From IMG/VR virus record IMGVR_UViG_3300030099_004448, positions 62,001-126,000 of that record: a DNA stretch of 64,000 bases, one strand, 5' to 3'. The translations under genes were made by a program, and so were the position numbers. Shown piece after piece: positions 1-64,000 of this stretch. The DNA comes from a virus. The notes beneath the pieces are model-generated. The model saw only the letters and a list, made by a program, of their open reading frames with translations. It did not search any database and was not told the origin of the DNA. How positions within the stretch are numbered: the stretch's first letter is position 1; each line of letters begins with the position of its first letter.

Positions 1-862
1 CGCTGAAGAAGAGACTGCTGAAGAAGCAGTTGTTTCTGAAGAGGAGGCAACCGAAACCACCGACGAGACTGAAGTCGTAGCTGAGTCCGAGGAGACCACC
101 GAAGAAGAAATTCTTACTGGTGAAGAACTCGATTCTGCAATTGAAGAAGATGTTAACGCACTTCTTTCTGGCGACGAGTCACTTTCCGAGGAGTTCAGAG
201 AAAAGGCAAAACTAGTTTTTGAAGCTGCTCTGGGCGCCAAAGCCAAGGAAATCTCTGCAGAACTCGAAGAGCAGTATGCTACTGCACTTTCTGAGGAAGT
301 TGCTGAAATCAAAGTAGAACTAACCGAGCGTGTAGATTCATACCTTGAGTATGTTTCTGCTGAGTGGTTAGAAGAAAATGCTCTATCTATCGAAAATGGT
401 CTCAAGTCTGAGATCACGGAATCCTTCATTACTGGTATGAAGGGTCTCTTTGAAGAACATTATGTATCGATGCCTGAAGAAAAATATGATGTACTAGAGA
501 GCATGGTACAGAAATTAGATGAAATGGAGACAAAACTCAACGAACAGATTGAGAAGAATATTTCTCTCAATAAGCAGCTTGGTGAATCCACAGCTGAATC
601 TGTTTTCAACAGAGTTTGCGAAGGTCTTGCTGTTTCCCAAAAGGATAAGCTTCAGTCCCTCGTAGAGAATGTTGAGTTTGAGAGTGAAAATGACTATTAC
701 CAGAAGCTGGTAACTCTTAGGGAGTCATACTTCCCAAGAAACGCTGGTACTCCAGCAAACGAAACGGAAGAAACACTAACCGAGGAAGCGGCACCAACGG
801 AAGAATTATCTTCTACTATGGACGCTTATGTTCGCGCTCTTTCCACCGTTGCTAAAAAGTGA
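1..862 (+). CDS. gp22: Prohead core scaffolding protein gp22, 3' part
   Basis: The 5' end lies outside the window; the frame is open from base 2. The visible N-terminal part is extremely rich in Glu and Thr, followed by a helical, coiled-coil-like region and an acidic C-terminus. In T4-like phages gp22 forms the core around which the gp23 shell assembles and is later digested by the gp21 protease. The identification rests on composition, the helical character and the position immediately before gp23. The spacing to gp23 is 58 bases, so the two are probably co-transcribed. Confidence is good because the gp22-gp23 order is nearly invariant in this group. Confidence 0.85.
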   Translation, partial: AEEETAEEAVVSEEEATETTDETEVVAESEETTEEEILTGEELDSAIEEDVNALLSGDESLSEEFREKAKLVFEAALGAKAKEISAELEEQYATALSEEVAEIKVELTERVDSYLEYVSAEWLEENALSIENGLKSEITESFITGMKGLFEEHYVSMPEEKYDVLESMVQKLDEMETKLNEQIEKNISLNKQLGESTAESVFNRVCEGLAVSQKDKLQSLVENVEFESENDYYQKLVTLRESYFPRNAGTPANETEETLTEEAAPTEELSSTMDAYVRALSTVAKK

Positions 863-920
863 GTTTTAGATAATACTCAAACCGCACCTAACAACATCTT
901 ACGAGGTATAGAAAAGTAAA

Positions 921-2288
921 ATGGACGGACAAAACCTACAACAATTACAGGAGAAGTGGGCTCCTATCCTTAATCACGAAAATTTCAGTGATATTGCCGA
1001 TTCCCACAAGAGAGGAGTTGTTGCACAGCTCCTAGAGAACCAAGAGAAAGAGTCTCAAGAGACCGCTTCCTTCCTTGGAGAAGCTGCACCAACTAACTCA
1101 GGTCATGCACCTGCAGGTTCTAACGTTGCTGGCTTCGATCCCGTTCTGATCTCCTTGATCAGACGCTCCATGCCTAACCTGATCGCATACGACATCTGCG
1201 GCGTTCAGCCAATGAGTGGTCCTACTGGACTTATCTTCGCAATGCGTTCCCGTCAGTCCGCTCAGGACGGAACCGAGACCTTCTTCGATGAAGTCGATTC
1301 CGCATTCTCTGGTCAGGACAACGACAGTTCCCTCACTGGTGGTTTCTCTGATGCCGCTGCTGGTATGGGTACTGATGCACAAGCAGGTACTAACCCAAGT
1401 GCGCTGAACCCAGTTGGTTCTGCAAACTCCCTCGGTTACACCGTTGGTCAGGGTATGTCCACCGCTGAGGCTGAAGCTCTCGGAGACGGTGCGAACAACC
1501 ACTTCAACCAGATGGCATTCTCTATCGAGAAAGTCACTGTAACCGCTAAGTCCAGAGCACTCAAAGCTGAGTACTCCTTGGAACTCGCACAAGACCTCAA
1601 GGCGATTCACGGTCTGAACGCTGAGGCTGAGTTGGCAAACATCCTGTCAACTGAGATCCTCGCTGAAATCAACCGCGAAGTCATCAGAACTATCTACAAG
1701 GTTGCTGAACAGGGTGCAACTGCAAACGTTGCAACCGCAGGTACTTTCGACCTCGACGTTGACTCCAACGGTCGTTGGTCTGTTGAGAAGTTCAAGGGTC
1801 TTCTGTTCCAAATCGAGCGCGATGCCAACGCAATCGCACAAAGAACTCGTAGAGGAAAGGGCAACACCATCATCTGCTCCGCAGACGTTGCTTCCGCTCT
1901 AACCATGGCTGGTGTACTCGATTACACCCCTGCACTCAACGCTAACCTTAACGTTGATGACACTGGTAACACCTTCGCTGGTGTTCTCCAAGGTAAGTAT
2001 CGTGTTTACATCGATCCTTATGCTGCAAACGTTGCTGCTGATCAGTACTACGTTGTTGGTTATAAGGGTTCTAGCGCATACGACGCAGGTCTCTTCTACT
2101 GCCCATATGTTCCTCTCCAGATGGTTCGTGCCGTCGGTCAGGACACCTTCCAGCCCAAGATTGGCTTCAAGACCCGTTACGGTATTGTTGCTAACCCATT
2201 TGCAGAAGGAACTACCGCAGGTCTCGGAAGACTCCGCATCAACGCAAACCGTTACTACAGAAGAGTCAAGGTTGCTAACCTCATGTGA
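921..2288 (+). CDS. gp23: Major capsid protein gp23
   Basis: A 455-residue T4-type major head protein that builds the hexamers of the capsid. The sequence has the typical core beginning around residue 75 (DPVLISLIRRSMPNLIAYD) and the characteristic 'GVQPMSGPTGLIFAMRSR' segment near 94. An L52-G53-E54/A55 tripeptide fits the (L/I)xE specificity of the gp21 prohead protease, so the first 54 residues are probably removed during head maturation, as happens near residue 65 in T4. The start follows an ACGAGGT ribosome binding site. A strong terminator follows directly, isolating the head operon from gp3. Codon use is notably richer in C-ending codons than in its neighbours, as expected for the most highly expressed gene. 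Confidence 0.98.
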   Translation: MDGQNLQQLQEKWAPILNHENFSDIADSHKRGVVAQLLENQEKESQETASFLGEAAPTNSGHAPAGSNVAGFDPVLISLIRRSMPNLIAYDICGVQPMSGPTGLIFAMRSRQSAQDGTETFFDEVDSAFSGQDNDSSLTGGFSDAAAGMGTDAQAGTNPSALNPVGSANSLGYTVGQGMSTAEAEALGDGANNHFNQMAFSIEKVTVTAKSRALKAEYSLELAQDLKAIHGLNAEAELANILSTEILAEINREVIRTIYKVAEQGATANVATAGTFDLDVDSNGRWSVEKFKGLLFQIERDANAIAQRTRRGKGNTIICSADVASALTMAGVLDYTPALNANLNVDDTGNTFAGVLQGKYRVYIDPYAANVAADQYYVVGYKGSSAYDAGLFYCPYVPLQMVRAVGQDTFQPKIGFKTRYGIVANPFAEGTTAGLGRLRINANRYYRRVKVANLM

Positions 2289-2307
2289 TCTCTTCTCACA
2301 TATTTCC

Positions 2308-2333
2308 AGAGGTCCTTCGGGACCTCTTTTTTT
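2308..2333 (+). terminator. Rho-independent terminator after gp23
   Basis: A perfect 8-bp stem AGAGGTCC/GGACCTCT with a stable TTCG tetraloop is followed by eight T. It lies 20 bases after the gp23 stop and closes the head gene operon. Confidence 0.95.
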
Positions 2334-2337
2334 ATGC

Positions 2338-2346
2338 AAATAAATA
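2338..2346 (+). promoter_or_regulatory. Candidate late promoter before gp3
   Basis: AAATAAATA lies 13 bases before the gp3 start codon and directly after a terminator. It matches the ATAAATA-type -10 element expected for gp55-directed late transcription. Confidence 0.6.
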
Positions 2347-2359
2347 AAGATAAAACGCT

Positions 2360-2893
2360 ATGTCATTCTCTGCGTTCGCAAGACAAATTTCTAACAGAAA
2401 CTTTCTTGCCCCAACTGGATTTAAATTTACTTTAGCAAGAACGCCGAAGGTTGATTTCCTTGCACAGGCTGCAAACATTCCCGAGATTGGAATGGGTGTT
2501 GCAATTCAATCCTCATACCTCAAGGATCGCGCTGTCCCAGGTGATAAAATACAATACGGAGATTTTATTCTTCGATTTATTGTAGATGAAGACCTTGAAA
2601 ACTATATGGAAATCCATAACTGGATAAGAGGTCTTGGATATCCAGAATCTATTGCAGAATATCAAAGTTGGATCAATGGAGACGAACTCGCTGCAGACCC
2701 CAACGTCTCCGATGGAACTTTGTTAATATATAATAGTAGTTTCAGGGTTAATGCTAAAGTAGACTTTAGGGGACTTTTTCCCACTTCATTAACAACTGTT
2801 AGTTTTGATTCCGCTACAACTGATGTGGAATATGTAGTCGCTGAGGCTACATTTAAATATGATCTTTATGACATTGAAAAGTATGAATCTTGA
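2360..2893 (+). CDS. gp3: Tail completion and sheath stabilizer protein gp3
   Basis: A protein of 177 residues, nearly the same length as T4 gp3 (176). The central segment ILRFIVDEDLENYMEIHNWI (about 69-88) closely follows the T4 gp3 segment IVRFIVDEELKSWIGMYEWM, which is the basis of the call. gp3 caps the tail tube and stabilises the sheath before head joining. It has its own late-type promoter motif and is followed by the recombination genes uvsY and uvsW, whose first codons overlap its end. Confidence 0.85.
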   Translation: MSFSAFARQISNRNFLAPTGFKFTLARTPKVDFLAQAANIPEIGMGVAIQSSYLKDRAVPGDKIQYGDFILRFIVDEDLENYMEIHNWIRGLGYPESIAEYQSWINGDELAADPNVSDGTLLIYNSSFRVNAKVDFRGLFPTSLTTVSFDSATTDVEYVVAEATFKYDLYDIEKYES

Positions 2894-3311
2894 CATGATA
2901 CAAGATCTTTGGGAAAAAGACTCAAAGATCGATGATGATAATTTACATTCAGAATCTACAAAGATTCCGAGTCTTCATTCAAAATACTATAAACTTTATA
3001 ATAACATCCTTGTTCTTAAGAAATCACAAGAGAACAAATATAAAATTTTAAAAAAAGAAAAATGGCAATACTACACTGGTAGAGCAGAACCAGAAGTATA
3101 TGCAGAATATCCTTTTGACCATAAAGTTCTAAAAGGAGACTTAGACAAATATCTCGATGCAGACGAAGATATTATTAAGTGTCTCACAAAAATTGATTAC
3201 TATCAAATGATGTTGGACTATCTAGATAGCATTATTAAAACTATCTTAAATAGAACGTATCAGCTGAAAAACGCGATTGAGTGGCAAAAGTTTATTAGAG
3301 GATATGACTGA
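2883..3311 (+). CDS. uvsY: Recombination mediator UvsY
   Basis: About 142 residues, close to T4 UvsY (137). UvsY loads the UvsX recombinase onto gp32-coated single-stranded DNA. The sequence shows the family pattern: IDDDNL near the N-terminus, WQYYTGRAEPE in the middle (T4: LDYYSGRGDGD), a DADEDI segment and a long helical C-terminal half. The start at 2883 overlaps the gp3 stop; ATG 2895 is an alternative, and a further upstream ATG at 2859 would give an unlikely 35-base overlap. Its last 8 bases overlap uvsW. Confidence 0.85.
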   Translation: MNLDMIQDLWEKDSKIDDDNLHSESTKIPSLHSKYYKLYNNILVLKKSQENKYKILKKEKWQYYTGRAEPEVYAEYPFDHKVLKGDLDKYLDADEDIIKCLTKIDYYQMMLDYLDSIIKTILNRTYQLKNAIEWQKFIRGYD

Positions 3312-4767
3312 CATTGTAATTGGAAAAAAGAACGAAGTATTTCTAAAGTTAAAGGCAGAACCACACGTATTCCAAGAACTTTCTGAACACTTTACTTTTG
3401 ATGTACCAGGTGCAAAATTTATGCCTCAATACCGTAGTAAGTATTGGGATGGAAAGATTCGACTATTCTCCCCACATACTGGAGAGATCTACGTTGGACT
3501 TTTAGATAAAGTAGTTTCATGGGCAAATAAGTGGGATTACCAAGTAGAGTTTGAAGATAATAAATTCTACGGAACACCTTTTGAAGAAAATGAGATGATC
3601 TCATATGAAGGTGTAAAAGATTACATGACAAGGATCTCTAAGTATAAACCAAGAGATTATCAAGTTGAAGCCGTATATGATGCACTAAAATATAATCGTA
3701 AACTACTCATTTCACCGACCGCATCAGGCAAATCTTTGATGATTTATTCTGTTGTTAGGTATTTTGCAGAGAGAAATAAAAAGATCCTCCTAGTGGTCCC
3801 TACAACGTCCCTGGTCGAACAAATGTACAAAGACTTTGAGGACTATGGTTGGAACGCTGAGGACTGGTGCCACCGCATTTACAGTGGACGTGAGAAGACG
3901 AATGAGTTTCCTGTGGTCATTACTACTTGGCAGTCCATCTACAAACTACCTAGAAAGTTCTTTGATAGTTTTGATGTAGTAATTGGTGATGAGGCCCACC
4001 AGTTTAAATCAAAATCTCTAGTGGGTATCATGACTAAACTTGCAGATGCAAAGTATAGATATGGTTTTACTGGAACTCTAGACGGAACACAAACACATAA
4101 GTGGGTATTGGAAGGACTGTTCGGTCCATCTTATAAAGTTACTCAAACAAAGGAACTTATTGATAAAGGACATTTATCTAAGTTACAAATTAAAATCCTT
4201 ATCATGAGACACAATCCTCAAGTGTTTGAAACATTTGAAGACGAGGTTCAATTTATTATTGGACATGAAAAAAGAAATAACTTTGTAAAAAATCTTGCAT
4301 TAGATCTAAAAGGAAATACCTTAGTATTATTTGCTAGGGTTGAATCACATGGACTCCCTCTTTATGAATCAATAAATAGTTCTGCAGATAAAGGAAGAAA
4401 AGTATTCTATGTTCACGGAGGAGTGAACGCAGAAGAAAGAGAACTTGTAAGAGAGATTACTGAAAAAGAAAATAATGCAATTATTGTTGCCTCTTATGGA
4501 ACTTTCTCAACTGGAATCAACATTAAAAACTTACATAATGTGATCTTTGCATCACCATCCAAATCTAGAATCAGGAATCTACAGTCTATTGGTAGGGTTC
4601 TAAGAAAAGGAAATGGTAAGAATCAAGCAGTTTTATATGATATTGCTGACGATTGCACAAAACAGAATAGAAAAAACTACACTCTCAATCATTTAATTGA
4701 AAGAGTAAAAATATACAACGAAGAACAATTCAATTATGAATTCATCCAAGTAAATCTAAAAGAGTAA
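3304..4767 (+). CDS. uvsW: Superfamily 2 recombination helicase UvsW
   Basis: A 487-residue SF2 helicase/translocase that remodels replication forks and recombination intermediates in T4. Visible motifs: N-terminal small domain with WDGKIRLF (48-55), a Walker A SPTASGKS (137-144), a DEAH-type box GDEAHQF around 228-234, FTGTLDG (motif III-like), and a C-terminal QSIGRVLRKG motif VI around 425. The ATG at 3304 overlaps the uvsY stop and gives an N-terminus like other cyanophage UvsW proteins; the in-frame ATG at 3277 would add nine residues. Confidence 0.95.
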   Translation: MTDIVIGKKNEVFLKLKAEPHVFQELSEHFTFDVPGAKFMPQYRSKYWDGKIRLFSPHTGEIYVGLLDKVVSWANKWDYQVEFEDNKFYGTPFEENEMISYEGVKDYMTRISKYKPRDYQVEAVYDALKYNRKLLISPTASGKSLMIYSVVRYFAERNKKILLVVPTTSLVEQMYKDFEDYGWNAEDWCHRIYSGREKTNEFPVVITTWQSIYKLPRKFFDSFDVVIGDEAHQFKSKSLVGIMTKLADAKYRYGFTGTLDGTQTHKWVLEGLFGPSYKVTQTKELIDKGHLSKLQIKILIMRHNPQVFETFEDEVQFIIGHEKRNNFVKNLALDLKGNTLVLFARVESHGLPLYESINSSADKGRKVFYVHGGVNAEERELVREITEKENNAIIVASYGTFSTGINIKNLHNVIFASPSKSRIRNLQSIGRVLRKGNGKNQAVLYDIADDCTKQNRKNYTLNHLIERVKIYNEEQFNYEFIQVNLKE

Positions 4768-4768
4768 T

Positions 4769-5176
4769 ATGGAAGAAGATTTCTATGCAGTCATAAAATT
4801 AATATCTGGAGAAGAGATATTTGCAATCGTTTCTCCAGAAGAACATGAAGATAGAACCATGTTGGTTCTTCATAATCCAGTGACGATAGAAATTATAACT
4901 ATTGCTTCAAGGGGTGTACAAGGATATAAAATTGATCCTTGGTTGAAGTTTGCTGATGACGACTGTTTCCTTTTAAATATGGACAGAGTAATGACTATCA
5001 GTGAAGTAAAAAGTGAAGAGTCCATTCAGATCTATCACAAGTTCATCAGACAAAAAGATAAGAAGAGTCCATCTGAAGGAGCTCAAGATACTACTGAAGT
5101 TGTTGGATATGTTTCAAAAGTATCCGAAGCAAGAATAATGTTTGAAAAGCTTTATAAAAAGAAAGCTGATCTTTGA
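4769..5176 (+). CDS. Small Sm-like fold protein (paralog 1 of 4)
   Basis: Function unknown. The first 75 residues have an alternating beta pattern starting AVIKLISGEEIFAIV, then TMLVLHNPVTIEI and a closing strand with MDRVMTISEV. The same pattern recurs in the proteins at 21297, 27206 and 27564, so I group them as one family. The arrangement (K-L-x-SGE-E-x-x-A ... L-x-N-P) is compatible with an Sm/Lsm-like barrel, and an Sm-like protein of cyanophage origin is known from structural work on marine metagenomes; homology to it is inferred, not checked. The C-terminal 60 residues are charged and helical. It is the last gene before the early promoter of gp55. Confidence 0.5.
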   Translation: MEEDFYAVIKLISGEEIFAIVSPEEHEDRTMLVLHNPVTIEIITIASRGVQGYKIDPWLKFADDDCFLLNMDRVMTISEVKSEESIQIYHKFIRQKDKKSPSEGAQDTTEVVGYVSKVSEARIMFEKLYKKKADL

Positions 5177-5213
5177 AACTCCACAGAGTCATTGTACACA
5201 ATATCTTAGGGTG

Positions 5214-5242
5214 TTGTCAACAGCTCGACTTTATGTTACAAT
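5214..5242 (+). promoter_or_regulatory. Sigma70-type promoter before gp55
   Basis: TTGTCA (5214-5219), a 17-base spacer and TACAAT (5237-5242) make a near-consensus host-type promoter. Expected start is about 20 bases before the gp55 ATG, with AAAGGA as ribosome binding site. It would let the late sigma factor be made early by host RNA polymerase. Confidence 0.85.
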
Positions 5243-5268
5243 CTAAACATTAACAAAGGACCCATGAG

Positions 5269-5742
5269 ATGCAAAAACGCAAGAGATCAGAACATTACGT
5301 TAATAACAAAGAGTTTCTAGAAGCAATCGTTAAGTATAAGAACGATGTTGCAGATGCTGCAGAGAAAGGTGAACCGAAACCACGTATTACTAATTACCTT
5401 GGTGAGTGTTTTTTGAAGATTGCTACCCACCTGTCTTACAAACCAAACTTTGTCAATTATATGTTCCGTGAGGACATGATCTGTGATGGAATCGAAAATT
5501 GCGTTCAATACATTCATAATTTTAATCCTGAGAAATCCTCGAATCCTTTTGCTTACTTTACGCAGATCATTCATTATGCGTTTCTCCGCAGAATCCAGAA
5601 GGAGAAGAAACAAATGGAGATCCGTACCAAAATCATTGAGAGGTCTGGTTATGACGAAGTGTTCACAGTAGATGGTGACAATTATAATTCTGCAGAGTAT
5701 AATTCCATTAAGGATGCTATTCAAACAAAGATGTATCAATGA
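5269..5742 (+). CDS. gp55: Late-transcription sigma factor gp55
   Basis: A 157-residue T4 gp55-like sigma factor (T4: 185), which directs RNA polymerase to late promoters with an extended -10 only. Seen: the sigma region 2-like segment NPEKSSNPFAYFTQIIHYAF around residues 85-105, followed by a basic helix RRIQKEKKQMEIR. It is preceded by its own strong host-type promoter and AAAGGA ribosome binding site. The stop overlaps the start of gp47 (ATGA), giving a gp55-gp47-gp46 operon as in other T4-like cyanophages. Confidence 0.9.
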   Translation: MQKRKRSEHYVNNKEFLEAIVKYKNDVADAAEKGEPKPRITNYLGECFLKIATHLSYKPNFVNYMFREDMICDGIENCVQYIHNFNPEKSSNPFAYFTQIIHYAFLRRIQKEKKQMEIRTKIIERSGYDEVFTVDGDNYNSAEYNSIKDAIQTKMYQ

Positions 5743-6785
5743 GTTCTATTGCACTAATTACTGATACTCATTTCGGTGGACGTAAAGGAAGTAAAAACTT
5801 CCATGAGTATTTCAGAAAGTTTTATGAAGACATCTTTTTCCCAGAACTAGAGAAACGTAATATCAAAAACTGCATTCATCTTGGTGATGCATTTGATAGT
5901 AGAAAGTCTGTTGACTTTTGGTGTCTCAACTGGGCAAAAGAAAATGTATATGACAGATTCAAAGATCTAGGTGTCACTGTTTATCAGTTAGTTGGTAATC
6001 ATGATGCATATTATAAGAACACGAATGAGGTCAATTCGATTGATTCTCTTCTTTCCGAATACGATAATGTCATTCCCATCTCTGGTCCTGGTGAGTATAA
6101 CATTGACGGATTCAAAGCATTCATGATTCCTTGGATCTCTCAAGAAAATTTTGAAGAGACTCAAGAAAAAATCGCGAAAACCAAAGCAAAGGCTGCATTT
6201 GGTCACCTAGAACTCAATGGATTCTCTACATATCCTGGACATGTTCAACAACATGGTATGAATGTAGATATGTTCCAAAAGTTCAGAATCACTTGTTCTG
6301 GTCATTATCATACCAGATCGAATGATGGAAAGATCTTTTATATCGGCAATCCTTATCAGTTGTTTTGGAATGATGTAGACGACAAGAGAGGATTCAATTT
6401 CTTTGATACTGAAGACTTTAGTTTGGAGTTTGTTCAGAATCCATACAACATCTTTGAAAGAATCTATTACGAAGATCAGAATGCAAAACTTTTTGATACT
6501 AGAAATCTTAAAGATAAGATTGTAAAGGTAGTAGTAAGAAAGAAGTCCGATCCTCTAATGTTCGATAAGTTTATCGACAAGGTTTACAAGTCGGGTATTC
6601 ATGATCTTAAGATAGTAGAAAACTTTGAAGTCAACGATGACGATGTTGATTTTGATGGTGATAAGATTGAAGATACGATAACAATTCTCAATAAATATGT
6701 TGAAGACTCGGATTTTGATTTAAACAAAGAACGGGTAAAACAACTTCTGAGGGAAGTCTACCAACAAGCTTGCGAGGTCGAATGA
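5739..6785 (+). CDS. gp47: Recombination nuclease subunit gp47 (SbcD/Mre11-like)
   Basis: A 348-residue metallophosphoesterase nuclease (T4: 339). It pairs with gp46 to resect DNA ends for recombination-dependent replication and host DNA degradation. The metal-binding motifs are all present: D9-T-H11 near the N-terminus, HLGDAFDSR around residue 47, GNHDAYY around 85, AFGHLELNG around 155 and SGHYHTRS around 185. Translational coupling to gp55 (ATGA) and to the next small gene is evident. Confidence 0.95.
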   Translation: MSSIALITDTHFGGRKGSKNFHEYFRKFYEDIFFPELEKRNIKNCIHLGDAFDSRKSVDFWCLNWAKENVYDRFKDLGVTVYQLVGNHDAYYKNTNEVNSIDSLLSEYDNVIPISGPGEYNIDGFKAFMIPWISQENFEETQEKIAKTKAKAAFGHLELNGFSTYPGHVQQHGMNVDMFQKFRITCSGHYHTRSNDGKIFYIGNPYQLFWNDVDDKRGFNFFDTEDFSLEFVQNPYNIFERIYYEDQNAKLFDTRNLKDKIVKVVVRKKSDPLMFDKFIDKVYKSGIHDLKIVENFEVNDDDVDFDGDKIEDTITILNKYVEDSDFDLNKERVKQLLREVYQQACEVE

Positions 6786-7087
6786 TGTATATCCTCACAA
6801 TTTCTGGTCAAGAAGATGAAGGTGCATACGCTGTAGAAGATGATTACGGCGATAAGACCCTCTTTTTCTTCCAGGAAGAGGATGATGCAGAACGTTATGC
6901 CATGCAGTTAGAAGCAGACGACTTTCCTGAGATGGATGTTGTGGAAGTGGACTCTGAACTTGCAATATCCATGTGTAACAAGTATAATTATAGGTATTCG
7001 ATTATAAGTCCAAACGAGTTAGTTATACCTAATTATGATTCTTTTCAAGACAATTCGTTGGAAGAACTTCCTGAGCACGGGGAATAA
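6782..7087 (+). CDS. DUF3110-type small protein
   Basis: A 101-residue acidic protein of unknown function. The segment FFFQEEDDAERYAMQLEADD followed by FPEMDVVEVD and an SELAISMCNKYNYRY ending resembles DUF3110, a small family shared by cyanobacteria and their phages. The start ATG at 6782 overlaps the gp47 stop; the gene ends 53 bases inside gp46. Its insertion between gp47 and gp46 suggests co-expression with the nuclease, but no functional link is shown by the sequence. Confidence 0.7.
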   Translation: MMYILTISGQEDEGAYAVEDDYGDKTLFFFQEEDDAERYAMQLEADDFPEMDVVEVDSELAISMCNKYNYRYSIISPNELVIPNYDSFQDNSLEELPEHGE

Positions 7088-8750
7088 TTTTACCGAGGTT
7101 GATTTTCAAAAGTCAAATACTAATTTGATCATGGGGTCAAATGGTTCAGGTAAGAGTACCATTTTGGATGCTCTTACCTTTGTTTTGTATAATAAACCAT
7201 TCCGTAAGATCAATAAACCTCAACTTGTAAATTCTGTCAATGAAAAAGATTGTCTAGTTGAAATTGAGTTCTCTATTGGGTCTAGAGAGTATAAAGTAAT
7301 TCGTGGAATCAAACCAAACGTTTTTGAGATCTGGATAGATGGTAAAGTTCAGAATCAAGATGCAGCCCAGGCTGATCAACAGAAAAAACTTGAAGAAGGT
7401 ATTCTCAAACTAAATTACAAGTCTTTTACTCAGACTGTCATTCTTGGATCTGCCACGTTTGTTCCTTTTATGCAGTTGACTTCTTCAAATCGTAGAGACA
7501 TTGTAGAAGATCTTCTGGATATTAAAATCTTTTCTACAATGAATGGAATCCTTAAGGATAGGGTTCGTTCTTGTAATGAAGTTATTCGAGAAGCTTCAAT
7601 CCGAAAGGATATGATTGAAGATAAGATCGAGATGCAAGAAAGTTTTATAAAAGATATTGAGAAATCTGGAAAAGAAAGAATTGATAAAAAAGAGAAACAA
7701 GTAGAAAATCTTCATAAAGAAGTTGATGTCATCATGGATGAAAATGATGAGAAGACTTTGAAGATTATGGATAAATTGCAACCAAAGTTAGAGAATCTTA
7801 ATAATACTAAAAAAACTCTTAAGAAACTCAACACAATTAAAGTAAAACTGGAGCAAAAGATACAAAACATTGTAGAAGAGCATAAGTTTTTTGAAGACAA
7901 TACGGTTTGCCCTACCTGCACTCAACCTTTAGAAGAACAATTTCGCCTAGATAAAATTGTAGATATTCAGGAGAAATCTAAAGAACTAAATGAAGGGTAC
8001 AAAGAGCTGGAGGCTGCAATCAATGTAGAACAAGAAAAGGATATCGAATTCACAAATTGTTCTTCGGAGATTAACAGACTCAACAATGACATTTCAACAA
8101 ACAATGTTAGAATTTCTGGGATTAACAGACAAATCAAGAATCTTAGAAAGGAAATTCAAGACGTTGCCGATCAAGTATCAAACAGAAATACTGAACGAGA
8201 GACCCTTAAAAACCTCAAGGAGGATTTAGACAAAACTGAAAAAGAAAGATCCTCTCAGAGAGAAGAAGTATCCTACCTAGACTTTGCTCATTCCTTGATG
8301 AAGGATGGTGGAGTTAAGTCCAAGATCATTAAAAAGTATCTGCCTTTAATGAATCAGCAGATAAACAAATATCTACAGATGATGGACTTCTACATTAACT
8401 TCTCACTGGATGAAGAATTCAAAGAATCAATCAGGTCTCCAATTCATGAAGACTTCAGTTATGATTCTTTCTCTGAGGGAGAAAAAATGAGAATAGACTT
8501 GTCTCTTCTTTTTACCTGGAGAGACATTGCAAAAATGCGTAACTCTTCCAGCACCAACCTTCTTATATTGGATGAGATTTTTGACAGTTCCTTGGATGGT
8601 GCTGGTACTGATTTCTTTACCACTATTATTAGATTTGTAATACAAGATGCACATGTCTTTGTAATTTCACATAAGACAGATGAATTAATGGACAAGTTTG
8701 ATCGTGTAATTAAGTTTGATAAGGTGAAGGGATTTAGTAAAGTAGTATGA
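7035..8750 (+). CDS. gp46: Recombination nuclease subunit gp46 (SbcC/Rad50-like)
   Basis: A 571-residue SMC-like ATPase (T4: 560), partner of gp47. Seen: Walker A GSNGSGKST at 34-42, a long two-arm coiled coil from about 170 to 430 with a zinc-hook CPTC at 292-295 in its middle, the ABC signature SFSEGEKMR near 478 and Walker B LLILDEIFD near 510. The start is 53 bases inside the preceding gene; it is required because the N-terminal strand WKNFLSTGNNF (9-19) is a conserved part of the ATPase head. Confidence 0.95.
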   Translation: MILFKTIRWKNFLSTGNNFTEVDFQKSNTNLIMGSNGSGKSTILDALTFVLYNKPFRKINKPQLVNSVNEKDCLVEIEFSIGSREYKVIRGIKPNVFEIWIDGKVQNQDAAQADQQKKLEEGILKLNYKSFTQTVILGSATFVPFMQLTSSNRRDIVEDLLDIKIFSTMNGILKDRVRSCNEVIREASIRKDMIEDKIEMQESFIKDIEKSGKERIDKKEKQVENLHKEVDVIMDENDEKTLKIMDKLQPKLENLNNTKKTLKKLNTIKVKLEQKIQNIVEEHKFFEDNTVCPTCTQPLEEQFRLDKIVDIQEKSKELNEGYKELEAAINVEQEKDIEFTNCSSEINRLNNDISTNNVRISGINRQIKNLRKEIQDVADQVSNRNTERETLKNLKEDLDKTEKERSSQREEVSYLDFAHSLMKDGGVKSKIIKKYLPLMNQQINKYLQMMDFYINFSLDEEFKESIRSPIHEDFSYDSFSEGEKMRIDLSLLFTWRDIAKMRNSSSTNLLILDEIFDSSLDGAGTDFFTTIIRFVIQDAHVFVISHKTDELMDKFDRVIKFDKVKGFSKVV

Positions 8751-9313
8751 TTCTTGACATTTATGAGAACACTCTTAGTTCTCAGTTTTGCAACCATTGT
8801 ATATGGAAATTTGAAAGAGATAGTAGGAAAGACCAAGGACTAATTGGTGGTGGAGAAGTTAGAACCGACATCAAAGATTCCTTTGATTTATCTCTATCAA
8901 ATTGGCCTGATTGGCAAAACGAAGATAAAATTTTTTATAATACACTAAAACAATATACAGAACAACACACTGAGAAATATCCACTTCCATCTCAAGACTT
9001 TGAAAGTTATTTTGATACTGGATATCAAATTCAAAGAACAAAACCAGAGTCGGTTGGATATACTTGGCACCATGACTTTGTTGTAACTAGAGAAGATACT
9101 GGTTCAATCGCAGTAAGAGTTCTGACTTATATTTGGTATCTCAATACCATTGATCATGGTGGATATACTGAATTTGCTAATGGTGAATCTGTAAAACCTG
9201 AAACTGGTAAATTACTCTTGTTTCCTGCAGACTGGTCTCATGTCCATCGTGGAATTCCACCTAAAGATAAAGACAAATACATTTGTACGGGTTGGATCTA
9301 TTCTAGGTTCTAA
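8747..9313 (+). CDS. 2OG-Fe(II) oxygenase-like protein
   Basis: A 188-residue double-stranded beta-helix protein. Probable iron ligands are H108-x-D110 in TWHHDF and a distal His in DWSHVHRG (165 or 167). The beta strands YIWYLN and GKLLLFPA fit the fold. Enzymes of this superfamily hydroxylate proteins, nucleic acids or small molecules using 2-oxoglutarate; the substrate cannot be told. ATGA overlap with gp46. It is one of eight such proteins in the window. Confidence 0.8.
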   Translation: MILDIYENTLSSQFCNHCIWKFERDSRKDQGLIGGGEVRTDIKDSFDLSLSNWPDWQNEDKIFYNTLKQYTEQHTEKYPLPSQDFESYFDTGYQIQRTKPESVGYTWHHDFVVTREDTGSIAVRVLTYIWYLNTIDHGGYTEFANGESVKPETGKLLLFPADWSHVHRGIPPKDKDKYICTGWIYSRF

Positions 9314-9314
9314 C

Positions 9315-9343
9315 TTGCCATACATCGTGCAATGATATATAAT
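9315..9343 (+). promoter_or_regulatory. Sigma70-type promoter
   Basis: TTGCCA (9315-9320), 17-base spacer, TATAAT (9338-9343); 22 bases before the next start codon. Near-consensus host-type promoter for the small-gene cluster 9366-10657. Confidence 0.85.
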
Positions 9344-9365
9344 ACGACCATAGTATCTTTTTATC

Positions 9366-9560
9366 ATGTATAAACCCTACTCCCCCGAGTGGAATAGATA
9401 TCGATATCTCAAAGAGGCTTTGGACACTTACCTCGATGATTATGTCGATAATGAAGTAATTCTTACTGACATTCTGACTATCTTAAACCAACGGTCAGAG
9501 AAAGCATACAATGAATTCACTCGCTTGAATGAATTGGGATCTATGTTAGAATCTAAATAA
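9366..9560 (+). CDS. Conserved small cyanophage protein, unknown function
   Basis: A 64-residue mostly helical protein beginning MYKPYSPEWNRYRYLKEALD. I recognise the opening as one that recurs among T4-like cyanophages, but no function is known to me. It is the first gene downstream of a strong host-type promoter, so probably expressed early. No membrane segment or cysteine. Confidence 0.7.
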   Translation: MYKPYSPEWNRYRYLKEALDTYLDDYVDNEVILTDILTILNQRSEKAYNEFTRLNELGSMLESK

Positions 9561-9581
9561 CACAGTTAGGAACACAACTTT

Positions 9582-9896
9582 ATGCTATCTACCGCATATC
9601 GTCTCCGACTGGAATCTATCTGTCAGTGTATTGCTAATAAAGAGCAAGTACCACTAGAGGATATGATCTGGGCGGAAAAACTTGCTAAGGCCCACACAAC
9701 TGCCAGAGACTGGCTGAACAAAGCTCGTCGTCACGCAGCACAGGACATTCAGGAAGGTAGCATGGATGATTTTATGAATAAGATGGGACTAGGCGACCCC
9801 GACCCATCTAATTACAAAACGGGGTTTGATGGTGCAGATGATATTAAAGATTGGTTCATGAGAGACAAACCCGATGATTGGAGACAAAGAGACTAA
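9582..9896 (+). CDS. Hypothetical protein, 104 residues
   Basis: Not recognised. The N-terminal 60 residues are helical (RLRLESICQCIANKEQVPLE, then AKAHTTARDWLNKARR) and the C-terminal 40 are acidic and Asp-rich with DWFMRDKPDDW. It sits in the early small-gene operon and its stop overlaps the next short gene (TAATG). Confidence 0.65.
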   Translation: MLSTAYRLRLESICQCIANKEQVPLEDMIWAEKLAKAHTTARDWLNKARRHAAQDIQEGSMDDFMNKMGLGDPDPSNYKTGFDGADDIKDWFMRDKPDDWRQRD

Positions 9897-10030
9897 TGAA
9901 TGATTTTTTAGATAATCTTGCTGCTCATCAGTATCAAAAAATGCATAGAAGAGAAGAAGTTGAAAATTTAAAAAAACAAATTCTTGAACTTCAAGCAGAA
10001 ATTTCAACTTTAAAAGCATCAAAACGATGA
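9896..10030 (+). CDS. Small coiled-coil protein, 44 residues
   Basis: A short frame starting in the TAATG overlap with the previous stop. The peptide is helical with a leucine heptad pattern (EEVENLKKQILELQAEISTL), so probably a small coiled coil. Support is the tight translational coupling, the regular heptads and the absence of any other gene in this stretch. Function unknown. Confidence 0.5.
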   Translation: MNDFLDNLAAHQYQKMHRREEVENLKKQILELQAEISTLKASKR

Positions 10031-10033
10031 GTA

Positions 10034-10228
10034 ATGATAATTGATTATGAATATAAACAGGTAGAAGTTCCTCACGAAATACTTGTGTTTTGTGATTACT
10101 TTACCTATAATGCAAAACGTGAAGATCTTAGATACATTGATTGTGTTTACATGCACATGGGTTTTTATGGCAATGATAAAGAACGTTTGAAGAAAATGCG
10201 TAATGAAATTTTACCTGTCTTTAAATGA
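10034..10228 (+). CDS. Hypothetical protein, 64 residues
   Basis: Not recognised. Aromatic-rich (Tyr and Phe about 17 percent), with KREDLRYIDCVYMHMGFYG in the middle and a basic C-terminus. It is followed immediately by a late-promoter-like motif, so it may be the last early gene of this small cluster. Confidence 0.5.
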   Translation: MIIDYEYKQVEVPHEILVFCDYFTYNAKREDLRYIDCVYMHMGFYGNDKERLKKMRNEILPVFK

Positions 10229-10235
10229 ATAAATA
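10227..10235 (+). promoter_or_regulatory. Candidate late promoter
   Basis: GAATAAATA, 21 bases before the ATG at 10257. Matches the ATAAATA late motif seen elsewhere in the window. Confidence 0.45.
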
Positions 10236-10256
10236 TTCCTACCCAAGAACAAATTA

Positions 10257-10415
10257 ATGAGTGGAGGAAACGTGGAGAAAAAAGTTCCCTGGAGTAAGCT
10301 ACACGAAATTTCCGACCAATTAAATGGTAAAATGACCCATATCACCTGTGTAGATCACACTGGCAGAGAATATAAAAGGATTGTAATCGAATACGAAGAG
10401 GAGAAACAAAAATGA
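10257..10415 (+). CDS. Small protein upstream of glutaredoxin, 52 residues
   Basis: An unrecognised short gene ending in the ATGA overlap with the glutaredoxin start. The peptide contains KVPWSKLHEISDQLNG, a short beta-like segment THITCVDHTGREYKRIVIEY and an acidic tail. A GGAGG at 10263-10267 lies 4 bases before an in-frame GTG at 10272, so the true start could be that GTG, giving 47 residues. Translational coupling supports it as a gene. Confidence 0.5.
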   Translation: MSGGNVEKKVPWSKLHEISDQLNGKMTHITCVDHTGREYKRIVIEYEEEKQK

Positions 10416-10657
10416 TCGACAACGCTTGCGTAGTTTACACTAACGGTAGTCAAGAGTGTGAAAGAGTTTGTGCGTTATTGAAACATCTTGGTGGTGAATA
10501 TCATGAGTATCGTTTAAATCAACACTTCACTCAAAGAGGATTTGAAGCCGAATTTGGATCAGAGGCTGAATATCCTCAAGTTGCCATCGGAGCAAAACAT
10601 ATTGGTAGTCTCAAAGAGGCACTGCAGTACATGAAAGAACAGGGAGTGTTCGCTTGA
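10412..10657 (+). CDS. Glutaredoxin-like protein
   Basis: An 81-residue thioredoxin-fold protein. Seen: VVYTNGSQEC (7-16) followed by a helix, a second beta-strand region and YPQVAIG with the cis-proline loop, then HIGSLKEALQYM. Aligning with T4 NrdC places C16 at the first active-site cysteine, while the position of the second is V19; C20 is one residue later. It may therefore act as a monothiol glutaredoxin or use a CxxxC pair. A role as electron donor to the phage ribonucleotide reductase (47-50.7 kb) is plausible but inferred. Confidence 0.75.
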   Translation: MIDNACVVYTNGSQECERVCALLKHLGGEYHEYRLNQHFTQRGFEAEFGSEAEYPQVAIGAKHIGSLKEALQYMKEQGVFA

Positions 10658-10658
10658 C

Positions 10659-10703
10659 GAACTGTCCACTCGGAGGGTTTCTACCCTCCTTTTTTTGTAT
10701 AAT
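10659..10703 (+). promoter_or_regulatory. Promoter with shared 11-base upstream element (VWA gene)
   Basis: GAACTGTCCAC at 10659-10669 and TATAAT at 10698-10703, with their starts 39 bases apart. The same pair with exactly the same distance occurs before cobS (16507 and 16546). There is no convincing -35 box, which fits an activator-dependent middle-type promoter. A terminator lies between the two elements. Confidence 0.5.
10672..10696 (+). terminator. Rho-independent terminator after glutaredoxin
   Basis: Perfect 7-bp stem GGAGGGT/ACCCTCC with a TTCT loop, then seven T. It ends the small-gene operon just before the promoter -10 of the next gene. Confidence 0.95.
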
Positions 10704-10724
10704 TGATTCATACGAGACAAACCT

Positions 10725-12866
10725 ATGAATCGCCACCAGATCAAATCTCAACTCGCCAAACTCCTCGCGACTGAGGATCTGGTGGTTGAACACAAACATG
10801 TCGAAACTGCATCCTTCAACGTCCACAGTCGTGTCCTGACCCTCCCTATGTGGGAGAAGGCATCCAACAGTGTCTATGACATGTTGGTGGGTCATGAGGT
10901 CGGACACGCTCTCTACACCCTTGACGAGAACTGGTTGGATCGGTACTACATGAATCCATCATTCTTCAATATCACAGAAGATGCACGGATTGAAAAGTTG
11001 ATGAAACGTAAGTATCCTGGTCTGCGTAAGTCCTTCTACAATGGATACCAGGAACTGTCTGAGAAAGACTTCTTTGATCTTGAGGGTCAGAACGTTTCTA
11101 AGATGGGACTTGCGGATCGAGTGAATCTGTATTTCAAGATTGGAAACTTCATTGAAGTTCCTTTCCATAATGATGAAGAAAAAGATATTGTCAAACAGAT
11201 TGGAGATGCAGAGACTTTTGAAGAAGCTCTGATCGCTGCACAAAGAATGTACGATTATTGCAATCAGAAGAAAGAGGAGAAGGAGACTGCGGTTCAACCT
11301 CCCGCACAGGTTCCTTCTGCAAGTAATAATGAGGAAAACAAGAATGAACCGATGGTTCCAAATCCTACTGATTCAGAACAGAAGTCTGAGTCTGACGAAA
11401 AGGAACAGAGTCAAGAATGGGAAGAGGAAGAGGTTGAAGAAGAACAGATTGAACTGGAGGAAAATACTTCTGATGATCTGGATGTGAAGACTGTTGATGG
11501 TCTTGAAGAAAAAATTCGTGATTTGGTAGATTCCAATGCTATCGAAACTTTCTATGTGGAAATTCCCAAAGTAGATCTCAAGAAAGTTATTGTTTCCAAC
11601 TCTGACGTTCATCAAGAGATCAATGAGTGGTGGAGAAAAACCGAAGAACACTATGGGGAACCTGATTCTTATGAAAAATTGTTTAGTGGTGTAGACGCAG
11701 AGTTCAAAAAATTCAAGAAGTCTGCACAGAAAGAAGTTGGTTATCTTGTTAAAGAGTTTGAGATGAAGAAATCTGCAGATGCATATTCACGAGCATCTAC
11801 GGCTCGCACTGGTGTTCTAGATTGTTCTAAACTTCATACTTACAAGTACAATGAAGATCTTTTCAGAAAAGTGACTCTCCTTCCTGATGGTAAAAATCAT
11901 GGATTGATCTTTGTTCTTGATTGGTCTGGATCTATGGGTAGTGTAATGCTCGACACCATCAAACAACTTTATAACCTGATTTGGTTCTGTAAGAAAGTTT
12001 CTATTCCCTTTGAGGTTTATGCTTTCACTAACGAGTGGTCTTATCGCGATTATGACAAAGACTATTATGTGGAAAAAATTCCTGGTTTCTTCAAAGTGGA
12101 TGAAACCTTCAATCTCATGAATCTGTTCACCCATAAAACTAATGGTCGAGATCTTGAACAACAGATGATCAACATGTTCAGGATTGCTGCACACTTCAGC
12201 TGCCGCAACTGGTCGGGTTATTTCTATCAGTATCCTAATCGTCTGAGTCTTTCTGGAACACCTCTCAATGAAGCTCTGATCTCACTGCACCAGATTATCC
12301 CTCAGTTCAAAACTCAAAATGAAGTTCAAAAAGTTCAGTGTGTTGTTCTCACGGATGGTGAAGCAAATGCTCTGAAGTATTACAAAGAGTTTCCGTCACG
12401 AAAGTCTGAGTCTGGTGAGCCTTACATTGGCGTGAATAATCCTTACTACAACGAAATTACTCTTCGAGATCGTAAACTTGGTAAGACTTATGGTTTCACT
12501 GGAGAATTTACCCAGTTCACTAATGTGATGCTTGAAAATCTTCGAGACAACTTCCCCAACACTAATCTTATTGGTATTCGTGTTTTGGATGGTCGGGATG
12601 CATGTAGCTTCATTCGTCGATACTATGGTGCAAACGGTTATTATGATAAGGTTGCAGAGTGGAAGAAAAATAAATCTTTTTCTATCGATGGTTCTGGATA
12701 TCAAAAGTACTTCGGATTGTCTTCAACTGCACTCTCCTCTGATTCTGAGTTTGAAGTGAAAGAAGATGCAACTAAAGCACAGATCAAAAGTGCTTTCAAA
12801 AAGTCTCTGAATTCTAAGAAAATGAATAAGAGAGTTCTTGGTGAATTCATTGATCTGGTTGCATAA
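10725..12866 (+). CDS. VWA-domain protein with metallopeptidase-like N-terminus
   Basis: A 713-residue protein often labelled 'peptidase' in cyanophages. The N-terminal domain has a zinc-peptidase-like H57-E58-V59-G60-H61 motif and a downstream E85-D-A-R-I-E90 that could give the third ligand. A very acidic low-complexity linker spans about 185-265. The C-terminal half is a von Willebrand A domain with a MIDAS D399-W-S-G-S403 and VLTDGEAN further on. The layout resembles CobT-type VWA proteins that work with MoxR/CobS AAA+ ATPases; a cobS-like gene lies 3.7 kb downstream with the same promoter layout. Substrate unknown; whether the HExxH-like site is catalytic is not shown. Confidence 0.8.
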   Translation: MNRHQIKSQLAKLLATEDLVVEHKHVETASFNVHSRVLTLPMWEKASNSVYDMLVGHEVGHALYTLDENWLDRYYMNPSFFNITEDARIEKLMKRKYPGLRKSFYNGYQELSEKDFFDLEGQNVSKMGLADRVNLYFKIGNFIEVPFHNDEEKDIVKQIGDAETFEEALIAAQRMYDYCNQKKEEKETAVQPPAQVPSASNNEENKNEPMVPNPTDSEQKSESDEKEQSQEWEEEEVEEEQIELEENTSDDLDVKTVDGLEEKIRDLVDSNAIETFYVEIPKVDLKKVIVSNSDVHQEINEWWRKTEEHYGEPDSYEKLFSGVDAEFKKFKKSAQKEVGYLVKEFEMKKSADAYSRASTARTGVLDCSKLHTYKYNEDLFRKVTLLPDGKNHGLIFVLDWSGSMGSVMLDTIKQLYNLIWFCKKVSIPFEVYAFTNEWSYRDYDKDYYVEKIPGFFKVDETFNLMNLFTHKTNGRDLEQQMINMFRIAAHFSCRNWSGYFYQYPNRLSLSGTPLNEALISLHQIIPQFKTQNEVQKVQCVVLTDGEANALKYYKEFPSRKSESGEPYIGVNNPYYNEITLRDRKLGKTYGFTGEFTQFTNVMLENLRDNFPNTNLIGIRVLDGRDACSFIRRYYGANGYYDKVAEWKKNKSFSIDGSGYQKYFGLSSTALSSDSEFEVKEDATKAQIKSAFKKSLNSKKMNKRVLGEFIDLVA

Positions 12867-12869
12867 ATA
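12862..12869 (+). promoter_or_regulatory. Candidate late promoter
   Basis: CATAAATA overlapping the VWA stop codon. It lies only 2 bases before ATG 12872 but 23 bases before ATG 12893, which would favour the later start for transcripts from here. Confidence 0.4.
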
Positions 12870-12871
12870 TT

Positions 12872-13060
12872 ATGAAATTAATAGGTAAACCCATGGGAAG
12901 ACTCTCTAGAGAACTATTGGGTGGTGGTGAACCAGCACCAGCACCAAAACCAGTAGCAAAGGCTGCACCGAAACCAGTTGCAAAACCAGAACCCAAAGAA
13001 CTAAAGGGTGAAGGTATGAAGACTGCTGCTTCTGAAGCACTCGGATCTGAAGACGAATAA
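12872..13060 (+). CDS. Small Pro/Ala/Lys-rich protein
   Basis: A 62-residue low-complexity protein: a short N-terminal part MGRLSRELLGGG followed by alternating PAPAPKPVAKAAPKP and an acidic end. Unrecognised. ATG 12893 (55 residues) is the better start if the overlapping late promoter is used. Such repeats usually form an extended, unstructured linker. It might be a virion component given the late-type motif, but this is inference only. Confidence 0.5.
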   Translation: MKLIGKPMGRLSRELLGGGEPAPAPKPVAKAAPKPVAKPEPKELKGEGMKTAASEALGSEDE

Positions 13061-13063
13061 ATA
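13055..13063 (+). promoter_or_regulatory. Candidate late promoter
   Basis: GAATAAATA ending 19 bases before ATG 13083, overlapping the stop codon of the preceding gene. Confidence 0.5.
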
Positions 13064-13082
13064 AAAGAAAACAGTGAAAACC

Positions 13083-13430
13083 ATGGACGCCCTCCAAACT
13101 TACGAAGTTATTAAAAACTATCTTCTAGAGAAAAAGTTTGCAACCACAGAAGAGGAAGCAAACGCTATTATTCTCAATATGGAGGAGTCCTGGTTTCAAC
13201 AAATTAATGAAGAAGAATCTGATCGTATGAAGGACCGCCGCATGGAGCGTGGTGGTGTTGGTGGTAATATTGATTACAGAAGACCACCTGCTGCACCAAA
13301 TACGTTTGGTAAGAAGAAACCTAGGAAAGATGGTATGTCTGCATTAGATAAAGTAAGAGCAGATATCGAAAAGAAATACGGTAAAGGTGCAATTATGGAC
13401 ACCAAGAAGAAAAAGGATAAAAAAGATTAA
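13083..13430 (+). CDS. Hypothetical protein, 115 residues
   Basis: Function unknown. The N-terminal 45 residues form helices (MDALQTYEVIKNYLLEKKF, then EEEANAIILNMEESWFQQI); the C-terminal half is basic, Gly/Pro-rich and ends in a lysine run. A GTG at 13074 is an alternative start; ATG 13083 is chosen because it gives a 19-base leader from the late-type motif. The basic tail could bind nucleic acid. Confidence 0.55.
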   Translation: MDALQTYEVIKNYLLEKKFATTEEEANAIILNMEESWFQQINEEESDRMKDRRMERGGVGGNIDYRRPPAAPNTFGKKKPRKDGMSALDKVRADIEKKYGKGAIMDTKKKKDKKD

Positions 13431-13453
13431 ACCGTAAAAACTGAACTTTTATT

Positions 13454-14410
13454 ATGAAATTCGCAGTATTCTATTTCAGGATGGAGGGTGGTAAGATCCT
13501 TCCAATTACCTTTGACTTACAATCAAATAGTCTTAGGGAAAAGTGGATTGAACAAATCCGAATTAAAGAACAAGAAGAAGATGCATATCTGAATCTTAAG
13601 ATCACCAATAAAAATGTTGAGGATCTTCCATACTTAAAAAACAAACTAAACAGTATTGTTTCTCATATCAATAAACTGTACGAAACTGATAGACTCCCTT
13701 TGTTGGAGGGAGATCCCAGTGACATCGATCAGGACAAACTGAATCATCTTCATGAAATGTTTGAAGAGTATGGGGAAGAATCTTTGGATCCAGAAAGATT
13801 CCTCAGTGAAGAAGCTCATGAGACTTGGTTGAGTTTAAATGAGTGGATTCATATTACCGAGATTGCTATGAAGACATCTCCTGATATGTTTCCGTGTTAT
13901 AGTTGCCTTTGTTCAATATATCCTGCATACCCAGGTGAACCGCTTGATGAAGGGGATAAATTATTCTTAGATAGTGAATTTGCTTGGGGATCTTTATATC
14001 TCGGATATAATACCTTAGGTAAAGATTACTCCCATGCGATGTGTGACGATGATGTTCGTGTAATCCAGAATGGTCAAGTAAAAATTCAAACTCTGTACAG
14101 TACTGAGTGTTGGTTAAATTTCTCTCAAACACCATATATGTACAAAACTATGGAAGAGGATTTTTATCAGTGGTATTTGGAACAAGATGAAGAAACTAGG
14201 GGAATGATTCCCATCCACGATAGGGATAAACTTGCTCTTGGTAGGTATTACCTTGGTAGAGTCATTATTGACGAAACCTTTACAAGATTTAATCCAGACC
14301 TGGATGCATGGAGACATGATCCAGAACTACAAAAACGTTGGAATATTGAAGTCTTTTCTAAAATAGAAGAGTTTATTGGTATTGAAATTAGAGATGAATC
14401 AGATTCTTGA
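13454..14410 (+). CDS. Hypothetical protein, 318 residues
   Basis: Unrecognised. It starts with a beta hairpin (MKFAVFYFRMEGGKILPITFDL), then a long helical region to about 130, and a C-terminal half with many aromatic residues including CYSCLCSIYPAYPGE near 155. The C-terminal part mentions conserved-looking acidic clusters (MCDDDVRV) but no motif I know. It overlaps the next gene by 17 bases and both are probably translated together. Confidence 0.6.
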   Translation: MKFAVFYFRMEGGKILPITFDLQSNSLREKWIEQIRIKEQEEDAYLNLKITNKNVEDLPYLKNKLNSIVSHINKLYETDRLPLLEGDPSDIDQDKLNHLHEMFEEYGEESLDPERFLSEEAHETWLSLNEWIHITEIAMKTSPDMFPCYSCLCSIYPAYPGEPLDEGDKLFLDSEFAWGSLYLGYNTLGKDYSHAMCDDDVRVIQNGQVKIQTLYSTECWLNFSQTPYMYKTMEEDFYQWYLEQDEETRGMIPIHDRDKLALGRYYLGRVIIDETFTRFNPDLDAWRHDPELQKRWNIEVFSKIEEFIGIEIRDESDS

Positions 14411-16505
14411 AAAATTTATTTCCACATCTAAATCTAAAGAGTGGGAACCTACATTACCGTTACCTGAAGATATTTGGGATTCGGATTGGCCTTATCTAAG
14501 TATAGACTTTAAGGACAATTTTGCGGAAATGTATCGCGAGTGTGTTCAGAATGATGACATGTTCGTTGGACATAGGGAAAAAGACAAACACCTCAGTTAT
14601 TCTCATGAAGGGTGGAAGGGGTTGACTTTGCATGGTCTACGTCCAGATGCCACTGAAAATTATGATCAGTATGGTGGAAGTCCAGACCAATATAGATGGA
14701 CGAGTGCATGTCAAAAATTTCCTGCATGTGTAAAATTTTTGAAGAAACTTGGATATCGTAGATTTGATCGAGTTCGGATCATGAAGATCGAACCTGGCGG
14801 TCACATCATGCCGCATGACGATGGAGAAGGTAGAATCTTTGGTCCTCTAAACATTGCAATCAATAATCCACAGGGTTGTGGTTTCTACTTCAAAGATCAT
14901 GGAGAAGTTCCATTCAAACAAGGCAGAGGAATGTTCCTGGACATTGGAAACACTCATGCCGTTTATAATAATAGTAGTAAACCCAGGTATCATTTCATAG
15001 TACACGGGGACATAAACCCTAAGTTGGTTGAGGGTGCATATAAACAACTTCAGATGAGGTTGGAAGACAAAGATAGAAAGATCTGTTATGGGATCTATAA
15101 TCAACTCGATAGAATTGAGAATACTGCAATGTATCTTCGATTCAAAGGTTCTTCATTGTTCTACCTCAAGAGGGCACATAAACAGTCTGATATTTTCTTT
15201 GGAGACTCTATCAAAGAACTCCTAGAGACAACCGCAGATGCTGGATATGATTATTGTGTAGTTCTCGCTGCAGGAACTATTCTCAAAAGTTTTGAATATG
15301 ATAGAGAGATCCGAAACTTTATTATGAAGGATAAGGATTTTGGTGTTGCTGGTCATTGTCTAATGAAACCAGATCATTGGGCAGAACTTCATCATCAGTT
15401 CTTTATTGTCAATCTTCATGCATGGAAGGAAGTTGGTAGACCTGACTTTGGTACATGGCAAGGAGAGTCTGAAGAACTCCTACCTGTTTTGGAAAGAAGT
15501 GAAGAGAACTTCCATCATGACTATACTCCTCTATGGGTAAGAGTTAATAAAGATAAGAAGAGAACTAAACAACCATTTGCCGGTCAGGGGTGGGAACTTC
15601 TCAAAGCAATGTTTGAAGGCGGTTGGTCCGTTGTTATGTTGAATGAAACACTAAGACATAACAAGTTTTACCATTATCCAGAGCACGAGACTTCTCGATA
15701 TGAACAGTCATTGAAAACTATGACGACTTACGATAGTCAGAACTGGAATCAAAAGAAATCTATTGAAGACGCTTTATCTGTAAAGGATCAAATTTGGTTG
15801 TTTAATAGTGAGGATATGCGTGTATCAAATGAGGGTACTTTTGATCTTGCTGTAAATACTGCAAGCGGATTTAAGATTTTTGATCTCTTCAGACAAAAGA
15901 AACTTAATCCAAAATCCAAAATTGTTGTTTACGATTTTAATCAACGAAGTCTCGCTTGGTATAGACACTTATATGAGTGGGGCAGTACACCTGGGTTTGT
16001 GCAGGATGATTTGGGTAAACGACATCTAAATCTACTTGAGTGTATGAAGACATTCCAATATAAAGAAAACTTCACTTGGATTGGCAAAACTCATATTCCT
16101 CCTGATGAACAGGGTGATCAACATGATGACATGACTATATTCAAAGATGTTTCATTCATCAAATCTCTGAAAGATACTATCAATTATTTTGGTGGGTCTC
16201 AAAATTTTATAAATTATTGGACATGGTTCAGAGCTTGCAATGTGGAGTTCAAGAAGATTGATCTCTACAAAGAAACGGATAAGTTCTGTAAGATATTCAC
16301 AGGTAAAGGTAGAAAGTTTGTAAATCTATCAAACATCTTTTCTACAGACGCAACAAATCTTCTATACGGTCATACCGAGGTCCAACTCGCTCAACAGAGA
16401 TGTCTGTTCAATCTTTATTTGATTGATCCTGAAATCGAAGTAACTCTGTATGATTACTGGAATCGATGGAAGTACGGTAAGGTGAAGGATCTCATAGACA
16501 GTTGA
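14394..16505 (+). CDS. Large fusion protein with N-terminal aspartyl/asparaginyl hydroxylase-like domain
   Basis: A 703-residue protein. Residues 80-210 form a double-stranded beta-helix with H141-x-D143 in MPHDDG, the strand GPLNIAINNPQGCGFYF, the distal H188 in NTHAVYNN and R198 ten residues later, as in aspartyl/asparaginyl beta-hydroxylases. The middle (about 230-450) looks alpha/beta, with a segment DAGYDYCVVLAAGTIL reminiscent of glycosyltransferase-type folds. The C-terminal third begins with DLAVNTASGFKIFDLFRQK and SKIVVYDFNQRSLAWYRHLY, which could be a Rossmann-type methyltransferase core. Only the first domain is firm. The start at 14394 lies within the end of the previous gene; ATG 14376 is an alternative. 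Confidence 0.65.
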   Translation: MNQILEKFISTSKSKEWEPTLPLPEDIWDSDWPYLSIDFKDNFAEMYRECVQNDDMFVGHREKDKHLSYSHEGWKGLTLHGLRPDATENYDQYGGSPDQYRWTSACQKFPACVKFLKKLGYRRFDRVRIMKIEPGGHIMPHDDGEGRIFGPLNIAINNPQGCGFYFKDHGEVPFKQGRGMFLDIGNTHAVYNNSSKPRYHFIVHGDINPKLVEGAYKQLQMRLEDKDRKICYGIYNQLDRIENTAMYLRFKGSSLFYLKRAHKQSDIFFGDSIKELLETTADAGYDYCVVLAAGTILKSFEYDREIRNFIMKDKDFGVAGHCLMKPDHWAELHHQFFIVNLHAWKEVGRPDFGTWQGESEELLPVLERSEENFHHDYTPLWVRVNKDKKRTKQPFAGQGWELLKAMFEGGWSVVMLNETLRHNKFYHYPEHETSRYEQSLKTMTTYDSQNWNQKKSIEDALSVKDQIWLFNSEDMRVSNEGTFDLAVNTASGFKIFDLFRQKKLNPKSKIVVYDFNQRSLAWYRHLYEWGSTPGFVQDDLGKRHLNLLECMKTFQYKENFTWIGKTHIPPDEQGDQHDDMTIFKDVSFIKSLKDTINYFGGSQNFINYWTWFRACNVEFKKIDLYKETDKFCKIFTGKGRKFVNLSNIFSTDATNLLYGHTEVQLAQQRCLFNLYLIDPEIEVTLYDYWNRWKYGKVKDLIDS

Positions 16506-16514
16506 GGAACTGTC
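16497..16514 (+). repeat. Perfect inverted repeat upstream of cobS
   Basis: GACAGTT/AACTGTC with a GAGG loop overlaps the stop of the preceding gene and half of the 11-base element GAACTGTCCAC. No T tract follows, so it is not a standard terminator; it may be an operator or an RNA stem. Confidence 0.5.
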
Positions 16515-16551
16515 CACAGACTGTCCCAGGACGGAGGAAGTGCGTTATAAT
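16507..16551 (+). promoter_or_regulatory. Promoter with shared 11-base upstream element (cobS)
   Basis: GAACTGTCCAC at 16507-16517 and TATAAT at 16546-16551; spacing identical to that before the VWA gene (10659/10698). No clear -35. The TATAAT lies 24 bases before ATG 16576, which argues against the GTG at 16540 as the start. Confidence 0.5.
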
Positions 16552-16575
16552 TTATTTGTTGAAACGACACAACTC

Positions 16576-17685
16576 ATGACTCGCCTCAAGATGACCGACG
16601 ATCAACTGATTGACTCCCTCAAAGATCTCTACGGAGAATCCGTCACCAGTGCTGACATCAAAGCCTGGTGTGCAATGAACAGTATGAGTTACCAGACTGT
16701 CTCCCGTCGTCTTGCCAACTACAAGGCAGGTCACGGGAAGTGGAACCTGGAAGTTACAAAAGAGACAGTTCAGGATCTGGAAGTAACTTATAATTCACCT
16801 GCAGCTATGCCTGCAATTGAACAAAACCTTATCCCACAGAAAGATGATTCCTTCATCAAGTTTGGCAACTTCACTGATGTTAAAAAAATTATTCAGTCCC
16901 GTCTATTCTATCCAACGTTCATTACGGGTCTTTCTGGTAACGGCAAAACGTTCTCGGTTGAGCAAGCGTGTGCTCAACTGGGTCGGGAACTCATCCGTGT
17001 AAACATTACTATTGAAACCGATGAAGATGATCTTATTGGCGGTTTCCGCCTTATTGATGGTAACACCGTCTGGCACAATGGCCCAGTCATTGAAGCCCTC
17101 GAACGAGGAGCTGTTTTGCTCCTTGATGAGATCGACCTCGCTAGTAACAAAATTCTCTGTCTCCAAAGTATCCTTGAAGGGAAAGGAGTTTTCCTTAAGA
17201 AAATCGGACGATGGGTTTCTCCTGCAAGTGGATTCAACGTCATTGCCACAGCCAACACTAAGGGTAAGGGTTCAGACGACGGACGATTCATTGGAACTAA
17301 CGTGCTCAACGAAGCGTTTCTAGAACGATTCCCTGTCACTTTTGAACAGGAATATCCCACTGCTTCCACTGAATACAAAATTCTCTACAAGGTTGGTGCC
17401 GAACTCGGTCTTGCTGAGACTGATTTCTACAAACGTCTTGCCGACTGGGCAGACATCATCCGCAAGACTTTCTATGACGGTGGTATCGAAGAAGTTATCA
17501 GTACCCGTCGTTTGGTTCACATTGTCAGGGCATATTCAATCTTTAAGGACAAAGCCAAAGCAATGCAAGTTTGTCTGAATCGTTTTGATGATGAAACCAA
17601 ACAGTCCTTCATGGAACTGTATGACAAAGTTGATGTTGACTTCCAGATGCCGTCTGAGAATGTTGACGACGTTCCCTTTTCTTGA
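16576..17685 (+). CDS. cobS: CobS-like AAA+ ATPase (MoxR family)
   Basis: A 369-residue AAA+ ATPase. A helical N-terminal domain (about 1-90) precedes Walker A GLSGNGKT (118-125), the motif DLIGGFRL typical of the CobS/MoxR clade, Walker B LLLDEID (D184-E185), a sensor region ATANTKGKG and an arginine-bearing C-terminal helical lid with STRRLVHI. Cyanophage genomes usually label this gene cobS after the cobaltochelatase subunit. A chelatase needs CobN and CobT as well; only a VWA protein is present here, so a general VWA-linked remodelling role is an alternative. GTG 16540 is a possible longer start but would overlap the -10 box. Confidence 0.85.
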   Translation: MTRLKMTDDQLIDSLKDLYGESVTSADIKAWCAMNSMSYQTVSRRLANYKAGHGKWNLEVTKETVQDLEVTYNSPAAMPAIEQNLIPQKDDSFIKFGNFTDVKKIIQSRLFYPTFITGLSGNGKTFSVEQACAQLGRELIRVNITIETDEDDLIGGFRLIDGNTVWHNGPVIEALERGAVLLLDEIDLASNKILCLQSILEGKGVFLKKIGRWVSPASGFNVIATANTKGKGSDDGRFIGTNVLNEAFLERFPVTFEQEYPTASTEYKILYKVGAELGLAETDFYKRLADWADIIRKTFYDGGIEEVISTRRLVHIVRAYSIFKDKAKAMQVCLNRFDDETKQSFMELYDKVDVDFQMPSENVDDVPFS

Positions 17686-17706
17686 TACAATTACTGAGGT
17701 TACATT

Positions 17707-18195
17707 ATGAACACTGCAATGACTATGCTAGGTGGCATGTCCGAAGATACCATTACCATTACTGGTGGTGTTTTCTCCGAAGACGCTATGATTGGTGCTG
17801 CACAACCTGTTGATATGAATGGTATCTTTGGTGGTGCAGGAGCTGATTACATTACTTTTGATCAAGAAAGTGATTATTCCATTGATTTGACTATGAACAA
17901 CGACCCCAATCGATACAAATACAGTGAGGATCGAATCCTCGAAGAGTTGAAAGAATATATTTCTGGCACATATAACGCTCACTATTCTGCTGGTGACGAC
18001 AAGATTCAAACTCTGGATCTGATTGAAGCTTGTGGTGATGGTGAATCTTTCTGTCGTAGTAACATCCTCAAGTATGCATCTCGATACGATAAGAAAGGCA
18101 CTGCACGTCGAGATATCATGAAGATTCTCCACTATGCAGTCCTCCTGATGCATTTCAACGACAAGAACTCTATTACCGAAACGTACAATCAATGA
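17707..18195 (+). CDS. DUF3310-type protein
   Basis: A 162-residue protein. The C-terminal half (about 95-155) reads KIQTLDLIEACGDGESFCRSN, ILKYASRYDKKGTARRD and IMKILHYAVLLM, the pattern of DUF3310, a helical phage family related by fold to nucleotide-binding all-alpha proteins. The N-terminal 75 residues are Gly-, Met- and Asp-rich and unrecognised. It overlaps gp45 by 4 bases, which suggests a link with DNA replication, but the function is unknown. Confidence 0.7.
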   Translation: MNTAMTMLGGMSEDTITITGGVFSEDAMIGAAQPVDMNGIFGGAGADYITFDQESDYSIDLTMNNDPNRYKYSEDRILEELKEYISGTYNAHYSAGDDKIQTLDLIEACGDGESFCRSNILKYASRYDKKGTARRDIMKILHYAVLLMHFNDKNSITETYNQ

Positions 18196-18872
18196 CAACT
18201 AATATGCAACTCTCCGACAAAACCCTCAACCTTCTGAAGAACTTTGCGGGTATTAACCAATCTATCCTTTTCAAACAAGGCAAGACTATTCGCACTATCA
18301 GTGTGATGAAAAATATTCTTGCAGAAGTCAACGTTGACGAAGAGTTTGAACGCGACTTCGGTATCTACAATCTGAATGAGTTCTTGAACGCAATGTCTTT
18401 GTATCAAGATCCTCAGTTGGATTTCAAGAATGAAAGTTATGTTTCTATCCGAGAGGGTAAGACTCGTTCTAAGTATTTCTTTGCAGATCCTGCAGTTATC
18501 GTTACTCCTCCAGACAAGTCCATCACTCTGCCTTCCGAGGATGTGAGTTTTGAACTGAATACTCAACAACTGGACAAACTGTTGAAGGCTGCTGCAGTCT
18601 ATGGTGTTCCCGATCTTTCTGTAATCGGTGAGAACGGTGTGGTTAAGATCGTTGTTCGTGATAAGAAGAACGACACTTCTAATGACTATGCTGTCGTGGT
18701 TGGTGAAACTTCTGCATCTTTCTGTCTCAACTTCAAGGTTGAGAATATCAAGATCCTTCCTGGTTCCTACAACGTGACTATCTCCAGCAAACTACTTTCT
18801 AGATTTGTTTCTGAAGATAAGAATCTTGTGTATTACATTGCACTGGAACCAGATTCTACCTATGATGAATGA
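18192..18872 (+). CDS. gp45: Sliding clamp gp45
   Basis: The 226-residue trimeric DNA clamp (T4: 228), processivity factor of gp43 and co-activator of late transcription together with gp55. The N-terminus MQLSDKTLNLLKNFAGINQ closely follows T4 MKLSKDTTALLKNFATIN, and the C-terminal YIALEPDSTYDE follows T4 YVVALEADSTHDF. ATG 18192 is coupled to the previous stop; ATG 18204 would align exactly with the T4 start. Confidence 0.97.
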   Translation: MTTNMQLSDKTLNLLKNFAGINQSILFKQGKTIRTISVMKNILAEVNVDEEFERDFGIYNLNEFLNAMSLYQDPQLDFKNESYVSIREGKTRSKYFFADPAVIVTPPDKSITLPSEDVSFELNTQQLDKLLKAAAVYGVPDLSVIGENGVVKIVVRDKKNDTSNDYAVVVGETSASFCLNFKVENIKILPGSYNVTISSKLLSRFVSEDKNLVYYIALEPDSTYDE

Positions 18873-19087
18873 ACGCAAACAGATTGCGTATTGTGGGAAG
18901 TGCCAGTCTTTTGATTGGTTACTTCCTTCTTCTCTATCTGGATGTTAGAATTGGTTGTACATTCAGATTGATCGGTGGGTGCTTCATGCTTCCATTTGCC
19001 ATCTCAATCAAAACTTGGGATGTCGTTGGACTTCAAACATTCTTTGCGGTGATTGATGCATCCAAGATTATTCAACTTTCATTATGA
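18869..19087 (+). CDS. Small membrane protein, 72 residues
   Basis: Function unknown. Two hydrophobic segments are visible, about 8-26 (IVGSASLLIGYFLLLYLDV) and 32-48 (FRLIGGCFMLPFAISI), so a hairpin in the inner or thylakoid membrane is likely. It is coupled by ATGA overlap on both sides (gp45 and the next gene), an unusual place for a membrane protein. Confidence 0.65.
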   Translation: MNANRLRIVGSASLLIGYFLLLYLDVRIGCTFRLIGGCFMLPFAISIKTWDVVGLQTFFAVIDASKIIQLSL

Positions 19088-19608
19088 ACATCTTTGTTAC
19101 TGACCCTGATCCCCTGAAGTCGGCCAAGGTTCTTCCTGACAAACATATTGTTAAGATGCCACTGGAGACTTGTCAAATGCTTGCTATTGTATGCTCTGAC
19201 AAATGGGGTCATGGATTTGGTACTCTTCCCAAGGCAGATGGTACTCCCTATGCCACTGAGAAGGGTGCCTTTCGTAATCACCCATGCACTATCTGGGCAA
19301 ACTCTTTTGTAAGTAACTGGAGATGGTTACTTGCTCATGGGTTTGCTCTGTGCAATGAATACTCACTACGGTATGGTAAACCACATACCTGTTTTAATAC
19401 CCTTCAGGCTGCAAATGAGATTCTCCCCTGCATAGACCCACAAGGTCGAAGTGGAGAACCTACGCCTTTTATATTTGCAGGGCCTGATGAGTTCAAGTAT
19501 GATGAAACTGTTGATATATACACGAAGTATAAGATGTATATTTCATCCAAACCTTGGGTAAAGGATAATTACCTTCGTATGCCACAACGAAAACCTGACT
19601 GGGTTTAA
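19084..19608 (+). CDS. Conserved marine phage protein, unknown function
   Basis: A 174-residue protein starting MNIFVTDPDPLKSAKVLPDK followed by HIVKMPLETCQMLAI, and containing KGAFRNHPCTIWANS and HGFALCNEYSLRYGK. These motifs with conserved His, Lys, Glu and Cys are common among marine T4-like phages, but I know no demonstrated activity. The conserved polar residues suggest an enzyme. Its position between gp45 and gp44 suggests a DNA metabolism role by context only. Confidence 0.7.
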   Translation: MNIFVTDPDPLKSAKVLPDKHIVKMPLETCQMLAIVCSDKWGHGFGTLPKADGTPYATEKGAFRNHPCTIWANSFVSNWRWLLAHGFALCNEYSLRYGKPHTCFNTLQAANEILPCIDPQGRSGEPTPFIFAGPDEFKYDETVDIYTKYKMYISSKPWVKDNYLRMPQRKPDWV

Positions 19609-19614
19609 TTTATT

Positions 19615-20565
19615 ATGAACAAAACTGACTTTCTTTGGGTTGAGAAATATCGCCCTCAGACTATTGAAGATTGTATCCTCCCCGACTCTGCCAAACAAAT
19701 GTTTCAGGAGTTTCTAAATAAGAAAGAGATCCCTAACCTTCTTCTTTCTGGTCCTCCTGGTATTGGTAAGACCACGGTTGCAAAGGCTCTTTGTCATGAA
19801 CTTGGAGTAGACTATTATGTCATCAACGGATCCGATGAGGGACGATTCCTGGACACGGTACGGAATCAGGCCAAGAATTTCGCTTCGACCGTCTCACTAT
19901 CTGCATCTGACGCAAAGCACAAAGTCATCATTATTGACGAGGCTGACAACACAACCCACGATGTACAACTCCTCCTACGGGCAAATATTGAGGCGTTTTA
20001 TAACAACTGTCGATTCATTTTCACCTGCAACTACAAAAACAAGATTATCGAACCCCTCCATAGTCGATGCGCCTGTGTTGACTTTTCGATCACTGGTAAA
20101 CAAAAACCAGCCATCGCTGCAAAGTTCTTCGGACGCATCCAACAAATCCTGGATACAGAAGGTGTTGAATATGATAACAAGGTCCTGGTAGAACTTATTA
20201 ACAAACACTTCCCAGACTGGCGTCGGGTGTTGAATGAGTGTCAAAGATACTCCGCAAGTGGGAAGATTGATTCTGCAATTTTGACGGAGTTTTCTGATGT
20301 CAACATTAACACGCTTGTCAAAAATCTTAAGGAAAAAAGTTTCCCCGAAGTACGTAAATGGTGTGTCAATAACCTGGACAACGATCCTACTGTACTTCTG
20401 CGTCGTATTTACGATGCTTGTTATGATTCCTTGGTTCCGAATAGTATTCCTGCTGCTGTGCTTATTATCGCTAAGTATCAGTATCAAGTGGCATTTGTGG
20501 CGGATCAGGAAATAAACCTTCTCGCAGCATTGACTGAAATTATGGTGGAGTGTGATTTCAAATGA
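19615..20565 (+). CDS. gp44: Clamp loader large subunit gp44
   Basis: A 316-residue AAA+ ATPase (T4: 319). With gp62 it opens gp45 and loads it at primer ends. Seen: WVEKYRPQTIEDCILP at the N-terminus, Walker A GPPGIGKT (46-53), Walker B IIIDEADN near 107, and the arginine-finger motif LHSRC near 146, all typical of RFC-type loaders. The partner gp62 is about 3 kb downstream rather than adjacent. Confidence 0.97.
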   Translation: MNKTDFLWVEKYRPQTIEDCILPDSAKQMFQEFLNKKEIPNLLLSGPPGIGKTTVAKALCHELGVDYYVINGSDEGRFLDTVRNQAKNFASTVSLSASDAKHKVIIIDEADNTTHDVQLLLRANIEAFYNNCRFIFTCNYKNKIIEPLHSRCACVDFSITGKQKPAIAAKFFGRIQQILDTEGVEYDNKVLVELINKHFPDWRRVLNECQRYSASGKIDSAILTEFSDVNINTLVKNLKEKSFPEVRKWCVNNLDNDPTVLLRRIYDACYDSLVPNSIPAAVLIIAKYQYQVAFVADQEINLLAALTEIMVECDFK

Positions 20566-21137
20566 TACCAATTATTCACTGGACCCGATTTAGTGATTAC
20601 CACAAAATTGCAGACAAGATTGGTATGCGTGGTGCAGTATATGGATTTGTTTTTAATGACAAGATGCCATCTTCATGTGATTGCCCTTCAGATTTTGAGG
20701 AATGTGTCTACATTGGGGAGTCTGGTGGACCACGGGGATTCTATTATGACAAACAAAATGGACATAAAGGAAAGTTGAGAACTCACCTACATAAGAGGAT
20801 GACTGCACATCACAGACCACTGACTACTGGAGAGTGTTCTGAAAAGAAATATGAACTCTTCAAAGAGAAGTATGGTTTTGGTGATGATGTTCTCAATGGA
20901 ACTTTGACTGGCATGCCACTTTGGGTTGGATTTATTACTCCACCGAAAGAAGATCCAGATCATTGTCTAAAATCCTGGTTGATCTTTAGGGAACACTATG
21001 AGATCTATCAGTATCAACGGAAGTTTGGTCGTTCTCCCCTGATGAATATGCAGGTTGATGGAAAGGGCAAAGATCCCAATTCATATTCAAGTGAAATTAT
21101 GCAAAATTATGGTGCATTAGATGCATTTATGTCATGA
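20562..21137 (+). CDS. Putative GIY-YIG nuclease-like protein
   Basis: A 191-residue protein with the order of motifs expected for a GIY-YIG domain: G24-A-V-Y27 (GIY-like), Y50-I51-G52-E-S (YIG), R58 or R73, H75 or H77, and a later helix FREHYEIYQYQRKFGRSPLMN around 142-162 in which E144 could bind the metal ion, followed by the typical P-L-x-N. Such domains occur in homing endonucleases and in host-genome-degrading or repair nucleases. It starts by ATGA overlap with gp44. Not recognised beyond the motif reading, so the call is provisional. Confidence 0.5.
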   Translation: MIPIIHWTRFSDYHKIADKIGMRGAVYGFVFNDKMPSSCDCPSDFEECVYIGESGGPRGFYYDKQNGHKGKLRTHLHKRMTAHHRPLTTGECSEKKYELFKEKYGFGDDVLNGTLTGMPLWVGFITPPKEDPDHCLKSWLIFREHYEIYQYQRKFGRSPLMNMQVDGKGKDPNSYSSEIMQNYGALDAFMS

Positions 21138-21304
21138 AGAAAAAGAAAAGGACACAGACTAAAGAGAACTATTATTATTGGTTCTGGATTGTCGCGATGG
21201 TTGCATTCATTGTCCCTCAAGTCTTTACTGCTTGGGCATATGTAAACATTGTAGATATTATTAAGAATGATTCCGTTCGAGTTGAGGTAAGAAAAGATGA
21301 TTGA
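21134..21304 (+). CDS. Small single-pass membrane protein, 56 residues
   Basis: A short gene coupled to the previous one by ATGA overlap and to the next by a shared GATGA. A basic N-terminus (KKKKR) precedes a hydrophobic stretch around 14-38 (YYYWFWIVAMVAFIVPQVF); the positive-inside rule suggests the N-terminus stays in the cytoplasm. Function unknown. Confidence 0.6.
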   Translation: MKKKKRTQTKENYYYWFWIVAMVAFIVPQVFTAWAYVNIVDIIKNDSVRVEVRKDD

Positions 21305-21590
21305 TGTAAAACTGATTCGTATTGTTACTGGTGAAGAAATTATTGCAGAACTAATTTCGCAGAATGAAAATACCATTACTGTGAAGAATGGTCTTGTAGT
21401 TCTTCCTAGTGCTCAGAATGTAGGATTCGCTCCTTGGGCAACTGTCATCAGTAAAGAGAACCCCGAGATTACAATGGACATGCGACATGTAGTTTACGTT
21501 GCAGAAGTTGAAGAAAATGTCGGAAAGAAGTATAATGAAATGTTTGGGAGTAAGTTGATTACTCCTGAGAGTAAGAAATTGATTGTTTGA
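21297..21590 (+). CDS. Small Sm-like fold protein (paralog 2 of 4)
   Basis: A 97-residue protein. VKLIRIVTGEEIIAELISQ at 4-22, TITVKNGLVVLP and a last strand MRHVVYVAEV give the same strand order as the protein at 4769. A C-terminal helix (VGKKYNEMFGSKL) follows. If this is an Sm-type barrel, ring assembly and RNA binding are possible, but no RNA-binding signature is certain. It sits in the clamp-loader region. Confidence 0.55.
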   Translation: MIDVKLIRIVTGEEIIAELISQNENTITVKNGLVVLPSAQNVGFAPWATVISKENPEITMDMRHVVYVAEVEENVGKKYNEMFGSKLITPESKKLIV

Positions 21591-21591
21591 T

Positions 21592-22713
21592 ATGCAATTA
21601 GAACTTGATGATGCAATTTACGCAGCTGACAAATTCATCGATTACTTCTCCAATATGGGACGTATCGATGAATATCTGCGTAATGTGAAACTTGACCGAA
21701 TGAGTCAAATGCAAACATCCATTCTGGGTATGGGTCCAGAGGATGATATGTTTGACGCATTTGATATGCACCCCGAAGACATGGATATCCGAGTGTATCC
21801 TGCAGGTGTCAAGGGTGGTTTTAGTAACGAATACTTTAGCGAGAGATTGCAAGTCACTACATCTCACGCTATCGAAGACTCCATTCCTGGTAAGTCCTTG
21901 AAGTGGATTGTCAAAGAGATGAACACAAATAAGATCTTAGGATTCTGTAGGTTTGGTTCTCCGACAATTAATAGTAAACCTCGCAATGAATGGTTGGGTA
22001 GTGTTCCTGAACTGACACGATTCAATCGTCATGCGATCATGGGATTTATTATTGTCCCGACTCAACCATTCGGTTTTAATTACCTGGGTGGTAAACTCCT
22101 GGCGCTCCTGTGTTGTTCTCACACCGCCCGTGAGACGTTAAATAGTAAATATGACTCAGACATCTGTCTGTTTGAAACAACGTCGCTCTACGGGTCTACA
22201 AAGTCCTCTTCGCAGTACGATGGTCTCAAACCATACATGAGGTATAAGGGACTCACACAGAGTGATTTCACACCTCTTCTGCACGATGAGATTTTTCAGG
22301 AGTTAAACAAATGGTTCATAGCACGCAACGGGGACAAGAGTCTGGTGAAGGAGGACGCATCCAGTCGCAAACTCAAAACCCAACAGAAAATGATCTCAGT
22401 GATCAAAAAAAGCTTACCTTCTCACAAGGTTGCGGAGTTCCAAACTGCGATTGTAAGTGCAAAAAATCTGACTGAACAAAAACGTTTCTACATGTCTGAC
22501 TATGGATTCAGCAACGCTCGTGAAGTTATTATGGGTGAACAAGAAACTCTTACTCCTGGCCAAAATTATGAAAAGTTCCATACCGAGAACTTGATTAAAT
22601 GGTGGAAGAAGAAAGCATCCAACCGATATGAGAAACTGAAATCTGAAGGTAGACTTCGCACAAAGGTTGAAACCTGGAATTCAAATCCTGATGAGATAGA
22701 TATTATTAGATAA
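21592..22713 (+). CDS. Putative DUF4338-like protein
   Basis: A 373-residue protein. Residues 100-230 carry a pattern like DUF4338: LKWIVKEM, ILGFCRFGSP, NEWLGSV, then LTRFNRHAIMGFIIVPTQ, a helix LLALLCCSHTARE, ICLFETTSLYGS and YMRYKGLT. DUF4338 is found in Druantia defence and in transposon-linked proteins; here the match is distant and read by eye. The C-terminal 100 residues are helical and basic. Start 21592 is used; an ATG at 21583 lies further into the previous gene. Location between gp44 and gp62. Confidence 0.45.
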   Translation: MQLELDDAIYAADKFIDYFSNMGRIDEYLRNVKLDRMSQMQTSILGMGPEDDMFDAFDMHPEDMDIRVYPAGVKGGFSNEYFSERLQVTTSHAIEDSIPGKSLKWIVKEMNTNKILGFCRFGSPTINSKPRNEWLGSVPELTRFNRHAIMGFIIVPTQPFGFNYLGGKLLALLCCSHTARETLNSKYDSDICLFETTSLYGSTKSSSQYDGLKPYMRYKGLTQSDFTPLLHDEIFQELNKWFIARNGDKSLVKEDASSRKLKTQQKMISVIKKSLPSHKVAEFQTAIVSAKNLTEQKRFYMSDYGFSNAREVIMGEQETLTPGQNYEKFHTENLIKWWKKKASNRYEKLKSEGRLRTKVETWNSNPDEIDIIR

Positions 22714-22724
22714 TTAAAAAATTT

Positions 22725-23387
22725 ATGACTCTAATATGCAATCTACCCACAGAGAAAGTTTGGGTTCGTAAAGAGTATCTAACAGATCACCAAAGTGGTC
22801 ATGGTGAGTTTGTGGAGGGACTCTGGGTTACTGCAAAGAGTATTCCTGGTCGTGCATTTTATTTTGAAACATATCTCCCAGAATATGGAGCTATGTACGA
22901 TAAACTACCGATCAGTGCTTTTGTTTCTCGCCCAGTAACACCAGACCCTGATTTAGATCTACCTAATCTTCAGTTTTGGAACTGCATGGATTACGATGTA
23001 ACTGCTATTGAAAAAAGTATTGTTGCATCGATGGAGTGGGAAGTAAGAACAAGACACTTTGGAAATATCAAAGGCACATATATTTGTACTCTTGATAACT
23101 ACCACGGGAATATCGACACTATTGATGCATCTACTAGTGAACTCCCCGACGAACATAAGTCATTCAATTTGATTGAACTTAAAAATGGTCAGTATGCATT
23201 GTATCCAAATAACAGGTGTCGCATTTATGATATCTCTATGACTCCCCAAGAACCTAAGGTGCCAGACTTCAAAGTGTCTACCCAGTTCTATCAGGTAGAG
23301 AATGGTGTTGAGTGGGGAAGACTTGGTGATTGTGATGATTACTTCTGGACTACACCAGACGAAAGGGCGGAGAAATATGAAATGTGA
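22725..23387 (+). CDS. Conserved cyanophage protein, 220 residues, unknown function
   Basis: No known domain recognised. The sequence is beta-rich with many aromatic residues (LWVTAKSIPGRAFYFETYLPEYG near 28-50, LPISAFVSRPV near 58) and a C-terminal YWTTPDERAEKYEM-like acidic end. It overlaps the next short gene by 11 bases. Expression with the replication cluster is expected from the compact arrangement. Confidence 0.6.
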   Translation: MTLICNLPTEKVWVRKEYLTDHQSGHGEFVEGLWVTAKSIPGRAFYFETYLPEYGAMYDKLPISAFVSRPVTPDPDLDLPNLQFWNCMDYDVTAIEKSIVASMEWEVRTRHFGNIKGTYICTLDNYHGNIDTIDASTSELPDEHKSFNLIELKNGQYALYPNNRCRIYDISMTPQEPKVPDFKVSTQFYQVENGVEWGRLGDCDDYFWTTPDERAEKYEM

Positions 23388-23523
23388 AGTAACGATGTAT
23401 CGTGGTGGAACAATATTTAAAGAATCTTACTTTGTCCGAGATTATCAAGAGGCAAGAAAAGTCGCTTTGGCTAGAAACCCAGGTGTAACTATTGTTGGTG
23501 TAAACGCAGTATTTGAATCATGA
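23377..23523 (+). CDS. Small protein, 48 residues
   Basis: A short beta-alpha-beta-like protein (MKCEVTMYRGGTIFKESYFV, then DYQEARKVALARNP and VTIVGVNAVF). It overlaps the preceding gene by 11 bases and gp62 by 4 bases, so translational coupling on both sides supports it. Function unknown. Confidence 0.6.
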   Translation: MKCEVTMYRGGTIFKESYFVRDYQEARKVALARNPGVTIVGVNAVFES

Positions 23524-23909
23524 GCTACGAACTGAAAGACTATTTAAATTCGATTAATTTCACAAAAGAATATCTTATGAGTGAGGAGGATCCCACCTGG
23601 GAAAAGAAATATCCTCCCTTTATTATCAATAAGTGTCTGTCTGGATTTATCGACACTGTTATGTTTGCAAACGAGATGAATGTCAATCACCAACTACCAT
23701 CTCGTCTCCAATATGATTTCTTTATAAATACCGTTAGGAAACGGAAAAGATTTTCTCCGTGGCTAAAAAAGGATAAGATTAATGACCTTGATGCAGTAAA
23801 ATCATACTATGGTTATAGTAATGAAAAGGCTCAACAAGCTCTGAAGATTCTTACCAAAGAACAAATCTCATTTATTAAAGATAAGCTTGATGTTGGAGGT
23901 AAAAGATGA
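23520..23909 (+). CDS. gp62: Clamp loader small subunit gp62
   Basis: A 129-residue protein, shorter than T4 gp62 (187), as usual in cyanophages. The segments IINKCLSGFIDTVMFANEMN (about 36-55), RLQYDFFINTVRKRKRFSPW and VKSYYGYSNEKAQQALKILT match the cyanophage gp62 pattern. It stabilises gp44 and contacts the clamp. It is coupled to regA by ATGA overlap, the gp44-gp62-regA order of T4 being kept despite the insertions. Confidence 0.9.
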   Translation: MSYELKDYLNSINFTKEYLMSEEDPTWEKKYPPFIINKCLSGFIDTVMFANEMNVNHQLPSRLQYDFFINTVRKRKRFSPWLKKDKINDLDAVKSYYGYSNEKAQQALKILTKEQISFIKDKLDVGGKR

Positions 23910-24337
23910 GTGCCTTTGTTGAACCTGAGGTTTCATGGTCGCAAGATCAAATGATCGAAGTGGTTCTAAACGAACCAGACGATTTTCTAAAAGTAAGAGA
24001 GACCTTGACTCGTATCGGAGTCGCCTCCCGTAAAGAAAAAAAGATTTACCAATCATGCCATATCCTGCATAAACAGGGTAAGTATTACATTGTTCACTTT
24101 AAAGAACTCTTTGCATTGGATGGTAAACATGCTAATCTTACTGTTAATGATGTGCAGCGTAGGAATCGCATCATTAATCTTCTATCTGATTGGGGACTGA
24201 TCACTATTTTAAGTCCAGATTCTGTATTGGATGTTGCACCACTAAATCAAATTAAGGTGTTATCTTATAAAGATAAAAATGATTGGATTCTAGAATCCAA
24301 ATATAATATTGGTAAGAAAAAGAAACCAGTATCATGA
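23906..24337 (+). CDS. regA: Translational repressor RegA
   Basis: A 143-residue RegA (T4: 122). It binds start regions of many early mRNAs and represses their translation. Seen: VVLNEPDDFLKVRETLTRIG at about 19-38, KKIYQSCHILHKQGKYYIVHFKELF and RRNRIINLLSDWGLI, the conserved RegA blocks. A basic tail KKKKPVS ends the protein. Its position after gp62 is the T4 order. Confidence 0.95.
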   Translation: MSAFVEPEVSWSQDQMIEVVLNEPDDFLKVRETLTRIGVASRKEKKIYQSCHILHKQGKYYIVHFKELFALDGKHANLTVNDVQRRNRIINLLSDWGLITILSPDSVLDVAPLNQIKVLSYKDKNDWILESKYNIGKKKKPVS

Positions 24338-24570
24338 ACGACGAAGACGAACTGTATTTCCCAGAACCCGAAGAAGACGGGTGGATGATGTCATTAGATC
24401 TTGATATTAATGCAGTTCGTAGTCTTCATGATTCCTTAAATCATTATCTTGAAATCTGGCCAGGAGCTCCTAGGAGACCTGCTGATGAACAAGAGTTTAT
24501 TAGGTATATGAGAAATAAACTTTTTATGGGAATGACTGATTACAACTTCTATTACAACGAGCATAAATAA
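24334..24570 (+). CDS. Small conserved protein after regA
   Basis: A 78-residue acidic protein with an N-terminal acidic stretch (DEDELYFPEPEEDGW), a helix RSLHDSLNHYLEIWPGAPRRP and an aromatic end. It is coupled to regA by ATGA overlap and is the last gene before a terminator. Unknown function; a regulator-associated role is only suggested by position. Confidence 0.65.
   Translation: MNDEDELYFPEPEEDGWMMSLDLDINAVRSLHDSLNHYLEIWPGAPRRPADEQEFIRYMRNKLFMGMTDYNFYYNEHK
24562..24569 (+). promoter_or_regulatory. Candidate late promoter
   Basis: CATAAATA overlapping the end of the post-regA gene. A weak hairpin GCGATC/GGTCGC (24575-24594) and a terminator follow, so any transcript from here would probably be short. 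Confidence 0.3.
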
Positions 24571-24618
24571 TATTGCGATCTTTCGTGCGGTCGCTTCAAA
24601 AGTCGGAACACCCTATAA

Positions 24619-24650
24619 AGAGGTACGGTTGTTACCATACCTCTTTTTTT
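24619..24650 (+). terminator. Rho-independent terminator after the clamp-loader/regA operon
   Basis: An 11-bp stem AGAGGTACGGT/ACCATACCTCT with one mismatch and a TGTT loop, followed by a seven-T run. Between this and hsp20 a TTAAATAG motif at about 24661 could be a degenerate late promoter. Confidence 0.9.
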
Positions 24651-24723
24651 CGTTCTCTGGTTAAATAGTAATGGATGCCTTCGGGGTCCACACAACGTTA
24701 CTCGCTTAATCAAGGAGAACCAC

Positions 24724-25158
24724 ATGACAGACCTAATGCGTTTCAATGCGTCAGACCTTCCTGCGCTCTTAGAACGATTGAATAAAAACAGCATCGGAAT
24801 GGATGAATACTTTGACCGACTCTTTAAAGTTCACGAAAGTACGCAAAATTATCCGCCGTACAATGTGATACAGTTAAATAATGTCGAGACGGTGTTAGAA
24901 TTAGCGCTCGCAGGATTTAAACAAGATGAAGTCAATGTTTACACAGAATATGGTAAACTTTTTGTTGAAGGGACAAAAGACGACAAGAAGAGTGACCATC
25001 AGTACATCCACCGTGGAGTTGCTCAAAGATCTTTTAAGAGAGCATGGACAATCTCAGACGATCAGGAGATTGCATCAGTCAGCTTTGAAGATGGGTTACT
25101 GAGTATCAAACTAGGTAAGGTTATACCTGATCACTATAAGAGAAAAGATTGGTTATGA
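24724..25158 (+). CDS. hsp20: Small heat shock protein Hsp20
   Basis: A 144-residue alpha-crystallin-domain chaperone. The N-terminal arm (1-45) precedes the beta-sandwich (about 45-138) with NVETVLELALAGFKQDEVNV, KLFVEGTKDD, RSFKRAWTISDDQEIASVSF and DGLLSIKLGK, the usual sHSP landmarks including the G-x-L motif. An AAGGAG ribosome binding site lies 7 bases before the ATG. Hsp20 is common in cyanomyoviruses and probably protects host or virion proteins during infection. Confidence 0.95.
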   Translation: MTDLMRFNASDLPALLERLNKNSIGMDEYFDRLFKVHESTQNYPPYNVIQLNNVETVLELALAGFKQDEVNVYTEYGKLFVEGTKDDKKSDHQYIHRGVAQRSFKRAWTISDDQEIASVSFEDGLLSIKLGKVIPDHYKRKDWL

Positions 25159-25164
25159 TTTTCT

Positions 25165-25172
25165 CATAAATA
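25165..25172 (+). promoter_or_regulatory. Candidate late promoter
   Basis: CATAAATA 7 bases after the hsp20 stop. A terminator starts 20 bases downstream, so its use is doubtful. Confidence 0.3.
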
Positions 25173-25192
25173 TTAACGAATATCGTCGCCGC

Positions 25193-25235
25193 AGGGGCGC
25201 AACTGGCAAAATCCAGTTGCAACCCCTCTTTTTTT
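25193..25235 (+). terminator. Rho-independent terminator after hsp20
   Basis: An interrupted stem: GCAACTGG/CCAGTTGC (8 bp, loop CAAAAT) extended by AGGGG/CCCCT, then a run of eight T. It isolates hsp20 from the next gene. Confidence 0.95.
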
Positions 25236-25307
25236 ATGTCTATATAATTTGTTAGGACGTACTTACCCATTTATGGATGGGTAACTATATCCTCTACATT
25301 AAATGAA

Positions 25308-25529
25308 ATGACTAAACTATTCGTTCTTCCCCTAATGGTTGCTACTCTTGCATCCATCACGGGAGGTACTGTTGCAGAAGCAAAAGGTTGGAATTCTGGA
25401 AGTCCTGGTGGTAAACCTGGATTTATCAATCGTCCAAAGAAACGCTGTACATTCAAACGTCCATGTTCACGAATGCCTGAACTTCCTGATTTTGGTACTC
25501 CAATGCCTAGGGGTGGATTTCGCCGTTGA
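25308..25529 (+). CDS. Small secreted protein, 73 residues
   Basis: A signal peptide is visible: MTKLFVLPLMVATLASITGG with a likely cut after ...TVAEA. The mature part (about 48 residues) is Gly/Pro/Arg-rich with two cysteines (C47, C53) and ends PRGGFRR. No family is recognised. It stands alone between two terminators, so it has its own transcription unit, and lies immediately before ndhD. A periplasmic or lumenal location is inferred. Confidence 0.6.
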   Translation: MTKLFVLPLMVATLASITGGTVAEAKGWNSGSPGGKPGFINRPKKRCTFKRPCSRMPELPDFGTPMPRGGFRR

Positions 25530-25534
25530 TATAC

Positions 25535-25558
25535 AGAGACCTTCGGGTCTCTTTTTTT
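25535..25558 (+). terminator. Rho-independent terminator before ndhD
   Basis: Perfect 7-bp stem AGAGACC/GGTCTCT with TTCG loop, then seven T. Its T tract runs straight into the ndhD promoter. Confidence 0.95.
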
Positions 25559-25559
25559 A

Positions 25560-25568
25560 TGTTATAAT
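25560..25568 (+). promoter_or_regulatory. Extended -10 promoter of ndhD
   Basis: TGTTATAAT, an extended -10 (TGnTATAAT) 24 bases before the ndhD ATG. The region where a -35 would be is occupied by the preceding terminator, so the extended -10 would have to suffice for host polymerase. Confidence 0.6.
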
Positions 25569-25592
25569 ATAGGTGACTTTTTTGCCTAAAAC

Positions 25593-27140
25593 ATGCCTTG
25601 GTTGAGTTTATCAATATTGTTTCCAATTACTGCCGCACTTGGCATTCCTCTTCTACCAGATAAGGGAGATGGAAAAGTTGTTCGGTGGTATGGATTATCA
25701 ATCACATTAATCACGTTTTTAATTACTGTTGCTGGGTATATCAATGGGTATGATCCCTCAGTAAGCGATCTACAAATGTCCGAGAGGATTAGTTGGTTGC
25801 CTGAACTGGGTCTAACCTGGTCTGTGGGTGCAGACGGTCTATCGATGCCTCTCATTCTTCTGACAAGTTTTATCACCAGTCTTGCAGCACTCGCTGCATG
25901 GCCTCTTAGATTCAAACCAAAATTATTTTTCTTCCTGCTATTACTTATGGATGGTGGGCAGATTATGGTTTTTGCAGTACAGGATCTCATTCTATTTTTC
26001 CTATCCTGGGAACTGGAACTATTACCTGTTTATCTAATGCTTGCGATCTGGGGTGGTAAAAGACGCCAGTACGCTGCAACTAAATTCATCATTTACACTG
26101 CAGGTAGTTCTCTATTCATTCTTATTGCAGGACTTGCAATGGGATTCTGGGCATCAAACGGTTCTCCGAACTTTGAATACACTTATTTGATGAATCAGGG
26201 ATTCCCAAAAAATTTCCAACTTTGGTGTTATGCAGGATTCTTGATTGCCTTTGGTGTCAAACTCCCAATCGTGCCCTTGCACACTTGGTTGCCTGATGCA
26301 CACGGTGAAGCAACTGCACCAGTTCATATGTTGCTTGCAGGTATTCTTTTGAAGATGGGTGGATATGCACTTCTGCGATTCAACTGTCAACTCTTGCCTG
26401 ATGCACATTCCGTATTTGCTCCAGTCCTTATTGTTCTTGGAGTTGTTAATATCATCTATGCGGCATTGACATCATTTGCACAGAGAAATCTCAAACGCAA
26501 GATCGCATATAGTTCGATCAGTCACATGGGATTTGTACTCATTGGTATCGGAAGTTATAGTGTTCTCGGAACCAGTGGTGCGATGCTCCAAATGGTTAGT
26601 CATGGTCTGATTGGTGCATCTCTATTCTTCCTAGTGGGTGCAACATATGACCGAACTCATACTCTCGAACTCGCTGAGATGGGTGGAGTTGGTAAGAGTA
26701 TGAAGATTATGTTTGCGATGTGGGTTGTGTGCTCTATGGCATCCTTGGCACTGCCAGGTATGAGTGGATTTGCGAGTGAACTTATGGTCTTTGCTGGATT
26801 TGCAACTGACACGATGTATTCTATTACTTTCCGTGCATTCATTTGTGTCCTTGCTGCAATCGGTGTGATCTTGACTCCGATTTATCTTCTTTCCATGTTG
26901 CGGGAGATCTTCTTTGGTAAAGAGAACTTGGAACTTGTCAATCATACAAACCTTGTCGATGCAGAACCCAGAGAGATCTACATCATTAGTTGTCTTTTGG
27001 TTCCCATCATTGGAATTGGATTGTTCCCCAGGATTATGACGGATACTTACAAAACCTCCATTGATGCCTTGGTTAACAGGGATAAGATTGCGTTAGTCCG
27101 ACCGCAACTGGTCAGAACATTCACTCCACCAACTGTATAA
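25593..27140 (+). CDS. ndhD: NADH dehydrogenase-like (NDH-1) subunit NdhD, D1 type
   Basis: A complete 515-residue antiporter-like membrane subunit of NDH-1, the complex that takes electrons from ferredoxin, reduces plastoquinone and pumps protons in cyclic electron flow and respiration. Key parts are intact: [18 protein letters not shown] with E140 (the conserved glutamate of TM5), K223 in [18 protein letters not shown] with H230, [17 protein letters not shown], and [20 protein letters not shown]. About 14 hydrophobic segments are visible. The sequence follows cyanobacterial NdhD1 (respiration/cyclic flow), not the CO2-uptake D3/D4 types. It has its own promoter and terminator, a monocistronic metabolic gene. 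No other ndh gene lies in the window. Confidence 0.95.
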
Positions 27141-27146
27141 ATTATC

Positions 27147-27174
27147 AAGGAAGGTTTGACGCCTTCCTTTTTTT
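27147..27174 (+). terminator. Rho-independent terminator after ndhD
   Basis: Stem AAGGAAGG/CCTTCCTT (8 bp) with a TTTGACG loop and a run of seven T at 27168-27174. Confidence 0.95.
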
Positions 27175-27205
27175 GTGGTATCCTAGTGGGAGGTAAACTG
27201 TAGTT

Positions 27206-27571
27206 ATGTCAATTAAATTAGCTCTTCTGAAGTCAGGAGAAACGGTGATTGCTGATGTTCAAGCGAAGGTAGATCAAAATGATAGAGTAGTTTCTATTGC
27301 TTTCAAAGATCCTTTCTGTGTGGAATTGGTAACTCCATCTGTTGATTTTGATGCAGAGGAAGGTGAAGTAGAAAAAGAATATGCGGTAAGGTTTTGGTCC
27401 TGGATGCCTCTGACAGATGATGAGGAAATTAAAGTAAATCCAGATTGGATTGTGTCTTTTACTACTCCTAAAGAAGACATTCTCAATTCCTATCAGGAAA
27501 GGATGGGTGATGAACCTGAATCTTTAGAGGGAGAAACACTTGTAGATAATTTTGAGGTACTAAATGGATGA
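27206..27571 (+). CDS. Small Sm-like fold protein (paralog 3 of 4)
   Basis: A 121-residue protein. IKLALLKSGETVIADVQAKV at 3-22, VVSIAFKDPFCVELVTP and WIVSFTTPKEDILNSYQERM reproduce the strand order and the closing 'strand then PK.D.L...Y' motif of its neighbour at 27564 and of the proteins at 4769 and 21297. A GGGAGG ribosome binding site lies 13 bases before the ATG. It overlaps paralog 4, and together they lead into the DNA polymerase gene. Confidence 0.6.
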   Translation: MSIKLALLKSGETVIADVQAKVDQNDRVVSIAFKDPFCVELVTPSVDFDAEEGEVEKEYAVRFWSWMPLTDDEEIKVNPDWIVSFTTPKEDILNSYQERMGDEPESLEGETLVDNFEVLNG

Positions 27572-27815
27572 TTTAATTCAGATAATTGTTCTGGTTGATG
27601 GAACAATTCTAATTTCAAAAATTGGTCAAGTTATTTCAGAACTTGGTGAACCAGATTGCCGTTTGATCCAACCACATGTTGTGGAAGGTCTTCGGCCTTG
27701 GTTAGAAAACTTGACTGACCAGACCGATGACATTATGATTTCATCGGATAAGATCTTGACTTTGGTTGACCCCAAAGATGACCTACTTAATGATTATTTG
27801 ACCCTCACTAAATGA
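27564..27815 (+). CDS. Small Sm-like fold protein (paralog 4 of 4)
   Basis: An 83-residue version of the same family: IIVLVDGTILISKIGQVISE at 7-26, CRLIQPHVVEG, then KILTLVDPKDDLLNDYLTL. The end matches the end of paralog 3 (TPKEDILNSYQERM), which is direct evidence for a tandem duplication. It is coupled by ATGA overlap to gp43, so it is co-translated with DNA polymerase. Confidence 0.6.
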   Translation: MDDLIQIIVLVDGTILISKIGQVISELGEPDCRLIQPHVVEGLRPWLENLTDQTDDIMISSDKILTLVDPKDDLLNDYLTLTK

Positions 27816-30310
27816 AGTTCTACACGAGCGTTGTTCTCCTTGGTAATGATATCCTTGTCCGTGGATATGAAAACGGCAAACACTTCACGAAACGCGAACC
27901 CTTCCAACCCAGGTTCTTTGTTCCGTCAAAACGAGAGAGTAAATATAAAACCCTTGATGGTCAAGATGTAGAACCCATTCGCCCTGGTACTATCCGAGAG
28001 TGTCGTGAATTCTTGGACAAGTATAATGATGTGAATGGATTTAAGGTCTATGGGAATGACCGATTTGTGTATCAATACATTGCTCAGAATTATCCTGAGG
28101 AAGAAATCAAATTTGATATCTCAAAGATCAAAGTTATTACAATCGATATTGAGGTTGCAGCGGAGAGTGGATTCCCCGATGTATTCAATTGCGCTGAAGA
28201 ACTTCTACTGATTACAGTTCAAGATTATAATACCAAACAGATTACTACCTTTGGATCTCGTCCTGCAAAGGTTGATCAGAAGAATGTCAGATTTGTGTAC
28301 TGTGATGGTGAGTATGAACTCATTACCAAGTTCATGGACTGGTGGCAGAATAACACGCCAGAGGTCGTTACAGGGTGGAATAACGAACTGTATGACATGC
28401 CTTACCTGGTTGGTAGGATCACCCGTCTGATGGGAGAGAAGTACGCCAAACGTCTCTCTCCGTGGAATGTGGTGCGTGTCAAAGAGGTCACGATCATGGG
28501 TCGGAAACAACTCAGCACAGAGATCGCGGGTGTGTCTATTCTGGATTACCTAGACCTCTATAAGAAGTCTCCTGCAACTCCAAACCAAGAGAGTTATCGA
28601 TTGGATCATATCGCCTTCATGGAGTTGGGTCAGAATAAACTGGATCACTCCGAATATGATACCTTCCGAGAGTTCTACACAAATGATTGGCAGAAGTTCG
28701 TTGAATACAACATCGTTGACGTGGAACTGGTTGACCGTCTTGAGGACAAACTGCGTCTGATTGACTTGTGTTTCACCCGTGCGTTTGACGCTAAGGTGAA
28801 CTTCAATGACATTGCATACCAGGTACGAACCTGGGACGCTATCATCTACAACTATCTTCTTAAGAAGAATATTGTGATTCCTCAGAAGGAACGCAATAGT
28901 AAGAGTGAAAAGTATGCGGGTGCGTTCGTAAAAGAACCCATCCCAGGTGCATACGAGTGGGTAGTCAACTTTGACCTTAACTCACTGTACCCTCACCTGA
29001 TTATGCAGTACAATATCTCACCAGAGACTTTGATTGAACAACGTCACCCCAGTGTGACTGTCGATAAAGTTCTGAAGAAAGAACTTACCTTTGAGATGTA
29101 TAAAGACAGTGCGGTTTGTGCTAATGGTGCAATGTATCGCAAGGATGTCCGTGGGTTCCTACCAGAACTTATGGAGAAGATGTATAGTGAACGTGTTATC
29201 TTCAAGAAGAAGATGATCGAGGCGAAGAAAGCCTATGAGAAGACTCCTACCAAAGCATTGGAGAAAGAGATTTCACGTTGTGACAATATTCAGATGGCTA
29301 AAAAGATTGCACTGAACTCTGCTTATGGTGCGATTGGTAATGAGTATTTCCGATACTACAAACTTGCAAATGCAGAGGCGATCACTTTATCGGGACAGGT
29401 ATCGATTCAGTGGATCGAAGAGAAGATGAATAGTTACCTGAACAAAGTTTTGAAATCTGATGGAGTAGATTATGTCATTGCTATTGATACCGATTCCATT
29501 TATCTTAATATGGGTCCTTTTGTTGACGCTGTATTCAAGGGTAGAGAGGCTTCTACTGAAGAGATTGTTAATTTCCTTGATAAGGTCAGTCACATGGAAC
29601 TTGAAAAGTATATTGAGAGTTCTTACGAAGAATTGGCCAACTACCTCAACGCCTACGAAAACAAAATGGTGATGAAACGCGAGAACATCGCGGAACGTGG
29701 TATTTGGACTGGTAAGAAACGTTATATCCTTCGTGTGTGGGACAGTGAAGGTGTTCGTTATGAGAAACCCAAACTGAAGATGATGGGTATTGAGGCAATC
29801 AAAACCTCAACCCCTGCACCTTGTCGTCAATACATTAAAGATGCACTTGAGATCATCATGACAAAAGAAGAGGATGATGTCATTGACTTCATCGAGAGTG
29901 CTCGCAAAGAGTTCAGGAATCTTCGTCCTGATGAAATCGCATTTCCCCGTAGTGTATCTGAAATTAAGAAATGGGAATCTCGCACTGACATGTATAATAA
30001 AGGTTGTCCTATTCATGTTCGTGGTGCAATCCTCTACAATCACTATACTAAGAAAGCTGGACTTGATAAGAAGTATGCAGCAATTCAGAGTGGTGAAAAG
30101 ATCAAGTTCTGTTATTTGAAAACACCTAATACTATTCAAGAGAATGTTTTCTCCTTCATTCAAGAGTTTCCGAAAGAACTAGATCTTGAAAAGTATATTG
30201 ATTACGATGCACAGTTCAACAAATCTTTTGTAGAACCGATGAAGATTATTCTCAATGCGATTGGTTGGTCTGTAGAAAAGAAAGTAAGTTTGGAATCATT
30301 CTTCGCATGA
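27812..30310 (+). CDS. gp43: DNA polymerase gp43
   Basis: An 832-residue family B replicative polymerase (T4: 898). The 3'-5' exonuclease domain is intact: TIDIEVAAESGFPD near 110 (Exo I) and VVTGWNNELYDMPYL (Exo II). Polymerase motifs follow: DLNSLYPHLIMQYNIS near 392, KIALNSAYGAIGN near 500 and AIDTDSIYL near 558. The C-terminus ends VSLESFFA, the clamp-binding type of tail. It overlaps the preceding small gene and the following oxygenase gene. Confidence 0.98.
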   Translation: MKFYTSVVLLGNDILVRGYENGKHFTKREPFQPRFFVPSKRESKYKTLDGQDVEPIRPGTIRECREFLDKYNDVNGFKVYGNDRFVYQYIAQNYPEEEIKFDISKIKVITIDIEVAAESGFPDVFNCAEELLLITVQDYNTKQITTFGSRPAKVDQKNVRFVYCDGEYELITKFMDWWQNNTPEVVTGWNNELYDMPYLVGRITRLMGEKYAKRLSPWNVVRVKEVTIMGRKQLSTEIAGVSILDYLDLYKKSPATPNQESYRLDHIAFMELGQNKLDHSEYDTFREFYTNDWQKFVEYNIVDVELVDRLEDKLRLIDLCFTRAFDAKVNFNDIAYQVRTWDAIIYNYLLKKNIVIPQKERNSKSEKYAGAFVKEPIPGAYEWVVNFDLNSLYPHLIMQYNISPETLIEQRHPSVTVDKVLKKELTFEMYKDSAVCANGAMYRKDVRGFLPELMEKMYSERVIFKKKMIEAKKAYEKTPTKALEKEISRCDNIQMAKKIALNSAYGAIGNEYFRYYKLANAEAITLSGQVSIQWIEEKMNSYLNKVLKSDGVDYVIAIDTDSIYLNMGPFVDAVFKGREASTEEIVNFLDKVSHMELEKYIESSYEELANYLNAYENKMVMKRENIAERGIWTGKKRYILRVWDSEGVRYEKPKLKMMGIEAIKTSTPAPCRQYIKDALEIIMTKEEDDVIDFIESARKEFRNLRPDEIAFPRSVSEIKKWESRTDMYNKGCPIHVRGAILYNHYTKKAGLDKKYAAIQSGEKIKFCYLKTPNTIQENVFSFIQEFPKELDLEKYIDYDAQFNKSFVEPMKIILNAIGWSVEKKVSLESFFA

Positions 30311-30918
30311 ATTTTTTATTCCCAACTCCATTTTTTGGTTTAGACAATTTTTTGTCTGAAGATGTAACTAAAAATCTCTATGATCAAATACTGGAAGATA
30401 TTTCAAAAAATATAGGATATGTAAATCCAAATTGGGATTGTTTAGTAAACACTTCTGCTCAAAGAGATGATGCGGTAGTTTATCCAATGGATTCTTTCAA
30501 ACAAGCATATGAAGAATTTTCTTCGCAACTACATCTATCTGAACACCTCTATGAGTTGATAAATCCTTGGTATAATTTTTACACTAAAGGTCAAAATCAA
30601 GAACCACATACACACCTGTATGCGCCAAATGCTATGTTTAGTGCAGTGTATTTTCTGAAAGGAACCGATAATACAAAAATAGTTTTTTCCAATCCATCTC
30701 AAAATTGGTTAAACTATCATAGTTATGATGCACATCATCCTGTCGCTAAAATTCATAAAAATATTCCAGAACATTCTTACGTCATGAATAAGTATGTTCA
30801 TGAACCAAGAGATAATCAAATCATATTTTTTCCAGCATATCTGTCACACTATGTTCCAGCACATAGATTTGATACACCTAGAATCACTGTTAGTTTCAAC
30901 ATCGAACTTGGAGAATGA
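30307..30918 (+). CDS. 2OG-Fe(II) oxygenase-like protein (tandem copy 1)
   Basis: A 203-residue protein of the TIGR02466/PF13759 type as I read it: F-P-T-P-F-F at the start, NPWYNFYTKGQNQEPHTHLY with the H-x-H pair near 100, SAVYFLKG, IVFSNPSQN, then IIFFPAYLSHYVPAHR and RITVSFNIE. The first ligand pair is H-x-H rather than H-x-D, as is usual in this subfamily. ATGA overlap with gp43 and with a clear paralog downstream. Substrate unknown. Confidence 0.75.
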   Translation: MNFLFPTPFFGLDNFLSEDVTKNLYDQILEDISKNIGYVNPNWDCLVNTSAQRDDAVVYPMDSFKQAYEEFSSQLHLSEHLYELINPWYNFYTKGQNQEPHTHLYAPNAMFSAVYFLKGTDNTKIVFSNPSQNWLNYHSYDAHHPVAKIHKNIPEHSYVMNKYVHEPRDNQIIFFPAYLSHYVPAHRFDTPRITVSFNIELGE

Positions 30919-31508
30919 AAAATTTATTTGGAGTTCCTTTCTGGGTATGTGATAATTTTCTATCAGATAGAACTTACCAAAAATTAGTTGGGGACATACA
31001 TTTAGATGTTCTAAATGATTATCAAAATCCTGGGGTTAATTGTTCTTGTAAGACTTCCATTCATCAAAAAAATAATGTTAATTACCCACTTGATGAAATT
31101 GGAGAAGAGTATAAAAAATTTACCATAGAACTGGGATTAACAGAACATTCATATGAAATTCATGCCTTTTGGTGGAATTTTTATGAACAAAATACTAGTC
31201 AAGAACTACATACACACTTAGGTTCTACCGAAAAAAGAAATGAATTTGCTGGTGTCATTTTCTTGGATGGATGCGAAGAAACGGATTTGATTTTTATGAA
31301 TCCATCCAGTCACAATCTTTACTTCATAGATAAACAACTTTATAGAAGAACTGAAGAACAATCTTTTTACTATGAACAGTGGGTTTATCAACCTAAGAAC
31401 AATCAATTGATAATCTTTCCTTGTACTCTACAACATTATGTGTCTACTCATAAATGTCTTGAACCCAGAATGACAATCTCATTCAATATTCGTATCGAGA
31501 CTAAATAA
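30915..31508 (+). CDS. 2OG-Fe(II) oxygenase-like protein (tandem copy 2)
   Basis: A 197-residue paralog of the preceding protein: FGVPFWVCDNFLSD, FWWNFYEQNTSQELHTHLGS, GVIFLDG, LIFMNPSSHN, LIIFPCTLQHYVSTH and RMTISFNIRI align block by block with copy 1. The duplication is old, since identity by eye is only around a third. Coupled to copy 1 by ATGA overlap. Confidence 0.75.
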   Translation: MKNLFGVPFWVCDNFLSDRTYQKLVGDIHLDVLNDYQNPGVNCSCKTSIHQKNNVNYPLDEIGEEYKKFTIELGLTEHSYEIHAFWWNFYEQNTSQELHTHLGSTEKRNEFAGVIFLDGCEETDLIFMNPSSHNLYFIDKQLYRRTEEQSFYYEQWVYQPKNNQLIIFPCTLQHYVSTHKCLEPRMTISFNIRIETK

Positions 31509-31513
31509 TCTGT

Positions 31514-31542
31514 TTGCAAAAGCGAACGAACTCCTGTATAAT
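31514..31542 (+). promoter_or_regulatory. Sigma70-type promoter
   Basis: TTGCAA (31514-31519), 17-base spacer, TATAAT (31537-31542), 21 bases before ATG 31564. A host-type promoter for the nucleotidyltransferase-uvsX-gp41 operon. A CTAAATA at 31501-31507 just upstream could add late transcription. Confidence 0.85.
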
Positions 31543-31563
31543 TACCCCATTAACATAAAAAAT

Positions 31564-31734
31564 ATGGATCTTCCCATCAACGATAAAGAATTGAATACTA
31601 TTGTTAGTGCCCTGCGTCTGGGTGGAGATGCAGCTCTTTATCAAAAACTAAATACTATCAAGCAAATCCGCGAGGAGAATCCTGGCGGTCCATATAAAAA
31701 AATTGCTAGAGAGAAGTTTGGTTTTGTTATCTAA
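31564..31734 (+). CDS. Small protein, 56 residues
   Basis: First gene after a strong promoter. Contains DKELNTIVSALRLGGDAALY and a basic end GGPYKKIAREKFGFVI. Helical with a conserved-looking 'LRLGGDAALY.KL' pattern, but no family is recognised. It ends by TAATG overlap with the next gene, which supports translation. Confidence 0.65.
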   Translation: MDLPINDKELNTIVSALRLGGDAALYQKLNTIKQIREENPGGPYKKIAREKFGFVI

Positions 31735-32195
31735 TGTTTTTTGAAAAAGTGAGCCTGGTTACAGGAGGGTTTGACCCTATTCATAGTGGACATATATCTT
31801 ATTTTAAGAGAGCAAAAGATTTTTCTGACTACCTTGTAGTAGGATTGAATACTAATGAATGGTTAACTGCTAAAAAAGGTCAATACTTTTTATCTTGGGT
31901 TGAACGTGCGGAGATTGTACGTCATCTCAATATGGTCGATGCAGTGGTTACTGTTCCAGACGATGAGGTTGGATCTGCATGTGGCGCAATTGCTAAGTGT
32001 CTAGAGATTGCAGAGACTGTTGTATTTTGCAACGGTGGTGATCGTGGATCTGGAAATACACCAGAACTAGATATGTATGGAGACAATCCCCGAGTCCAGT
32101 TTGAATTTGGAGTCGGTGGAGATGATAAAATGAATAGTAGTTCTTGGATTCTCCGAGGATATTTTGAACGCCAACGTAAATTATTGGGCATCTGA
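31734..32195 (+). CDS. Cytidylyltransferase-like nucleotidyltransferase
   Basis: A 153-residue nucleotidyltransferase. Signature GGFDPIHSGHISYFKRAK at 12-29 includes the H-x-G-H catalytic motif, followed by YLVVGLNTNEW and a late NSSSWILRG in place of the ISSTxxR motif. This is the size and form of glycerol-phosphate/RfaE-type enzymes that join a phosphosugar or phospho-alcohol to CMP or ADP. The substrate is unknown. Coupled to a following oxygenase gene by overlap. Confidence 0.85.
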   Translation: MFFEKVSLVTGGFDPIHSGHISYFKRAKDFSDYLVVGLNTNEWLTAKKGQYFLSWVERAEIVRHLNMVDAVVTVPDDEVGSACGAIAKCLEIAETVVFCNGGDRGSGNTPELDMYGDNPRVQFEFGVGGDDKMNSSSWILRGYFERQRKLLGI

Positions 32196-32710
32196 TGAAT
32201 TTAAAAGTTTATGATGATGCAGTCACTCGTCATGAGAGAGGTGAAATTTTACATCGTGCTTTGCAATCACAACTAAGATTGGGTTGGAGAGATCAACACG
32301 TTAATGAACTTAATTATCAGAATCTTTATAGTGATTGGACTTTAGATGATTTAGAATCTTGTGGATTATGGAAATACTTTCAAGCTGTTATTGATGATAC
32401 CCCATGGTTCACTAAGTCTCAATTTTCTAGGTCAGTACTAAACGTAGTTCGACCAACTGATGTTCACTTGATTCATACACATTCGTCGCAAGCGGATAAA
32501 GTTATTTTGTACTATGTAAATCTTGAGTGGAAAGACGGATGGTATGGTGAAACTTTATTCTACAGTGATGATATTAAAGATGTAGCATTTACATCACCGT
32601 TTGTTCCTGGTAGAATAATTCTATTCGATGGACAAATTCCACATGCAATCCGACCGCAGTCAGTCGCAGGTCCAAAATATAGACTGAGTATTTCTACATT
32701 TTTTTCTTAA
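32195..32710 (+). CDS. 2OG-Fe(II) oxygenase-like protein
   Basis: A 171-residue double-stranded beta-helix protein: VRPTDVHLIHTHSSQADKV (His-rich first ligand region near 86-104), ILYYVNLEWKDGWYGETLFY, GRIILFDGQIPHAIRP with the distal His near 150, and YRLSISTFF. The first ligand motif is H-x-H-like. It is coupled to the nucleotidyltransferase, hinting at a joint pathway, and precedes uvsX. Confidence 0.7.
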   Translation: MNLKVYDDAVTRHERGEILHRALQSQLRLGWRDQHVNELNYQNLYSDWTLDDLESCGLWKYFQAVIDDTPWFTKSQFSRSVLNVVRPTDVHLIHTHSSQADKVILYYVNLEWKDGWYGETLFYSDDIKDVAFTSPFVPGRIILFDGQIPHAIRPQSVAGPKYRLSISTFFS

Positions 32711-32713
32711 ACT

Positions 32714-33715
32714 ATGGACTTTCTAAAAGATATTGTAAAGGAGATTGGCGGTGAATACACACAACTCGCCTCAGACATTGACGACCATGAAACTTATGTG
32801 GACACGGGTTCGTACATTTTTAACGGACTTGTTTCAGGGTCTATATTTGGTGGTGTATCTGGGAATAAGATTACTGCCATTGCTGGCGAGTCTAGTACTG
32901 GAAAAACTTTTTTCAGTCTCGCCGTTGTCAAGAACTTCTTGGATTCTAATCCTGACGGGTATTGCCTATATTTTGACACTGAAGCCGCTGTTAACAAGTC
33001 TCTTCTCGCAGATCGCGGTATTGACCTGAATCGACTTGTGGTTGTCAACGTTGTGACCATTGAAGACTTCCGTGGCAAAGCCCTGAAAGCGGTGGATCTA
33101 TACTTAAAAAAACCTGAAGAAGAGCGTGCCCCTTGCATGTTTGTGTTAGACTCTCTAGGTATGCTTTCCACGGAGAAGGAGATCACTGACGCCCTCAACG
33201 ACAAACAAGTCCGCGACATGACCAAATCACAACTGGTCAAAGGTGCATTTCGCATGATCACCCTCAAACTGGGTCAAGCCAACATTCCTATGATCGTTAC
33301 CAACCACACTTATGATGTCATCGGCGCTTATGTCCCTACAAAGGAAATGGGAGGAGGCAGCGGACTCAAGTATGCTGCTTCTACAATCATCCATCTCAGC
33401 AAAAAGAAAGAAAAGGATGGAACGGAAATCGTCGGAAACCTTATCAAAGCTAAGACTGCTAAGTCTCGTCTGAGTAAGGAGAACAAAGATGTTACGGTGC
33501 GCCTGTATTACGATGAGCGTGGTCTTGATCGATATTATGGTCTTCTTGAGTTGGGAGAACTCGGTGGTCTCTGGAAAAATGTGGCAGGTCGTTATGAAAT
33601 AGGCGGCAAAAAAGTTTATGCAAAGGCGATCCTCAAGGATCCTGAACAATACTTTACTCCCGAAGTCATGGAGAAACTTGATGAAATTGCAAAACAAGAG
33701 TTTCGTTACGGGTGA
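32714..33715 (+). CDS. uvsX: RecA-like recombinase UvsX
   Basis: A 333-residue recombinase (T4: 391) that forms filaments on single-stranded DNA and drives strand invasion. Walker A GESSTGKT at 58-65, YFDTEAAVNKSLL near 86, Walker B CMFVLDSLGML near 138, and MIVTNHTYDV followed by a GGGSGLKYAAS DNA-binding loop. Rich in C-ending codons compared with its neighbours. Overlaps the next oxygenase gene by 35 bases. Confidence 0.97.
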   Translation: MDFLKDIVKEIGGEYTQLASDIDDHETYVDTGSYIFNGLVSGSIFGGVSGNKITAIAGESSTGKTFFSLAVVKNFLDSNPDGYCLYFDTEAAVNKSLLADRGIDLNRLVVVNVVTIEDFRGKALKAVDLYLKKPEEERAPCMFVLDSLGMLSTEKEITDALNDKQVRDMTKSQLVKGAFRMITLKLGQANIPMIVTNHTYDVIGAYVPTKEMGGGSGLKYAASTIIHLSKKKEKDGTEIVGNLIKAKTAKSRLSKENKDVTVRLYYDERGLDRYYGLLELGELGGLWKNVAGRYEIGGKKVYAKAILKDPEQYFTPEVMEKLDEIAKQEFRYG

Positions 33716-34247
33716 TTTTATCAAACTGTATGAAGACGCCTTGGGTGAAAAAGAGTGTGACATTCTGATTCAGTTTTTTGAACAGAGTCATGCGAAAGAA
33801 ATAGTAAAGAATGGAGGAACTCCAAACTTTACTCAACTGAATATCAACAAGAGTAATCCACAACTAATTGCACAGTTGTCACGGGTTACTCAAACCATCT
33901 TGTCTCTTTACAAGAGAGAACTATCAGAGTACACTAGATGGTATCCTCCGAGGCTTTTCTTGGAGGAGTTTCGCGTAAAGAAATATCATTCCAGAACTAA
34001 AGACAGGTTCGATCCACACGTCGATGTGCAGGACCATGCTTCTGCAAGAAGATATCTTGCATTTCTCTTCTATTTAAATGAAGATTTTAGTGGTGGGGAA
34101 ACTGAGTTCCCGCATCACAGTAGAAAAATTATACCGAAAACTGGCTCGGTGATTGTCTTTCCCCCAACTTGGCAATATCCCCATGCAGGATTGAAAGTCA
34201 AGAAAGGAGTTAAGTATATTATGTCAACCTATTGTCACTACTATTGA
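33681..34247 (+). CDS. Prolyl 4-hydroxylase-like 2OG-Fe(II) oxygenase
   Basis: A 188-residue oxygenase with a full catalytic set: H113-x-D115 (DPHVDVQD), strand AFLFYLNEDFSGGETEFP, distal H168 (QYPHAG) and K178 ten residues later for 2-oxoglutarate. This is the P4Ha form. It starts inside the 3' end of uvsX and is coupled to gp41 by overlap; a hydroxylase next to uvsX is frequent in cyanophages. Target unknown. Confidence 0.85.
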   Translation: MKLQNKSFVTGDFIKLYEDALGEKECDILIQFFEQSHAKEIVKNGGTPNFTQLNINKSNPQLIAQLSRVTQTILSLYKRELSEYTRWYPPRLFLEEFRVKKYHSRTKDRFDPHVDVQDHASARRYLAFLFYLNEDFSGGETEFPHHSRKIIPKTGSVIVFPPTWQYPHAGLKVKKGVKYIMSTYCHYY

Positions 34248-35632
34248 TGGACGAACGTATCGAAACTACAATCCTGAGGAGTCTCGCTCATAATGAGGAG
34301 TACTCTAGAAAGGTATTACCTTTTATCAGGTCTGAATATTTTACAGATTATACTGAAAAAGTAGTATTTGAGGAGATCTGTAAATTTATCTTTAAGTACA
34401 ATAAACTTCCCACGCAAGAAGTACTCCGTGTTGAAGTTGATGGTCGTTCGGATCTCAATGAAAACTCCTACAAAGATGTCACTAACTATGTGAATAATCT
34501 GGAGAAGACTGTTCTGGACTTCACTTGGTTGAGTGATATTACTGAAAAGTGGTGTAGGGATAAAGCAATCTATCTTGCTCTGATGGAGTCTATCTCCATC
34601 GTTGATGGTAATGACGAAAAGAAAACTAAGGATGCAATTCCTTCAATTCTATCGGATGCACTTGCAGTTAGTTTTGATACTAACGTAGGTCATGATTATC
34701 TTCAGGATTATCAAGAACGATATGATTTCTATCATCAGACTGAAGAGAAGATTCCTTTCGATCTGGAGTTCTTTAATAAGATTACGAAAGGTGGTCTTCC
34801 TAACAAGACATTGAACATTGCACTTGCTGGCACTGGTGTTGGTAAGTCTTTGTTCATGTGTCACATGGCTGCATCTTGTCTCTTACAAGGTAAGAATGTT
34901 CTCTACATTACTTGTGAGATGGCAGAAGAAAAGATCGCAGAACGCATTGACGCTAATCTTTTGAATGTCAATATCCAAGAGATTCAAAACATGCCTAAGT
35001 CAATGTTTGAAAACAAAGTAACCAACTTGAGTAAAAAAACTCAAGGTACTCTTATAATTAAAGAGTACCCCACAGCTACTGCACATAGTGGACACTTTAA
35101 GTCACTTCTTAACGAGCTTGCACTTAAGAAGTCATTTAGACCTGATATTATTTTCATTGATTACCTTAATATATGTGCTTCCTCACGATATCGCGGTAAT
35201 CTTTCTGTCAATTCATATTCGTATATTAAGGCTATTGCAGAAGAGCTTCGAGGGTTGGCTGTTGAAACAAACGTCCCTATCGTATCTGCCACGCAGACCA
35301 CTCGCTCTGGTTATGGCAGCTCTGATGTTGAGCTTACTGATACTAGTGAATCCTTTGGTCTCCCTGCTACTGCTGATCTTATGTTTGCCCTTATTAGCAC
35401 TGAGGAACTTGAATCACTTGGGCAGATAATGGTTAAACAGTTGAAGAATCGATACAATGATCCTACGATGAATAAACGATTCGTAGTTGGTATTGATCGT
35501 GCTAAGATGCGTCTGTATGATTGTGAGCAATCTGCACAGGCTGATATTCTGGACAGTGGTCAGGATGAAGAGTACACTCCTCAAGAAAAGAGTTCTGGTC
35601 CTAGGAAATCATTTGAAGGATTCAAATTCTGA
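34247..35632 (+). CDS. gp41: Replicative helicase gp41 (DnaB-type)
   Basis: A 461-residue hexameric helicase (T4: 475) that unwinds the fork and works with primase gp61. Seen: helical N-terminal domain, IPFDLEFFNKITKGGLPNK then Walker A AGTGVGKS near 200-207, CEMAEEKIAERI, Walker B IIFIDYLNIC near 306 and the QLKNRYNDPT motif H4 near the end. The TGATG overlap with the upstream gene sets the start at 34247. Confidence 0.97.
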   Translation: MDERIETTILRSLAHNEEYSRKVLPFIRSEYFTDYTEKVVFEEICKFIFKYNKLPTQEVLRVEVDGRSDLNENSYKDVTNYVNNLEKTVLDFTWLSDITEKWCRDKAIYLALMESISIVDGNDEKKTKDAIPSILSDALAVSFDTNVGHDYLQDYQERYDFYHQTEEKIPFDLEFFNKITKGGLPNKTLNIALAGTGVGKSLFMCHMAASCLLQGKNVLYITCEMAEEKIAERIDANLLNVNIQEIQNMPKSMFENKVTNLSKKTQGTLIIKEYPTATAHSGHFKSLLNELALKKSFRPDIIFIDYLNICASSRYRGNLSVNSYSYIKAIAEELRGLAVETNVPIVSATQTTRSGYGSSDVELTDTSESFGLPATADLMFALISTEELESLGQIMVKQLKNRYNDPTMNKRFVVGIDRAKMRLYDCEQSAQADILDSGQDEEYTPQEKSSGPRKSFEGFKF

Positions 35633-36273
35633 TGAAATTAAAAAAGGATGTCATCATTAATGATGAACGTCAATCTATTGATTGGCATAAAACCTTTTTC
35701 TTAGAAAGATATCTTGAAAAAGTAAATCCTCTTGACTTTAAAAACATTATTGAACTTGGTGCATATGATTGCAAAGAGTCTTTAACTTTTACAAGACTTT
35801 TTCCGAATGCACATATTACATCATTTGAGTGTAATCCAAATACTCTACCGATTTGTAGAGAGAATAGTGCGAAGTCAGATCGCATTACACTGGTGGAAAA
35901 AATGGTTACCGACAACCCAGGAGATAATAGATTTTATATTTGTGAACAGGGACAATCTTCAATGCTTATCCCATATCAAGAACATAAAATAACTTGGGTT
36001 CCTTCCATATCAATGAATGAATATTTGAATGACGATCCTATTGATCTAGTTTGGATAGATGTTCAAGGAGCAGAGACAAATGTTCTCCGTAGTTTTGGTA
36101 ACAAAATTAATAACGTTGGATTAATCTATTGTGAAGTGAACATCAGATCAAATAGATATGCTGGCAACTCCACACTAAAAACAGTAACAGAACTACTTTC
36201 TAATTTCACTGTCTCAGATTATATGCATCTTAACGAAAATGAAGTGCATGTGATCTTTGAATCAAAAACTTGA
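35632..36273 (+). CDS. FkbM-type SAM methyltransferase
   Basis: A 213-residue Rossmann-fold methyltransferase. Motif I IIELGAYDCKESLTF near 39-53, acidic motif TSFECNPNTL near 64, and VWIDVQGAETNVLRSF (the FkbM hallmark D-V-Q/E-G-x-E) near 139-154. FkbM enzymes methylate sugars, glycolipids or peptides. In phage it may modify a host surface glycan or virion glycan; this is inference. Starts by overlap with gp41. Confidence 0.85.
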   Translation: MKLKKDVIINDERQSIDWHKTFFLERYLEKVNPLDFKNIIELGAYDCKESLTFTRLFPNAHITSFECNPNTLPICRENSAKSDRITLVEKMVTDNPGDNRFYICEQGQSSMLIPYQEHKITWVPSISMNEYLNDDPIDLVWIDVQGAETNVLRSFGNKINNVGLIYCEVNIRSNRYAGNSTLKTVTELLSNFTVSDYMHLNENEVHVIFESKT

Positions 36274-36298
36274 CTATTTGACCAATCACGACTATACT
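36270..36298 (+). promoter_or_regulatory. Sigma70-type promoter before mazG
   Basis: TTGACT (36270-36275), 17-base spacer, TATACT (36293-36298). It overlaps the stop codon of the methyltransferase gene. The -10 ends only 8 bases before ATG 36307, so transcripts would be leaderless or use ATG 36319. Confidence 0.8.
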
Positions 36299-36306
36299 AA
36301 ACAAAA

Positions 36307-36729
36307 ATGAATCAAACTATGACCAAATCTGTTGATTTTCAAAAGTACTCCGAATTTGTAAACGCAGTTACTTCTGATGCTTCTACTGATTTTCTTGCTC
36401 TATCCGATCGTCTAGTTGAACTGGATGAGAAGGGTGCAAACATTGAACGTCTCCTTACTGCTGGTGTTGGTATCAATGCTGAGGGTGGAGAGTTCCTTGA
36501 GATTGTCAAGAAGATGATTTTTCAGGGCAAACCTTTCAATGCAGACAACAAAGAACACATGATCATTGAACTTGGTGATCTGATGTGGTATGTTACTCAG
36601 GCGTGTATGGCACTTGAAGTGTCTCTCGATGAAGTAGTTGCACGTAATGTAACCAAACTTGAGAAACGTTATCCTGGTGGTTCCTTTGATGTTTACTATT
36701 CCGAAAATCGCGCTGAGGGTGACCTGTGA
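36307..36729 (+). CDS. mazG: MazG nucleotide pyrophosphohydrolase
   Basis: A 140-residue all-alpha NTP pyrophosphatase. The metal-binding helices are visible: EGGEFLEIVKKMIFQ (ExxE type) near 59 and ELGDLMWYVTQACMALEV (ExxD) near 87. Cyanophage MazG is thought to recycle nucleotides or tune host (p)ppGpp-type responses; recent views favour dNTP/GC-type hydrolysis. The in-frame ATG at 36319 is a plausible alternative start given the promoter position. Confidence 0.9.
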   Translation: MNQTMTKSVDFQKYSEFVNAVTSDASTDFLALSDRLVELDEKGANIERLLTAGVGINAEGGEFLEIVKKMIFQGKPFNADNKEHMIIELGDLMWYVTQACMALEVSLDEVVARNVTKLEKRYPGGSFDVYYSENRAEGDL

Positions 36730-36899
36730 TAAATCTTGAGATGAGTATGCATGATGCAGTTGTTTTACGACATGCTCTTTTCATGTATACAAAAAATCAT
36801 CCAGGTTTCTTCTCCGATGAACATATTCTGAAAATTAGAGAATTATCCCAACAGTTAGATAAAGAAATTGGAAGAGAATTTGAAGAGGTAAACTCATGA
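36726..36899 (+). CDS. Small helical protein, paralog of the gene at 37132
   Basis: A 57-residue protein starting with GTG in a GTGA overlap with mazG. MINLEMSMHDAVVLRHALF at the start and ILKIRELSQQLDKEIGREFEE at the end align with MITINMDLRSAAVVRQALF and IVEIRNVINDLDEQIESELE of the gene at 37132. This alignment supports the GTG start over ATG 36741. Function unknown. Confidence 0.65.
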   Translation: MINLEMSMHDAVVLRHALFMYTKNHPGFFSDEHILKIRELSQQLDKEIGREFEEVNS

Positions 36900-37135
36900 A
36901 AGACTTTAAAGTTCCGTTTGCTATCGTATCATTTTTATTAGTTCAGGGAGCGGGTGCAGTATGGTGGGCATCTCAAGTTGACGGAAGAGTCAGAACTCTT
37001 GAATCGCAAAGTTTGAATATCGCCAGAGAAAATCGTAGGTACATTGAACAAGTAATTCAACCATCCTACGGAATCAGTAAAAACTGGAAAAATCAATACC
37101 ATGATGAGTGGGTACTAAAAGGAGGATGGAAATGA
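36896..37135 (+). CDS. Small membrane-anchored protein, 79 residues
   Basis: An N-terminal hydrophobic segment (about 7-26, PFAIVSFLLVQGAGAVWW) followed by a helical, coiled-coil-like part (RVRTLESQSLNIARENRRYIE) and a polar tail. Topology looks like an inner-membrane anchor with a periplasmic coil, as in some lysis or spanin-type proteins, but no lipobox or partner is seen. It is flanked by the two paralogous small genes and coupled to both. Confidence 0.6.
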   Translation: MKDFKVPFAIVSFLLVQGAGAVWWASQVDGRVRTLESQSLNIARENRRYIEQVIQPSYGISKNWKNQYHDEWVLKGGWK

Positions 37136-37308
37136 TTACTATTAATATGGATCTAAGAAGTGCTGCCGTAGTCAGGCAAGCATTGTTTGATGAACAGAAG
37201 CGGTATACTTACGATCCCAAATGTGTTCCAGCACGAATCGTGGAAATCCGTAATGTAATCAATGACCTTGATGAACAGATTGAAAGTGAATTAGAAACAG
37301 AAGAATAA
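37132..37308 (+). CDS. Small helical protein, paralog of the gene at 36726
   Basis: A 58-residue protein starting in an ATGA overlap with the membrane gene, with GGAGG just upstream. Pattern MDLRSAAVVRQALFDEQKRY then RIVEIRNVINDLDEQIESEL, two helices likely to form a hairpin. Paralogous to 36726-36899. Last gene before a terminator. Confidence 0.7.
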   Translation: MITINMDLRSAAVVRQALFDEQKRYTYDPKCVPARIVEIRNVINDLDEQIESELETEE

Positions 37309-37316
37309 AATAAATA
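37309..37316 (+). promoter_or_regulatory. Candidate late promoter
   Basis: AATAAATA 21 bases before ATG 37338, overlapping the 5' base of the terminator stem. A terminator and a late promoter are thus packed within 30 bases. Confidence 0.5.
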
Positions 37317-37336
37317 GAGGCATTTGCCTCTTTTTT
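37316..37336 (+). terminator. Rho-independent terminator
   Basis: AGAGGCA/TGCCTCT stem with a minimal loop, then six T. It separates the early operon ending at 37308 from the late genes. Confidence 0.85.
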
Positions 37337-37337
37337 A

Positions 37338-38465
37338 ATGCCTTCTTTATCTGGCAATTCTACTAATGGAACTCCCAATTGGGATAAGTATGTAGTAAAT
37401 AATAATTATGCAACAGTAACATATACTATTGAAACAGAAACATTATTTTTTAAAAAACAGACAAACAATAAAGTAGATCATGTATGGGATCAACTGCCTC
37501 CTGGAACCAAATTGTCTATAACCAATTCAACAAAGGTTAATATTAGTGCATCAAGAGACACTGGAGTTACCCGTCAAATTACTTCTCAACCAGCTGCTAA
37601 CGTTCAAATTGGTAACAAAAAGGGATATGTTCTAATCAATAAAATTAAAAAACCAACCAAAGCGCCAGATAGTGTTGAAAAAAGAACTATTTCCATGGCA
37701 CAAACGGATCTTGATAAATTGAAAGAAAAAGCCGGTGTTGGTAAAAAACGAATCAGTGGTATTGATATTGAGGTTGATGGATTTGGTTTGATAACTGATG
37801 TTGCCACTGTAGAAAAAGTTCCAGAAAGAGTTAATGGTAGAGAAGCAAAGGCCGATATTGTTCTCAAAAATTCCAAGGGCACTAGACTGATTTATATTTC
37901 TCATAAAGCTGCTGGCGGTGCAAAAGCATTCCAACAATATGGTGGTATATCTGAGACTGCAGGAACTAAAGAAATGCCAGGATTAGTTTACAATAATCCT
38001 GAAGTTCAGAAGTTTTTGAATGACCTTTATTCACTTTATAAATCTTCTTTGGATGGCACTGGAAACAATTTAAATCCATTTGAAAAAGGTAAATTAAACG
38101 AGTCAAGATTATATCGACCAATAACAGACACAAAACTCATAAATCAGTCGGTGTTTGGTCCTGGTTTTGGTGGACCGTCTGGAATTGATAATGTAGATGT
38201 TATTGCACAGGGACCTTTTAAATTTAAACCCGTTATGAATCCTTATGGTGATATAATAATTACACTCAGTTGGGATCACTTTGATTATCGTGGTGGGGAC
38301 ATTAATGACTTCAATAGTGGTCAATATCAAGCTCTTTTAGTTTCAAGAAATGCTAGTGATAGAAGAACAAAAACCCCTCAGGGAGATATACCAGGAGTGA
38401 GAACGGGTATTTTTAACAAATCTTATCTATCGGGGAAGTCCATGCCTATCGATTCCATTCTGTGA
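37338..38465 (+). CDS. Unknown protein with PD-(D/E)XK-like segment
   Basis: A 375-residue protein preceded by a late-type promoter. The centre (about 141-206) reads IDIEVDGFGLITDVATVEKV ... AKADIVLKN ... LIYISHKAAGGAKAFQQYGG. The pattern D173-x(n)-ISHK190 preceded by an acidic helix resembles the PD-(D/E)XK nuclease fold (D ... S/E-x-K), and 'ISHK...FQQ(Y/W)GG' recurs in other marine phages in my memory. The N-terminal 110 residues are beta-rich and the C-terminus ends with DGDI-like strands. A late-expressed nuclease, possibly virion-borne, is the favoured reading but unproved. Confidence 0.45.
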   Translation: MPSLSGNSTNGTPNWDKYVVNNNYATVTYTIETETLFFKKQTNNKVDHVWDQLPPGTKLSITNSTKVNISASRDTGVTRQITSQPAANVQIGNKKGYVLINKIKKPTKAPDSVEKRTISMAQTDLDKLKEKAGVGKKRISGIDIEVDGFGLITDVATVEKVPERVNGREAKADIVLKNSKGTRLIYISHKAAGGAKAFQQYGGISETAGTKEMPGLVYNNPEVQKFLNDLYSLYKSSLDGTGNNLNPFEKGKLNESRLYRPITDTKLINQSVFGPGFGGPSGIDNVDVIAQGPFKFKPVMNPYGDIIITLSWDHFDYRGGDINDFNSGQYQALLVSRNASDRRTKTPQGDIPGVRTGIFNKSYLSGKSMPIDSIL

Positions 38466-38468
38466 TCT

Positions 38469-38476
38469 GATAAATA
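38469..38476 (+). promoter_or_regulatory. Candidate late promoter
   Basis: GATAAATA 34 bases before ATG 38511, in the gap between two late genes. Confidence 0.55.
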
Positions 38477-38510
38477 ACTACAGGTCACGATCCCCTGACT
38501 TAAATTAATA

Positions 38511-39926
38511 ATGAAATCATTTTCCCAATTTCTTAAAGAAGCCGTAGAAACTTCTGCGTCTGCTCAAGCGAAGAGACTTGGGTTAGAAGGCGATGGTCAT
38601 GGAGACTGGTATGACAAAGATGGAACTCTTGTCGCTAAAACTGTTAGTGGTAAGTTAAAGTTCTTTGGACAAGGTAAGAAGTCAAAAGAAGAGAACAGCA
38701 ATGTAGAGAAACCTACGACATCTAAACCAGATGCTAAGAAATCAGTATCCACCCAGACTCAACCGAAAAAAGTATCTCCAGAAAAACCTGGAGATGCAGA
38801 GGAATCGCAAGAAAAATCAGAGTCTAATGGTGTCGTTATTGTTTTTGGTAGGTTCAATCCTCCGACCATCGGACACGAAAAGTTACTCAATAAAGCTGCA
38901 CAAGAAGCAGAAAAAAACGGATATGAACTAAGAATCTATCCTTCGAGAAGTCAGGATAAGAAAAAGAATCCTCTAGACGCAACTGCTAAGATTGATTATA
39001 TGCGTCAGATGTTCCCCAAGTATGCGGGTAATATTATTGATGATGCAAACTCTAAGACCATCTTCAATGTAATGATTGGTGCAAATGAAGAAGGTCATAA
39101 GAATATGAAGATCATGGTTGGTGCTGACCGTCTTGGCGAGTTCCAAGGTCTAAGTCATAAGTATAATGGTGAACTTTATAACTATGATAATCTAGAAGTA
39201 GTTTCTGCAGGAGATAGAGATCCTGATGCAGAAGGTGCAGAAGGTATGTCTGCATCAAAACTTAGACTTGCAGCGAGTGAAGGTGATTTCAAATCTTTTG
39301 CTAAGGGTGTTCCAAACACACTGAATAATCAGAAGAAAATGGAACTCTACAATACTCTTCGCAAGAGTATGGGTATTAGTGAAACTTGGGAAATTGCTCC
39401 AAAGTTTGACGAAGAGACTTTAAGGAATCGTTATATCAAAGAAGACATTTATTCCATTGGTACTGTTGTAGAAAATATCAATACTGGATTGAAGGGGAAG
39501 GTTTTCAGAAGAGGAACCAATTATGTTATTGCGGTTACTGAAGGTGATGTAATGTTCAAGTCTTGGTTGAGAGATTTGATCGAACATAATGATAAACCTC
39601 ATGAAATTGGAACAGATGAATATAGAAAGTATGTTCAGAAATTAACTCCTGGTCAAAAAATTGCGAGATATAACAAAACTAAAGTTCCTCCCACTATGTC
39701 TGAAGAACCCATAAACCTTAGGGGTAGACGTTTTTTCGGTTTAGGTAGAAAGAATAAGGTTTCAGATTTCAATCATTTGAGATATGGTGGAGATGGATCA
39801 GAAGGTAATGCCGCAAGGAACACTAATAAAAAAGCTCCAGCATATAATTCTCAACAGATGCAATACCCTACGAGGGGACCAAGAAATATTCGCCTAAGAG
39901 GTCCTAACGCTCCCATAGATATCTGA
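38511..39926 (+). CDS. Nucleotidyltransferase with capsid-targeting-like N-terminus
   Basis: A 471-residue protein. The start MKSFSQFLKEA closely resembles the capsid targeting sequence MKTYQEFIAEA of T4 internal proteins, with a gp21-type cut L8-K9-E10/A11. Next comes a 'GDGHGDWYDKDGTLVAKT' motif (27-44), a low-complexity linker, then a nucleotidyltransferase domain from 107: GRFNPPTIGH (113-122, T-x-G-H), and a late GMSASKLRLAAS in place of ISSTxxR. The last 180 residues are basic and unrecognised. It may be packaged in the head and injected; the reaction (adenylyl or cytidylyl transfer) is inferred from the fold. Confidence 0.75.
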   Translation: MKSFSQFLKEAVETSASAQAKRLGLEGDGHGDWYDKDGTLVAKTVSGKLKFFGQGKKSKEENSNVEKPTTSKPDAKKSVSTQTQPKKVSPEKPGDAEESQEKSESNGVVIVFGRFNPPTIGHEKLLNKAAQEAEKNGYELRIYPSRSQDKKKNPLDATAKIDYMRQMFPKYAGNIIDDANSKTIFNVMIGANEEGHKNMKIMVGADRLGEFQGLSHKYNGELYNYDNLEVVSAGDRDPDAEGAEGMSASKLRLAASEGDFKSFAKGVPNTLNNQKKMELYNTLRKSMGISETWEIAPKFDEETLRNRYIKEDIYSIGTVVENINTGLKGKVFRRGTNYVIAVTEGDVMFKSWLRDLIEHNDKPHEIGTDEYRKYVQKLTPGQKIARYNKTKVPPTMSEEPINLRGRRFFGLGRKNKVSDFNHLRYGGDGSEGNAARNTNKKAPAYNSQQMQYPTRGPRNIRLRGPNAPIDI

Positions 39927-39936
39927 GTAACAAATC

Positions 39937-39945
39937 CTATAAATA
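39937..39945 (+). promoter_or_regulatory. Candidate late promoter
   Basis: CTATAAATA, the best match to the T4 late consensus TATAAATA in this part, 28 bases before ATG 39974. Confidence 0.7.
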
Positions 39946-39973
39946 AAACATAGGCAGTCTCAGATTCGGATAC

Positions 39974-42001
39974 ATGAAAAGTTGGAATAGTTTTTCTAAA
40001 GAGCTTACCGAGAAAAAAGCTAAGAGAGATTACGACGGTGACGGCACCATCGAAACTGGTTCTAAAGAACATGCGGGGGTAGTTCATAACGCTATCCAAC
40101 GCGCTAAGGGTAAAAAGGCCGACGGTCAAGATACTCGTAAAGAAGAAGTAGAAGGGTTAGAAGAAACCAAACTGGCAGATAAAGCATACTCTAGAGCAAG
40201 AGATGAAGGTGCTCAGAGACGCCGCACCAAAGAATATAAGGATGGTGGTAACAGAAGCACTACTCGTAAAGAGAAGGGACTGTATAGACTTGCCACTGCA
40301 CAACGCAGACAAGATGCTGACCTAGGAAGACAGAAAGAAGTTGATAGGTCTTCTGGAATGGAAGGTCACATGAAGAAATCAGTTGCTAAAAAGGGTAAGT
40401 ATGATTATGGTGCAGTCTTAGATAAGAAAGATCCTAAGAAAAATCCTAAGCACACTGCTAATAAAAGTACTAAAAAGGAAGAAGTAGAACAGTATGTTGA
40501 CTTCCTTATCAACGAAGGATATGATTGTTCTCAACTTACATGGGAAGATGTAACTGCAGAGTATGAGTGTTTAGATGAAGGTCTACGTGATGCAGTAAAG
40601 AACCTTTTGGGTAAGGGGAAGAAAAAAGAAGAGAAAAAACCTGAAAGCAGAGGTGAACAACTTCGTAAGAAATATAATGTTGGACCAGATAAGTCTGATA
40701 CTTCTGCTAAGATGCAAATTCTTAAGAAGACTCGTGCTAAGAAAGAAAGAGACCAAAAAGAGTTTGGTGGTTCAAGATACTCCAAGTCTGTTGCTAAGAA
40801 GTCTGCTGATGCACATGATCGTTATCTGAAAGGTGGTTATAGTAAGTATGGCGCTGATGATGCAAGAGGTAAGGGAAATAAAGCTCGTAAGCGCGCTGAA
40901 GCACTTAAGAAAGAAGAACTGGAACTCCAAGAACTTGACATCAAGGGTGCAGTGACTGGTGCTCTCGATAGAGGTTCCAAGTTCATGAAGAAAAATCCAG
41001 TTGGTAGAGCAATAGGTAATGTACTGAAACCAGTCGGATCTGGTCGTGGAACAACGCGCCCCGCTCCTGGTGCAAGACCTGGAACTCCAGGCGGTGGTGC
41101 AACAACTCGCCCAATGATGAATTCCCATGAACCAGAAGGTGATAACCTTCAGGAGAAACCAGGTGATGGATATCTTGGTCCAACACCAATTCCAAATCCT
41201 ATTAGGATGGCAAAAGATGCGGTTGATGCAACTAATCGCAACAGCCAGAAAAAGGTTGATATGGTAAACAAAACTTTGGGACGTGGTTCTGCTTCAATGC
41301 CAAAAGTTAATTACTTCAACAAAGGTCCTAGTGCTGCGTCAAAACGGTATCTTGGTTTATCTTATGAACCAGAAGGTGGACTAGTAGAAGGTATTCGTGA
41401 CGAAGATGCAGAAAAGGGAACCGAAGAAAGAAAGAAACGCCTTGAGAAAAAGCGTGGACACAAAGTAGATGATCATCCTGAGTATGCAAAAGAGTCCGCA
41501 ACTCCTGGACAACCTGCAGAAAAACTGAAGACTGGACGTAAGATGTTCACCATCCCTGATGAGGAAAGATCTGCAGCTGCTGCACGTCTTAAAGAGAAGG
41601 CTAGAAAGAAGCGTGAAGAAAAAATGAAGGAAGAAGTGAAAGTTGAAACTCCAGTAGTTGAAGAAGCCGAATCTAAGGCACAACAAAGACTGATGGGTCT
41701 TGCACTCTCCGTTAAGAGAGGTGACACTCCAATGTCTTCCGTAACTCCACAAGTTGCGAAAATGGCTAGAGAGATGAAGGAAAAGGATCTCAAGGATTTT
41801 GCAGGAACCAAACATGATGGTCTTCCTGAAAAAGTCAAGAAGGAAGAACCAGAAGTTTCCTCACCTTTGGTTGAGTCTCTAGTTGAAAGTGCTGTACAAA
41901 GAATGACAGCAAAAGCAAGAAGAGAAACTGCCGCAGATAAAAGACTTAATCGTCAAGCTTCATCTGCACAGCAGAGAGCGGAGTTAAACGCAAAAAAGTA
42001 A
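39974..42001 (+). CDS. Putative internal head protein, frame-0 product
   Basis: A 675-residue, highly charged, low-complexity protein. MKSWNSFSKELTE/K at the start looks like a second capsid targeting sequence. About eleven (L/I)xE tripeptides, the gp21 protease preference, are spread along the chain (E13, E64, E181, E202, E320, E394, E472, E541, E619, E634, E638). A DGDGTIE calcium-loop-like segment is at 21-27. These features fit a packaged protein cut into basic fragments, like T4 internal peptides. The stop is directly preceded by A AAA AAG and followed by a hairpin, so a fraction of ribosomes probably shift to -1 and continue to 43002. Confidence 0.7.
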   Translation: MKSWNSFSKELTEKKAKRDYDGDGTIETGSKEHAGVVHNAIQRAKGKKADGQDTRKEEVEGLEETKLADKAYSRARDEGAQRRRTKEYKDGGNRSTTRKEKGLYRLATAQRRQDADLGRQKEVDRSSGMEGHMKKSVAKKGKYDYGAVLDKKDPKKNPKHTANKSTKKEEVEQYVDFLINEGYDCSQLTWEDVTAEYECLDEGLRDAVKNLLGKGKKKEEKKPESRGEQLRKKYNVGPDKSDTSAKMQILKKTRAKKERDQKEFGGSRYSKSVAKKSADAHDRYLKGGYSKYGADDARGKGNKARKRAEALKKEELELQELDIKGAVTGALDRGSKFMKKNPVGRAIGNVLKPVGSGRGTTRPAPGARPGTPGGGATTRPMMNSHEPEGDNLQEKPGDGYLGPTPIPNPIRMAKDAVDATNRNSQKKVDMVNKTLGRGSASMPKVNYFNKGPSAASKRYLGLSYEPEGGLVEGIRDEDAEKGTEERKKRLEKKRGHKVDDHPEYAKESATPGQPAEKLKTGRKMFTIPDEERSAAAARLKEKARKKREEKMKEEVKVETPVVEEAESKAQQRLMGLALSVKRGDTPMSSVTPQVAKMAREMKEKDLKDFAGTKHDGLPEKVKKEEPEVSSPLVESLVESAVQRMTAKARRETAADKRLNRQASSAQQRAELNAKK

Positions 42002-42036
42002 AACCCTCTGAGAAACCTACTTCAGGTTCTCAGAGG
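41980..42036 (+). other. -1 programmed ribosomal frameshift site
   Basis: Elements seen in order: GGAG (41980-41983), 8 bases, slippery heptamer A AAA AAG (41992-41998) in the frame of the upstream gene, its TAA stop (41999-42001), then 6 bases after the heptamer a hairpin CCTCTGAGAA / TTCTCAGAGG (42005-42014 / 42027-42036) extended by CCT/AGG around an ACTTC loop, with one bulged A. This is the same layout as E. coli dnaX (Shine-Dalgarno-like element, A AAA AAG, spacer, stem-loop). The -1 frame is open to 43002. Confidence 0.9.
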
Positions 42037-43002
42037 AAATCTAGAGCTAGACCTCTTTCTGATGATGAAATAGAACAGAAGAAAAAACAGTCGGTTGGAT
42101 TCCAAGCGACCAAGTACCGTTCTGATGCTTTGGTGAAGAAGGCTAAAATTGAAACAAAAGGGAAAATCAAAGGTGAAAAAATAAAGTCCGAAAGACAAAA
42201 AGCTAGATTAGATGATGCTAGGGCTAACAGAGAACGTAAAAAAGAAGAATCAAGAGAAAAAGAAAAAAAGGCCAGAGAACAGTTTAAAGATCAGAAAAAA
42301 GTAAAGAAGGCTGCAGATAAAGCAGAAAAAGCTCAGTCTGCTGCAGATAAACAGAAAGAAAAATCCAAAGCCTACGCAAGTGGCATGTCAAGTGGAAGTC
42401 TCAAAACCGCCTCTTCTACTGGTTCGGGAACAGGTCTAAGTGATACCGCTAGTGCAATGGCGTCTAACTTGGGTACTGTTGCTGTCAGAGCTGCAAACGC
42501 AGGTGCTGCGGTTGGTTCTGCAATTAGAGCAAAACAAAAACAAAACAAAGCAGACAAACTTGCTAAGAAGGCTAAGAAGAGAGAAAAAAAGTTTGACAAG
42601 AAATATAATGAAGAAGTCTTCTATGATTGGAGAGAAGAGTTTCTGCATGAAGTAGAAAAGAGAGGTGACAAAAAAGAAAAAAAGGTCATCGATGTAATGA
42701 GAGGAAAGAACCAAATTGAGTTCAATCCTGTTACTGAAGCAAATGTTTCAGAAGACATGAGTGGTATGTCCCAGAAGTCTGGCGACAAACGTCCTACAGA
42801 TAAAGGTGCGGGTATGACCGCAAAGGGAGTCGCTAAATACAATCGCCGCACTGGTGGTAATTTAAAGACTGCTGTTACCACTCCACCTTCTAAGTTAGAC
42901 CCAGACTCAAAGGCTGCAAAACGTAGAAAGAGTTTCTGTGCTCGTTCTAAAGGTTGGACTGGTGAAAGAGGAAAGGCTGCACGTCGTCGTTGGAATTGCT
43001 GA
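41998..43002 (+). CDS. -1 frame extension of the internal head protein
   Basis: The 334-codon extension reached by -1 frameshifting; the fused product would have 1009 residues. The first in-frame start of any kind with reasonable length is GTG 42130 without a ribosome binding site, which would give 290 residues, so independent initiation is less likely. The extension is very basic (long Lys/Arg/Glu helices from 45 to 110), then an Ala/Gly/Ser-rich stretch, and a compact C-terminal motif SKAAKRRKSFCARSKGW followed by ARRRWNC, which I recognise as recurring at the end of large T4-like phage proteins. Probably nucleic-acid binding in the head. Confidence 0.75.
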   Translation, partial: VKPSEKPTSGSQRKSRARPLSDDEIEQKKKQSVGFQATKYRSDALVKKAKIETKGKIKGEKIKSERQKARLDDARANRERKKEESREKEKKAREQFKDQKKVKKAADKAEKAQSAADKQKEKSKAYASGMSSGSLKTASSTGSGTGLSDTASAMASNLGTVAVRAANAGAAVGSAIRAKQKQNKADKLAKKAKKREKKFDKKYNEEVFYDWREEFLHEVEKRGDKKEKKVIDVMRGKNQIEFNPVTEANVSEDMSGMSQKSGDKRPTDKGAGMTAKGVAKYNRRTGGNLKTAVTTPPSKLDPDSKAAKRRKSFCARSKGWTGERGKAARRRWNC

Positions 43003-43008
43003 TCGTTT

Positions 43009-44439
43009 ATGAAACAACTGAATGAATACGATGAGGTTCTAAAAAAACCTCATCCTCTCTTTGTCTATAAAAATTATATTAACGATATAAAATTTCCAAC
43101 CCGAGAAATCATTAAGGAAAACTCGGAACATAAAATATTTGCTAAACAGGCAACTATGGATCTTCCCGAAGGAGATGAGTTGTTTGTTTCTTTTTGTAGT
43201 CAAAAATATTTTGAGTCTGTTCTAAAAGAGTTTAAGTTATTTTCAAAAGTCAGACCAAAATTATTCAAAAAGGTAATTGATGGTGACTATGAATTTGGTA
43301 AGGATGTAAAAGTCAAAGCCGAATATTGTATTAATAATGCAAGAACTTACTTTGACAAAGAACCTAATATAAGAGAACCCGAAAATATATTTGATCTAAT
43401 TATTTTTGGTGACGACGCTGTTGACTTTGAAATCCATGAGTTGGATATGAAAGGTAATGATGTCAACTTACAAAAGATAGAGTGTGAAAAAAATACTGCT
43501 ATTTTATTTCCATTTGTTCCTTCATCTTGGCATCGACAGAGAATAAAAGAATTTGATGGAAAGAGTGTCAGGATAAGTTTTATTGTGGATGATTCGTTGC
43601 AAGAAATAAATCCAAAAATTTGTAGTCAAAGAGTTCAACAAAAAGCAAGCATCCTACCTAAAGATGAACAGGTCGGTGAAGATCTTGGTATAAAAAGAGA
43701 GGGAATATTCGATCCATGGGGAACTTACTTGTTTGATGATTATGTGAATTGGGATAATTATGTTGAACTAGAAAAAGACTTTCCTTCTTTTGAAAAAGTG
43801 ATGCAGATACATGCATCTGGTAAAGATGTTGATGGAAAGTATGATTCAGTATTCGCTTCTGCTTTTGATGAACGAGTTGTGTTGAGTCCTATCTGGCAAA
43901 AATTTGTGAAATATCATACGAGTAAATTTTATTTCCAAGATATATTTGAAAAATTTGATGGTATTTGGAAAACTTGGAGACCCGAACTGAGAGAAAAAAT
44001 TTATTCTAGAGATTATACTATAGGATATATGCACAGCAAGAAGGACACTGCAGAATCGGAAACTCCAGATATAATGTATGAACTTCTATTTACCCATGAC
44101 CTTGAATGTATGAATCAACATGGTCTTCATGTTCATGTTGATAGGGATGATAAGGTGTTTCAGTCAATGATTTATTTCCGACATCCCGAAGACAGATGTA
44201 ATGATGCAAATCTTCAATTACATCATTGTCATGAGTGGGGTAATTATTTTCCAGGAATTGTAGATAAAAAAGTTGATTATATTTCAAATAGATCTGTAAC
44301 ACTTCCATTTACACCAAAGTCATATCACTCCGTTTCTCCTGGTGATAGAACAGGAAATCCGTATACAAGAAAGATGGTTAACATTATGTTTAGAATTAGT
44401 CCAGATTTGCGTCAGTTAGATGGGGACTTTAGAAGATAA
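43009..44439 (+). CDS. Double DSBH 2OG-Fe(II) oxygenase-like protein
   Basis: A 476-residue protein with two beta-helix-like halves. The C-terminal half has H-x-D in LHVHVDRDDK near 379, MIYFRHPED, LPFTPKSYHSVSPGDR with the distal His near 447 and a following RKMVNIMFRIS, so it is probably catalytic. The N-terminal half (about 120-210) has FDLIIFGDDAVDFEIHELDM, AILFPFVPSSWHRQRI and VRISFIVDD, a related fold without a clear H-x-D. It lies 7 bases after the frameshifted gene and is probably co-transcribed with it. Confidence 0.65.
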   Translation: MKQLNEYDEVLKKPHPLFVYKNYINDIKFPTREIIKENSEHKIFAKQATMDLPEGDELFVSFCSQKYFESVLKEFKLFSKVRPKLFKKVIDGDYEFGKDVKVKAEYCINNARTYFDKEPNIREPENIFDLIIFGDDAVDFEIHELDMKGNDVNLQKIECEKNTAILFPFVPSSWHRQRIKEFDGKSVRISFIVDDSLQEINPKICSQRVQQKASILPKDEQVGEDLGIKREGIFDPWGTYLFDDYVNWDNYVELEKDFPSFEKVMQIHASGKDVDGKYDSVFASAFDERVVLSPIWQKFVKYHTSKFYFQDIFEKFDGIWKTWRPELREKIYSRDYTIGYMHSKKDTAESETPDIMYELLFTHDLECMNQHGLHVHVDRDDKVFQSMIYFRHPEDRCNDANLQLHHCHEWGNYFPGIVDKKVDYISNRSVTLPFTPKSYHSVSPGDRTGNPYTRKMVNIMFRISPDLRQLDGDFRR

Positions 44440-44442
44440 ATA
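44435..44442 (+). promoter_or_regulatory. Candidate late promoter
   Basis: GATAAATA overlapping the stop of the oxygenase gene, 25 bases before ATG 44468. Confidence 0.55.
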
Positions 44443-44467
44443 GATCGCTGACTATGAGGCACATAAG

Positions 44468-44662
44468 ATGCTTGCATTTCTACTTCCTATCGCAACAAAA
44501 ATCATCACTGATGCGGTATCGAAAATTCCTGATAACGAGGAACTAGGAGAACAGCTAATTAAAGTTTGTATTTTGATTCTTGAAAAAGCTGTCAAGTTAA
44601 CCAAGACCGATATGGATGACAAACTACTGGCAAAGGTTGCAAAGGCAATCGAAGCCCGTTGA
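44468..44662 (+). CDS. Small helical protein, 64 residues
   Basis: MLAFLLPIATKIITDAVSKI at the start is amphipathic or weakly membrane-seeking, followed by acidic and then basic helices (ILEKAVKLTKTDMDDKLLAKVAKAIEAR). Similar short proteins occur in marine phages; no function known to me. It has its own late-type motif. Confidence 0.6.
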   Translation: MLAFLLPIATKIITDAVSKIPDNEELGEQLIKVCILILEKAVKLTKTDMDDKLLAKVAKAIEAR

Positions 44663-44671
44663 GTTATAAAT
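44663..44671 (+). promoter_or_regulatory. Candidate late promoter
   Basis: TTATAAATA 36 bases before ATG 44708, an almost exact T4-type late -10 element. Confidence 0.7.
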
Positions 44672-44707
44672 ATTCTTATACATAACGAGAAACTAGAGGG
44701 AATCAAC

Positions 44708-45199
44708 ATGTCTCTATGGGGTAACAAAGATACTGTCTACTCGACAGGTAATGTCACTACAATTACAGCTGGTGGTGTAATCACTGGTTCTGGTACAACC
44801 TTCTCCGCTTCTGGATTGGTTGAGGCTGGAATGATGATTACTCTCGGATCTAAGGGTGGCGGCGTCATTAAGTCAGTTGATTCCGATACTCAACTGACCC
44901 TTCACAGTGCTGCTGGTTTAACCGCAGGTTCTGGACTTACTCAGGCTTTCAACATTAGTGAAGCTCCTAAGTCTACTGCACTGGACAGCAACCATAATGT
45001 TAACGAAGTTTATGGTTCAAACGCTGCTGAGGTTGGTGCAGCCGCAGGTACAATTTACGAACACTCTCACGCGGGTTGGGTTGGTATTACCACCTATACC
45101 GATACACACGGAAACACCAGAACTAAGACTGAAGTCCTAGTTGCGATGAGTTCTATTGCTGGTGATGCAGCAGACGATTCTATCCTAGCAGATAGCTGA
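44708..45199 (+). CDS. Virion structural protein, MSLWGNKD type
   Basis: A 163-residue Gly/Thr/Ser-rich protein. MSLWGNKDTVYSTGNVTTIT, then GTTFSASGLVEAGMMI and a C-terminal HSHAGWVGITTYTDTHGNTR TK with AELLVA-like strand EVLVAMSS are typical of a family of structural proteins in T4-like marine phages. The beta-sandwich-like composition suggests a surface or decoration role, which is inferred. The late promoter just upstream and high-expression codons agree with a structural protein. Confidence 0.7.
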   Translation: MSLWGNKDTVYSTGNVTTITAGGVITGSGTTFSASGLVEAGMMITLGSKGGGVIKSVDSDTQLTLHSAAGLTAGSGLTQAFNISEAPKSTALDSNHNVNEVYGSNAAEVGAAAGTIYEHSHAGWVGITTYTDTHGNTRTKTEVLVAMSSIAGDAADDSILADS

Positions 45200-45217
45200 T
45201 AAATGATTTGATTTAAT

Positions 45218-45589
45218 ATGCGATTTGATGAGTTGAACGAAGACAATTATGTAATGTTTGCCATTAAACATTATGAAAACCCTCATGCTGTCACACAAGA
45301 TGACTTCTATGAGGACTTGAAACGGTTTAAGTGGATAAAGAGATTACTCAAGAGGTATCAGACAACTGGTATCTTGAAGTCTCACCTTCTCATCAACCAT
45401 TTTATTATTTTGTATAATGTATTCGGGGAGGCTGCAACTCCACTTTTGTTCTTTAAAATTGATAGGGAGTTGTGGCCAGTTGTTAAGACGTTTGTTGTAT
45501 ATCTTGGTAGATTACCAGAATATCCAAAATCTGCATTACATGATATTCCTTTAGATGATAACTGTTTACAAGACTTAGATAAAATATGA
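45218..45589 (+). CDS. Conserved T4-like phage protein, 123 residues
   Basis: MRFDELNEDNYVMFAIKHYE, NPHAVTQDDFYEDLKRFKWI, LLKRYQTTGILKSHLLINH and LLFFKIDRELW form a highly conserved family in marine T4-like phages. I recognise the family but know no function. A GATAAATG at 45198 may be a weak late promoter. Coupled to the next gene by ATGA overlap. Confidence 0.8.
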   Translation: MRFDELNEDNYVMFAIKHYENPHAVTQDDFYEDLKRFKWIKRLLKRYQTTGILKSHLLINHFIILYNVFGEAATPLLFFKIDRELWPVVKTFVVYLGRLPEYPKSALHDIPLDDNCLQDLDKI

Positions 45590-45777
45590 ACGATCGTATT
45601 CTTGATAAGTATATCGATATAGTCAGGAACCTCCAAGAGGAGGCTCCTGTAAATAGTGTTGGTGGTGGAAATATTGCGGGAACTAGGGAAGCGGGAGACG
45701 ATCCCCCAGTAAAAAGAAAGAAAAAGTATATCTATCAGAAAGGTTTGCGTAAATGGTGGACATCTCTAACTAAGTAA
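45586..45777 (+). CDS. Small basic protein, 63 residues
   Basis: Helical N-terminus MNDRILDKYIDIVRNLQEEAP, a Gly-rich centre (VGGGNIAGTREAGDDPP) and a basic end KRKKKYIYQKGLRKWW. The layout recurs next to the preceding family in other T4-like cyanophages. An LQE/E tripeptide (17-19) would fit gp21 cutting. Function unknown. Confidence 0.65.
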   Translation: MNDRILDKYIDIVRNLQEEAPVNSVGGGNIAGTREAGDDPPVKRKKKYIYQKGLRKWWTSLTK

Positions 45778-45779
45778 AA

Positions 45780-46208
45780 ATGGCATTCGGTCTTGGTAAA
45801 TTAGCAGTTTTAGAATCAAAACTTGATATTTATGAAGATCTCTCTAAAGAGATGCTTGACAAATTAGAACGTGCAGTAGGAACTATTTCTGAGAATAGCA
45901 ATAAGATTGCTATTATCTTAGAACGTCATGAAACACGTCTAGACGAGGGAGACAAATCTAATCAACTCATCATCAGAATGATTGAGGAGATGAAAGAAAA
46001 ACAGACTAAAGACAATGAAGTCTTGCACGAAAGAATTTCTACTGTACAAAAGAAGGTAGACTCTAACGCCAAGTTTGTAGTGGGTGCTGGTGCTGTTCTA
46101 GCGACTGTTGTGACAGTCCTACAAGTTCTACCACCTGTCCTAAAAGTATTGACACCACAACTGTCCACCAGTATGATAGGAGGAACGCACGTAGAACGCC
46201 TCGGATGA
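45780..46208 (+). CDS. Coiled-coil protein with C-terminal membrane segment
   Basis: A 142-residue protein: a long coiled coil from about 8 to 95 (SKLDIYEDLSKEMLDKLERA ... ERISTVQKKVDS), then a hydrophobic segment 97-121 (FVVGAGAVLATVVTVLQVLPPVL). Tail-anchored coiled coils of this form are conserved in marine phages; a lysis or virion role has been considered but is unproven. Overlaps the primase gene by 4 bases. Confidence 0.6.
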   Translation: MAFGLGKLAVLESKLDIYEDLSKEMLDKLERAVGTISENSNKIAIILERHETRLDEGDKSNQLIIRMIEEMKEKQTKDNEVLHERISTVQKKVDSNAKFVVGAGAVLATVVTVLQVLPPVLKVLTPQLSTSMIGGTHVERLG

Positions 46209-47200
46209 GTTTCATCGACAGCCGATACATCGGTCTGATTTCTGTAAAACTTCAAAAGTTCAGTCGGAAGAAAGAAGGTCTCTATACCTTCCGATGCCCT
46301 TATTGTGGTGATTCCCAGAAACATAAGAACAAGACTCGCGGGTATATTTACAAGTATAAGAACGATCATAATTTCAAGTGTCACAACTGTGGCGTCTCTA
46401 GATCCCTTACAAACTTCCTAAAGGACCACGACCCTGCTCTGCATGATCAGTACGTCTTTGAGAGGTATAAGGAGGGTGCCACGGGTAAAGGATCGAATAC
46501 TCCCACCCCTAAAAAACTGAGTATTCCTAAACCAGTTTTTAAGAAAAGGGACTTTGATCTTAAAAAAATCTCAGAACTAAATAAATCACATCCCGCAAGA
46601 GAATTTCTAGAAAATCGGAAGATTCCGCAACAATACCTCAGTGAACTTTACTTCACTGATAGGTTCAAAGAATGGACCAATACGCAGAAGAAAACTTTTG
46701 ATTCTCTAGAAAGAGACGAACCAAGAATTATTATTCCTTTAAAAAACAAGAATGGTATCTTCGGGTTTCAGGGTAGGTCCATTAGTCCTAAATCGAAACT
46801 TAGATATATCACTGTAATGTTGGATGATGATCATCCGAAACTTTTTGGACTTGATAGAATTGATGAAAAACAAACAATCTACATCACAGAAGGACCATTC
46901 GACAGTTATTTCCTTACCAACGCTATTGCTATGTGTGGTAGCGATGTTGACGACCGCATTATATCTAATCGAGATCGGGTCTACGTTTTCGACAACGAAC
47001 CAAGAAACCGAGAGATCGTTGCTAAGATTGCGTCAACAATTGAAAGAGGACACAAGGTAGTCATTTGGCCAGATAAAGTTGATCAGAAGGACATCAATGA
47101 CATGTTCTTGACTGGACTTAATGTTCAGGACATGGTACAATCTAATGTCTATAGTGGTTTACACGCAAAAACAAAACTTATTAGTTGGAAGAAAACATGA
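46205..47200 (+). CDS. gp61: DNA primase gp61
   Basis: A 331-residue primase (T4: 342). Zinc ribbon CPYC (31-34) with CHNC near 59, and a TOPRIM core with IYITEGPFDSYFLTNAIAMC near 226-245 and VYVFDNEPRN near 260. It makes RNA primers with gp41. Coupled to nrdA by ATGA overlap. Confidence 0.97.
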   Translation: MSFIDSRYIGLISVKLQKFSRKKEGLYTFRCPYCGDSQKHKNKTRGYIYKYKNDHNFKCHNCGVSRSLTNFLKDHDPALHDQYVFERYKEGATGKGSNTPTPKKLSIPKPVFKKRDFDLKKISELNKSHPAREFLENRKIPQQYLSELYFTDRFKEWTNTQKKTFDSLERDEPRIIIPLKNKNGIFGFQGRSISPKSKLRYITVMLDDDHPKLFGLDRIDEKQTIYITEGPFDSYFLTNAIAMCGSDVDDRIISNRDRVYVFDNEPRNREIVAKIASTIERGHKVVIWPDKVDQKDINDMFLTGLNVQDMVQSNVYSGLHAKTKLISWKKT

Positions 47201-49506
47201 GTAACGGAACGAAAGTTGTAAAGAGAAACGGTGTAACCGAGAGTCTTGATCTTGATAAAATTCATAAGATGGTGGAGAGCGCTTGTGAGAATCTCGCAGG
47301 TGTTTCTGCATCTCAAGTGGAGATTCAATCAGGTATTCAGTTCTACGATGGAATCACTACAGGTGAAATTCAAGAAATCCTTGTACGTTCTGCCTCCGAT
47401 CTGATTGATTTGGAATCCCCAAACTATCAGTTTGTTGCAGCGCGTCTACTTTTGTTTGGTCTTTACAAACAAGTCTTTGGTCCCGAGTGGAACCAAGGAT
47501 TCCCCCACATCCTTGATCATGTCAATGGTGGTATTAAGAAGAAGATTTACGATAGGACATTAGCCAATGCGTACACTGCAGAAGAATGGGACAAGATTAA
47601 TTCTTGGATTGATCATGGGCGCGATTTTCTATTCACTTATGCAGGTCTACGTCAAGTCTGTGATAAGTACCTTGTGCAAGACAGAAGTTGCGGCGAACTT
47701 TACGAAACGCCACAATATATGTACATGTTAATTTCTGCAACTATTTTTCAGAAATATCCCCTAGATATTAGACTGGACTATGTTCGTAGATACTACAATG
47801 CCATCTCCAAACACAAAATCAACATTCCCACACCTATCATGGCGGGAGTGCGAACTGCACTTCGACAATTTGCTAGCTGTGTTCTTGTTGATGTTGATGA
47901 CTCCCTCGATAGCATCTTTAGTTCTGATATGGCTATCGGCAGATATGTTGCACAAAGGGCGGGTATCGGTATCAACGCGGGCAGAATCCGTGGCATCAAC
48001 GCTAAAATCCGAGACGGAGAAGTACAACACACTGGCGTTGTTCCTTTTCTTAAAAAATTTGAATCAACTGTACGATGTTGCACACAAAATGGGATTCGTG
48101 GTGGATCAGCGACAGTCCACTTCCCCATCTGGCACCAAGAAATCGAAGACATCATCGTTCTAAAGAATAACAAAGGAACGGAAGATAATCGTGTCAGAAA
48201 ACTGGACTACTCAATCCAAATCTCAAAGATCTTCTACGAAAGATTCATCCAAGATGGAGACATCACCCTATTCAGTCCTCACGATGTCCCAGGTCTGTAT
48301 GATGCTTTTGGCACTGACGAGTTTGATGATCTCTATACACGTTATGAATCTGATGGACGTATCCCGAAGAAGACTATCAAAGCTCAAGCACTCATTCTGG
48401 ACATCCTGAAAGAACGTGCAGAGACTGGTCGTTTGTATATCATGAACATCGATCACTGCAATTCTCACTCTTCATTCATCGATAAGGTGAATATGTCCAA
48501 CCTGTGTCAGGAGATCACTCTTCCCACAGATCCTATCGGACATATTGATGATGCATCTGGTGAGATTGCTCTTTGTGTTCTCTCCGCAGTGAACGTTGGC
48601 AAACTTAAGAATCTCGATGAACTTGAAGAACTTTGTGATCTGTCTGTCCGTGGTCTAGAAGAACTGATTGATTATCAAGACTATCCTGTAGTTGCTGCAG
48701 AAATTGCAACAAAGGCACGTAGGTCTCTTGGTATTGGATTCATTGGACTTGCACACTTCCTTGCAAAGAACGGTCTTAAGTACGATTCTCAAGAAGCTTG
48801 GGATCGAGTTCATGAACTTACCGAAGCATTCCAATACTACCTCCTTAAGTCTTCCTGTAAAATTGCAGAACAAAAAGGTCCTTGCACCGACTTCAATCGA
48901 ACGAAGTATTTTGATGGAAAACTTCCAATTGATACATACAAGAGTGATGTTGATGAGATCACTTCTAAGGAGCTGAACTATGATTGGGAGGGTCTTAGAG
49001 CATCTATCGCCACCCACGGACTACGGCACTCAACATTGTCCGCACAAATGCCATCGGAAAGTAGTTCCGTTGTGTCAAACGCAACAAATGGAATCGAACC
49101 TCCTCGCGGATACCTGTCCATTAAGAAGAGTAAAAAGGGACCTCTTAAACAGATCGTTCCTCAGTATAATACCTACAAAGGCAATTATACTCTCCTCTGG
49201 GACATGCCTGATAATACTGGGTATATCAATGTTGTTGCTGTCATGCAAAAGTTCTTTGACCAAGCGATCAGTGGAAACTGGTCCTATAATCCAGGGAACT
49301 ATCCCGACAATGAAGTACCCGTCTCAGTAATGGCACAAGACTTCCTAAAAACATATAAGTATGGGTGGAAGACTTCTTACTATCAGAACACTTACGATAA
49401 CAAAACAGATGAGATAAAAGAGGATACAAAAGAAGATCAACTTAAGGCTTTGGAACAGTTGATCATGGAAACTAGTGATGACGACTGCGAATCTTGCAAG
49501 ATCTAA
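47197..49506 (+). CDS. nrdA: Class Ia ribonucleotide reductase large subunit NrdA
   Basis: A 769-residue catalytic subunit that reduces ribonucleoside diphosphates. The N-terminal ATP cone (VVKRNGVTESLDLDKIHKM) is present. The three catalytic cysteines lie in ASCVLVD, SNLCQEI and ALCVLSA, with MPSESSSVVSNATNGIEPPR and the C-terminal C-E-S-C-K-I that exchanges thiols with glutaredoxin or thioredoxin. It supplies dNTPs for phage DNA synthesis. Start ATG 47197 overlaps the gp61 stop. Confidence 0.98.
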   Translation: MSNGTKVVKRNGVTESLDLDKIHKMVESACENLAGVSASQVEIQSGIQFYDGITTGEIQEILVRSASDLIDLESPNYQFVAARLLLFGLYKQVFGPEWNQGFPHILDHVNGGIKKKIYDRTLANAYTAEEWDKINSWIDHGRDFLFTYAGLRQVCDKYLVQDRSCGELYETPQYMYMLISATIFQKYPLDIRLDYVRRYYNAISKHKINIPTPIMAGVRTALRQFASCVLVDVDDSLDSIFSSDMAIGRYVAQRAGIGINAGRIRGINAKIRDGEVQHTGVVPFLKKFESTVRCCTQNGIRGGSATVHFPIWHQEIEDIIVLKNNKGTEDNRVRKLDYSIQISKIFYERFIQDGDITLFSPHDVPGLYDAFGTDEFDDLYTRYESDGRIPKKTIKAQALILDILKERAETGRLYIMNIDHCNSHSSFIDKVNMSNLCQEITLPTDPIGHIDDASGEIALCVLSAVNVGKLKNLDELEELCDLSVRGLEELIDYQDYPVVAAEIATKARRSLGIGFIGLAHFLAKNGLKYDSQEAWDRVHELTEAFQYYLLKSSCKIAEQKGPCTDFNRTKYFDGKLPIDTYKSDVDEITSKELNYDWEGLRASIATHGLRHSTLSAQMPSESSSVVSNATNGIEPPRGYLSIKKSKKGPLKQIVPQYNTYKGNYTLLWDMPDNTGYINVVAVMQKFFDQAISGNWSYNPGNYPDNEVPVSVMAQDFLKTYKYGWKTSYYQNTYDNKTDEIKEDTKEDQLKALEQLIMETSDDDCESCKI

Positions 49507-49527
49507 ACACAACCCCCGAGGAATTAA

Positions 49528-50676
49528 ATGTCAGTTGAAGGTATGACCGTATTAAACACATCTACAGACGTAAACGCTAGAAAACAACCTATGTTTTTTG
49601 GAGCTCCTTTGGGGATCCAAAGATATGACCAATTCAAGTATCCAGTTTTTGACAAACTCACTCAACAACAACTCGGTTATTTCTGGAGACCCGAAGAAAT
49701 TTCTCTCCAAAAAGATCGCGGTGACTATCAGACTCTTGCACCAGAACAGAAGCACATCTTCACTAGTAACCTTAAGTACCAGATCATGTTGGATTCTGTA
49801 CAAGGGCGCGGTCCTGGGATGGCTTTTATCCCTTACTGTTCACTCCCTGAACTAGAGGCGTGCATGACCGTGTGGGAGTTCATGGAGATGATCCACTCTC
49901 GTTCATATACATACATCATCAAGAATGTATATGCCGATCCTGGCGAGGTCTTCGATCACATTCTGGATGATGACAAGATTGTTGCTCGTGCAGAGTCAGT
50001 AACTTCTGCATATAATGAGTTTGTTGAGGCAGCACACCTGTATGACACAGGTAATATGTGGAAAGGAGAGTTCAAAGACTCCCCTACTGCTGCGTGGGAA
50101 TCAAAAGAATTGAAGAGGAAACTTTATCGTGCAGTCGCCAATGTCAATATTCTCGAAGGCATCAGGTTCTATGTTTCGTTCGCTTGCTCGTTTGCGTTTG
50201 GTGAACTCAAACTTATGGAAGGATCCGCTAAAATCATCTCTCTCATCGCCAGAGACGAAAATCAACATCTTGTCATTACTCAAAACATCCTCAACAAATG
50301 GCGTGACGGGGATGACCCAGAAATGGAAGAGATTGCTAGGGAAGAAAAACCCGTAGTAGAAGAGATGTTCAGGAAAACTGTGGATGAAGAGAAACGTTGG
50401 GCAGAATACCTGTTCAAAGATGGATCCATGATCGGACTGAATGATAAACTTCTAGCACAGTATGTTGAGTGGATTGCAAATCGTCGTATGAAGGCGATTG
50501 GTTTGAAACCCATTTATGATATTCCTGCTAAAAATAATCCTCTTCCTTGGACAGAACATTGGATCTCTTCAAAGGGTCTCCAAGTCGCTCCTCAAGAGAC
50601 AGAAGTTGAGTCATACGTTGTCGGTGGCATCAAACAGGACGTTAAAAAAGATACCTTTGCTGGATTCCAACTCTGA
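49528..50676 (+). CDS. nrdB: Class Ia ribonucleotide reductase small subunit NrdB
   Basis: A 382-residue di-iron radical subunit. SRSYTYIIKNVYADPGEVFD contains the radical tyrosine (E. coli Y122 context SRSYTHII), with iron ligands in EACMTVWEFMEMIHS, the helix NILEGIRFYVSFA and ARDENQHLVITQNI. C-terminus ends FAGFQL, the tail that docks to NrdA. GAGGAA ribosome binding site before ATG. Pairs with nrdA directly upstream. Confidence 0.98.
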   Translation: MSVEGMTVLNTSTDVNARKQPMFFGAPLGIQRYDQFKYPVFDKLTQQQLGYFWRPEEISLQKDRGDYQTLAPEQKHIFTSNLKYQIMLDSVQGRGPGMAFIPYCSLPELEACMTVWEFMEMIHSRSYTYIIKNVYADPGEVFDHILDDDKIVARAESVTSAYNEFVEAAHLYDTGNMWKGEFKDSPTAAWESKELKRKLYRAVANVNILEGIRFYVSFACSFAFGELKLMEGSAKIISLIARDENQHLVITQNILNKWRDGDDPEMEEIAREEKPVVEEMFRKTVDEEKRWAEYLFKDGSMIGLNDKLLAQYVEWIANRRMKAIGLKPIYDIPAKNNPLPWTEHWISSKGLQVAPQETEVESYVVGGIKQDVKKDTFAGFQL

Positions 50677-50683
50677 TTCTACG

Positions 50684-50716
50684 GGGACTAAATACATTAT
50701 AGTGTTGTATAGTCCC
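50684..50716 (+). promoter_or_regulatory. Hairpin overlapping a late promoter
   Basis: CTAAATA (50688-50694), 33 bases before ATG 50728, is embedded in an inverted repeat GGGACT-aa-ATACA / TGTATAGTCCC (loop 9 bases). No T tract follows, so the hairpin is not a standard terminator. Late promoter for the fibre-like genes. Confidence 0.5.
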
Positions 50717-50727
50717 TGTAACCCAGA

Positions 50728-53700
50728 ATGGCGAAGCAGACAATTGATATCGGATCTCAGCCAAATGATGGAACAGGTGATTCCCTAAGAGATGGCGCTC
50801 AGAAGATCAATAGTAACTTTAATGAGATATATCAAAGTTTTGGTGATGGTTTTAATTTATCCCAATTAACCATTGGTACTGCTACTACCGCAGGGTTTGC
50901 ACAAACTGCGGGAATTGCAACGAATGCACAAAATTTAAATGGGCAACCTGCTTCATTTTACTTAAATTATAATAATCTAAACAACCTACCAACAATCCCA
51001 ACCAATACTAATCAGTTAACCAACGGTGCTGGTTATATTACTAACACTGCTCTTGTAGGATATGCAACGGATGGAGATCTAGTAGGATTCCAAACTGCTG
51101 GAAATTTAGTAGGGTTTATAACAAATATTCAAGCCGGTGCGGGAATTTCTGTATTTGAATCCCCTGCCGGCAATTTTATTGTCACATCAACTGGTGGTCT
51201 TGTAGAAATTGTTGGAGATACTACTCCACAACTTGGTGGTGATTTAGATCTCAATGCCAGAACTATTAACGGAACTGGTAATATTGATATCTCTGGTCAG
51301 ATTGATATTACTGGTAACTTGGTAGTCGGTGGTGTTATCACGGGAGATCTAACAGGAACTGCCTCTACAGCTTCATTTGCAACAACTGCTTTTAATATTT
51401 CTGGAGCTCCAGATCTTGTACTTGGAGTGGTAACGGCAACATCTTTCCATGGTTCTGCTTCTGGATTAACTAATATACCCTCTGCACAATTAACTGGTGC
51501 TCTCCCTGCAATTTCTGGTGCTAACTTAACTGGTATTGCTACGGATGTTGGACTTGCAGGAGTTCAAGCAGAAGTTAATGCACTTGGAACTAATCTGAAC
51601 ATTGTAGGATTCTACGATGCTGTTGCTGGTGTTGTAACTGGACTGACTCTTGTCGGACAAGCAAGAGGTATTTCCATTGGATCTACACTTGCAGTATCTG
51701 GTATTAGCACTGGTGATTATTATATCGTTTCAGTAGGTGGAACGGAAGTTGGTATTGCAACTTATTCTAGACCTGGTATTTCCAGTGTATATTCTGGTGA
51801 TTGGATCGTTGGTATTGATACCAATGCATACTCAATCCTATCTTATTCTCAACAGGTTGTTGCACCAAGAGCAACTAGATCAGATTTCTCCGATACTTTA
51901 GAATCAAACTCTAGTGTAAACACCAGTGGTATTATTACTGCAGGATCTTTTGATGGATCTCTTGCTGCATCAAATCTTACTGGAGCTTTACCTGCAATTA
52001 GTGGTGCAAGTCTAACGAATCTTACTGGAGCATCTGCAGGAACTTTCGGTGATCCATATACAGTACCTACAGTAACAGTTGATTCTAATGGAAGAATCAC
52101 TGGAATATCTACTGTAAGTATTTCTGGTGGAGCTCTTGGGGGAAACAGGTGGTCTAATCATCCATCAGGTATCAGTACATCTTCTTCTGTTGGTATTGGA
52201 ACTACGACCATTACATCAACTCTTACAGTAAAGGGTGATGGTATTGTTGATGGAGCATTCCAAATTGGACTAAATGCAGCTACAACTGCCACTCTCAATT
52301 TAACGAGTAATTCATCCTTAAGTTATGGTGGAAATAATCTAACTCTAAGAAATGATAGAACTAGTGGAAGAGTAGTTCTAATGGGTGATAATGGTGTAGA
52401 GATTCTAAATCATGATACTGATGCAAGAGCTGCATGGTTTAGAAGTGGAATTGCATATTTGTATAATGAAGGTAATCTTAAGTTACAAACAACCACTGGT
52501 GGTATAGATGTTACTGGTGTAGTCACTGCAACCAAATTTGTTGGTGATGGATCTGGACTAATCGGGGTTACCGCTTCTGGTACAGGAATTGAAGTCAAAG
52601 ATTCTGGAAGTGTTGTTGGAACTGCAGGAACTATTGACTTTGGTACAGGTGTTGATGTATCTCCAGCCTCTGCAGGAATTGTTACCATAACTGTTAATGC
52701 TGGTGCTGCGGATACTGCATCTATAGTTTCCACATCATCTACAATAACTGATACATTAACATTAAGAGATGACAACGACGACACCAGAAAAACTACATTT
52801 ACTCATGATAGAAACGTTTACTTTGATGATACTGGATTACTTACCAGTGATGGTTTGGTCATCAATAATCGTAAAGGTGAAATAGTATTTGTTAATAGTG
52901 AGGGTGAAACTTTTTATGGAAATAATGGACCATCCCTTGCACTTAAAGAACAGAGTGTAGGCATCGGAACCACAAATCCACTGCAAGCTCTCGACGTAAG
53001 AGGTAATGCACTAGTCAGTGGCATCCTTACCGCAACTGGTGGATTCTCTGGATCTATTGATTCTGCAAATAACTTGACTGGTGGTATTGCAACCGCAACT
53101 CAACTTAGTGTAAGTGGGGTAACCACAATCAGTCTGGGAAGAATCCAAGCAAATGCTGATGCAAATATCAGATTTGGTAATGGCGCACTATCTGGATCTG
53201 TAGTTAGAAATATTGCAATCGGTGACCAAGTTCTTCAGTCCATGACTGGTGGTTCTGGTAGAAACATTGGTGTGGGTGAGTTTGCACTTAAAAATGTTTC
53301 TAGTGGTGCATACAACGTTGGACTTGGTATCAGAGCGGGTGAGAAAATAAACACTGGATCTTATAACGTAGTTCTCGGTGGATTCAATGGTGATACCACT
53401 GATTTGGGTATTATCAATTCATCAAATAATGTTGTAATTTCTGATGGACAGGGAGACATCAGATTCTACTCAAACGGAAGTAAGAACACTGGTATTAATA
53501 CTACCGTTCTCTCAAATGAAGATGTAACAGTTGGTGGTAGTTTGACTGCAACATCTTTCCATGGATCCGCTACTGGACTTACAAATATTCCTGCAGGACA
53601 ACTAACTGGAGTATTACCTACCATCGACGGTAGTAACTTAATTAACGTTACTGCAAGTGGTACTGGTGTTAACGTTCTGAACAATCAGAACACTTTAGGT

Positions 53701-54834
53701 GTTGCTGGAACATTTGATTTTAGTTCTGGTATTAATGCAAACTTTGGTGTTGGAATCTCAACTATATCTGTTGATCCTCATTTAGGATTAACTCAGGTAA
53801 ATGTATCTGGAGTTGGAACAATTGCAACTCTATCTTCCTCAAATTTAAGTGCAACTTCTCTTTCTGTTGGAGTCCTTGGTCTAACAATTAATAATAGTAG
53901 TATTGGTAATAATGGTTCTGGAAATATAAACTGGGGAACTGGTAATTTCTATTTCAATGGAAGTAGTGGAGTTAGAGAAATTGGTTGGACTAATGGAGAT
54001 GGTAGACTTAGAGTTACTGATGAGTTTAACAGAATAAAAATCGTAGGTGGTAATGGTGGTACTGGTCAAGAACTTGCAGAATTCCAAGCCGGGGGTGTTG
54101 TAGAATTATTCTATGCAGGAACAAATCCTGGAGTAAGATTGAGAACGACCGAAAAAGGAATTTATTTCCCTGAAGAATTGGTATATGCTCCTGTTGGTAT
54201 TGTAAGTGCATATGAGTTCGTCGGTTCTGCTGTGGGACTAACCAGTATTCCTGCAGCACAACTTACAGGATCACTACCTGCGATTGATGGTTCTAATCTG
54301 ATTGGAGTTATTGCTTCTGGTACTGGTATTGAAATTAAGGATAGTGACTCTGTTGTTGGTTCTGCTGGAACCGTCAACTTTGGAGATGGATTGACAGTAT
54401 CACCAGTATCTGCTGGTGTTGTTACTGTCACTGCATCAGGTGGTTCGCTTCAAAGTAGAACCATCGTTTCAGCATCAACTACTTCAATCGCAGATGATGC
54501 GGTTGGGTTTACTACTGCTGCAGGATTTAAAGCATATACCTTAATGAAGGTAGGTGTATCGACTGCAGCTTGGATTAGAATATATACTGATAGTACATCT
54601 AGAGCTAATGACAGTTCTAGATCTGTTGGAGAAGATCCATCACCAGGAAGTGGAGTAATTGCAGAGGTGGTAACCACTGGAATTTCTACGCAACAAATGA
54701 TTACTCCTTTTGCTATGGGTGGAAATATGGACGATCCCGTTAGTAATGTTATTTACTTGGCAATCAAAAACCTTTCTGGTTCAACGCAAACAATTACCGC
54801 AAACCTCACTATTCTTCAACTGGAGGCTCAATAA
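50728..54834 (+). CDS. Large fibre-like structural protein with repeated modules
   Basis: A 1368-residue Gly/Thr/Ser/Ile-rich beta protein. MAKQTIDIGSQPNDGTGDSL and RDGAQKINSNFNEIY at the start are a common opening of T4-like virion fibres. The rest repeats a module 'TATSFHGSASGLTNIPSAQL-TGALPAI.G.NL' followed in some copies by 'ASGTGIEVKDSGSVVGTAGT-I.FG'. A GIGTTNPLQALDVRG segment near 750 and an IGVGEFALKN segment near 850 are typical of trimeric fibre shafts. Probably tail or head fibre binding the host; the C-terminal 110 residues differ and may be the tip. Confidence 0.75.
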   Translation: MAKQTIDIGSQPNDGTGDSLRDGAQKINSNFNEIYQSFGDGFNLSQLTIGTATTAGFAQTAGIATNAQNLNGQPASFYLNYNNLNNLPTIPTNTNQLTNGAGYITNTALVGYATDGDLVGFQTAGNLVGFITNIQAGAGISVFESPAGNFIVTSTGGLVEIVGDTTPQLGGDLDLNARTINGTGNIDISGQIDITGNLVVGGVITGDLTGTASTASFATTAFNISGAPDLVLGVVTATSFHGSASGLTNIPSAQLTGALPAISGANLTGIATDVGLAGVQAEVNALGTNLNIVGFYDAVAGVVTGLTLVGQARGISIGSTLAVSGISTGDYYIVSVGGTEVGIATYSRPGISSVYSGDWIVGIDTNAYSILSYSQQVVAPRATRSDFSDTLESNSSVNTSGIITAGSFDGSLAASNLTGALPAISGASLTNLTGASAGTFGDPYTVPTVTVDSNGRITGISTVSISGGALGGNRWSNHPSGISTSSSVGIGTTTITSTLTVKGDGIVDGAFQIGLNAATTATLNLTSNSSLSYGGNNLTLRNDRTSGRVVLMGDNGVEILNHDTDARAAWFRSGIAYLYNEGNLKLQTTTGGIDVTGVVTATKFVGDGSGLIGVTASGTGIEVKDSGSVVGTAGTIDFGTGVDVSPASAGIVTITVNAGAADTASIVSTSSTITDTLTLRDDNDDTRKTTFTHDRNVYFDDTGLLTSDGLVINNRKGEIVFVNSEGETFYGNNGPSLALKEQSVGIGTTNPLQALDVRGNALVSGILTATGGFSGSIDSANNLTGGIATATQLSVSGVTTISLGRIQANADANIRFGNGALSGSVVRNIAIGDQVLQSMTGGSGRNIGVGEFALKNVSSGAYNVGLGIRAGEKINTGSYNVVLGGFNGDTTDLGIINSSNNVVISDGQGDIRFYSNGSKNTGINTTVLSNEDVTVGGSLTATSFHGSATGLTNIPAGQLTGVLPTIDGSNLINVTASGTGVNVLNNQNTLGVAGTFDFSSGINANFGVGISTISVDPHLGLTQVNVSGVGTIATLSSSNLSATSLSVGVLGLTINNSSIGNNGSGNINWGTGNFYFNGSSGVREIGWTNGDGRLRVTDEFNRIKIVGGNGGTGQELAEFQAGGVVELFYAGTNPGVRLRTTEKGIYFPEELVYAPVGIVSAYEFVGSAVGLTSIPAAQLTGSLPAIDGSNLIGVIASGTGIEIKDSDSVVGSAGTVNFGDGLTVSPVSAGVVTVTASGGSLQSRTIVSASTTSIADDAVGFTTAAGFKAYTLMKVGVSTAAWIRIYTDSTSRANDSSRSVGEDPSPGSGVIAEVVTTGISTQQMITPFAMGGNMDDPVSNVIYLAIKNLSGSTQTITANLTILQLEAQ
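51424..54435 (+). repeat. Five diverged module repeats inside the fibre gene
   Basis: Modules at about 51424-51545, 51940-52030, 52519-52705, 53541-53775 and 54202-54435. Copies 1 and 4 share CAACATCTTTCCATGG at DNA level. Copies 3, 4 and 5 share the longer 'TASGTG' plus 'GTAGT-x-FG' unit. Confidence 0.75.
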
Positions 54835-54837
54835 AAA

Positions 54838-56799
54838 ATGGCTGTATCAATTAGCACAGTAGGCATCAATACTGCAGACGCAGGAACTTGGACTCGGGAT
54901 GAAGCTATAGACCTGTTGGGAATTGGATTAAGTATTGCTCAACTTCATGGAGAACCATTAAGCGGCCTCGTAGTTGGAGTTTCCACATTTAATGGCGGAG
55001 GTCAAGTCTCTCAAGCAAGTGACATATATTATCAGGATGTAAGACCTATTTCTACAAGTGGAATAGGAACAGGTGCGTCATTTTATATTACTAGAGGTGA
55101 TAGTGATTATATTGAGGGAATTGCTGTTAATCGACCTGGTTATGGATATACTGGAGGAGAGGTAGTAACTTTAAGTGCAGAAGATATTGGTGGATCGATA
55201 AATGGTGCCAGTAATATGGAACTGACACTAGTTATTGATGCAACTATTAGTGGCGGATCTGGTTATGCTCTAACCTTTACGGGCGCAGCTGGTACTTCTA
55301 TTCAATCTAGAGGTTATGATAAAAATGGGTATCAGTCTATTGGAACTGATAGAACATATACCTTTACTGAAGGTGATACTATATCTTTCCATAACGATAC
55401 TTCTGATGAGTATAGTTCTTATGATTATATGGGTCTAGTCAGATATATCGACGATAGGCCTACACTCGCGCTTGTTAGTATTGGAAATACTGAAGTCGTC
55501 TGGTCTTATGGACAAACCAATCCCTCTGGTGTTACTAGTTCATGGACTCCAAGCGCTGGGGAAGCCGGAACTTATTTCTTTGCTAGACGATATTGTGAGA
55601 ATGAAGATTATACTACAATTATTGTAGAACCTGCTGCTCCTGAAGCTATTACTTCTGTAAGTTATGGATCTACTACTGGTTGGTTCGATCAAAATCCAGA
55701 AGCAGATACTAATTCTGCTGGTAGGGTACTTAAACTAGATGTAGACACTAGTAAAGAATTTGGAACAACTTATCATATGATCTACCATGTTAATGGTAGT
55801 GCGTTATATACCAATGGATATACTGGTTGGATGCCTATCGATACTAAAACAAGATATCCTGCATATTATCAAGATGGAATGGCTTCTAAAGAATATTTGG
55901 GTGGCCATGGGTATGGGAAAAGATGGGCTGGATCATACTTATTAGACGGTAGTGATTATAGTGATATCATGAACAACCATGAAAGTATGCTGAATAATGC
56001 TTATATGGATAGTAGTTCTTATGGAATGAGACATGTCAATTATCAAAAATTGTGTGACATTCCAACAAATTATACCGCTTATGAATTGAATTTAAAGATA
56101 TACAAATCTGCAATCGATCCAAACTTTGTTGTTTTTATATGGAAGTCTCCAACGTTATCTTCCTCAGACATTAATGATAACCTTGGAGGTTGTTTCTTCT
56201 TCCACAACTTTACATCAAGTGTGATTGATTTGGATCATTATAATTTGGGAACTATTACTAGAGTAGATGCATATAGTTCAGGAAACTTCAGTAGTGATAG
56301 TGACGCTCCTTATTTACAGTTTTATACTCATCTTATAAATCTTGATCCTAATGCTGCTAAGAGAAGTGCTATGAGAGGTTATGCTGGAAATCAGGATTGG
56401 TGGACTTATGACCAGTATGAGGCAAGTACTCATGTTGAGGGTGCAGACATTTATTCTACAAGATTATATTACAGACCAGATTCAAGTGATGAAAGATATG
56501 CCGATCGCATGACTTCCAACAATGCCACTTATATTGCGAATGATATACCCTCTAGTGCATCTTCTAATAACGTAATTAAAGGACTACCTTTATGCAGTAG
56601 AATGTTACCTTGTCCTTATTATATACCAGATGATTTTGTATTAATCCAATTTGATTATAATGCAATATCTACTAATATTCAGAACGGTGACACAGTTACT
56701 ATCAGTGGATCTGAGGTCTATGAAGTGATTACTGGTTCATATGATACTAATGACCAAAGTAGAACCAAGGGTATTCTATTCTGTGCGAGGGTAGTTTGA
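54838..56799 (+). CDS. Structural or adhesin-like protein, 653 residues
   Basis: Beta-rich, with an N-terminal part (1-140) holding AVNRPGYGYTGGEVVTLSAE, a segment like those that link fibre proteins to the virion. The middle and C-terminal parts are rich in Tyr, Ser and Asp with only a few cysteines (CENEDY, KLCDIP, GGCFFFHNF, GLPLCSRMLPCPYY). No enzyme motif. It follows the large fibre gene by 3 bases and is probably a fibre or baseplate-associated receptor-binding component. Confidence 0.6.
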   Translation: MAVSISTVGINTADAGTWTRDEAIDLLGIGLSIAQLHGEPLSGLVVGVSTFNGGGQVSQASDIYYQDVRPISTSGIGTGASFYITRGDSDYIEGIAVNRPGYGYTGGEVVTLSAEDIGGSINGASNMELTLVIDATISGGSGYALTFTGAAGTSIQSRGYDKNGYQSIGTDRTYTFTEGDTISFHNDTSDEYSSYDYMGLVRYIDDRPTLALVSIGNTEVVWSYGQTNPSGVTSSWTPSAGEAGTYFFARRYCENEDYTTIIVEPAAPEAITSVSYGSTTGWFDQNPEADTNSAGRVLKLDVDTSKEFGTTYHMIYHVNGSALYTNGYTGWMPIDTKTRYPAYYQDGMASKEYLGGHGYGKRWAGSYLLDGSDYSDIMNNHESMLNNAYMDSSSYGMRHVNYQKLCDIPTNYTAYELNLKIYKSAIDPNFVVFIWKSPTLSSSDINDNLGGCFFFHNFTSSVIDLDHYNLGTITRVDAYSSGNFSSDSDAPYLQFYTHLINLDPNAAKRSAMRGYAGNQDWWTYDQYEASTHVEGADIYSTRLYYRPDSSDERYADRMTSNNATYIANDIPSSASSNNVIKGLPLCSRMLPCPYYIPDDFVLIQFDYNAISTNIQNGDTVTISGSEVYEVITGSYDTNDQSRTKGILFCARVV

Positions 56800-57023
56800 T
56801 GGCTGATTATTCACTCAACAACTTAACAACCGCAGTGGATGGCACTCCAGATGCTGCGGAGTTTGGTTCATCAGTCGAATCTGCAACTTTTGAAACAACC
56901 AATGGAACTATTTCCCCTGGTGAAATTATAAATTTAAAAATGGGTTCGATTGGATCTGCAGTTCCTGCTTATGAACCAGATAGACCACACAGAGGACAAT
57001 TATACCCACGATTTGACCACTAA
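56799..57023 (+). CDS. Small structural-type protein, 74 residues
   Basis: Starts in a TGATG overlap with the previous gene. ADYSLNNLTTAVDGTPDAAEF and a Pro-rich end YEPDRPHRGQLYPRFDH. Short companion proteins of this type often follow fibre genes; function unknown. Confidence 0.6.
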   Translation: MADYSLNNLTTAVDGTPDAAEFGSSVESATFETTNGTISPGEIINLKMGSIGSAVPAYEPDRPHRGQLYPRFDH

Positions 57024-57026
57024 ATA
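57020..57026 (+). promoter_or_regulatory. Candidate late promoter
   Basis: CTAAATA 19 bases before ATG 57046, overlapping the preceding stop codon. Confidence 0.5.
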
Positions 57027-57045
57027 AAAGAAACTGATTTAAATT

Positions 57046-57609
57046 ATGGCTACTTCGATTAAAGTTTCCGAGACTATCGAGAAACTGCCAGCGAATCCAT
57101 TCGCTTTTGAAGTTCTAAATCTTGCATCAAAACAAAAAAGTAATGCAAAGAAGGCTCAAGTATTGAGAACATATGGTGATCCTTCTTTGCAGACTGTACT
57201 GATTTGGAACTTTGATGAGAGTGTAATCTCTCTTCTTCCTGAAGGTGTTGCGCCTTACGCTAGTACTAAAGAACAAACTTCTTACTCTGGAACATTGGGT
57301 GAGAAGATTGAAACTGCAGTAAACATGATGAATGAACTGGGTTCTCAATCATTGGGTTCCCAGGATCAAGGACAGACTTCTATTAGAAAAGAATACAAAT
57401 ATTTTTACAATTTTATCAAAGGTGGTAATGATGGACTTTCCTCTATGAAGAGGGAGACTATGTTTATCAACATCCTGGAAGGTCTTCATCCTCTAGAGGC
57501 AGAACTTCTTTTGCTTACAAAAGATCATAATCTACAGACCAAGTATAAAATCAGTAAGAAAAACGTATCGGATGCTTTCCCTGAGATCCAATGGGGTAAC
57601 AGATCTTAG
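57046..57609 (+). CDS. Conserved T4-like phage protein, DUF6433 type
   Basis: A 187-residue protein recognised by AVLIWNFDE-like VLIWNFDESVISLLPEG, APYASTKEQTSYSGTLGEKI, IRKEYKYFYNFIKGGNDGLS, KRETMFINILEGLHPLEAEL and FPEIQWGNRS at the end. This family is almost universal in T4-like marine phages. Its role is not known to me; the regular helices and late-type promoter suggest a morphogenesis factor. Confidence 0.8.
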   Translation: MATSIKVSETIEKLPANPFAFEVLNLASKQKSNAKKAQVLRTYGDPSLQTVLIWNFDESVISLLPEGVAPYASTKEQTSYSGTLGEKIETAVNMMNELGSQSLGSQDQGQTSIRKEYKYFYNFIKGGNDGLSSMKRETMFINILEGLHPLEAELLLLTKDHNLQTKYKISKKNVSDAFPEIQWGNRS

Positions 57610-57629
57610 ATTCGGATTCCACTACACGC

Positions 57630-57658
57630 TTGACAAAGTGGACTTCCTAGTATATTAT
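57630..57658 (+). promoter_or_regulatory. Sigma70-type promoter
   Basis: TTGACA (57630-57635), 17-base spacer, TATTAT (57653-57658). The same place holds the late motif TATAAATA (57656-57663), so the gene at 57762 could be read both early and late. Confidence 0.75.
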
Positions 57659-57663
57659 AAATA
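57656..57663 (+). promoter_or_regulatory. Candidate late promoter overlapping a host-type promoter
   Basis: Perfect TATAAATA. Transcripts would begin at about 57668-57672, at or just after the base of the first leader hairpin. Confidence 0.6.
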
Positions 57664-57667
57664 AGTG

Positions 57668-57740
57668 ATCGAGACAAAGTGTTTCGATTTATTACAGACT
57701 CATGTCGAGAGTCTTCTCATCTGCGGGTAAACACTCCGCA
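57668..57740 (+). ncRNA. Structured 5' leader with three stem-loops
   Basis: Three successive inverted repeats: ATCGAGACA/TGTTTCGAT (57668-57676/57680-57688, one G-T pair), AGACTC/GAGTCT (57696-57701/57709-57714) and TGCGG/CCGCA (57722-57726/57736-57740). They fill the roughly 95-base leader between the dual promoter and the GAGG ribosome binding site of the secreted protein. They could stabilise the mRNA or act as a regulatory leader. Confidence 0.5.
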
Positions 57741-57761
57741 AGTAAACTACGAGGTATTAAA

Positions 57762-58136
57762 ATGTTGAAAACGACTATCGCTGCAGCAGCTGCTGCAATC
57801 GCCTTTGCACCCGCTGCAGCCCTAGCCGGTCCATACGTTAACGTCGAGACCAATGCTGGCTGGACTGGATCTGATTACAACGGAGCCGCGACTGATTTCC
57901 ACGTTGGCTACGAAGGCGCTATCGGAGATGGTGCATCTTACTACGTCCAAGGTGGCGCTACTCTTCTGAGCCCTGACGGTGGCGACAGTGACACTGTTCC
58001 TTCTGGTAAGGCTGGTCTTGGTCTCGCCGTAACCGATTCCCTTGGAGCGTATGGTGAAGTTTCATTTGTCGGTTCAGGTGATGACGACATCGACCGTGGA
58101 TACGGCGGTAAGCTGGGTGTTAAGTACTCCTTCTGA
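57762..58136 (+). CDS. Secreted beta-rich (porin-like) small protein
   Basis: A 124-residue protein with a clear signal peptide (MLKTTIAAAAAAIAFAPAAA then LA/GPYVN). The mature 102 residues alternate as in outer-membrane beta-barrel strands (YVNVETNAGWTGSDY, DFHVGYEGAIGDGASYYVQGG, LGAYGEVSFVGSGD, GGKLGVKYSF) with a terminal aromatic residue. Marine cyanobacteria encode similar proteins, so this is probably host-derived. GAGG lies 7 bases before ATG 57762; a longer frame from 57702 covers the leader hairpins and is not favoured. Codons are C-rich, suggesting high expression. Confidence 0.75.
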   Translation: MLKTTIAAAAAAIAFAPAAALAGPYVNVETNAGWTGSDYNGAATDFHVGYEGAIGDGASYYVQGGATLLSPDGGDSDTVPSGKAGLGLAVTDSLGAYGEVSFVGSGDDDIDRGYGGKLGVKYSF

Positions 58137-58159
58137 TATTAAATCAGGATATCCTAACG

Positions 58160-58183
58160 ACCTCCCTACGGGGAGGTTTTTTT
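58160..58183 (+). terminator. Rho-independent terminator
   Basis: Perfect 7-bp stem ACCTCCC/GGGAGGT with a TACG tetraloop and seven T, after the secreted protein gene. Confidence 0.95.
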
Positions 58184-58205
58184 ATGGTTAAATTTGGATT
58201 AACCA

Positions 58206-58214
58206 TGTTAAAAT
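58206..58214 (+). promoter_or_regulatory. Possible extended -10 promoter
   Basis: TGTTAAAAT (TGnTAAAAT) 23 bases before ATG 58238 with no good -35. Needed because a terminator lies just upstream. Confidence 0.35.
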
Positions 58215-58237
58215 AGTAAGGTCATTCGACAAAAACG

Positions 58238-58432
58238 ATGAAAAAGTATTTAAGAGCATTCTTAAATCCAGTAACGCAGATCAATATAATGATTCTGGGT
58301 TTTCTAATACTTGTTCAGGTTATACACACCAGAGCACATCATACTCTAGAGACTGATGTCCATGGGCATGTTCACAGAGCACTAAAAGCAAACCCAGAAA
58401 TGGCACGATCTACCTGCTACGAACTTGACTAA
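58238..58432 (+). CDS. Small single-pass membrane protein, 64 residues
   Basis: One hydrophobic segment at about 14-29 (INIMILGFLILVQVIH) after a basic N-terminus, then a His-rich part (HTRAHHTLETDVHGHVHRAL) that could bind metal. Unknown function. Ends by TAATG overlap with the next gene. Confidence 0.6.
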   Translation: MKKYLRAFLNPVTQINIMILGFLILVQVIHTRAHHTLETDVHGHVHRALKANPEMARSTCYELD

Positions 58433-58647
58433 TGAAGAAGAAAGTAAAAAAAATGATGGAATGGTTCTATGATGAATCATATAGAGGAGGACAAAACATT
58501 GCAGAATGCAAAAATCTTTATGATCTTGTAGAAAAACTGCAGTATCGTCTAGAAGATATGGAGAGTGAACACATGCAACTCATAGTTCGGATTGCCCATC
58601 TTGAAGGAAAGTTAGACAATCATGAACATGAGTTGCGATCTGAGTAG
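58432..58647 (+). CDS. Small coiled-coil protein, 71 residues
   Basis: A basic start (MKKKVKKMMEWFYDES) then a coiled coil (DLVEKLQYRLEDMESEHMQLIVRIAHLEGKLDNHEHEL). No family is recognised. Translationally coupled to the membrane protein, so the two may interact. Confidence 0.6.
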   Translation: MKKKVKKMMEWFYDESYRGGQNIAECKNLYDLVEKLQYRLEDMESEHMQLIVRIAHLEGKLDNHEHELRSE

Positions 58648-58660
58648 GATGATATATAAT
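58633..58660 (+). promoter_or_regulatory. Sigma70-type promoter
   Basis: TTGCGA (58633-58638), 16-base spacer, TATAAT (58655-58660), 23 bases before ATG 58684. Confidence 0.75.
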
Positions 58661-58683
58661 AGTATCAGACCCACCTCTTTATA

Positions 58684-58962
58684 ATGTCCGAGTTTCCAAA
58701 AGACTGGCGTTATGCCGATGACCGTATGCAGATGCGTGCTGCGGTCTTTCGTGCTTTAAGTCATCATCTAGAAGAACATTGCCGTTCTGTCTATGAATTT
58801 TGCCATGACTGGGTAAGTCAAGGTAATAATCATACCAACAACATTGAACAACATTTTCAGAATTATTTGAAGGAGACCAAACGTGAAACTGTCTACACCC
58901 TTGAAAAATGCCTTGACATCGATTTCGATTATTCTAAGTACTACGCTCCTGAGCGGGACTAG
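58684..58962 (+). CDS. Hypothetical protein, 92 residues
   Basis: Helical protein rich in His and acidic residues (MQMRAAVFRALSHHLEEHCR, VYEFCHDWVSQGN, HFQNYLKETKRETVY) with three cysteines. Not recognised. It is the first gene of an operon, and the start of the next gene lies 80 bases inside its end in another frame. Confidence 0.6.
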   Translation: MSEFPKDWRYADDRMQMRAAVFRALSHHLEEHCRSVYEFCHDWVSQGNNHTNNIEQHFQNYLKETKRETVYTLEKCLDIDFDYSKYYAPERD

Positions 58963-59575
58963 TGTCTTAGCTAATGAAAAGATAAAAGGGTTCAAGACCT
59001 ACGACTCGATGGGCTGTATGTTACTTCGCGAATGTACAGACGGTGTTTACGAAATCAAATCTAGCAGCGATTTGCGGCCTTACTATCCTGATACTGATTT
59101 TAGTCGCATTAGTGTGGAGTTCGATAGAATCGTCAAGTCACTTAATAAGGTCGGAGTTGGTGTCTTTCTAGCCGACGAAAAGTGGTTCCCTGTCGGACAC
59201 CGAGGTGTTTATCATACGGTTTCCAACAACTTCTTTCTTAATCGTGCTTTCATGCATCGACCTCATGTTCTTATGAGTGTAACTCGTCATGAAGGTTGGC
59301 ATGCCGCACAAGATTGTATGGCGGGTTCTATCGAGAACTCTATGATTGCCATTATCAAACCAGAGGAAGAAGTTCCTATGATCTGGCAAGAGATGGTCAA
59401 GCGTACATACCCTCCTCACGCACAACCCTGGGAGAAAGAAGCAACCTGGGCAGGTAAGACCGAAGGTATGACACAAGATGCACTGGAAGCATGTGCGACT
59501 GGTTCCATGTGGGAGGTTTACAAACCCACCCCCATGACGTTAGAATGGTTACGTGAAAACAACTTCGTCAACTGA
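58883..59575 (+). CDS. Secreted HExxH-type metallopeptidase-like protein
   Basis: A 230-residue protein. The GTG start is chosen because AAGGAG (58870-58875) lies 7 bases before it and because it gives a complete signal peptide (MKLSTPLKNALTSISIILST, then TLLSGTSVLA/NE). The mature part has H-E-G-W-H in SVTRHEGWHAAQDC (about 132-145), the zinc-binding HExxH pattern, and conserved-looking Glu residues downstream (QPWEKEATWAG near 189) that could be the third ligand. Cysteines around 45-51 and 145 may form disulfides. A periplasmic or lumenal peptidase is the best guess; it could help lysis or act on host envelope. Confidence 0.65.
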   Translation: MKLSTPLKNALTSISIILSTTLLSGTSVLANEKIKGFKTYDSMGCMLLRECTDGVYEIKSSSDLRPYYPDTDFSRISVEFDRIVKSLNKVGVGVFLADEKWFPVGHRGVYHTVSNNFFLNRAFMHRPHVLMSVTRHEGWHAAQDCMAGSIENSMIAIIKPEEEVPMIWQEMVKRTYPPHAQPWEKEATWAGKTEGMTQDALEACATGSMWEVYKPTPMTLEWLRENNFVN

Positions 59576-59871
59576 TGGTACGGACTCAAAAGGCTCTCGA
59601 AAAAAACGTCAAGACTCTGAACAAGAAGACTACGACTACTAAGAAACCTCGCAAGACCAAGAAAGAAGACTTCAAGTTTGTCTTTACTAAGTCTAAGGAT
59701 GATGGACTCTTCCCTCATGCACCTACCTTTCCCTGGCGACTTGATGATCGTAAGGAAGGAAAAACCTGTTGGTTCCAATGCCAAGAACACGTAGAGAAAT
59801 ATTTGACTCGATATAAAATGACATCTAAAGAATATAAGTGTCAGTTGGCCAGTAAGTATGCAGATAATTGA
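59575..59871 (+). CDS. Basic small protein, 98 residues
   Basis: A Lys/Thr-rich N-terminus (1-35) followed by a conserved-looking part APTFPWRLDDRKEGKTCWFQCQEHVEKYLTRYKM with two Cys and YKCQ later. The second half looks like a small nucleic-acid-binding or zinc-type module but no known motif is complete. Starts directly in the TGATG overlap and ends 14 bases inside the next gene. Confidence 0.6.
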   Translation: MVRTQKALEKNVKTLNKKTTTTKKPRKTKKEDFKFVFTKSKDDGLFPHAPTFPWRLDDRKEGKTCWFQCQEHVEKYLTRYKMTSKEYKCQLASKYADN

Positions 59872-60421
59872 TGACGTTTTACCTGAAGAAGATTATGAAA
59901 GATTATGGACTTCCATGATCGGTGATGACTTTGCGTGGTACTTTGCTATCACCAAAGTCAGACATTATGTGGGTGAAGATACTACAAATGAATTATCTAA
60001 CGATCACCCACATAATTGTCAACTTTGTCATAGTTTTCATGCAGATGATACTATAACTAGTAAACACTGGCATTTAATTGAAGGTATTAGAGATAAACTA
60101 CAAGCGAGCGCATATTTGAGAGTAAAAGCAAATATGACTATGGCCACTCATGTGCCTTTAGAAACAAAAATGCATGTTGATTTTGGAGATGTAACTGGAT
60201 TTAAAACTGCAATCTATTACGTTAATTCAAATGATGGATATACTAAATTTGAAACAGGCGAAATAGTAGAATCTATAGGAAATAGATTAGTTATATTTGA
60301 TGGGACAACTAAACACTGCGGAAGCACACATACCAATCAAAAATATAGAATCGTTATAAACTTTAATTATTTTTCTAATATCATACCAAACTTTCAATAT
60401 CCAGAAATAGCTCCGTATTAG
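59858..60421 (+). CDS. 2OG-Fe(II) oxygenase-like protein
   Basis: A 187-residue beta-helix protein. Iron-binding H-x-D in TKMHVDFGD near 106, AIYYVNSNDGYTKFETGE, RLVIFDGTTKHCGSTH with the distal His near 150, and YRIVINFNYF. The N-terminal 75 residues are helical with CQLCHSFH. Substrate unknown. The eighth oxygenase-like gene here. Confidence 0.75.
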   Translation: MQIIDDVLPEEDYERLWTSMIGDDFAWYFAITKVRHYVGEDTTNELSNDHPHNCQLCHSFHADDTITSKHWHLIEGIRDKLQASAYLRVKANMTMATHVPLETKMHVDFGDVTGFKTAIYYVNSNDGYTKFETGEIVESIGNRLVIFDGTTKHCGSTHTNQKYRIVINFNYFSNIIPNFQYPEIAPY

Positions 60422-60461
60422 TAATCCCAGATATAATAGGGATATATAACTACACACTTCT

Positions 60462-60468
60462 CTAAATA
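60462..60468 (+). promoter_or_regulatory. Candidate late promoter
   Basis: CTAAATA 21 bases before ATG 60490. A TATAAT at 60432-60437 inside a small ATCCC/GGGAT inverted repeat may add early transcription. Confidence 0.5.
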
Positions 60469-60489
60469 CAGCTGCCTTGTTTCTATCAT

Positions 60490-60819
60490 ATGGGTGGTTC
60501 AAAACCAGCTAAGGTAGAAGATAAGGACCATGATGAAGATAAGAGTGAAGTTCTTGGTAATCTGGTGAAAGTTGTCGTACTTATATGGTCCGCATCTCTT
60601 CTCACGTTTAGCTACGTCAGACTTCCAAACGGTCAGAAAATTCTTGATTTTGACCCTACCTTCATTGCATCAGTGTTTTCTGGCTCTCTGGCCGCTTTCG
60701 GACTTTCTCCTGCTAAGGCGGGTGGAAATGGAAACGGAAAGACTTCATCCAAGAAAAATGAAGACACTGCCCCTCCAGTTCAATCTGCTATCGAACCAAA
60801 GGATAGACCAAAACAATAA
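60490..60819 (+). CDS. Small two-helix membrane protein (holin-like layout)
   Basis: A 109-residue protein: charged N-terminus, hydrophobic segment 22-42 (LGNLVKVVVLIWSASLLTFSYV), a short loop with LPNGQKILDFDP, a second segment 56-74 (TFIASVFSGSLAAFGLSPA) and a basic, polar C-terminus. Size and topology fit a class II holin, but no family signature is seen, so lysis is only a possibility. Directly upstream of PTOX. Confidence 0.5.
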   Translation: MGGSKPAKVEDKDHDEDKSEVLGNLVKVVVLIWSASLLTFSYVRLPNGQKILDFDPTFIASVFSGSLAAFGLSPAKAGGNGNGKTSSKKNEDTAPPVQSAIEPKDRPKQ

Positions 60820-60833
60820 CCCAGGGGGTTATC

Positions 60834-61427
60834 ATGAAAAAAATCAACACTGCTGTTTTAAACGTCACTGTTGCGATCATAGACTATCTCTATAGAGGTA
60901 GACACTTTCAACGTTTTTGGGTGCTTGAGGAAATTGCTCGAGCACCCTATTTTGCGTTTTTGAGTGTCTTACATCTAAGAGAATCTCTAGGTTTGCGTGG
61001 TCAGTGGCATGTATATTTGATGAAAGAACATTTTGAACAATCAGTCAATGAAACCGAACATCTGGAATATATGGAAGGTAGGGGCGGTAATCGTTATTGG
61101 ATCGATCGCTTTGTCGCCAGACACCTCGTTCTCCTCTACTATTGGATTAATGTGGCTTATTATTGGTTGGCTCCTCGCTGTGCATACCATCTGTCATACG
61201 AAATAGAAATTCATGCAGCCGAAACATACGCACATTATCTTGCATATGAAGATTATTATGACCAAGACATTTGGAGAATCATGAATGATGAGGTTCAACA
61301 CTTCCAAGAACTTGCAGAAGCGATGAGAATTCTTGATCCTGATCGTTTAACTGTAAGGGAAAAAGATCATGAATCATTTCCGCCAGATGTAAGTGATTTA
61401 GTAGTAAAAGAGGAGGTTATGACATGA
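60834..61427 (+). CDS. Plastoquinol terminal oxidase (PTOX)
   Basis: A 197-residue di-iron oxidase that oxidises plastoquinol with O2 and so drains electrons from the photosynthetic chain. Six likely ligands are in place: E32 (LEEIARAPYFAFLSVLHLRE), E73 and H76 (NETEHLEYM), E125 (YEIEIHAAETYAHYL), E153 and H156 (NDEVQHFQEL). It lacks the plastid transit region of plant enzymes. PTOX is a known cyanophage auxiliary gene thought to protect photosystem II while NADPH and ATP are diverted to phage synthesis. Confidence 0.95.
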   Translation: MKKINTAVLNVTVAIIDYLYRGRHFQRFWVLEEIARAPYFAFLSVLHLRESLGLRGQWHVYLMKEHFEQSVNETEHLEYMEGRGGNRYWIDRFVARHLVLLYYWINVAYYWLAPRCAYHLSYEIEIHAAETYAHYLAYEDYYDQDIWRIMNDEVQHFQELAEAMRILDPDRLTVREKDHESFPPDVSDLVVKEEVMT

Positions 61428-61464
61428 CAACTAACGAAATTAAGAACTTTAAAGGGTATAGAAT

Positions 61465-61641
61465 ATGAGTCAATTCTGTTTCACTGATCTCAGTGATCAG
61501 CAACGTCGTCTCCTAATTGATGCAGTATGGATGCGTCAAAGACAATACATAGCGGGAGATAGAATGTTCCGAGAGTATGGAAAGATGCTCGATGATCTCC
61601 GTGAGGGGTTTGAAGATTATGTTCCTGGGAAGTATAGATGA
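61465..61641 (+). CDS. Small protein, 58 residues
   Basis: A short gene between PTOX and zwf, ending in an ATGA overlap with zwf. SQFCFTDLSDQQRRLLIDAV, WMRQRQYIAGDRMFREYGKM and LDDLREGFEDYVPGKYR form a compact helical protein. No function known; the coupling to zwf supports translation. Confidence 0.6.
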   Translation: MSQFCFTDLSDQQRRLLIDAVWMRQRQYIAGDRMFREYGKMLDDLREGFEDYVPGKYR

Positions 61642-62987
61642 GTAGACTTGTTATATTCGGTGCGACAGGAGATCTTTGTCGCCGTAAATTGATTCCATCA
61701 TTACATAAACTTTGGGAGAAAAAATTACTTCCAACTGATTTTGTAGTTACTGGGTGTGCAAGGAGAGAGCCAACTAGAGATCAATGGATTGCATCTCTTG
61801 GTGGAGATTATCCCGAAGAATTTTTACATCTTCTAGACTATCAATCTGCAGATTTGTCTAGAGTAGATACTTTGAAGAATCTAAAACCAGCACCAGAAAC
61901 AGTATCTAGTGTTATTGAAGATACTACTTATTTTCTGTCAGTGCCACCAGAGAGATATGCAGATGCAATACAAAATCTCAAAGAAGCGGGACTTGTAGAT
62001 GATCAAGAAAGATCCAGAGTTATTATTGAAAAACCTTTTGGGACCGATTATAAATCTGCTGATAGTTTACAGTCTGTGGTGGGGAGATGTTTACGCGAGA
62101 AACAAGTATATCGCATTGACCATTATCTTGGTAAAGATACTGTTAATAATATCCTTGCCACTAGGTTTAGCAATATACTTCTTGAACCACTTTGGAACAG
62201 GAATTACGTAGAGGAAGTTCAAATCTATGCAACCGAAACTATTGGTTGTGAAGGTAGATCTCAATACTACGAAACTGCAGGTGCAGTCAGAGATATGTTA
62301 CAGAACCATATGCTTCAGGTTCTTGCATTGATTGCAATGGAAGCGCCATGTAAAATGGACGCTAAAGAGATTCGTAGAGAGAAGACAAAGGTTCTTGCTG
62401 CATCCAGATTGGGCACTAAACTAATCTGTGGTCAGTACAATGGATATAGAGATGAAGAGGGTGTAGATCCTGAATCAAGCACTCCAACCTTTGTTGCGGG
62501 TGATATTTACATTGATAACTGGAGATGGGAGGGTGTTCCATTTCACTTCATGACTGGTAAGAAAATGCCTTATCAGTGTGTTGAAGTAGTTGTTAAACTC
62601 AAGGCTCCACCACAACAATTATTTGAAGGTCATGAATACAATGACCGTATCGTAATGAGACTTCAACCACATCCACACTTCGATATCAGAATTGATATGA
62701 AGGCGCCAGGATTTAAAAATGATGTAGAGACTGCAACTCTTACACATCGTTATCCTGATTGGTTGGGAGTTGACGGGTATGAAAAACTACTGTATGATGC
62801 TATACAAGGAAACCAATCCAACTTCGTTCACTCCGAAGAAGTATTAGAATCCTGGAGAATCGTTGATGATCTTCTCTGCACTGGAGATAAGTGCCCTATC
62901 ACGACTATTCCTTATTTGTATAATTATGGTTCTTGGGGCCCTCAACAAAAAACAGATTCAATTACTAATTGGGATTATCCCGCATGA
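61638..62987 (+). CDS. zwf: Glucose-6-phosphate 1-dehydrogenase
   Basis: A 449-residue enzyme, first step of the oxidative pentose phosphate pathway, making NADPH. Nucleotide-binding GATGDLCRRK near 9-18, VIIEKPFG near 130 and the active-site RIDHYLGKDTV near 158-168 with the catalytic His-rich region, and the C-terminal beta domain with RIVMRLQPHP. Intact compared with bacterial enzymes (about 480-500 residues), slightly short at the N-terminus. Followed by gnd after one short gene. Confidence 0.97.
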   Translation: MSRLVIFGATGDLCRRKLIPSLHKLWEKKLLPTDFVVTGCARREPTRDQWIASLGGDYPEEFLHLLDYQSADLSRVDTLKNLKPAPETVSSVIEDTTYFLSVPPERYADAIQNLKEAGLVDDQERSRVIIEKPFGTDYKSADSLQSVVGRCLREKQVYRIDHYLGKDTVNNILATRFSNILLEPLWNRNYVEEVQIYATETIGCEGRSQYYETAGAVRDMLQNHMLQVLALIAMEAPCKMDAKEIRREKTKVLAASRLGTKLICGQYNGYRDEEGVDPESSTPTFVAGDIYIDNWRWEGVPFHFMTGKKMPYQCVEVVVKLKAPPQQLFEGHEYNDRIVMRLQPHPHFDIRIDMKAPGFKNDVETATLTHRYPDWLGVDGYEKLLYDAIQGNQSNFVHSEEVLESWRIVDDLLCTGDKCPITTIPYLYNYGSWGPQQKTDSITNWDYPA

Positions 62988-63223
62988 CACCCACTATTGA
63001 CCCGACAGATCCAAGGTACTTTCTACAAACCTCGGATAAACCATACGATAGACACCAATACGTTCTATCGTACAATGGAGAAAAAGAATTACTATTTGAG
63101 GATTACGATCACTTGAGAGCTTACTGGTTTGAAACAGTTCGCAATTTCAGTGGGTGTACCGTACAAGTTTTAGATATCAAAAAGGACAAGAAAAAGTCGA
63201 AGTCGAAAGGAGGATTCAAATGA
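62984..63223 (+). CDS. Small protein between zwf and gnd
   Basis: A 79-residue protein starting in the ATGA overlap with zwf and ending in ATGA overlap with gnd. HQYVLSYNGEKELLFEDYDH and LRAYWFETVRNFSGCTVQVLDI then a lysine-rich tail KKDKKKSKSKGG. The strong coupling suggests a role linked to the two dehydrogenases, but no known OpcA-like or CP12-like motif is present. Confidence 0.65.
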   Translation: MTPTIDPTDPRYFLQTSDKPYDRHQYVLSYNGEKELLFEDYDHLRAYWFETVRNFSGCTVQVLDIKKDKKKSKSKGGFK

Positions 63224-64000
63224 AAGTTGGAATGATTGGACTAGGACGGATGGGTGAAGGCATGTCTCGCCGTCTTATTGCAGCAGGACACGAAGTACAT
63301 GGGTATCGTAACAATGTTAAAAAAGCTGAAGAACAATATGAGAAGGGTTATATCAGTGGATTTACCACTTCTCTGGAAAGCCTTGTTCAAGTAATAAAAA
63401 CAGGTGTTGGAACACTTACCCAGGAAGAATCAAAATCTCCTGGAGTCTATATGATGGTAGTACCAGCAGAGACCGTAGAGGATACACTTAATGAGCTATT
63501 ACAGTTTTGTAACGAGGGAGATATTATTATTGATCATGGCAATAGTAATTTTAAGGACAGTCGGAGACGGGCAGAACGTCTTGCAAAACTGGGCATCCAA
63601 TATCTTGACTGTGGTACTAGTGGTGGTGTGTATGGTCTGGAGCGTGGATTCTGTCTCATGGTTGGTGGCGGAAAGTCTGCAGTCGATGTCTGCCGTCCAC
63701 TCTTTGACGCACTCTCACCAGGCATCGGTGCCGCTCCTAGGACCAATGATTCAGACAACTTCACATGGTATCCTGAGGAGTATGGATGGATCTACGCTGG
63801 TCCAGCTGGTGCAGGTCATTTTGTAAAGATGGTTCACAATGGAATCGAATACGGAATCATGCAAGCCTACGCCGAAGGCTTTAATATCCTGCATGAGGCT
63901 AATGCTGGGTCAGTTTATGTTAAAGAGGGCGATGCTGAGGTTGCTCCGATGGAGAATCCGAAAGACTATTGCTACGACATTGACGTTGCTAAAGTGGCTG
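63220..64000 (+). CDS. gnd: 6-phosphogluconate dehydrogenase, 5' part
   Basis: The gene runs off the right edge after 260 codons. N-terminal Rossmann motif GLGRMG at 7-12, then MVVPAE, GDIIIDHGNSNFKDS, DCGTSGGVYGLERGFCLMVGG (substrate loop near 131-150) and GPAGAGHFVKMVHNGIEYG (catalytic Lys and Asn region near 196-214). The sequence is of the shorter YqeC/decarboxylating type common in cyanophages. It completes the NADPH-generating pair with zwf and starts in ATGA overlap with the previous small gene. Confidence 0.95.
   Translation, partial: MKVGMIGLGRMGEGMSRRLIAAGHEVHGYRNNVKKAEEQYEKGYISGFTTSLESLVQVIKTGVGTLTQEESKSPGVYMMVVPAETVEDTLNELLQFCNEGDIIIDHGNSNFKDSRRRAERLAKLGIQYLDCGTSGGVYGLERGFCLMVGGGKSAVDVCRPLFDALSPGIGAAPRTNDSDNFTWYPEEYGWIYAGPAGAGHFVKMVHNGIEYGIMQAYAEGFNILHEANAGSVYVKEGDAEVAPMENPKDYCYDIDVAKVA

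Follow-up and report, generated by a model that had tools for sequence, protein, structure and literature searches.

The locus and the encoded protein

The window, the whole 64,000-nucleotide stretch analysed here, belongs to a 238,937-base record of a marine cyanobacterial virus and carries a replication operon in which gp45 (sliding clamp, 18192..18872), gp44 (clamp-loader large subunit, 19615..20565; phrog_168, Gp44_lid), gp62 (clamp-loader small subunit, 23520..23909) and regA were confirmed with Pfam and PHROGs. An earlier note on this DNA had placed a nuclease gene directly behind gp44, and an ORF of 191 amino acids is found there (20562..21137, plus strand; ATG at 20562, stop at 21137), in one copy only in the entire record. 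Its start overlaps the gp44 stop in an ATGA (20562..20565), its stop overlaps the start of the next ORF in a second ATGA (21134..21137), and these form the left and right edges of a 572-base unit. The next ORF is small (21134..21304; phrog_2000); beyond it lies a DruA-like gene (21583..22713; PF14236 at 37 bits against a cut-off of 27, phrog_19197; likely ATG at 21592), a candidate for DNA modification. The distance of about 3 kb between gp44 and gp62, which had been taken as a pointer to the nuclease, is real (2954 bases), but the gene accounts for only 572 of these bases and separation as such is normal: in the nearest relatives, complete slots have a median gap of 1453 bases, and only 3 of 59 have the two genes adjacent.

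Two further genes of the window deserve mention. A complete NdhD-like gene (25593-27140; NDH-1 subunit, 515 aa) stands behind hsp20; phage S-SCSM2R carries a gene 89% identical to it and annotated NdhD, and ndhD goes unmentioned in the S-SCSM1 paper (PMC9602691). The protein at 22725-23387 belongs to phrog_3704, for which the PHROGs label, ferredoxin, looks doubtful; Pfam gives only a weak, unrelated trefoil match.

The ORF had been read as a GIY-YIG nuclease from the order of its motifs, and all of the residues concerned are present (G24-A-V-Y27, Y50-I-G52, R79, H83, E144 and P159-L-M-N162). Invariant among 31 aligned sequences, which span 30-87% identity to the query, are W7, G24, Y27, P36, P42, Y50, G52, S54, D63, K78, R79, H83, E144 and N162; the gene is sporadic among relatives and its motif unchanged, rather than being conserved in all of them with other residues at the motif positions. 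Sequence profiles were silent: the protein had no credible match by sequence in Pfam, PHROGs, NCBIfam, PADLOC or the PDB, searches that remote families can escape, a profile built from its relatives had no credible library match, and a Pfam scan of 18 relatives one by one returned stray matches only. Two overlapping scans of IMG/VR (37 and 48 loci) yielded 52 loci with relatives, and the phage records held one, in S-SCSM2R (84% identity, annotated hypothetical). No relative was found in bacterial and archaeal genomes (24 pattern matches, none confirmed), and a match in Pseudomonas phage WP1 (E = 2) was set aside as chance. Within the databases scanned, the predicted family is found only in viruses.

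The invariant residues, together with the fold, bore out the GIY-YIG reading. The AlphaFold model (pLDDT 88.4, pTM 0.81) runs through two strands, an inserted hairpin, a helix with R79 and H83, further helices, a strand and a helix with E144; residues 1-165 of 191 make up the GIY-YIG fold and the rest is a low-confidence tail, and neither the Pfam scan nor the model revealed a NUMOD or a separate DNA-binding domain. In VIA-align, where a Z below 8 alone may reflect a common arrangement, rows 1-9 were all GIY-YIG structures (2lwf, UvrC domains and R.Eco29kI; Z 8.0 to 6.7), whereas the next row was unrelated (Z 3.8); R.Hpy188I stood at Z 3.0. The entry 2lwf is listed as a plant Grx N-terminal domain, which we take to be that of AtGrxS16, a GIY-YIG domain. 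Foldseek gave weak results against the PDB, with no match under E 0.001 and R.Eco29kI in fifth place (probability 0.51), and among viral models (BFVD) several top matches were named GIY-YIG proteins, with probabilities up to 1.00. We consider the assignment firm because the catalytic residues are invariant and because Z drops from 6.7 to 3.8 after the last GIY-YIG row: the protein is predicted to be a nuclease of a new GIY-YIG family, an addition that present profile libraries miss, and judged in silico it is a compact, catalytically intact endonuclease.

The reading frame is full-length at 61 of 63 loci with the gene (the remaining 2 are cut by contig ends), and dN/dS ranges from 0.045 to 0.23 over 8 locus pairs, both sets possibly including the same contig under two identifiers; these values indicate clear purifying selection. 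It is therefore highly improbable that the fold is kept for a non-catalytic role, the whole catalytic set being invariant in the 31 sequences down to 30% identity.

Presence, exchange and the gp44 3′ end

Three loci (L055, L056 and L057) are 95.4-96.0% identical to the window on both flanks and are without exactly the 572 bases between the two ATGA, so that gp44 runs through the ATGA into the phrog_2000 ORF, which adjoins it directly. The gene is thus free-standing and present or absent between close relatives; in a scan with the window's gp44, it occupied 2 of 59 complete gp44-gp62 slots. Loci L047 and L009 differ by 2% in gp44 and 1% in DruA, but by 50% in the nuclease, and between the window (L001) and L006 the nuclease has a dS of 0.39, compared with 0.90 in gp44 and 0.77 in DruA. 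At L049, the nuclease comes after a complete DruA-like gene, and behind it lies another DruA 3′ end, 22 codons long and diverged, which we interpret as an insertion scar. The exchange, the low dS and the putative scar all point to lateral movement into sites free of the gene. Among 21 distinct loci (identical loci removed), the distance matrices nonetheless correlate (Mantel r 0.59 for nuclease and gp44, 0.71 for nuclease and DruA, 0.76 for gp44 and DruA), which implies that descent of the nuclease has in part, indeed in large part, been vertical. The earlier suggestion of a mobile or formerly mobile gene is upheld by the precise empty site, the allele exchange, the scar and other nucleases at the gp44 3′ end, and sequence comparison shows the nuclease gene to be mobile among marine T4-like phages.

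The last 24 bases of gp44 (20542..20565, plus strand) recur elsewhere at the 3′ ends of inserts. After removal of identical loci, a second copy of this tail closes or trails an inserted ORF at 5 of 301 distinct loci (L006, L132, L183, L295 and L357), and the same test gave 5/114 for gp43, 1/116 for DruA, 1/231 for gp45, 1/121 for PDG and none for gp62, regA, Dam, hsp20 and C5 (0/275, 0/266, 0/92, 0/148 and 0/74, respectively), counts in which the same contig may appear under two identifiers; with shuffled tails, the ten genes together produced a single hit in 5,214 trials. The weakest copies are those with 5 mismatches (L357, most gp43 cases and L486), and the gp43 copies may reflect a shared peptide instead of insertion. 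Inserts behind gp44 include HNH_3 ORFs (L295, L357 and L362 above the Pfam cut-off, L009 just below), an endonuclease VII ORF (L299), ORFs of phrog_5018, a family label without function (L006, L183, L332 and L458), and at L132 an ORF for which no family was named. The phrog_5018 inserts are probably PD-(D/E)XK genes; the L006 member scored 24.7 bits with PDDEXK_5, under the cut-off of 26.1. Elsewhere in the slot, NUMOD3 with HNH_3 (L168), HNH_3 (L188) and endonuclease VII (L399) were found.

A motif scan of 520 loci that was blind to position named gp44 as the nearest upstream core gene for 6 of 9 HNH and 2 of 2 endonuclease VII motifs, against a baseline in which gp44 supplies 371 of the 2,083 gene ends that leave space downstream, all of these counts being raw as to slot length. 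Judged in silico, the gp44 3′ end is a hotspot that attracts nuclease genes, and in marine T4-like phages the 3′ ends of gp44 and gp43 are insertion places for several unrelated nuclease families. Upstream of the insertion points, no common DNA motif was found beyond the coding sequence of the upstream gene itself. In the open-licence literature, including the portions covered of PMC2988022, PMC2993671 and PMC3037559, a GIY-YIG gene behind gp44 was not found, and the landing place at gp44 is absent from the literature so covered; other cyanophage endonucleases, including copies at gp17-gp18, are treated in the portion of PMC3037559 that was covered.

Modification genes in the slots and the C-terminal tail

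Complete gp44-gp62 slots (59) held DruA in 26 cases, Dam in 25, neither in 8 and never both, and slots downstream of gp43 held DruA or C5 in 72 of 79; nearly all of these modification genes have no copy of the nuclease beside them. All 72 of 72 complete gp44-gp62 slots of a second clade were free of DruA, Dam and C5. The same slots thus hold interchangeable candidate DNA-modification genes, with DruA-like, Dam and C5 genes replacing one another both between gp44 and gp62 and behind gp43. From this interchange, and because none of the 59 complete slots combines DruA with Dam, it seems likely that DNA modification is the activity of the DruA family, which is known from Druantia. The DruA-like protein model (pLDDT 56) was too poor for a structure search. 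The S-SCSM2R record names the gene methylcarbamoylase mom, and a DruA-like protein occurs in Synechococcus phages, six in all, for example S-PRM1 (PMC12774648, in the part covered). At L027 (679-2535), three genes separate the nuclease from gp62; the first of them, at least, is a 2OG-Fe(II) oxygenase, and genes like this group fill the gp44-gp62 slot in many relatives of L046.

Beside the nuclease itself stand DruA (the window, L022 and L029), Dam (L023, L032, L033 and L051) or a C5 methyltransferase (L028), and of 29 records 17 had a DruA match, 6 a Dam match and 2 a C5 match, one record having two of these. Such neighbours suggest a restriction-modification pairing, an idea weakened by the slot censuses, in which the modification gene mostly lacks a nuclease beside it. 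In its wider form, the protein would be a restriction-modification-like or host-degrading nuclease that attacks DNA lacking the modification which the phage itself makes (by a DruA-like, Dam or C5 enzyme), in the way that R.Eco29kI and T4 endonuclease II cut unmodified DNA. The frequent adjacency to modification genes of several kinds and the compact fold, similar to that of a restriction enzyme, agree with this, as does the lack of denA in marine cyanophages, T4 endonuclease II being an enzyme that cuts unmodified DNA (PMC2993671, in the part covered). However, the modification gene is there anyway (51/59 and 72/79 slots), nearly always without the nuclease; since the slot holds it regardless, the evidence from neighbourhood is confounded, and adjacency alone is no proof of a functional pair. 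Moreover, the records L044 (60.8 kb), L053, L027 and L050, some of them fragments, had no match to DruA, Dam or C5, and at L047 the nuclease was swapped while DruA was kept. No palindrome of 4 or 6 bases was depleted in carriers alone when the window and 50 kb of the other carrier were compared with four phages free of the nuclease, 50 kb from each; depletion of GTGCAC and TTCGAA was common to all stretches, carriers and nuclease-free alike. We consider a restriction-like role unlikely, although it keeps some weight, and read the slots as places of modification genes into which the nuclease gene comes.

The nuclease ends in GALDAFMS (21111..21134, plus strand), a tail like that of the gp43 DNA polymerase of the window (27812..30310, plus strand), which ends in VSLESFFA. 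Clamp-binding C-termini have been described for gp43, gp55 and gp33 (PMC2988020) and again for gp43 (PMC3012046), as far as the parts covered of these papers go. With a regular expression that was written after the tails had been seen, only gp43 and the nuclease fitted among the 60 ORFs of at least 100 aa in the window (0.26 expected), and the same held for 45 ORFs in a stretch of S-SCSM2R. Each of four stretches without the nuclease gave a single fit, gp43 (out of 53, 45, 47 and 45 ORFs); 17 of 32 distinct tails of the nuclease family fitted. The test was repeated with a profile made only from 33 distinct gp43 tail strings, at least 2 of them apparently misread and kept in. Under this profile, 14 of the 32 family tails exceeded the 99th percentile of other ORF tails and 18 missed it, with the family median at about the top 1%, and the same percentile was reached by 4/78 Dam, 0/52 C5 and 0/47 DruA tails. 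The window tail scored -0.7 (11th of 394 ORFs), under the 99th-percentile cut of 1.2, and the clamp-tail evidence is therefore modest for the window copy.

The tail of the nuclease resembles the clamp-binding tail of gp43, and on this similarity it may bind the clamp, with gp45 as its proposed docking partner; this is the most novel and the least secure part of our reading. Under the gp43 tail profile, the ORF ranked directly after gp43 itself is a gp41-like helicase of the window (34232-35632; also in L523 and L527), which ends in SFEGFKF. At L230, L234, L458 and L466, accessory ORFs near gp43 finish in a near copy of the gp43 3′ tail, and genes landing behind gp43 may gain a clamp-binding-like C-terminus. 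A clamp-like tail, a place among replication genes and UvrC domains among the best structural matches would also suit a clamp-recruited, structure-specific nuclease of replication or repair, acting in the manner of UvrC or SLX1 and encoded by a dispensable accessory gene. Its sporadic occurrence (2/59 slots), its swapping and its lateral movement would be unusual for repair, and we rate this explanation as improbable, below the restriction-like one.

Proposed mechanism and known systems

Our preferred reading, to which we assign a probability of about 0.58, is a free-standing mobile nuclease of a homing or competition type, possibly tethered to the clamp. The gene inserts immediately downstream of conserved replication genes, gp44 or gp43 in most cases, and passes between phages through recombination in the genes on either side. 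The nuclease would cut the DNA of a co-infecting relative without the gene, and repair from the carrier would copy the gene over. The ATG overlapping the gp44 stop suggests coupled, low expression, and the tail may bring the enzyme to replicating DNA via the gp45 clamp, without a DNA-binding domain of its own. Several observations weigh against homing in particular. The protein lacks both a NUMOD and a separate DNA-binding domain, insertion behind gp44, gp43, DruA and Dam would require the enzyme to recognise more than one target, the sequences revealed no cleavage site, and the nuclease matrix still tracks those of gp44 and DruA. Homing genes often decay, and no degraded copy was seen among the 63 loci.

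A more specific version of the mobile-nuclease reading holds that the mimic of the gp43 tail directs cutting of unprotected or gene-free DNA at the replication forks of competitors and so drives the spread of the gene into the replication operon. We treat this as a tentative idea, well short of even odds. If the tail does bind the clamp, the replisome would be guiding a mobile nuclease; the idea is directly testable because a cultured carrier exists, S-SCSM2R on Synechococcus WH7803.

Among known systems, the UvrC N-terminal domain has the GIY-YIG core in common with the phage protein (Z 7.0-7.5); UvrC is a cellular repair protein with several domains, whereas the phage protein has only 191 aa. 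T4 endonuclease II (DenA), a small GIY-YIG phage nuclease, was not among the matches shown by our sequence and structure searches, an absence that proves nothing. The likeness to the T4 Seg enzymes and I-TevI consists in GIY-YIG catalysis (predicted here), a free-standing position between conserved genes and absence from some close relatives. I-TevI (92 residues in its catalytic domain) and the free-standing enzymes of T4 join catalysis to a distinct DNA-binding domain, a Seg-type trait that the phage nuclease lacks, and the T4 homing insertion sites given do not include gene 44 (PMC2988022, in the part covered). As there is no separate DNA-binding domain, we do not claim membership in the Seg/I-Tev family.

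The type II restriction endonuclease R.Eco29kI shares the same fold over 106 residues of the model alignment (Z 6.8, rmsd 3.1, 19% identity) and the Y/Y/R/H(+4)/E/N set, with an R-H spacing of 4 in both (R104/H108). This set was modelled and largely tested by mutation, and Y49, R104, H108, E142 and N154 matter in R.Eco29kI (PMC1952068, in the part covered). Both enzymes are compact, with core insertions instead of an added DNA-binding domain. The E-N spacing is 12 in R.Eco29kI by the numbering of PMC1952068 (part covered) and 18 in the phage nuclease, which also differs in having no detected sequence similarity to that enzyme, no dedicated methyltransferase, a place in a replication operon and a clamp-like tail.

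Follow-up and report, generated by a model that had tools for sequence, protein, structure and literature searches.

A probable dnaX-type -1 programmed frameshift extends a basic mosaic protein in a T4-like cyanomyovirus

Judged from its sequence, the end of a 675-residue ORF in a T4-like cyanomyovirus is very probably joined to a 334-codon extension in the -1 frame by programmed ribosomal frameshifting of the dnaX type. The junction lies in a window of 64,000 nucleotides, the whole stretch of DNA that was analysed, which belongs to an IMG/VR virus record of 238,937 bp (Table 1). An earlier note on this DNA had claimed a gene ending A AAA AAG TAA at 42001, a GGAG 8 bases upstream of the heptamer, a 13-bp hairpin 6 bases downstream, a -1 frame open for 334 codons without a good start, and products of 675 and 1009 residues. 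All of these elements were recovered: the zero frame closes with GC, the heptamer A_AAA_AAG in zero-frame phase and the adjoining TAA, the stem consists of 10 + 3 pairs around a bulged A, and the lengths of the ORFs agree with a normal-termination product of 675 residues and a predicted fusion, after the slip, of 1009.

Table 1. Features of the junction, of the encoded proteins and of associated genes (window positions, unless another sequence is named).
Feature	Position	Strand	Remarks
NMNAT/cytidylyltransferase-like neighbour	38511..39926	+	Pfam PF01467; N-terminus MKSFSQFLKEA
Zero-frame ORF	39974..42001	+	675 aa, ends AKK and stop; basic mosaic protein; normal-termination product
N-terminal peptide MKSWNSFSKELTE	39974..40012	+	Resembles T4 capsid-targeting propeptides; aromatics at 4 and 7, then L-T-E
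DUF3008 (PF11450)	41666..41836	+	Zero-frame residues 565-621; Pfam E 1.6e-13
Open -1 frame	41950..43002	+	334 codons post-slip (VKPSE...RRRWNC); TGA at 43000
GGAG, Shine-Dalgarno-like	41980..41983	+	8 nt before heptamer
Slippery heptamer A_AAA_AAG	41992..41998	+	Kept in L001, L002, L003, L006
Zero-frame stop TAA	41999..42001	+	Abuts heptamer
Putative stimulatory hairpin	42005..42036	+	10 + 3 bp, one bulged A, loop ACTTC; starts 6 nt past heptamer
DUF6321 (PF19846)	42799..42966	+	Residues 269-324 of -1 extension P0001; Pfam E 7.5e-12
gp21-type prohead protease, same genome	G000:60999-61445		PF03420, E 3.2e-34

The site stands out within its own genome. Five A_AAA_AAG sites occur in frame among the 17,781 codons of the window, and the one at 41992 is alone in directly preceding the stop of its gene and giving access to a long -1 frame; at the remaining four, that frame is open for 3-20 codons. 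Likewise, AAAAAAGTAR is found nine times in the 239-kb record and only the copy at the junction ends a long ORF. The hairpin has a predicted folding energy of -19.7 kcal/mol (z -3.3 to -3.9), and no covariance model of the Rfam frameshift elements matched near any gathering score. In the -1 frame, nothing like a start codon comes before TTG at 42130, GTG at 42133 and ATG at 42385, and a Shine-Dalgarno sequence precedes none of the three.

Protein searches of IMG/VR identified the same junction (family F1) in four further contigs, L001, L002, L003 and L006. The earlier note had expected heptamer, stem and GGAG to be conserved among relatives; all four indeed carry AAAAAAG-TAA as well as a hairpin, 6 nt past the heptamer, with an energy of about -19 kcal/mol, and the hairpin z across the five members ranges from -2.1 to -4.8, while the GGAG expectation held in part, with GGAG at 8 nt in four F1 contigs (the window included, thus three of the four relatives) and GGGG in L003. 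The zero frame of L003 is still closely related (dS about 0.25-0.37), but directly past the stop the relationship ends; even so, its stem is rebuilt with three compensated pairs (one U-A became C-G, and G-C replaced C-G at two positions) and one broken outer pair. This pairing was done by hand, since MAFFT misaligned L003 across the hairpin, which is also why RNAalifold reported no covariation. In L006, a 9-nt insertion within the hairpin preserves both the -1 frame and a stem.

Both frames carry the mark of purifying selection. For the last 120 zero-frame codons dN/dS is 0.08-0.29, and over the opening 42 codons in the -1 frame, ahead of any start, it is 0.09-0.45 among the four alignable F1 members, with small counts; the same 42-codon stretch read in the zero frame gives dN/dS of at least 0.75. 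The head of the -1 frame of L003 is unalignable with the other members and was left out of the -1 estimate. A search of phage records with the F1 junction DNA returned a single match, to 67 bases of DUF6321, and no comparable junction is present in the regions considered of P-SSM4, S-SSM7, S-IOM18, S-CRM01, S-SCSM1, AG-345-E15, S-CAM7, S-SSM4, S-SRM01, S-SCSM2R, P-TIM68 and S-N03.

At least three families of such junctions exist in related cyanomyovirus genes, in about 25 contigs. All junctions seen are of the -1 type, with the stop at most a few codons past A_AAA_AAG or A_AAA_AAA; the scan was limited to -1 sites, and no +1 junction was seen. The second family (F2, 12 contigs), reached through the DUF6321 domain of the downstream protein, has an upstream protein ending in INPEIKTEAAKAPVKK, then AAAAAAG-TAG, and then a -1 frame reading KKVEKKEPKKAMDAGARGRRLL that extends to DUF6321 and further modules. 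The heptamer is in zero-frame phase in all F2 contigs, the base before it being changed in L232. In L234 the flanks are quite different, with GCATCAGC in place of GCACCCGT and a TAA stop; the heptamer still abuts the stop there, and a 6-bp hairpin lies 3 nt past it. Length changes directly past the F2 heptamer amount to 3 or 12 nt and preserve the -1 frame, and the Shine-Dalgarno-like element of this family is a GGAGG at 16 nt. The third family (F3, 8 contigs) has A_AAA_AAA inside nine consecutive As, and the stop lies 1-2 codons further on. Because the pattern scan for F3 demanded at least nine As and is therefore biased, only members from the protein search are an unbiased sample; one such relative, L183, with 38% identity, retains both the A9 run and the stop although the flanking sequence differs. 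A strong downstream hairpin is absent from F2, which has no common one, and from F3, and neither F2 nor F3 junction DNA matched phage records. The recurrence of the junction in these two families without a strong hairpin suggests that the constant part is the heptamer abutting the stop rather than the hairpin, which may be dispensable, or else the mechanisms may differ between families.

The F2 family also contains natural fusions. In L045 and L046 the F2 junction is in one open frame, both retaining GTAAAAAAG, L046 without the stop-bearing bases and L045 with a linker in their place, which argues that the fusion protein is a real architecture in F2; no in-frame fusion was found for F1 itself. 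A protein search with the F2 downstream module gave 54 loci, at which the module is reached by the frameshift in 11, in frame with an upstream part in 24 and encoded by a separate gene in 16, with 3 cut by contig ends. These three states suggest that the state of the module is evolutionarily interchangeable. The separate genes mostly start with an ATG overlapping the upstream stop (ATGA), and some have an MKSF(S/A)DF start, an N-terminus of the type that the upstream partners have. A group of such genes was seen in L202-L211 and L215 near positions 2923-2947, starting MKSF(S/A/K)DF with a capsid-targeting-like N-terminus and, in most, with the ATGA overlap.

The separate F2 genes, together with an ATG that some F2 members have roughly 10 codons past the beginning of the -1 frame, speak for a different reading of the junction, in which the -1 part would be a gene of its own, with translation depending on reinitiation after termination or on an internal start at TTG 42130 or GTG 42133. 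We regard this as unlikely, since TTG 42130 lacks a Shine-Dalgarno sequence, the earliest start of any kind in the -1 frame of L003 comes 121 codons in, and no start codon is common to the members of F1 or of F2; nor is any start conserved near 42130, where the earlier note had considered that the downstream part might begin alone. Moreover, the -1 frame is constrained and its length changes preserve the frame ahead of any start, and F2 has in-frame fusions. Still less probable is that RNA polymerase slipping on the A run would join the frames, with no slip of the ribosome. The A9 run of F3 does have a length for which transcriptional slippage is known in bacteria (PMC5009743), but at the window site and in F2 the run stops at six As, with a G next, and the downstream hairpin and heptamer phase conserved in F1 both implicate the ribosome. 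A sequencing error, also raised in the earlier note, or a decaying, split gene is hardly credible: mosaic low-complexity genes mutate fast and in-frame relatives exist, but about 25 independent contigs of three families share the same -1 relation, which excludes an error, and have the stop close past the slippery run, the stop is conserved and both frames are under purifying selection.

Programmed -1 frameshifting thus remains the strongly preferred reading; the analysis shows the signal, its conservation, the coding constraint in two frames and the natural in-frame fusions in the sister family, and leaves slipping and its efficiency as inferences. Ribosomes would pause at the hairpin near the end of the ORF, possibly also through pairing of GGAG with the anti-Shine-Dalgarno sequence, and in a fraction of them the two lysyl-tRNAs would re-pair from A_AAA_AAG to AAA_AAA. 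The slipped ribosomes would pass the TAA and read on for a further 334 codons, so that one mRNA would give a fixed ratio of the 675-residue protein and its C-terminally extended 1009-residue form. The site resembles dnaX-type frameshifting in its heptamer and phase, in the stem-loop 6 nt downstream and possibly in the Shine-Dalgarno-like GGAG upstream, but the GGAG is located 8 nt rather than 10 nt before the heptamer. In E. coli dnaX, furthermore, it is the shorter product that comes from the shifted frame. Here the arrangement would be the opposite, with the shorter form from the zero frame and the longer form from the shift, as has been predicted for dnaX of some bacteria (PMC5009743).

The record has the gene order of a T4-like cyanomyovirus, with, from the left end, scaffold and major capsid-like ORFs, helicase, MazG, the NMNAT/cytidylyltransferase-like gene, the junction genes, primase and ribonucleotide reductase; the order is the same in P-SSM4, S-IOM18, S-SSM4 and S-SCSM1. 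The junction gene is situated between the NMNAT-like gene and the ORF at 43009-44439, near the primase and nrdA/B-type genes. Elsewhere the window contains a 515-residue subunit of a proton-translocating NADH dehydrogenase/Mrp antiporter (25593-27140; Proton_antipo_M, E 1.8e-64), which is unusual for a phage genome. Two further ORFs were judged by eye, one from its translation as a glucose-6-phosphate dehydrogenase-like auxiliary metabolic gene (61638-62987), the other a small ORF with a signal-peptide-like start and an apparent outer-membrane barrel repeat (57702-58136).

The proteins of the junction are basic (24% K+R), modular and of low complexity. No capsid shell domain was detected in the base, zero-frame protein, for which Pfam gave only DUF3008 and the PHROGs matches are of unknown function; the predicted structure of DUF6321 is poor (pLDDT 61), and a search for a relative in the PDB returned none. 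The internal proteins of T4 reach the prohead by means of residues 4 and 7 in a capsid-targeting peptide of 10 residues, and gp21 cleaves after L/I-x-E (PMC9026906). The N-terminus of the zero-frame protein fits this in part, with W4 and F7 and with L-T-E at 11-13, not 8-10. Matches to M[KR]x[FWY]xxF in the window are confined to the ORFs starting at 38511 and 39974, and several isolates have genes, either neighbours or homologues, whose N-termini likewise follow M(K/R)x(F/W)xxF; enrichment of [LIVMF]xE or L/I-x-E sites in the window protein was not significant.

Related proteins have been assigned to virions. In S-SCSM1, annotation as virion proteins covers the syntenic NMNAT gp281 (MKSFLQFLKEA...), the protein after it and those bearing DUF3008 and DUF6321, the DUF6321/DUF3008 homologues being gp29 and gp279; this status is the annotation of the record, and the S-SCSM1 paper identified virion proteins by mass spectrometry. 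The DUF6321 protein ORF137 of S-CREM2 is listed in the virion table. The targeting-like N-terminus, the gp21-type protease and the virion homologues together make packaging of the window protein into the head likely. We moderately favour a model in which the N-terminus would target the protein to the head as in T4, the gp21-type protease would cleave it, and the frameshift would meter the amount of the basic DUF6321 module entering the capsid. Provided that targeting works in this way, the dose of the DUF6321 extension would be set by the frameshift, with the upstream targeting peptide carrying it in.

Such a protein would resemble the internal proteins of T4 in its aromatic residues 4 and 7, in belonging to a genome that encodes a prohead protease, and in having neighbours and homologues in virions, although it is far larger, modular and frameshift-extended, its L-T-E stands at 11-13 rather than 8-10 and its targeting is a prediction. 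Virion proteins extended by frameshifting are known from the coat proteins of T7/T3 and Lactobacillus phage A2 and from Listeria phage PSA (PMC5009743). As in those phages, a short and a C-terminally extended form of a (here probable) virion protein would be made, and related extensions also occur without frameshifting; however, they extend shell or tail-shaft proteins, with an Ig-like extension in T3 and A2, whereas the base protein here is a basic mosaic without a shell domain and its extension ends in DUF6321. The gpG/gpGT tail assembly chaperone of lambda likewise uses a -1 frameshift to make two products at a set ratio, as is predicted here, but the present junction is not beside a tape-measure gene, its ORFs are much larger and its homologues are found in virions. 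A different gene with a comparable layout was seen on the reverse strand of L129 at 3935 (IMGVR_UViG_3300017788_001292), where an ORF for a C39-type peptidase (PF13529) ends in GTAAAAAAGTAG, followed by a GC-rich hairpin (GGCAGTG/CACTGCC), and the -1 frame, which lacks a start codon, codes for a phage lysozyme (PF00959). The apparent product is a lysin of two domains joined by frameshifting, and the gene appears unrelated to the window junction.

Frameshifting at A_AAA_AAG in the -1 direction is classical and known in phages, and its use in T4-like cyanophages is apparently undescribed. In the full texts searched, a collection outside which subscription papers lie, no paper joins programmed frameshifting with cyanophages and none mentions DUF6321, and related searches gave none on such a site by title or abstract. 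Tentatively, and with somewhat more doubt than confidence, the junctions may be seen as instances of a general device in T4-like cyanophages, serving head-packaged, protease-processed mosaic polyproteins: with a targeting peptide on the upstream part, frameshifting would bring a metered share of extra basic modules into the head, in a manner like Gag-Pol but in a DNA phage. Over evolution the modules would switch between in-frame fusion, -1 frameshift and ATGA-coupled separate gene, some of these genes starting with a targeting-like MKSFxDF of their own.

Few viruses of the ocean are as abundant as cyanomyoviruses, whose virions contain large, basic proteins of low complexity. Gene callers split genes of this kind, and a -1 part without a start codon is easily lost in data such as those of IMG/VR. 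Conservation of the frameshift suggests a need for both products at a set ratio, and silent mutation of the heptamer would provide a clean genetic handle on the role of the DUF6321 extension.
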